Shown here: piece after piece, positions 1 to 10,992 of the stretch
Numbering within the stretch: the first letter of the stretch is position 1
Layout of the letters: every line of letters begins with the position of its first letter
Assembly (NCBI GenBank): GCA_014084085.1
Contig: NPFB01000042.1
Location: forward strand, 187,963 to 198,954
Length of the DNA: 10,992 nt
Direction of reading: 5' to 3'
Source: Hondaea fermentalgiana
Lineage: Eukaryota > Sar > Bigyra > Thraustochytrida > Thraustochytriidae
The notes under the pieces: model-generated
Told to the model about the DNA's origin: nothing
Databases searched by the model: none
The model's input: only the letters and a program-made list of their open reading frames with translations
Made by a program: the position numbers and the translations under genes

Positions 1-273
1 CCGCGCTAAACGAACAACGCATCCGTCTTGCCCTCGTGCACGTGGCGTCAAGTTCCTCTGGCTGCCGCGCCGCTGCGGTCTCGGCTCGTTTCGCTCGTCG
101 CTTGACAGCGTCCTCTCTCTCGCCGCCAGATATCCGTCGTCATCTTGGAGAAAGACGTGTTGACCTTGTATCAGCTGCAAGCGTATACTGGTCCCTGCAG
201 AGCATCAATCTGAAGTTGTGCTCTTCGTGAGGAGGCCGCGTAAGAAGCTACAAGGTGCAACGAGGTCGAAACG
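1..273 (+). other. Upstream region / presumed 5' UTR of the receptor gene
   Basis: No coding sequence is supportable here. The frame of the start codon is closed by a TAA at 241-243. A pyrimidine-rich stretch ending in CAG (about 110-129) follows a CTTGAC motif and resembles a 3' splice site, so a 5'-UTR intron could end near 129; this is weak. No TATA box was seen. The promoter may lie outside the window. Confidence 0.35.
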
Positions 274-3200
274 ATGAGATTTGTTGGCAATGGTGCACTC
301 CAAGAAGCAGTCGAGGCGATCGAAAACGGCGCGACAGAAATCGAGTACGTATATGACAAATTGTGAGACCTCCCAAATTTTAAAAGAGCTGACCACAACT
401 CACGTACGCACGCACGCACGCATGGGATGCGACGGAATGCAACCCTCGGCGCAATTTCATTCATTTTGGCGTCTCATATCATGACGAGCGCAGTCTTAAT
501 TACAACAAATGCGGCGACGAGGGCGCTACGGCGCTGGCGAACGCACTCGCGAACAATGAGTTGCTGCAGACGCTAGAGTAAGTCATTGCGACAAAGTAAA
601 AGTGGGGCCAGAAGCGCAAGAAGCAATAACAGCTGACCACAACTCACGTACGTACGCACGCACGAAATGCGACGAAATGCAACCCTTGGCGCAATTTTGT
701 TCATCTTGACGATCCATGTCATGACGAGCGCAGTCTCAGACTCAACAATATCGGCGCAGAGGGCGCAACGGCGCTGGCGAACGTACTCGCGAACAATGAG
801 TCGCTGCAGACGCTAGTGTAAGTCATCGCGACAAAGTGAAAGTGGGGGTCAGAAGCTCAAGAAGCAAGAAGAGCTGACCGCAACTCACGTACGTACGCAC
901 ACATGGAATGTGACGGAATGCATCCCCTGGCGCAATTCCGTTAATCTTGGCGTCTCATGCTATAAGGAGCGCAGTCTTAAATACAATCACATCGGCTACG
1001 AGGGCGCTACGGCGCTGGCGAACGCACTCGCGAGCAATGAGTCGCTCTATATGATAGAGTAAGTCATTGCGACAAAGTCAAAGTGGGGCCAGAAGCCCAA
1101 GAAGCAAGAAGTGCTGACCACAGCTCACGTACGCACGCACACATGGGATGCAACGGAATGCAACCCTTGGCGCGATTTCGCTCGACTCATTTTATGACGA
1201 GCGAAGTGTTGGCGACAACAGTATTGGCCACGAGGGCGCTACGGCGCTAGCAAACGCACTTGTAAAGAACGTGTCGCTGCAGACGCTACAGTAAGTCATT
1301 GCGACAAAGTGAAAGTGGGGCCAAAAGCCCACGAAGCAACAAGAGCTGACCACAACTCACGTATGCACGCATGCATGGGATGCGACGGAATGCAACCCTT
1401 GGCGCGATTTCGTTCATCTTGGCGTCTCATGTTATGACGAGCGCAGTCTTGAGGAGAACAATATCGGCCCAGAGGGCGCCACGGCGCTGACGAACGCACT
1501 CGCGAACAATGAGTCGCTGCATACGCTAGAGTAAGTCATTGTCACAAAGCGAAAGAGGGGCCAGAAGCCCAAGAAGCAACAAGAACTGACCACAACTCAC
1601 GTACGCACGCACGCATGGGATGCGACGGAATGCAACCCTTGGCGCGATTCCGTTCATCTTGGCGTCTCATGTTATGACGAGCGCAGTCTTGAGGAGAACA
1701 ATATCGGCCCAGAGGGCGCCACGGCGCTGGCAAACGCTCTCGCGAACAATGAGTCGCTGCAGACGCTAAAGTAAGTAATTGCGACAAAGTGAAAGTGGGG
1801 CCAGAAGCCCAAGAATAAGCAACAAGAGCTGACCACAACTCACGTACGCACGCACGGACATATGGGATGCGACGGTGCTGCAACCCTTGGCGCGATTCCG
1901 TTCATCTTGGCGTCCCATGTTGTGACGAGCGCAGTCTTCTCTTCAACAACATCGGCGACGAGGGCGCTACAGCACTGGCGAATGCACTCGCGATCAATGT
2001 GTCGCTGCATACGCTGAAGTAAGTTATTGCGACAAAGTGAAATTGGGGCCAGAAGCCCAAGAAGCAACAAGAGCTGACCACAGCTCACGCACTCACTCAC
2101 GCATGGGATGCGACGGAATGCAACCCTTGGCGCGATTTCGCTCATCTTGGCGACTCATGTTATGACGAGCGAAGTGTTGGCGACAACAGTATCGGCCACG
2201 AGGGCGCTACGGCGCTAGCAAACGCACTCGTAAAGAACGTGTCGCTGCACACGCTAAGGTAAGTCATTGCGACAAAGTGAAAGTGGGGCCAGAAGCCCAA
2301 GAAGCAATAAGAGCTGACCAAATCTAACGCACGCACTCACGCATGGGATGCGTCATCATGCATCCCTTGGCGCGAATTCATTCATCTTGGCGTCTCATGT
2401 TATGACGAGCGCAGTCTTTCGAGCAACAAGATCGGCGACGAGGGCGCTACAGCACTGGCGAACGCACTCGCGAACAATGAGTCGCTGCAGACGCTAAAGT
2501 AAGTCATTGCGACGAAGTGAAAGTGGGGCCAGAAGCCAAAGAGGCAACAAAAGCTGACCACAACTCACGTACGCTTTCGCGCACGCATGGGATGCGACGG
2601 TATGCAAACCTTGGCGCGATTTCGTTCATCTTGGCGATCTATGTTATGACGAGCGCAGTCTTGATGACAACCATATCGGTCACGAGGGCGCGTCGGCGCT
2701 GGCGAACGCACTCGCAAACAATGAGTCGCTGCAGACGCTACTGTAAGTCATTGCGACAATGTCAAAGTGGGGCCAGAAGCCCATGGAGCAACAAGAGCTG
2801 ACCACAACTCACGTACGCACGCACGCATGGAATGCGGCGGGATGCAACCCTTGGTGCGATTTCGTTCATCTTGGCGTCTCATGTTATGACGAGCGAAGTG
2901 TTGGCGACAACAGGATCGGCGCAGAGGGCGCAACGGCGCTAGCAAACGCACTCGCAGAAAACATAACATTGCAAACGCTCGAGTAAGTTCGAATGATGAC
3001 CCACAACACGCATCAAATTCCTTCTTCTGACGTTTCAAAATTACAGCATCGACGACGATTATCCTGCTATCGAAGCCGCTCTCGAATACAATCGAGCTCT
3101 GTACGAACAGAGCCAGACGCCTCTTATGCAGGCGTGCAAGAACGGCGACATCTCGGAGGCAGAAAAGTTGTTCGTCAACGGGACCCGAATCGACGCGCGG

Positions 3201-6191
3201 GACACTCTAGGCCAAACAGCGCTGCTTCACGTTTGCAAAGCCAATGATGAGAAGAATGCACTTATTGTAGCCAAGCTTCTTTTCAAGCACAGCGTAGGTC
3301 TTTCGAGCGAGTCTCTTGGAGTAAGGAAGGCAATTGCGAATGCTTCTTCCAAACATCATATGAATCTGTCCGCCTTCCTTCTTTTCGTACACTCATTGCC
3401 GTTAGCGCAGCTGCAAACCAACGCACTGCGAGAGATGGTTGTCAAGCTTTACGAGCAGGGCGTGCAGACATTGAAAAAGATTCGCAGTCTTACTTCCGCC
3501 CAGCTTGAAAAACTGGGGATAGCAAGCTTGCAAGACCGCCGTGCGTTGCTGCAAGTGTTTGTAGGTCCTGGGCAAACGAGCAAGCTGGAAATTCTTGCCG
3601 CGGAGCTTTCCAATGCCCGGGCAAAGCGCAGCGAGGAAAAGGCTGGTCTCCATCATATAATGCTGCGCGATTTCTTTGCCGAGCAGCTCTCACGCGAAAA
3701 CCCGATTGCCATTGTTGCAGACTTTGACTTGCAGCAAGCAACTGTATCTGAGAAAGAACAAGCGCTCGCCACACTGCAGGAAGCCGTCAAGACCGACCCC
3801 GAAAAGATCCCTGAACGGAATCAGATGCGGCGCGACCTTATCGCGTCTATTCGAGAGACTCTCGCAAAGAGTTCGCAAAACAAGCTTCGTGAGCTAGAAG
3901 ATGATGCAAACGATGTGGCCAACATTTGTCGCAAGCTCTCGCGAGATATCCTGGGCGAACCGGCAAACATCGACGATGCAGCGGAGCTAGTGACCTTTGG
4001 ACAAGTACAGGAGGCAACTCGAACCATGATGGAGGCCATCAAGGCGTGGGAGGCTCGCCATGATACGGCTGCTGCACGCGAGCGCACCACTGCAGCTCTC
4101 AACGCACTAGAAGAGAGCACGAAGTGCCTTGGCATTCAGCCTACATTCTTCATGACGCTGACGTATCCCGAGAGATCCCAGGAGTTGGTATTAAAACTTC
4201 AGGATGTGCATCAAGCATTTGTTGCGGAGCTCAGCGCCTTGGAGAAAGGCGATCACATGGCAGATGCCTTGCTCGACAAAGTGCGACGTGCGTTGGCCTG
4301 CATGTTCTCGTTTTACACTCGTACGATTTCGAGCGTGGTCTCGCGCATAAAGGACCTGGGGCATTTGCTCTCTCACCTTATGTCTGGACTCACTGAGCCA
4401 AACACCGAAGATGCAGAGCTTCTTCTCAAGAGTCTCAGAAACAAGACGAGAAAGTGCAAGCGTCTTGCTTTCGATCTCGACGACGCCCGCGAGGATGCCA
4501 GAGGAGGTGACGAGGAAGCTCAAGCGAGAATCGTTGACCTGGAGCAAGAGCTTGCTCAAATCGGAAGTGTTGACAAACTCGACAGCGAGCTGCGCAAGAA
4601 GCGAGCTCGCTTGTTGCGTCATGCAGAAGAGCACTACCCTGAGCTGCTCCGGGATCAAGAGTGGCTGAAGCGCCTGGGTTTGGGCGACGACGGAGCACCG
4701 CTGGAGCTGTCCAAGCTGGGCTTATGGCGGACGACGGCTCGTCGCGAGCACTTTGTCACTCTCAAGGAGCTTGCGTCCAAGCCTGGCAAGTCTGTGCAAA
4801 AAGTGCGTGGCCCCGATGGCCGCGATCTCGTGCTCAAGGCCTTTCATCTCGCCAGCGAGGCATGGAGCAGTCGATTTTACCATCAAGTTACGGCGCTTGC
4901 CCAGATTCAATCGGCCTACATTGTCCAGATTCAGGGCGCCTTCATGCAGGCTGCACGTGAGGGCTGCATTCTGATGCCGTTTTATCCGGGTGGCGACCTC
5001 GCCACGTGGATTCGCGATCATTCGCACGCAGACTTGGCGACGCGTCTGCGCATCGCTATCGGTCTTCTGAGCGGGCTGCACGATCTGCATTCGCGAGGCT
5101 TCGTGCACTGCGATGTCAAGCCAGAAAATGTCTTTCTCGCAAAGGGTCTGTCGCCGGTGCTGGGCGACTTTGATGGCGTGCAGACGCACAATGTGACCAT
5201 GACGCAGCCAATGCAGGCCACCATCAAGTACATGGCGCCAGAACTCCGCAACGGAAATATCGACAAGGTCGAGCCTGCCGTGGACATGTTCTCTGTGGGC
5301 GTGGTGCTCGCGGAGCTCTTTGACGGTTCAGAGGTGTCGGACGCAATTCAAGCACTCGTTTCGTCTCTCCAGTCTGCAGATCCAACACAGCGGCCCACTG
5401 CACTTGAGGCCTTGCGTCACGAAGCCCTTCAGGTTGAGCTTGTGAAAGAGGCCTCATGTGCCATTTGTCTCGACGTTTACCCGGTTAGTGAGGGCGTATC
5501 TTGCGCTGACGGCCACTTCACGTGCAAAGAGTGTCTGAGCAGGGCGGTACGCGCTGCCACCGATTCTCAGTCGCATGTCAAGGTACGGCGGGATGGAAGC
5601 ATGTGCTGTGTCGCGCCCGACTGTGAACTCCTTGTTTCCGGTCGAGCCATTGCATCCGCGGTTCCAGACGAGGACTTTACAGCTCTGCTCGACATTGTGC
5701 GCGCGCACTTTGAGCGAGACGCTGCAGCCGAACAAGAGCGTCAGCTTCGTGACCGCGTTGACGCAGCGCTCCGCGAACATAGGCTGGACCGGACGACGCA
5801 GAATCACATTCGCGCCATTCAAGATGAGGTCCTCGCTATGTCGTGTCCGCGCTGCTCGACAGTCTTTGCTGACTTTGATGGCTGCTGTGCTCTCAAATGT
5901 GGCGCCTGCTCGTGCTACTTCTGTGCATGGTGTCTGCAGGATACAGGCAATGACGCAGACGCTTGTCGTGAGCACGTTGCAACATGCGCGTCAAAGCCTG
6001 CTGGCGAAGAAGACCCGTTCTTTAGCGATTTTGCTGTTGTAAAGCAAGCTTGGGCTCGGCTTCGTGCACAGCGTCTTTGTCGCTACATGGCGGAAAAGAT
6101 TGAAGACGCAGGCATACGTGCCCACGTCCAGCAGAGACTGCGCCCTCTCCTCACGCCGGATATTGTCGGCGACAATTTTAGGTTCGAATAA
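274..6191 (+). CDS. LRR-ankyrin-SAM-like-kinase-RING/RBR-like receptor protein, 13 exons, 1,379 aa (reconstructed)
   Basis: Predicted intracellular receptor that joins ligand sensing to phosphorylation and ubiquitin transfer. Exons: 274-344, 494-577, 734-817, 975-1058, 1207-1290, 1447-1530, 1687-1770, 1935-2018, 2175-2258, 2415-2498, 2659-2742, 2899-2982, 3047-6191. Every intron is phase 2, and the joined frame has no internal stop. The ATG at 274 has A at -3 and an in-frame TAA 30 nt upstream (241). The gene ends TAA TAG. Domains: LRR N-cap 1-23; eleven 28-aa ribonuclease-inhibitor-type LRRs about 24-332; C-cap to about 350; two ankyrin-like repeats about 354-420 (TPLMQACKNGD, GQTALLHVCKAND); SAM-like segment about 458-505; helical region with a coiled coil about 790-870; kinase about 898-1128; RING 1136-1191; second Cys-rich module 1265-1312; helical tail. 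No signal peptide or membrane segment is seen. Splicing is inferred from sequence; an additional upstream non-coding exon is possible. I do not recognise a named family with this full architecture. Confidence 0.82.
345..2982 (+). repeat. Tandem array of about 240-bp intron-plus-LRR-exon units (11 copies)
   Basis: Each unit is an intron, usually 156 nt (range 148-164), followed by an 84-nt exon. The exons encode one LRR with consensus LxxLxLxxNxIGxEG followed by ATALANALANNES. Introns are as alike as exons: most begin GTAAGTCATTGCGACAAAG, carry AGCTGACCACAACTCACG and an ACGC run in the middle, and end GACGAGCGCAG. Introns: 345-493, 578-733, 818-974, 1059-1206, 1291-1446, 1531-1686, 1771-1934, 2019-2174, 2259-2414, 2499-2658, 2743-2898. 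Exons 6 and 7 are near-identical (both LEENNIGPEG), suggesting recent duplication. Exons 5, 9 and 12 form a subtype (VGDN start) with a GCGAAG acceptor in place of GCGCAG. The exon boundaries cut each LRR at the same place, inside the strand motif. Confidence 0.9.
2983..3046 (+). other. Last intron, unrelated to the LRR-array introns
   Basis: A 64-nt phase-2 intron with a GTAAGT donor, a CTGAC branch-point-like motif at 3027-3031 in a pyrimidine-rich context, and a TTACAG acceptor. Apart from the donor it shares no sequence with the eleven array introns. It separates the LRR array from the single large exon carrying all effector domains, and joins GA+C (Asp) at residue 332. It looks like an ordinary short intron and marks the 3' limit of the repeat expansion. 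Confidence 0.8.
4740..5440 (+). other. Protein kinase domain (divergent) within the receptor gene
   Basis: Visible motifs: VLK with the ATP-binding lysine at residue 929; HCDVKPEN (1019-1026) with catalytic Asp1021, Lys1023 and Asn1026; DFDG (1039-1042) in place of DFG; APE (1062-1064); and the helix-F Asp in AVDMFSVG (Asp1078). The glycine loop is poorly conserved. The expected helix-C Glu appears to be Gln (SRFYHQV). The C-lobe ends around DPTQRPTALEAL. Known of the family: Lys, HxD Asp, Asn and the Asp of DFG are the core catalytic residues, and all four are present, so activity is possible. The HCD, DFD and Glu-to-Gln changes make weak or atypical activity equally possible. Confidence 0.85.
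5457..5987 (+). other. RING plus second cysteine-rich (Rcat/IBR-like) module, probable RBR-type E3 ligase
   Basis: First zinc module: C1136-x2-C1139, C1151, H1155, C1158-x2-C1161, then C1186-x4-C1191 in the context CCVAPDC, a pattern typical of RBR RING1. Second module: C1265-P-x-C1268, DGC (C1278), C1283-x2-C1286, C1291-x2-C1294, then C1305, H1308, C1312. In RBR ligases the Cys in the GC motif of RING2 (Rcat) accepts ubiquitin; C1278 is the candidate here. The 73 residues between the modules are charged and helical and lack the cysteines of a standard central IBR. It could therefore be RING1 plus Rcat without an IBR, or RING plus IBR without Rcat. Confidence 0.7.
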
Positions 6192-6213
6192 TAGATGCCG
6201 AGAATGTGCTTGC

Positions 6214-6219
6214 ATTAAA
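6214..6219 (+). promoter_or_regulatory. Possible poly(A) signal (ATTAAA)
   Basis: An ATTAAA hexamer lies 23 nt after the stop codon of the receptor gene. It matches the common variant of the AATAAA signal, but a hexamer this close to a stop can arise by chance, and many protists do not use this motif. Confidence 0.25.
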
Positions 6220-6493
6220 TGGAATCGATTTGATGGGTCGCATTTTGTTGCCTTGTCTGAGTCTCGCCATTTTGTGGGCTCAACCTTCTGATGATGATTT
6301 CGACGGATTGGAGCAAAGAGTTCTTGCATCGCTTGCTCGCACGTTCGGACGGGCTTTGTGTGTGAGCGTACAGATAGGCCTTTGTATGCAAGTCTTGTCA
6401 TCTTTATCCCTTTCGTAAGCGCTTGATGGCACAAGGAGAAGAGTCTGACACCACTCACTAGTAGCATGCAGAAGGTGCGTTATCCCCATTCCT

Positions 6494-6512
6494 ACTTGGT
6501 TTTTTTCCAAGT
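6494..6512. repeat. Short inverted repeat with a T7 loop
   Basis: ACTTGG and CCAAGT form perfect 6-bp arms around seven T residues, about 300 bp after the receptor stop codon. It may be chance or a 3'-end RNA element if the transcript extends this far. Confidence 0.35.
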
Positions 6513-7072
6513 TGCCATTCGTGGCTCAGTTCTCGAAACGCGTATCGTGCCCGAGCGTTTCTCGATCGATTAGTGAGATTCTGACATGGCCCTCAAAACC
6601 GAATGCCAGCGCCTCTTTCTCGTCCTCGTGCTCGTGCAGCGCGCTGCTGATCCTCAAACCTGGCAGAGCCACTCTGTTTGTCTAGAGTGCCCTCCGCCAC
6701 AGCCACAGCGCCCGGTACGGGCAGCTAGCTTCCTGGGAGGGGTGCGCGTGAAGGCAGGATCAGGGGTGCGCGCAAGGGTGTGTGCTTGGGGTGTGCGCCT
6801 GCGCTCATCTGCGAGAGAGGTTTCCAACCGCCCGACCGAGGTTGCCAGCAACACAGACGCAAAAGGTTGCTGTTGCGTCGTTGAGCGACAGCGCCGCGCG
6901 CAAGAACAGGGCAGAGAAAAGAAGAGGAGGGATGCGGTGGCGAGGGTCGTGTCAAGAAGAGCGCGGCACGCCGCGATGACCCAGGCGACCTTGCGTGAGT
7001 TCACGGGAAGGATAAAGTGCACAACAACGTCGGTCCACGCACGCACTTGTTTGGCAATGCAAGGTGAGCTGA

Positions 7073-7340
7073 GAAAGAGCACGTCAAGAGGTCGTTGCTG
7101 TCCTCGATGTCTACGATTCGGTTCCACCGGATGCGATTGATCTCGTTCACTTCAGTCTGTCTGCCGGTACGAGCGCGTTTCGCTTACGTGCAAGCCTGAA
7201 TGAGCCTGCAGCGCAAAAAGACTGTCCAAGCTTGATTTGGCTAGCTCTGCTATCAGGAAACTCGGCTTCTTCGTCATGTCAAAGAGCCCGAGGGTGCAAC
7301 GTCGATTTCTCAAACAACAAGGGGCTCCACGAAAGGTGCC
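7073..7340 (+). pseudogene. Possible ankyrin-repeat remnant
   Basis: One frame is open from after the TGA at 7070 and reads as protein-like sequence. It contains SLIWLALLSGN followed 12 residues later by NVDFSNNKG. These align with the ankyrin consensus TPLHLAAxxGH and DVNAxDNxG at exactly the spacing of a 33-residue repeat. The helix between them (SASSSCQRARG) is degenerate, the expected next TPLH is lost, and no start codon or splice site is clear. It may be the 5' remnant of the broken gene further downstream (8076-9261), which also has ankyrin repeats. A chance match cannot be excluded. Confidence 0.3.
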
Positions 7341-8075
7341 TCCACGCCCACCCGTTTTTGAAAGCATCGCTTCGTTCGCCTCTTTTTCTTCTCTTCGCTG
7401 TGACTGCTCATTCAAGACCGTGGCCCTGCGGCTCTTTTTCTCTGCGGGCTCTTTGCATAATTTCGCAAAGCAAAAGTCCTCACTGCATCCTCATCCGCGC
7501 CAGCTTCTCGAAGGCATTCTGGCGAGAAGTTCGACGCGCGATCTTGCGTCCATTCCGTACTTGCAGTATTGGAAGACATGGCTTGCTCGTAAAGCGCGCC
7601 AGGCGTATCATTCAAGCGGGCTTGCGCCCAATGCGCGCGCGCGCGTGATTGACTGCTCTGTCCCGCCCAAAAACGAAGAAGCGGACGAGAAGTGTCTTCG
7701 ACCGGCACTGCTCAAGTGCAATGGTCTTCTCGCCCTGCACTTTGCCCGCGTCAACCCGTTATCTAAACAGGGCAAAACAGCATCTCGAGAGCGACTCTAG
7801 TAATGTATTCATCAACGTTCTCTCCAAACCCCAACGGACCGCGACGTCTCGTCCTGTCGTGCTCTTCAGCGGTTGCCACGATCCTGTGGCCAGCGATCCA
7901 GACCCCCTTGTTTTTTCTTTTCATTTTTTACTCGCCCGCTGGGGGCTGCCATTGTCGCGCTGCGGCGTGACCTTTACACCGTTTCGCTCTCCCTCGTCCT
8001 CTTCTGCCCGTGCCGACTGCCGCCCTCGAGCCAGACCCGCGCGCCTCGCCCACGCCGCGGCGTCGCGCGCGCAGG
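7341..8075. other. Region without a recognisable gene
   Basis: A 187-codon frame (7237-7800, TTG start) overlaps the ankyrin-like remnant in another frame and has no recognised motif. The part from about 7900 to 8070 is pyrimidine-rich with T runs, and ends in a GC-rich CGCGCGCAG just before recognisable ankyrin coding begins. It could be promoter/leader or an intron end of the ancestral downstream gene. Confidence 0.35.
7633..7645. repeat. Alternating GC run
   Basis: Thirteen bases of strictly alternating G and C. A simple-sequence tract with Z-DNA-forming character and no other context. Confidence 0.6.
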
Positions 8076-8410
8076 TTGGCAAGCAATTACAAACTCACCA
8101 ACCTCGTCAAGAATGGCGACCTCGCCGGCGTGCAGCGCGCCGAACCCGCCCTGCTCAACGCGGCGGTGACGACGTGGGGGGGCACTCTTCACAAAGACTC
8201 CGGGGGCCAGCCCGCCATCGCGCAGTGGCTCATCTAACGCGACGCAAAGCTTGACCTGCAGCACCACGAGGGAGGGACCGCGCTCATGTGGGCGTGCCGC
8301 CACGACCAGACCGACACGGCCTGGTTGCTCATTGAGCGCGGCTGGCTCACAAATTTGAGTCGTCGAACAGCGCAAGATGGCCTTTTCAGCTCACGGGCCT
8401 CCATGAACCG

Positions 8411-8441
8411 CAGCAGCAGCAGCAGCAGCCGCAGCAGCAGC
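8411..8441. repeat. CAG/AGC trinucleotide tract
   Basis: Interrupted (CAG)n, about ten units with one CCG. Read in the frame that continues into the RING-like part it encodes poly-Gln; in the ankyrin frame it encodes poly-Ser. It lies inside the broken relative, in sequence with no counterpart in the receptor gene. Confidence 0.8.
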
Positions 8442-8616
8442 TCGCAAACACACTCGCGTTCTGGATCACCAAACCTCATTGTGGCTCACTCGCGTCGCCG
8501 GCACCCCGGCCGGAAACACATCTTCGCGCCTTTGCGCTCATGGTCTTCGTTGAATGTTGGCTCAATCAGTCTCCGCACCGCTCCGCGCGTCAAGGCGCTA
8601 CGGCAAGGCTTACCCC

Positions 8617-8642
8617 GAGCGCGCGCCCGCCCGGGCGCGCTC
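8617..8642. repeat. GC-rich inverted repeat at the junction of the broken gene
   Basis: Perfect 8-bp arms GAGCGCGC and GCGCGCTC flank a 10-base GC centre. Homology to the receptor gene's RING region resumes four bases later (8646), so the palindrome sits at the apparent breakpoint where kinase and RING N-terminal sequence are missing. Confidence 0.65.
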
Positions 8643-9438
8643 AAGCTCAGTCGCACGTCAAGGTGCTCCGGGATGGAAGCATGTGCTGTGTCACGCCAGA
8701 CTGCGAACTCCTCATTCCTGGACGCACAGTTAGTTGCAGCCGCGGTTCCAGACGAGGATTTTGAAGTTCTGCTCGATATTTTTCGCACGCATTTTGAGCG
8801 AGACGCCGCAGCCGAGCAAGAGCGTCAGCTTCAGCTCCGGCTTGACGCAGCGCTCCGCGAACACGGGCTGGACCCGACGACGCAGAACCACATTCGCGCC
8901 ATTCAAAATCAGGTCTTGAACGTATCACGGCGGTCTTTGCTGACTTGGTGGCTGCTGTGCTCTTAGATGTGGCGCTTGCTCATGCTACTTTTGTGCATGG
9001 TGTCTGCAGGACACAGGCAATGACGCAGACGCTTGTCATCAGCACGTTGCAACATGCGCGTCAAAGCCTGCTGGCGAAGAAGACTCATTCTTTAGCGATT
9101 CTGCTGTTGTACAGCAATCGTGGGCTCGGCTTCGTGCGCAACGTCTTCGTCACTACATGGCAGAAAATATTGAAGACGCAGGCATACGTGCCCTCGTTCA
9201 GCAGAGACTGCGCCCTCTCCTCACGCCGGATATTGTCGGCGAGAATTTTACTCTTTCCTAAAACATAGATACCAGTTTTCGCTTTGCTTCTTTTGTTCGA
9301 CTTACATATTTTCGTGAGGCCAGAAGCTTCCTGACAACTATTACATAAGAATTCGTGCGCTTGCCCGGCGCCGCCGCGTGGCGCACAGCTTGGCAATGAT
9401 CATAGTTTTTTGGAAAGTGGCCAAATCTGGACTGATAA

Positions 9439-9446
9439 TATATAAG
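9439..9446 (+). promoter_or_regulatory. TATA-box-like site
   Basis: TATATAAG matches the eukaryotic TATA-box consensus and lies about 180 bp after the broken gene's stop. No gene that it could serve is identified, so it may be chance in AT-rich sequence. Confidence 0.2.
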
Positions 9447-9584
9447 ATCAAAACTCTCTGACGTCCCACATTCGATCATACCACGTGGGCAACTCCTCAT
9501 CTCATTCGCACTGAGCAGAAAAGTCACGTAGGGCCGGGTTAGTAGTGTGATAGGGGACTGCACGCGAAGTCCCGGTGTTGAATG

Positions 9585-9609
9585 TTTTTTTTTCCTTTTT
9601 TTTTTCCAG
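9585..9609 (+). other. Polypyrimidine tract followed by CAG (3' splice-site-like)
   Basis: Nine T, two C, ten T, then CCAG. This is a far stronger pyrimidine tract than in any array intron of the receptor gene. It could be an intron acceptor or a simple T-rich tract. No matching donor or downstream coding frame is evident. Confidence 0.3.
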
Positions 9610-9777
9610 TTTGCCTCTTCCAGTTATGATGGTCATTTTTTATTTCTACGATTTCTAGGGTCCTAGCGAGTCCTAGTCACTAAATTCTCTTCTTCCCCTT
9701 CTTACTGGATTCTGGCGTTGAGCAGGAATTGCACGTATACTTGGCCGGTTCACGCGAGCAGCAGCGAACAGCCACAC

Positions 9778-9976
9778 CAGCCATGGCAGCTGCAGCAGCA
9801 GCCGCAGCCAGCTGACAGCGGAATTTGTCCCGTTCACGGGCTCTCCGGACCTGGCAAGACGTATAGTACCTCCTTCCTTTCCCCCAATCCCTCCTTGCTC
9901 GCAAGTTCGTGTTGCGGATCGTCACGCTTCGCTGGTGCTGCCTGCCCGTTGCTGCTGCAGCCATGGCAGCTGCAGC
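9778..9976. repeat. Two exact 19-bp direct repeats 180 bp apart
   Basis: CAGCCATGGCAGCTGCAGC occurs at 9778-9796 and 9958-9976. Both sit in CAG/CTG-rich surroundings, and similar CCATGG and CTGCAGCTG words recur near 10123-10147. No longer repeat unit is visible between them. Confidence 0.6.
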
Positions 9977-10308
9977 TGCTCGTCGCCGCCCCGGCTCGTG
10001 CTCGTTCAACCTGAAGTTGAGCCGGACCAGAACGTCGGCCAGCTGCGATCTTCCCGGGCGCGCGGGCCACACTGCCAGTGCCAGCTGCGCTGCTCAGCTA
10101 AAAGCTGGCCACCGCCCATCTGCCATGGCTCGCCTGGCTGCAGCTGTGGCGATGGCGGCCTCAGGACGTGCGTCTTGGGGCGCTGGCAAGAACGCCGAGC
10201 GAGGGATGCAGCATCTGCGAGACTCGCAAGGCCCTTCTCATACGTTTTATCGCACTTCCTGCACACAGAAATGAGTGGCATCAGATTCTTGCTTATACAT
10301 TACTATAC

Positions 10309-10322
10309 CACACACACACACA
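10309..10322. repeat. (CA)7 microsatellite
   Basis: Seven CA units running into CATGTG, so the right end forms a CACATGTG palindrome. Confidence 0.8.
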
Positions 10323-10429
10323 TGTGGCGCACGCCCAAGAATTGCTCCCGCGTCCCCGAGCACGCGGGCCGCACCAGGGCCGCAGCCTTTTCAAGTTGGC
10401 GGGCCGCAGCTCTCATAAAGTCGCAACCT

Positions 10430-10496
10430 GTCGAGCGAAGTCGCAGCACGAAGTCAAGCGAAGTCGCAGCACAAGTCGAGCGAAGTCGAAGGACCC
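10430..10496. repeat. Three tandem copies of a 22-23-bp unit
   Basis: GTCGAGCGAAGTCGCAGCAC and close variants begin at 10430, 10453 and 10475; the third diverges at its end (GTCGAAGGAC), and a GTCGAG remnant follows. This is a minisatellite-like array with a 5-bp internal echo (AAGTC). No function is visible. Confidence 0.75.
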
Positions 10497-10772
10497 TGTC
10501 GAGCTGTGAATTGTGGAGGTCACCGCTGCCGTGAACGCACAAGCGGGTCGTGATCGCGCTGGTCCACGGGCCGCGCCGCTCCGTCGCTAACCCGAGATCG
10601 CTGGACGTGCTGACAGGCGTACCAGTGACGCGACGGAGTAGCAGTAGAACCGAGAGCTCCAGCGTGCGTCAGGAAGATCGGGCAGTCAGTGATTTCTTCT
10701 TCAAGATTTCGGACCATCGTCGCAAACGGTTCCAATCACTTTCCGTAGTTCAATCTGGAGCCCGAGCCTTGG

Positions 10773-10790
10773 CCTCGGCCTGAGCCGAGG
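10773..10790. repeat. Perfect 7-bp inverted repeat
   Basis: CCTCGGC and GCCGAGG separated by CTGA can form a tight GC hairpin. There is no T run after it and no gene next to it. Confidence 0.5.
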
Positions 10791-10992
10791 GTTGACCCAA
10801 GAGCCTACTGTGATACCTTCAAATAGGTAGGTGCACGAAGCGTTGGTGCACGCGGCCTCGTAACACACGTTGCGAGCCAAGACCCTCGTTTCCCCCGCTC
10901 GAGTCTTGTAATGCAAGTAGCTCGCAGCTCGCAGCTCGCTGCCCGTCGGAGACCGTTTCGGCAGCAAATCCAGAACAAGCCGCAACGAATCA

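Follow-up and report, generated by a model that had tools for sequence, protein, structure and literature searches.

The window, a stretch of 10,992 nucleotides that closes contig C175 on its right-hand side in the thraustochytrid stramenopile Hondaea fermentalgiana, carries a gene that probably encodes a two-part intracellular recognition protein, one of a family diversified by recombination of phase-2 exon units. The two predicted parts are a leucine-rich-repeat (LRR) sensor made of interchangeable 84-nt cassettes and a signalling core, which would comprise a protein kinase together with a RING/Rcat-type ubiquitin-ligase module. Both parts would be joined at a single phase-2 intron. The analysis covered one genome (36.0 Mb in 238 contigs).

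Scripted splicing of the window gene yielded 13 predicted exons (71 nt, eleven times 84 nt and 3145 nt) and a product of 1379 amino acids. For the coordinates see Table 1. All 12 introns of this model are in phase 2 and end with AG; the donor is GTAAGT in 11 of them and GTACGT in the first. The earlier note on this DNA had claimed eleven consecutive exons of equal length and phase, and the model bears this out, each predicted LRR exon being 84 nt long, in phase 2, open in frame and followed by a GTAAGT donor. At the joints the codon is split 2+1, and retention of any of the GTAAGT-type introns would give TAA as the second codon (11/11). The ten introns between LRR exons measure 148–164 nt and have a mean identity of 88%, so that their description as near-identical was slightly generous. 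From position 384 or so, the first intron is similar to these ten; the last one (64 nt) is unrelated.

Each 84-nt exon of the window encodes one 28-residue LRR of the ribonuclease-inhibitor type. In the PDB the array was most similar to ribonuclease inhibitor itself (1dfj_I, E = 2.1e-40), and the Pfam match was LRR_6 (E = 1.8e-50); repeat length and best similarity both place the protein among the ribonuclease-inhibitor-type LRR proteins. A protein search identified the deposited protein of the window gene, P0001, which is titled 'Protein kinase, putative [Hondaea fermentalgiana]'.

Table 1. Predicted features of the window gene (positions within the window).
Feature	Position	Strand	Remarks
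Exon 1, LRR-domain cap	274..344	+	71 nt; alternative end 362 per deposited model
LRR exon 1	494..577	+	84 nt
LRR exon 2	734..817	+	84 nt
LRR exon 3	975..1058	+	84 nt
LRR exon 4	1207..1290	+	84 nt; acceptor AAG; inner CAG at +15
LRR exon 5	1447..1530	+	84 nt
LRR exon 6	1687..1770	+	84 nt
LRR exon 7	1935..2018	+	84 nt
LRR exon 8	2175..2258	+	84 nt; acceptor AAG; inner CAG at +15
LRR exon 9	2415..2498	+	84 nt
LRR exon 10	2659..2742	+	84 nt
LRR exon 11	2899..2982	+	84 nt; acceptor AAG; inner CAG at +15
Sensor/core intron	2983..3046	+	64 nt, phase 2
Core exon: ankyrin-like, SAM-like, helical region, kinase, RING, Rcat-like module, stop	3047..6191	+	
Ankyrin-like stretch	3123..3359	+	Ank_2, E 1e-4, below cut-off; coordinates derived from residues 358-436
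SAM-like stretch	3444..3554	+	SAM_2 E 0.1, below cut-off; derived from residues 465-501
Protein kinase domain	4800..5333	+	Pkinase E 1.2e-27; derived from residues 917-1094
RING-like Cys/His module	5454..5552	+	Pfam E 0.03-0.04; derived from residues 1135-1167
Rcat-like Cys module	5844..5938	+	approximate ends

The exon layout recurs throughout the genome. Patterns for the acceptor side and the donor side of the LRR exons were searched separately and paired if a donor followed 40–150 nt downstream on the same strand. The acceptor-side pattern had 89 matches compared with 0 for the reversed control, the donor-side pattern 74 compared with 31 for its control. Pairing succeeded for 27 of the 89 acceptor matches and gave 84 nt in 26 cases and 87 nt in one; since any length from 40 to 150 nt was allowed, this rules out chance as the source of the 84-nt exons in the window. 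Eleven further stretches were read for exon length (C113, C97, C98, C96, C62, C152, C128, C133, C28, C170 and C2). Here, too, 84 nt is the length of most LRR exons, the exceptions being one 87-nt exon each in C113, C97, C170 and C2, and in C96 three of nine repeats have no donor in range.

The pattern matches were grouped into 43 LRR-exon loci, and the next 5.5 kb of that strand, in the downstream direction, were inspected for partners. COR and TIR followed together at 12 loci, TIR only at 6, COR only at 2, the kinase core at 4 and the kinase core with TIR at 1. At the remaining 18, including C28 and C133, there was no COR, TIR or kinase core within this range. The whole genome contains 33 COR-A matches (31 over the cut-off) and 73 TIR_2 matches (68 over the cut-off; e.g. 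C113:78070, C97:122235 and C2:24419). COR and TIR lie in a single open frame in C113 (873 aa), C97 (936 aa), C2 (920 aa) and C170 (878 aa). The junction between LRR and ROC has one possible acceptor, in phase 2, in C170 and in C2, and both CAG acceptors in C113 are in phase 2. For C97, a phase-2 CAG lies within 60 nt over which the frame stays open, and this stretch is read through in the deposited protein. Roc-COR proteins from other sources were matched in the protein search as well. A transcriptome entry, P0098, combines LRR_6, Roc and COR-A, and the entry of P0135, a Roc and COR protein, names Aplanochytrium stocchinoi. In deposited ROC-COR-TIR proteins of Hondaea the precomputed domains include, in addition, WD40-type families in P0078 and P0080 and a kinase in P0067.

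The combination of ankyrin, kinase and RING/RBR-like domains that the earlier note had pointed out is real, and its kinase is strongly matched; the Pfam matches of the window protein to ankyrin, SAM and RING are weak, and the RING, Rcat and SAM assignments are to be read as predictions from weak sequence matches. The module resembles RBR ubiquitin ligases (RNF216, HOIL-1) in its RING1-like segment (E = 0.0013 against RNF216) and its Rcat-like Cys pattern (Rcat matches not significant). Unlike in these ligases, no Cys-rich IBR was seen in the sequence between RING and Rcat. The RING Cys/His positions are retained in all aligned rows except C27, and the GC of Rcat in 17 of 17. Across the cores the catalytic Lys is kept in 19 of 21 rows, the HxD Asp in 19 of 21 and the DFx Asp in 19 of 20, which, with the Pkinase match, places the domain among the eukaryotic-type protein kinases. 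The glycine of the DFG motif is replaced by D in 19 of 20 rows. C27 lacks most catalytic positions, and both C12 and C27 have R in place of the kinase Lys. Asn replaces the HxD Asp in the core copy at C173:1-1383, although no other copy is closer to the window gene in that part. No ROC-COR domain was found among the 16 Pfam families that matched the window protein up to E 1. NLRs possess a NACHT domain; a NACHT/NB-ARC STAND NTPase family was likewise not found in the window protein by Pfam up to E 1, and its membership of the NLRs was rejected for this reason.

The genome contains 18 copies of the last exon, i.e. of the core, two of them very partial and shorter tail fragments left out. Twelve lie no further than 10 kb from the end of their contig, which suggested a subtelomeric site (young arrays of the Tetrahymena type are expected at subtelomeric or pericentromeric sites), but repeats by themselves break assemblies, and a search for TTAGGGx3 gave 0 matches across the whole genome. 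By profile scan, an 84-nt LRR array precedes the core in five copies (C175, C152, C98, C128 and C62), whereas ankyrin repeats precede it in eight (two in C206, and C139, C193, C12, C224, C217 and C82) and in the distant C27. The sensor type of the other four (C139b, C173, C3 and C237) is unassigned. Among the deposited proteins P0003 and P0007 are LRR-type, P0005 and P0006 ANK-type. The C-terminal end of C152 is a TIR domain (E = 5e-13). In the copy at C62:990-3386, LRR exons, the helical region and RING-Rcat are present, and there is no kinase match.

The sensor/core intron is in phase 2 in 5/5 LRR-type and 6/6 ANK-type genes, as checked on selected donor and acceptor stretches of these 11 genes. 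In C193 and C12, ankyrin and core share one open frame without a junction intron, so the intron was not always the route by which a sensor was joined. In a tree of the cores (18 rows, 7 LRR and 11 ANK) the sensor type must have changed two or more times on starred branches; the root of this tree is unsure because of the long C27 branch. The window core is under constraint, with dN/dS values of 0.22–0.25 against five paralogues. The motif TTCTGACGTT, common to the junction introns of both types, was dropped as a sign of common descent, because it resembles the branch-site consensus and similar motifs occur in introns ahead of ROC-COR cores. In protein searches with the kinase core, seven of the matches listed were strong, all named Hondaea; the rest were short and weak and nearly all kinases. 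Since some 8000 candidates were scored and several of the copies in the Hondaea genome escaped these searches, absence of the core outside Hondaea is unproven.

The window contains a second, degraded and frame-broken member of the family on the same strand (8080-9262). It includes an ankyrin repeat fragment (8247-8342) and pieces of a RING-Rcat tail (8639-9252) and is apparently what is left of a copy of the ANK type. The deposited P0001 is spliced into the start of this relative. A complete 5S rRNA gene lies at 9468-9586 (Rfam RF00001, 89 bits).

Exon number and order, which the earlier note had proposed to compare, differ between the paralogous arrays of this genome and are not fixed. In C28 and C133 the first exons are mutually nearest (15/84 differences), and so are the last exons (7 differences). 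The inner exons have multiplied separately in the two arrays, which supports the claim that units are gained and lost: exons 4, 5 and 7 of C28 all match C133 exon 5 best (4–7 differences), and exons 3, 6 and 7 of C133 differ from each other at only 3–5 positions. Units 1 and 2 of C133 differ in 6 of 264 nt. The exon-intron units of the C133 and C28 arrays (L069, L070) have a period of about 264 nt compared with 240 nt in the window, and this kind of array is a recent expansion separate from the window units. Within the window array, exons 4 and 8, as well as exons 5 and 6, differ by 6%.

Exchange is also indicated within the core. Codons 1–450 of the window core are 87–95% identical to C152 (third positions 83–97%), whereas identity drops to 69% in codons 451–525 and to 76% in codons 601–675 (third positions 49% and 53%) and is at most 76% anywhere within codons 451–675. 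For C173, which is cut by the contig start and covers the later part of the core, identity is 88–97% from codon 601 on (92% in 601–675). Either the window gene or C152 is therefore a recombinant of family members, and core segments have been exchanged within the family.

In the window array the exons are less similar to each other than the introns (78% versus 88% identity). Predicted β-strand positions vary more than the introns in four arrays, and replacement differences are concentrated there. The face columns were chosen by the LRR consensus with the per-codon table already in view, which makes the test partly post hoc. In the window array their π is 0.58 compared with 0.12 in introns, and none of 20000 random intron column sets was as high. 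C28 and C2 also gave 0/20000 each. C133 gave 8/20000, with a face value (0.42) below that of its most variable contiguous intron block (0.515). The test covered ten of the eleven window exons and four of seven arrays (C113, C97 and C98 left out). The strand positions were taken from a single-sequence model of P0001 with a pLDDT of about 54–79 in the LRR part. The structure models are poor (mean pLDDT 48.8 for the core with 7 sequences and 45.9 for P0001 alone), and only the LRR part of P0001 was used. In all five cases checked by hand (E56-60, E84-92, E112-120, E140-146 and E168-173) the residue at the exon joint falls within a predicted strand.

These values have to be weighed against neutral unequal crossing over, in which one-repeat exons inherited from an old gene of this layout serve an ordinary binding role, for example as a kinase-substrate scaffold, and do not recognise non-self. 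Near-identical units and recent duplicates are what such a process gives, and C97 and C98 share the identical one-LRR-per-exon layout despite diverged introns. Synonymous sites, too, diverge more than introns (0.42 for the window exons, 494–2898, versus 0.13), which means that the contrast is partly not due to selection on amino acids; homogenised introns or a higher mutation rate in exons may lie behind this excess. The neutral account nevertheless seems unlikely to us, since it explains neither the concentration of replacement differences at predicted strand positions in four arrays nor the TIR domains downstream of many cassette loci.

Three predicted window exons (at 1207, 2175 and 2899) combine an AAG acceptor with an in-frame CAACAG 15 nt inside, and their splicing is less sure because of this rival CAG. 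P0001 begins the 2175 exon at the inner site, skips four of the eleven exons (at 1207, 2415, 2659 and 2899), uses for exon 1 a different in-phase donor, 18 nt downstream of the modelled one, and lacks the ankyrin- and SAM-like part. P0066, the deposited model for C97, holds four of the ten exons found there with identical joints; the other six are absent. If the cassettes served alternative splicing, one gene would yield a variety of LRR isoforms, either through skipped exons or through the inner CAG of the three AAG exons. All eleven exons are indeed frame-neutral, the inner sites retain the frame, and splice variants of this kind are reported for brown-algal ROCO genes (PMC11378527). We regard this reading as rather improbable: the omissions in P0001 and P0066 may simply be prediction errors, and use of the inner site would delete the LxxN part of the repeat. 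Deposited models of such LRR-exon genes can be wrong and should be treated with caution.

The AAG acceptors, the degraded relative adjoining the gene and the LRR arrays of C62, C152 and C128, which stop at contig ends and thereby suggest assembly trouble in such repeats, might also indicate that the window gene is partly dead or misassembled and its array not spliced as modelled. This is very improbable, given that the core stays open over 1047 codons and is constrained, that all eleven exons are open and have consensus donors, and that the layout recurs genome-wide. Somatic recombination of cassettes, suggested for brown algae as a source of receptor variety within a culture, would profit from frame-neutral units of high identity; germ-line exchange accounts for the paralogue patterns, and we give the somatic variant hardly any weight.

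For the preferred reading, a recognition protein diversified by exon-unit recombination, we suggest the following course of events. Unequal crossing over and gene conversion between exon-intron units would add, remove and replace repeats in frame, since both boundaries of a cassette are in phase 2. Whole sensors could be swapped in a similar way, as the sensor/core intron has that phase too, with either LRR or ankyrin placed on a kinase core; LRR cassettes of the same kind stand on ROC-COR-TIR cores elsewhere in the genome. The predicted strand positions vary most, from which we infer that the ligands of the LRR face are varied and probably non-self; the TIR partners, as predicted from sequence, likewise favour recognition of varied non-self molecules. 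Once the array is spliced in vivo, as we presume it is, the LRR arc would bind its ligand with the variable face. Binding would then activate the kinase and/or the RING-Rcat ligase, and the output would be phosphorylation or ubiquitin transfer, in C152 perhaps TIR signalling. The window gene may have an immune role. More tentatively, one may imagine a set of plug-in receptors in Hondaea, a single-celled protist of the sea, in which a phase-2 socket joins at least two sensors (84-nt LRR and ankyrin) to at least two bodies, one being kinase-RING-Rcat, to which TIR may be added, and the other ROC-COR-TIR. That these form an NLR-like intracellular immune system evolving by exon-unit exchange is a possibility about which we are rather doubtful.

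Since thraustochytrids are grown industrially, candidate receptors in a strain that can be cultured would be useful. With Hondaea the layout gains one more protist lineage, its second among the stramenopiles and one with another exon length, which makes repeated origin of the layout testable. The Hondaea genes also present a case in which sensors appear to be swapped between different signalling bodies via one intron phase, beside a large TIR set.

The exon-cassette principle itself is already known from brown algae, ciliates and animals. The novelty implied by the earlier note was too large in this respect, because one-LRR-per-exon phase-2 arrays have been published for Tetrahymena and brown algae and one-LRR exons for human NLRs. 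Brown-algal ROCO genes are reported to have 72-bp phase-2 LRR exons, splice variants and positively selected concave sites (PMC11378527). The LRR-ROCO genes of Ectocarpus and Saccharina are similar to the window gene in coming from stramenopiles and having one LRR per phase-2 exon; exon shuffling and selected sites on the concave face are described for them, and they were proposed as immune receptors. In contrast to them, the window gene has exons of 84 nt with ribonuclease-inhibitor-type repeats, also in phase 2, and a kinase-RING-Rcat core instead of ROC-COR. The earlier comparison with brown algae was apt all the same, as 84-nt cassettes also stand ahead of ROC-COR-TIR genes in Hondaea; unlike in the brown-algal genes, ROC-COR is here often accompanied by TIR.

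In Tetrahymena, arrays of 90-bp phase-2 LRR exons with ectopic recombination and some protein kinase fusions have been reported (PMC6564038, in part). Hondaea shares with them the single exact exon length found genome-wide, the phase-2 introns, variable array size and recent expansion of units. The length is 84 instead of 90, and the portion of that report considered describes no ankyrin exchange and no RING/Rcat or ROC-COR-TIR core. Most NOD and NLRC genes have one 28-residue LRR per exon (PMC6642158, in part), and these vertebrate exons are, like those of the window, frame-neutral with the exon border inside the β-strand (a predicted one in the window); the window protein differs from vertebrate NLRs in having no NACHT match. 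Exon shuffling is reported for NLR genes of fish (PMC4852459, in part). Judged by titles and abstract openings, none of the papers listed on LRR, TIR, ROCO or NLR in thraustochytrids or labyrinthulomycetes, on Hondaea or on exon shuffling of LRR genes describes this layout in thraustochytrids. Within the literature searched, three things are new: the occurrence in a thraustochytrid, 84-nt cassettes placed ahead of ROC-COR-TIR, and the exchange of LRR and ankyrin on a kinase-RING-Rcat core.
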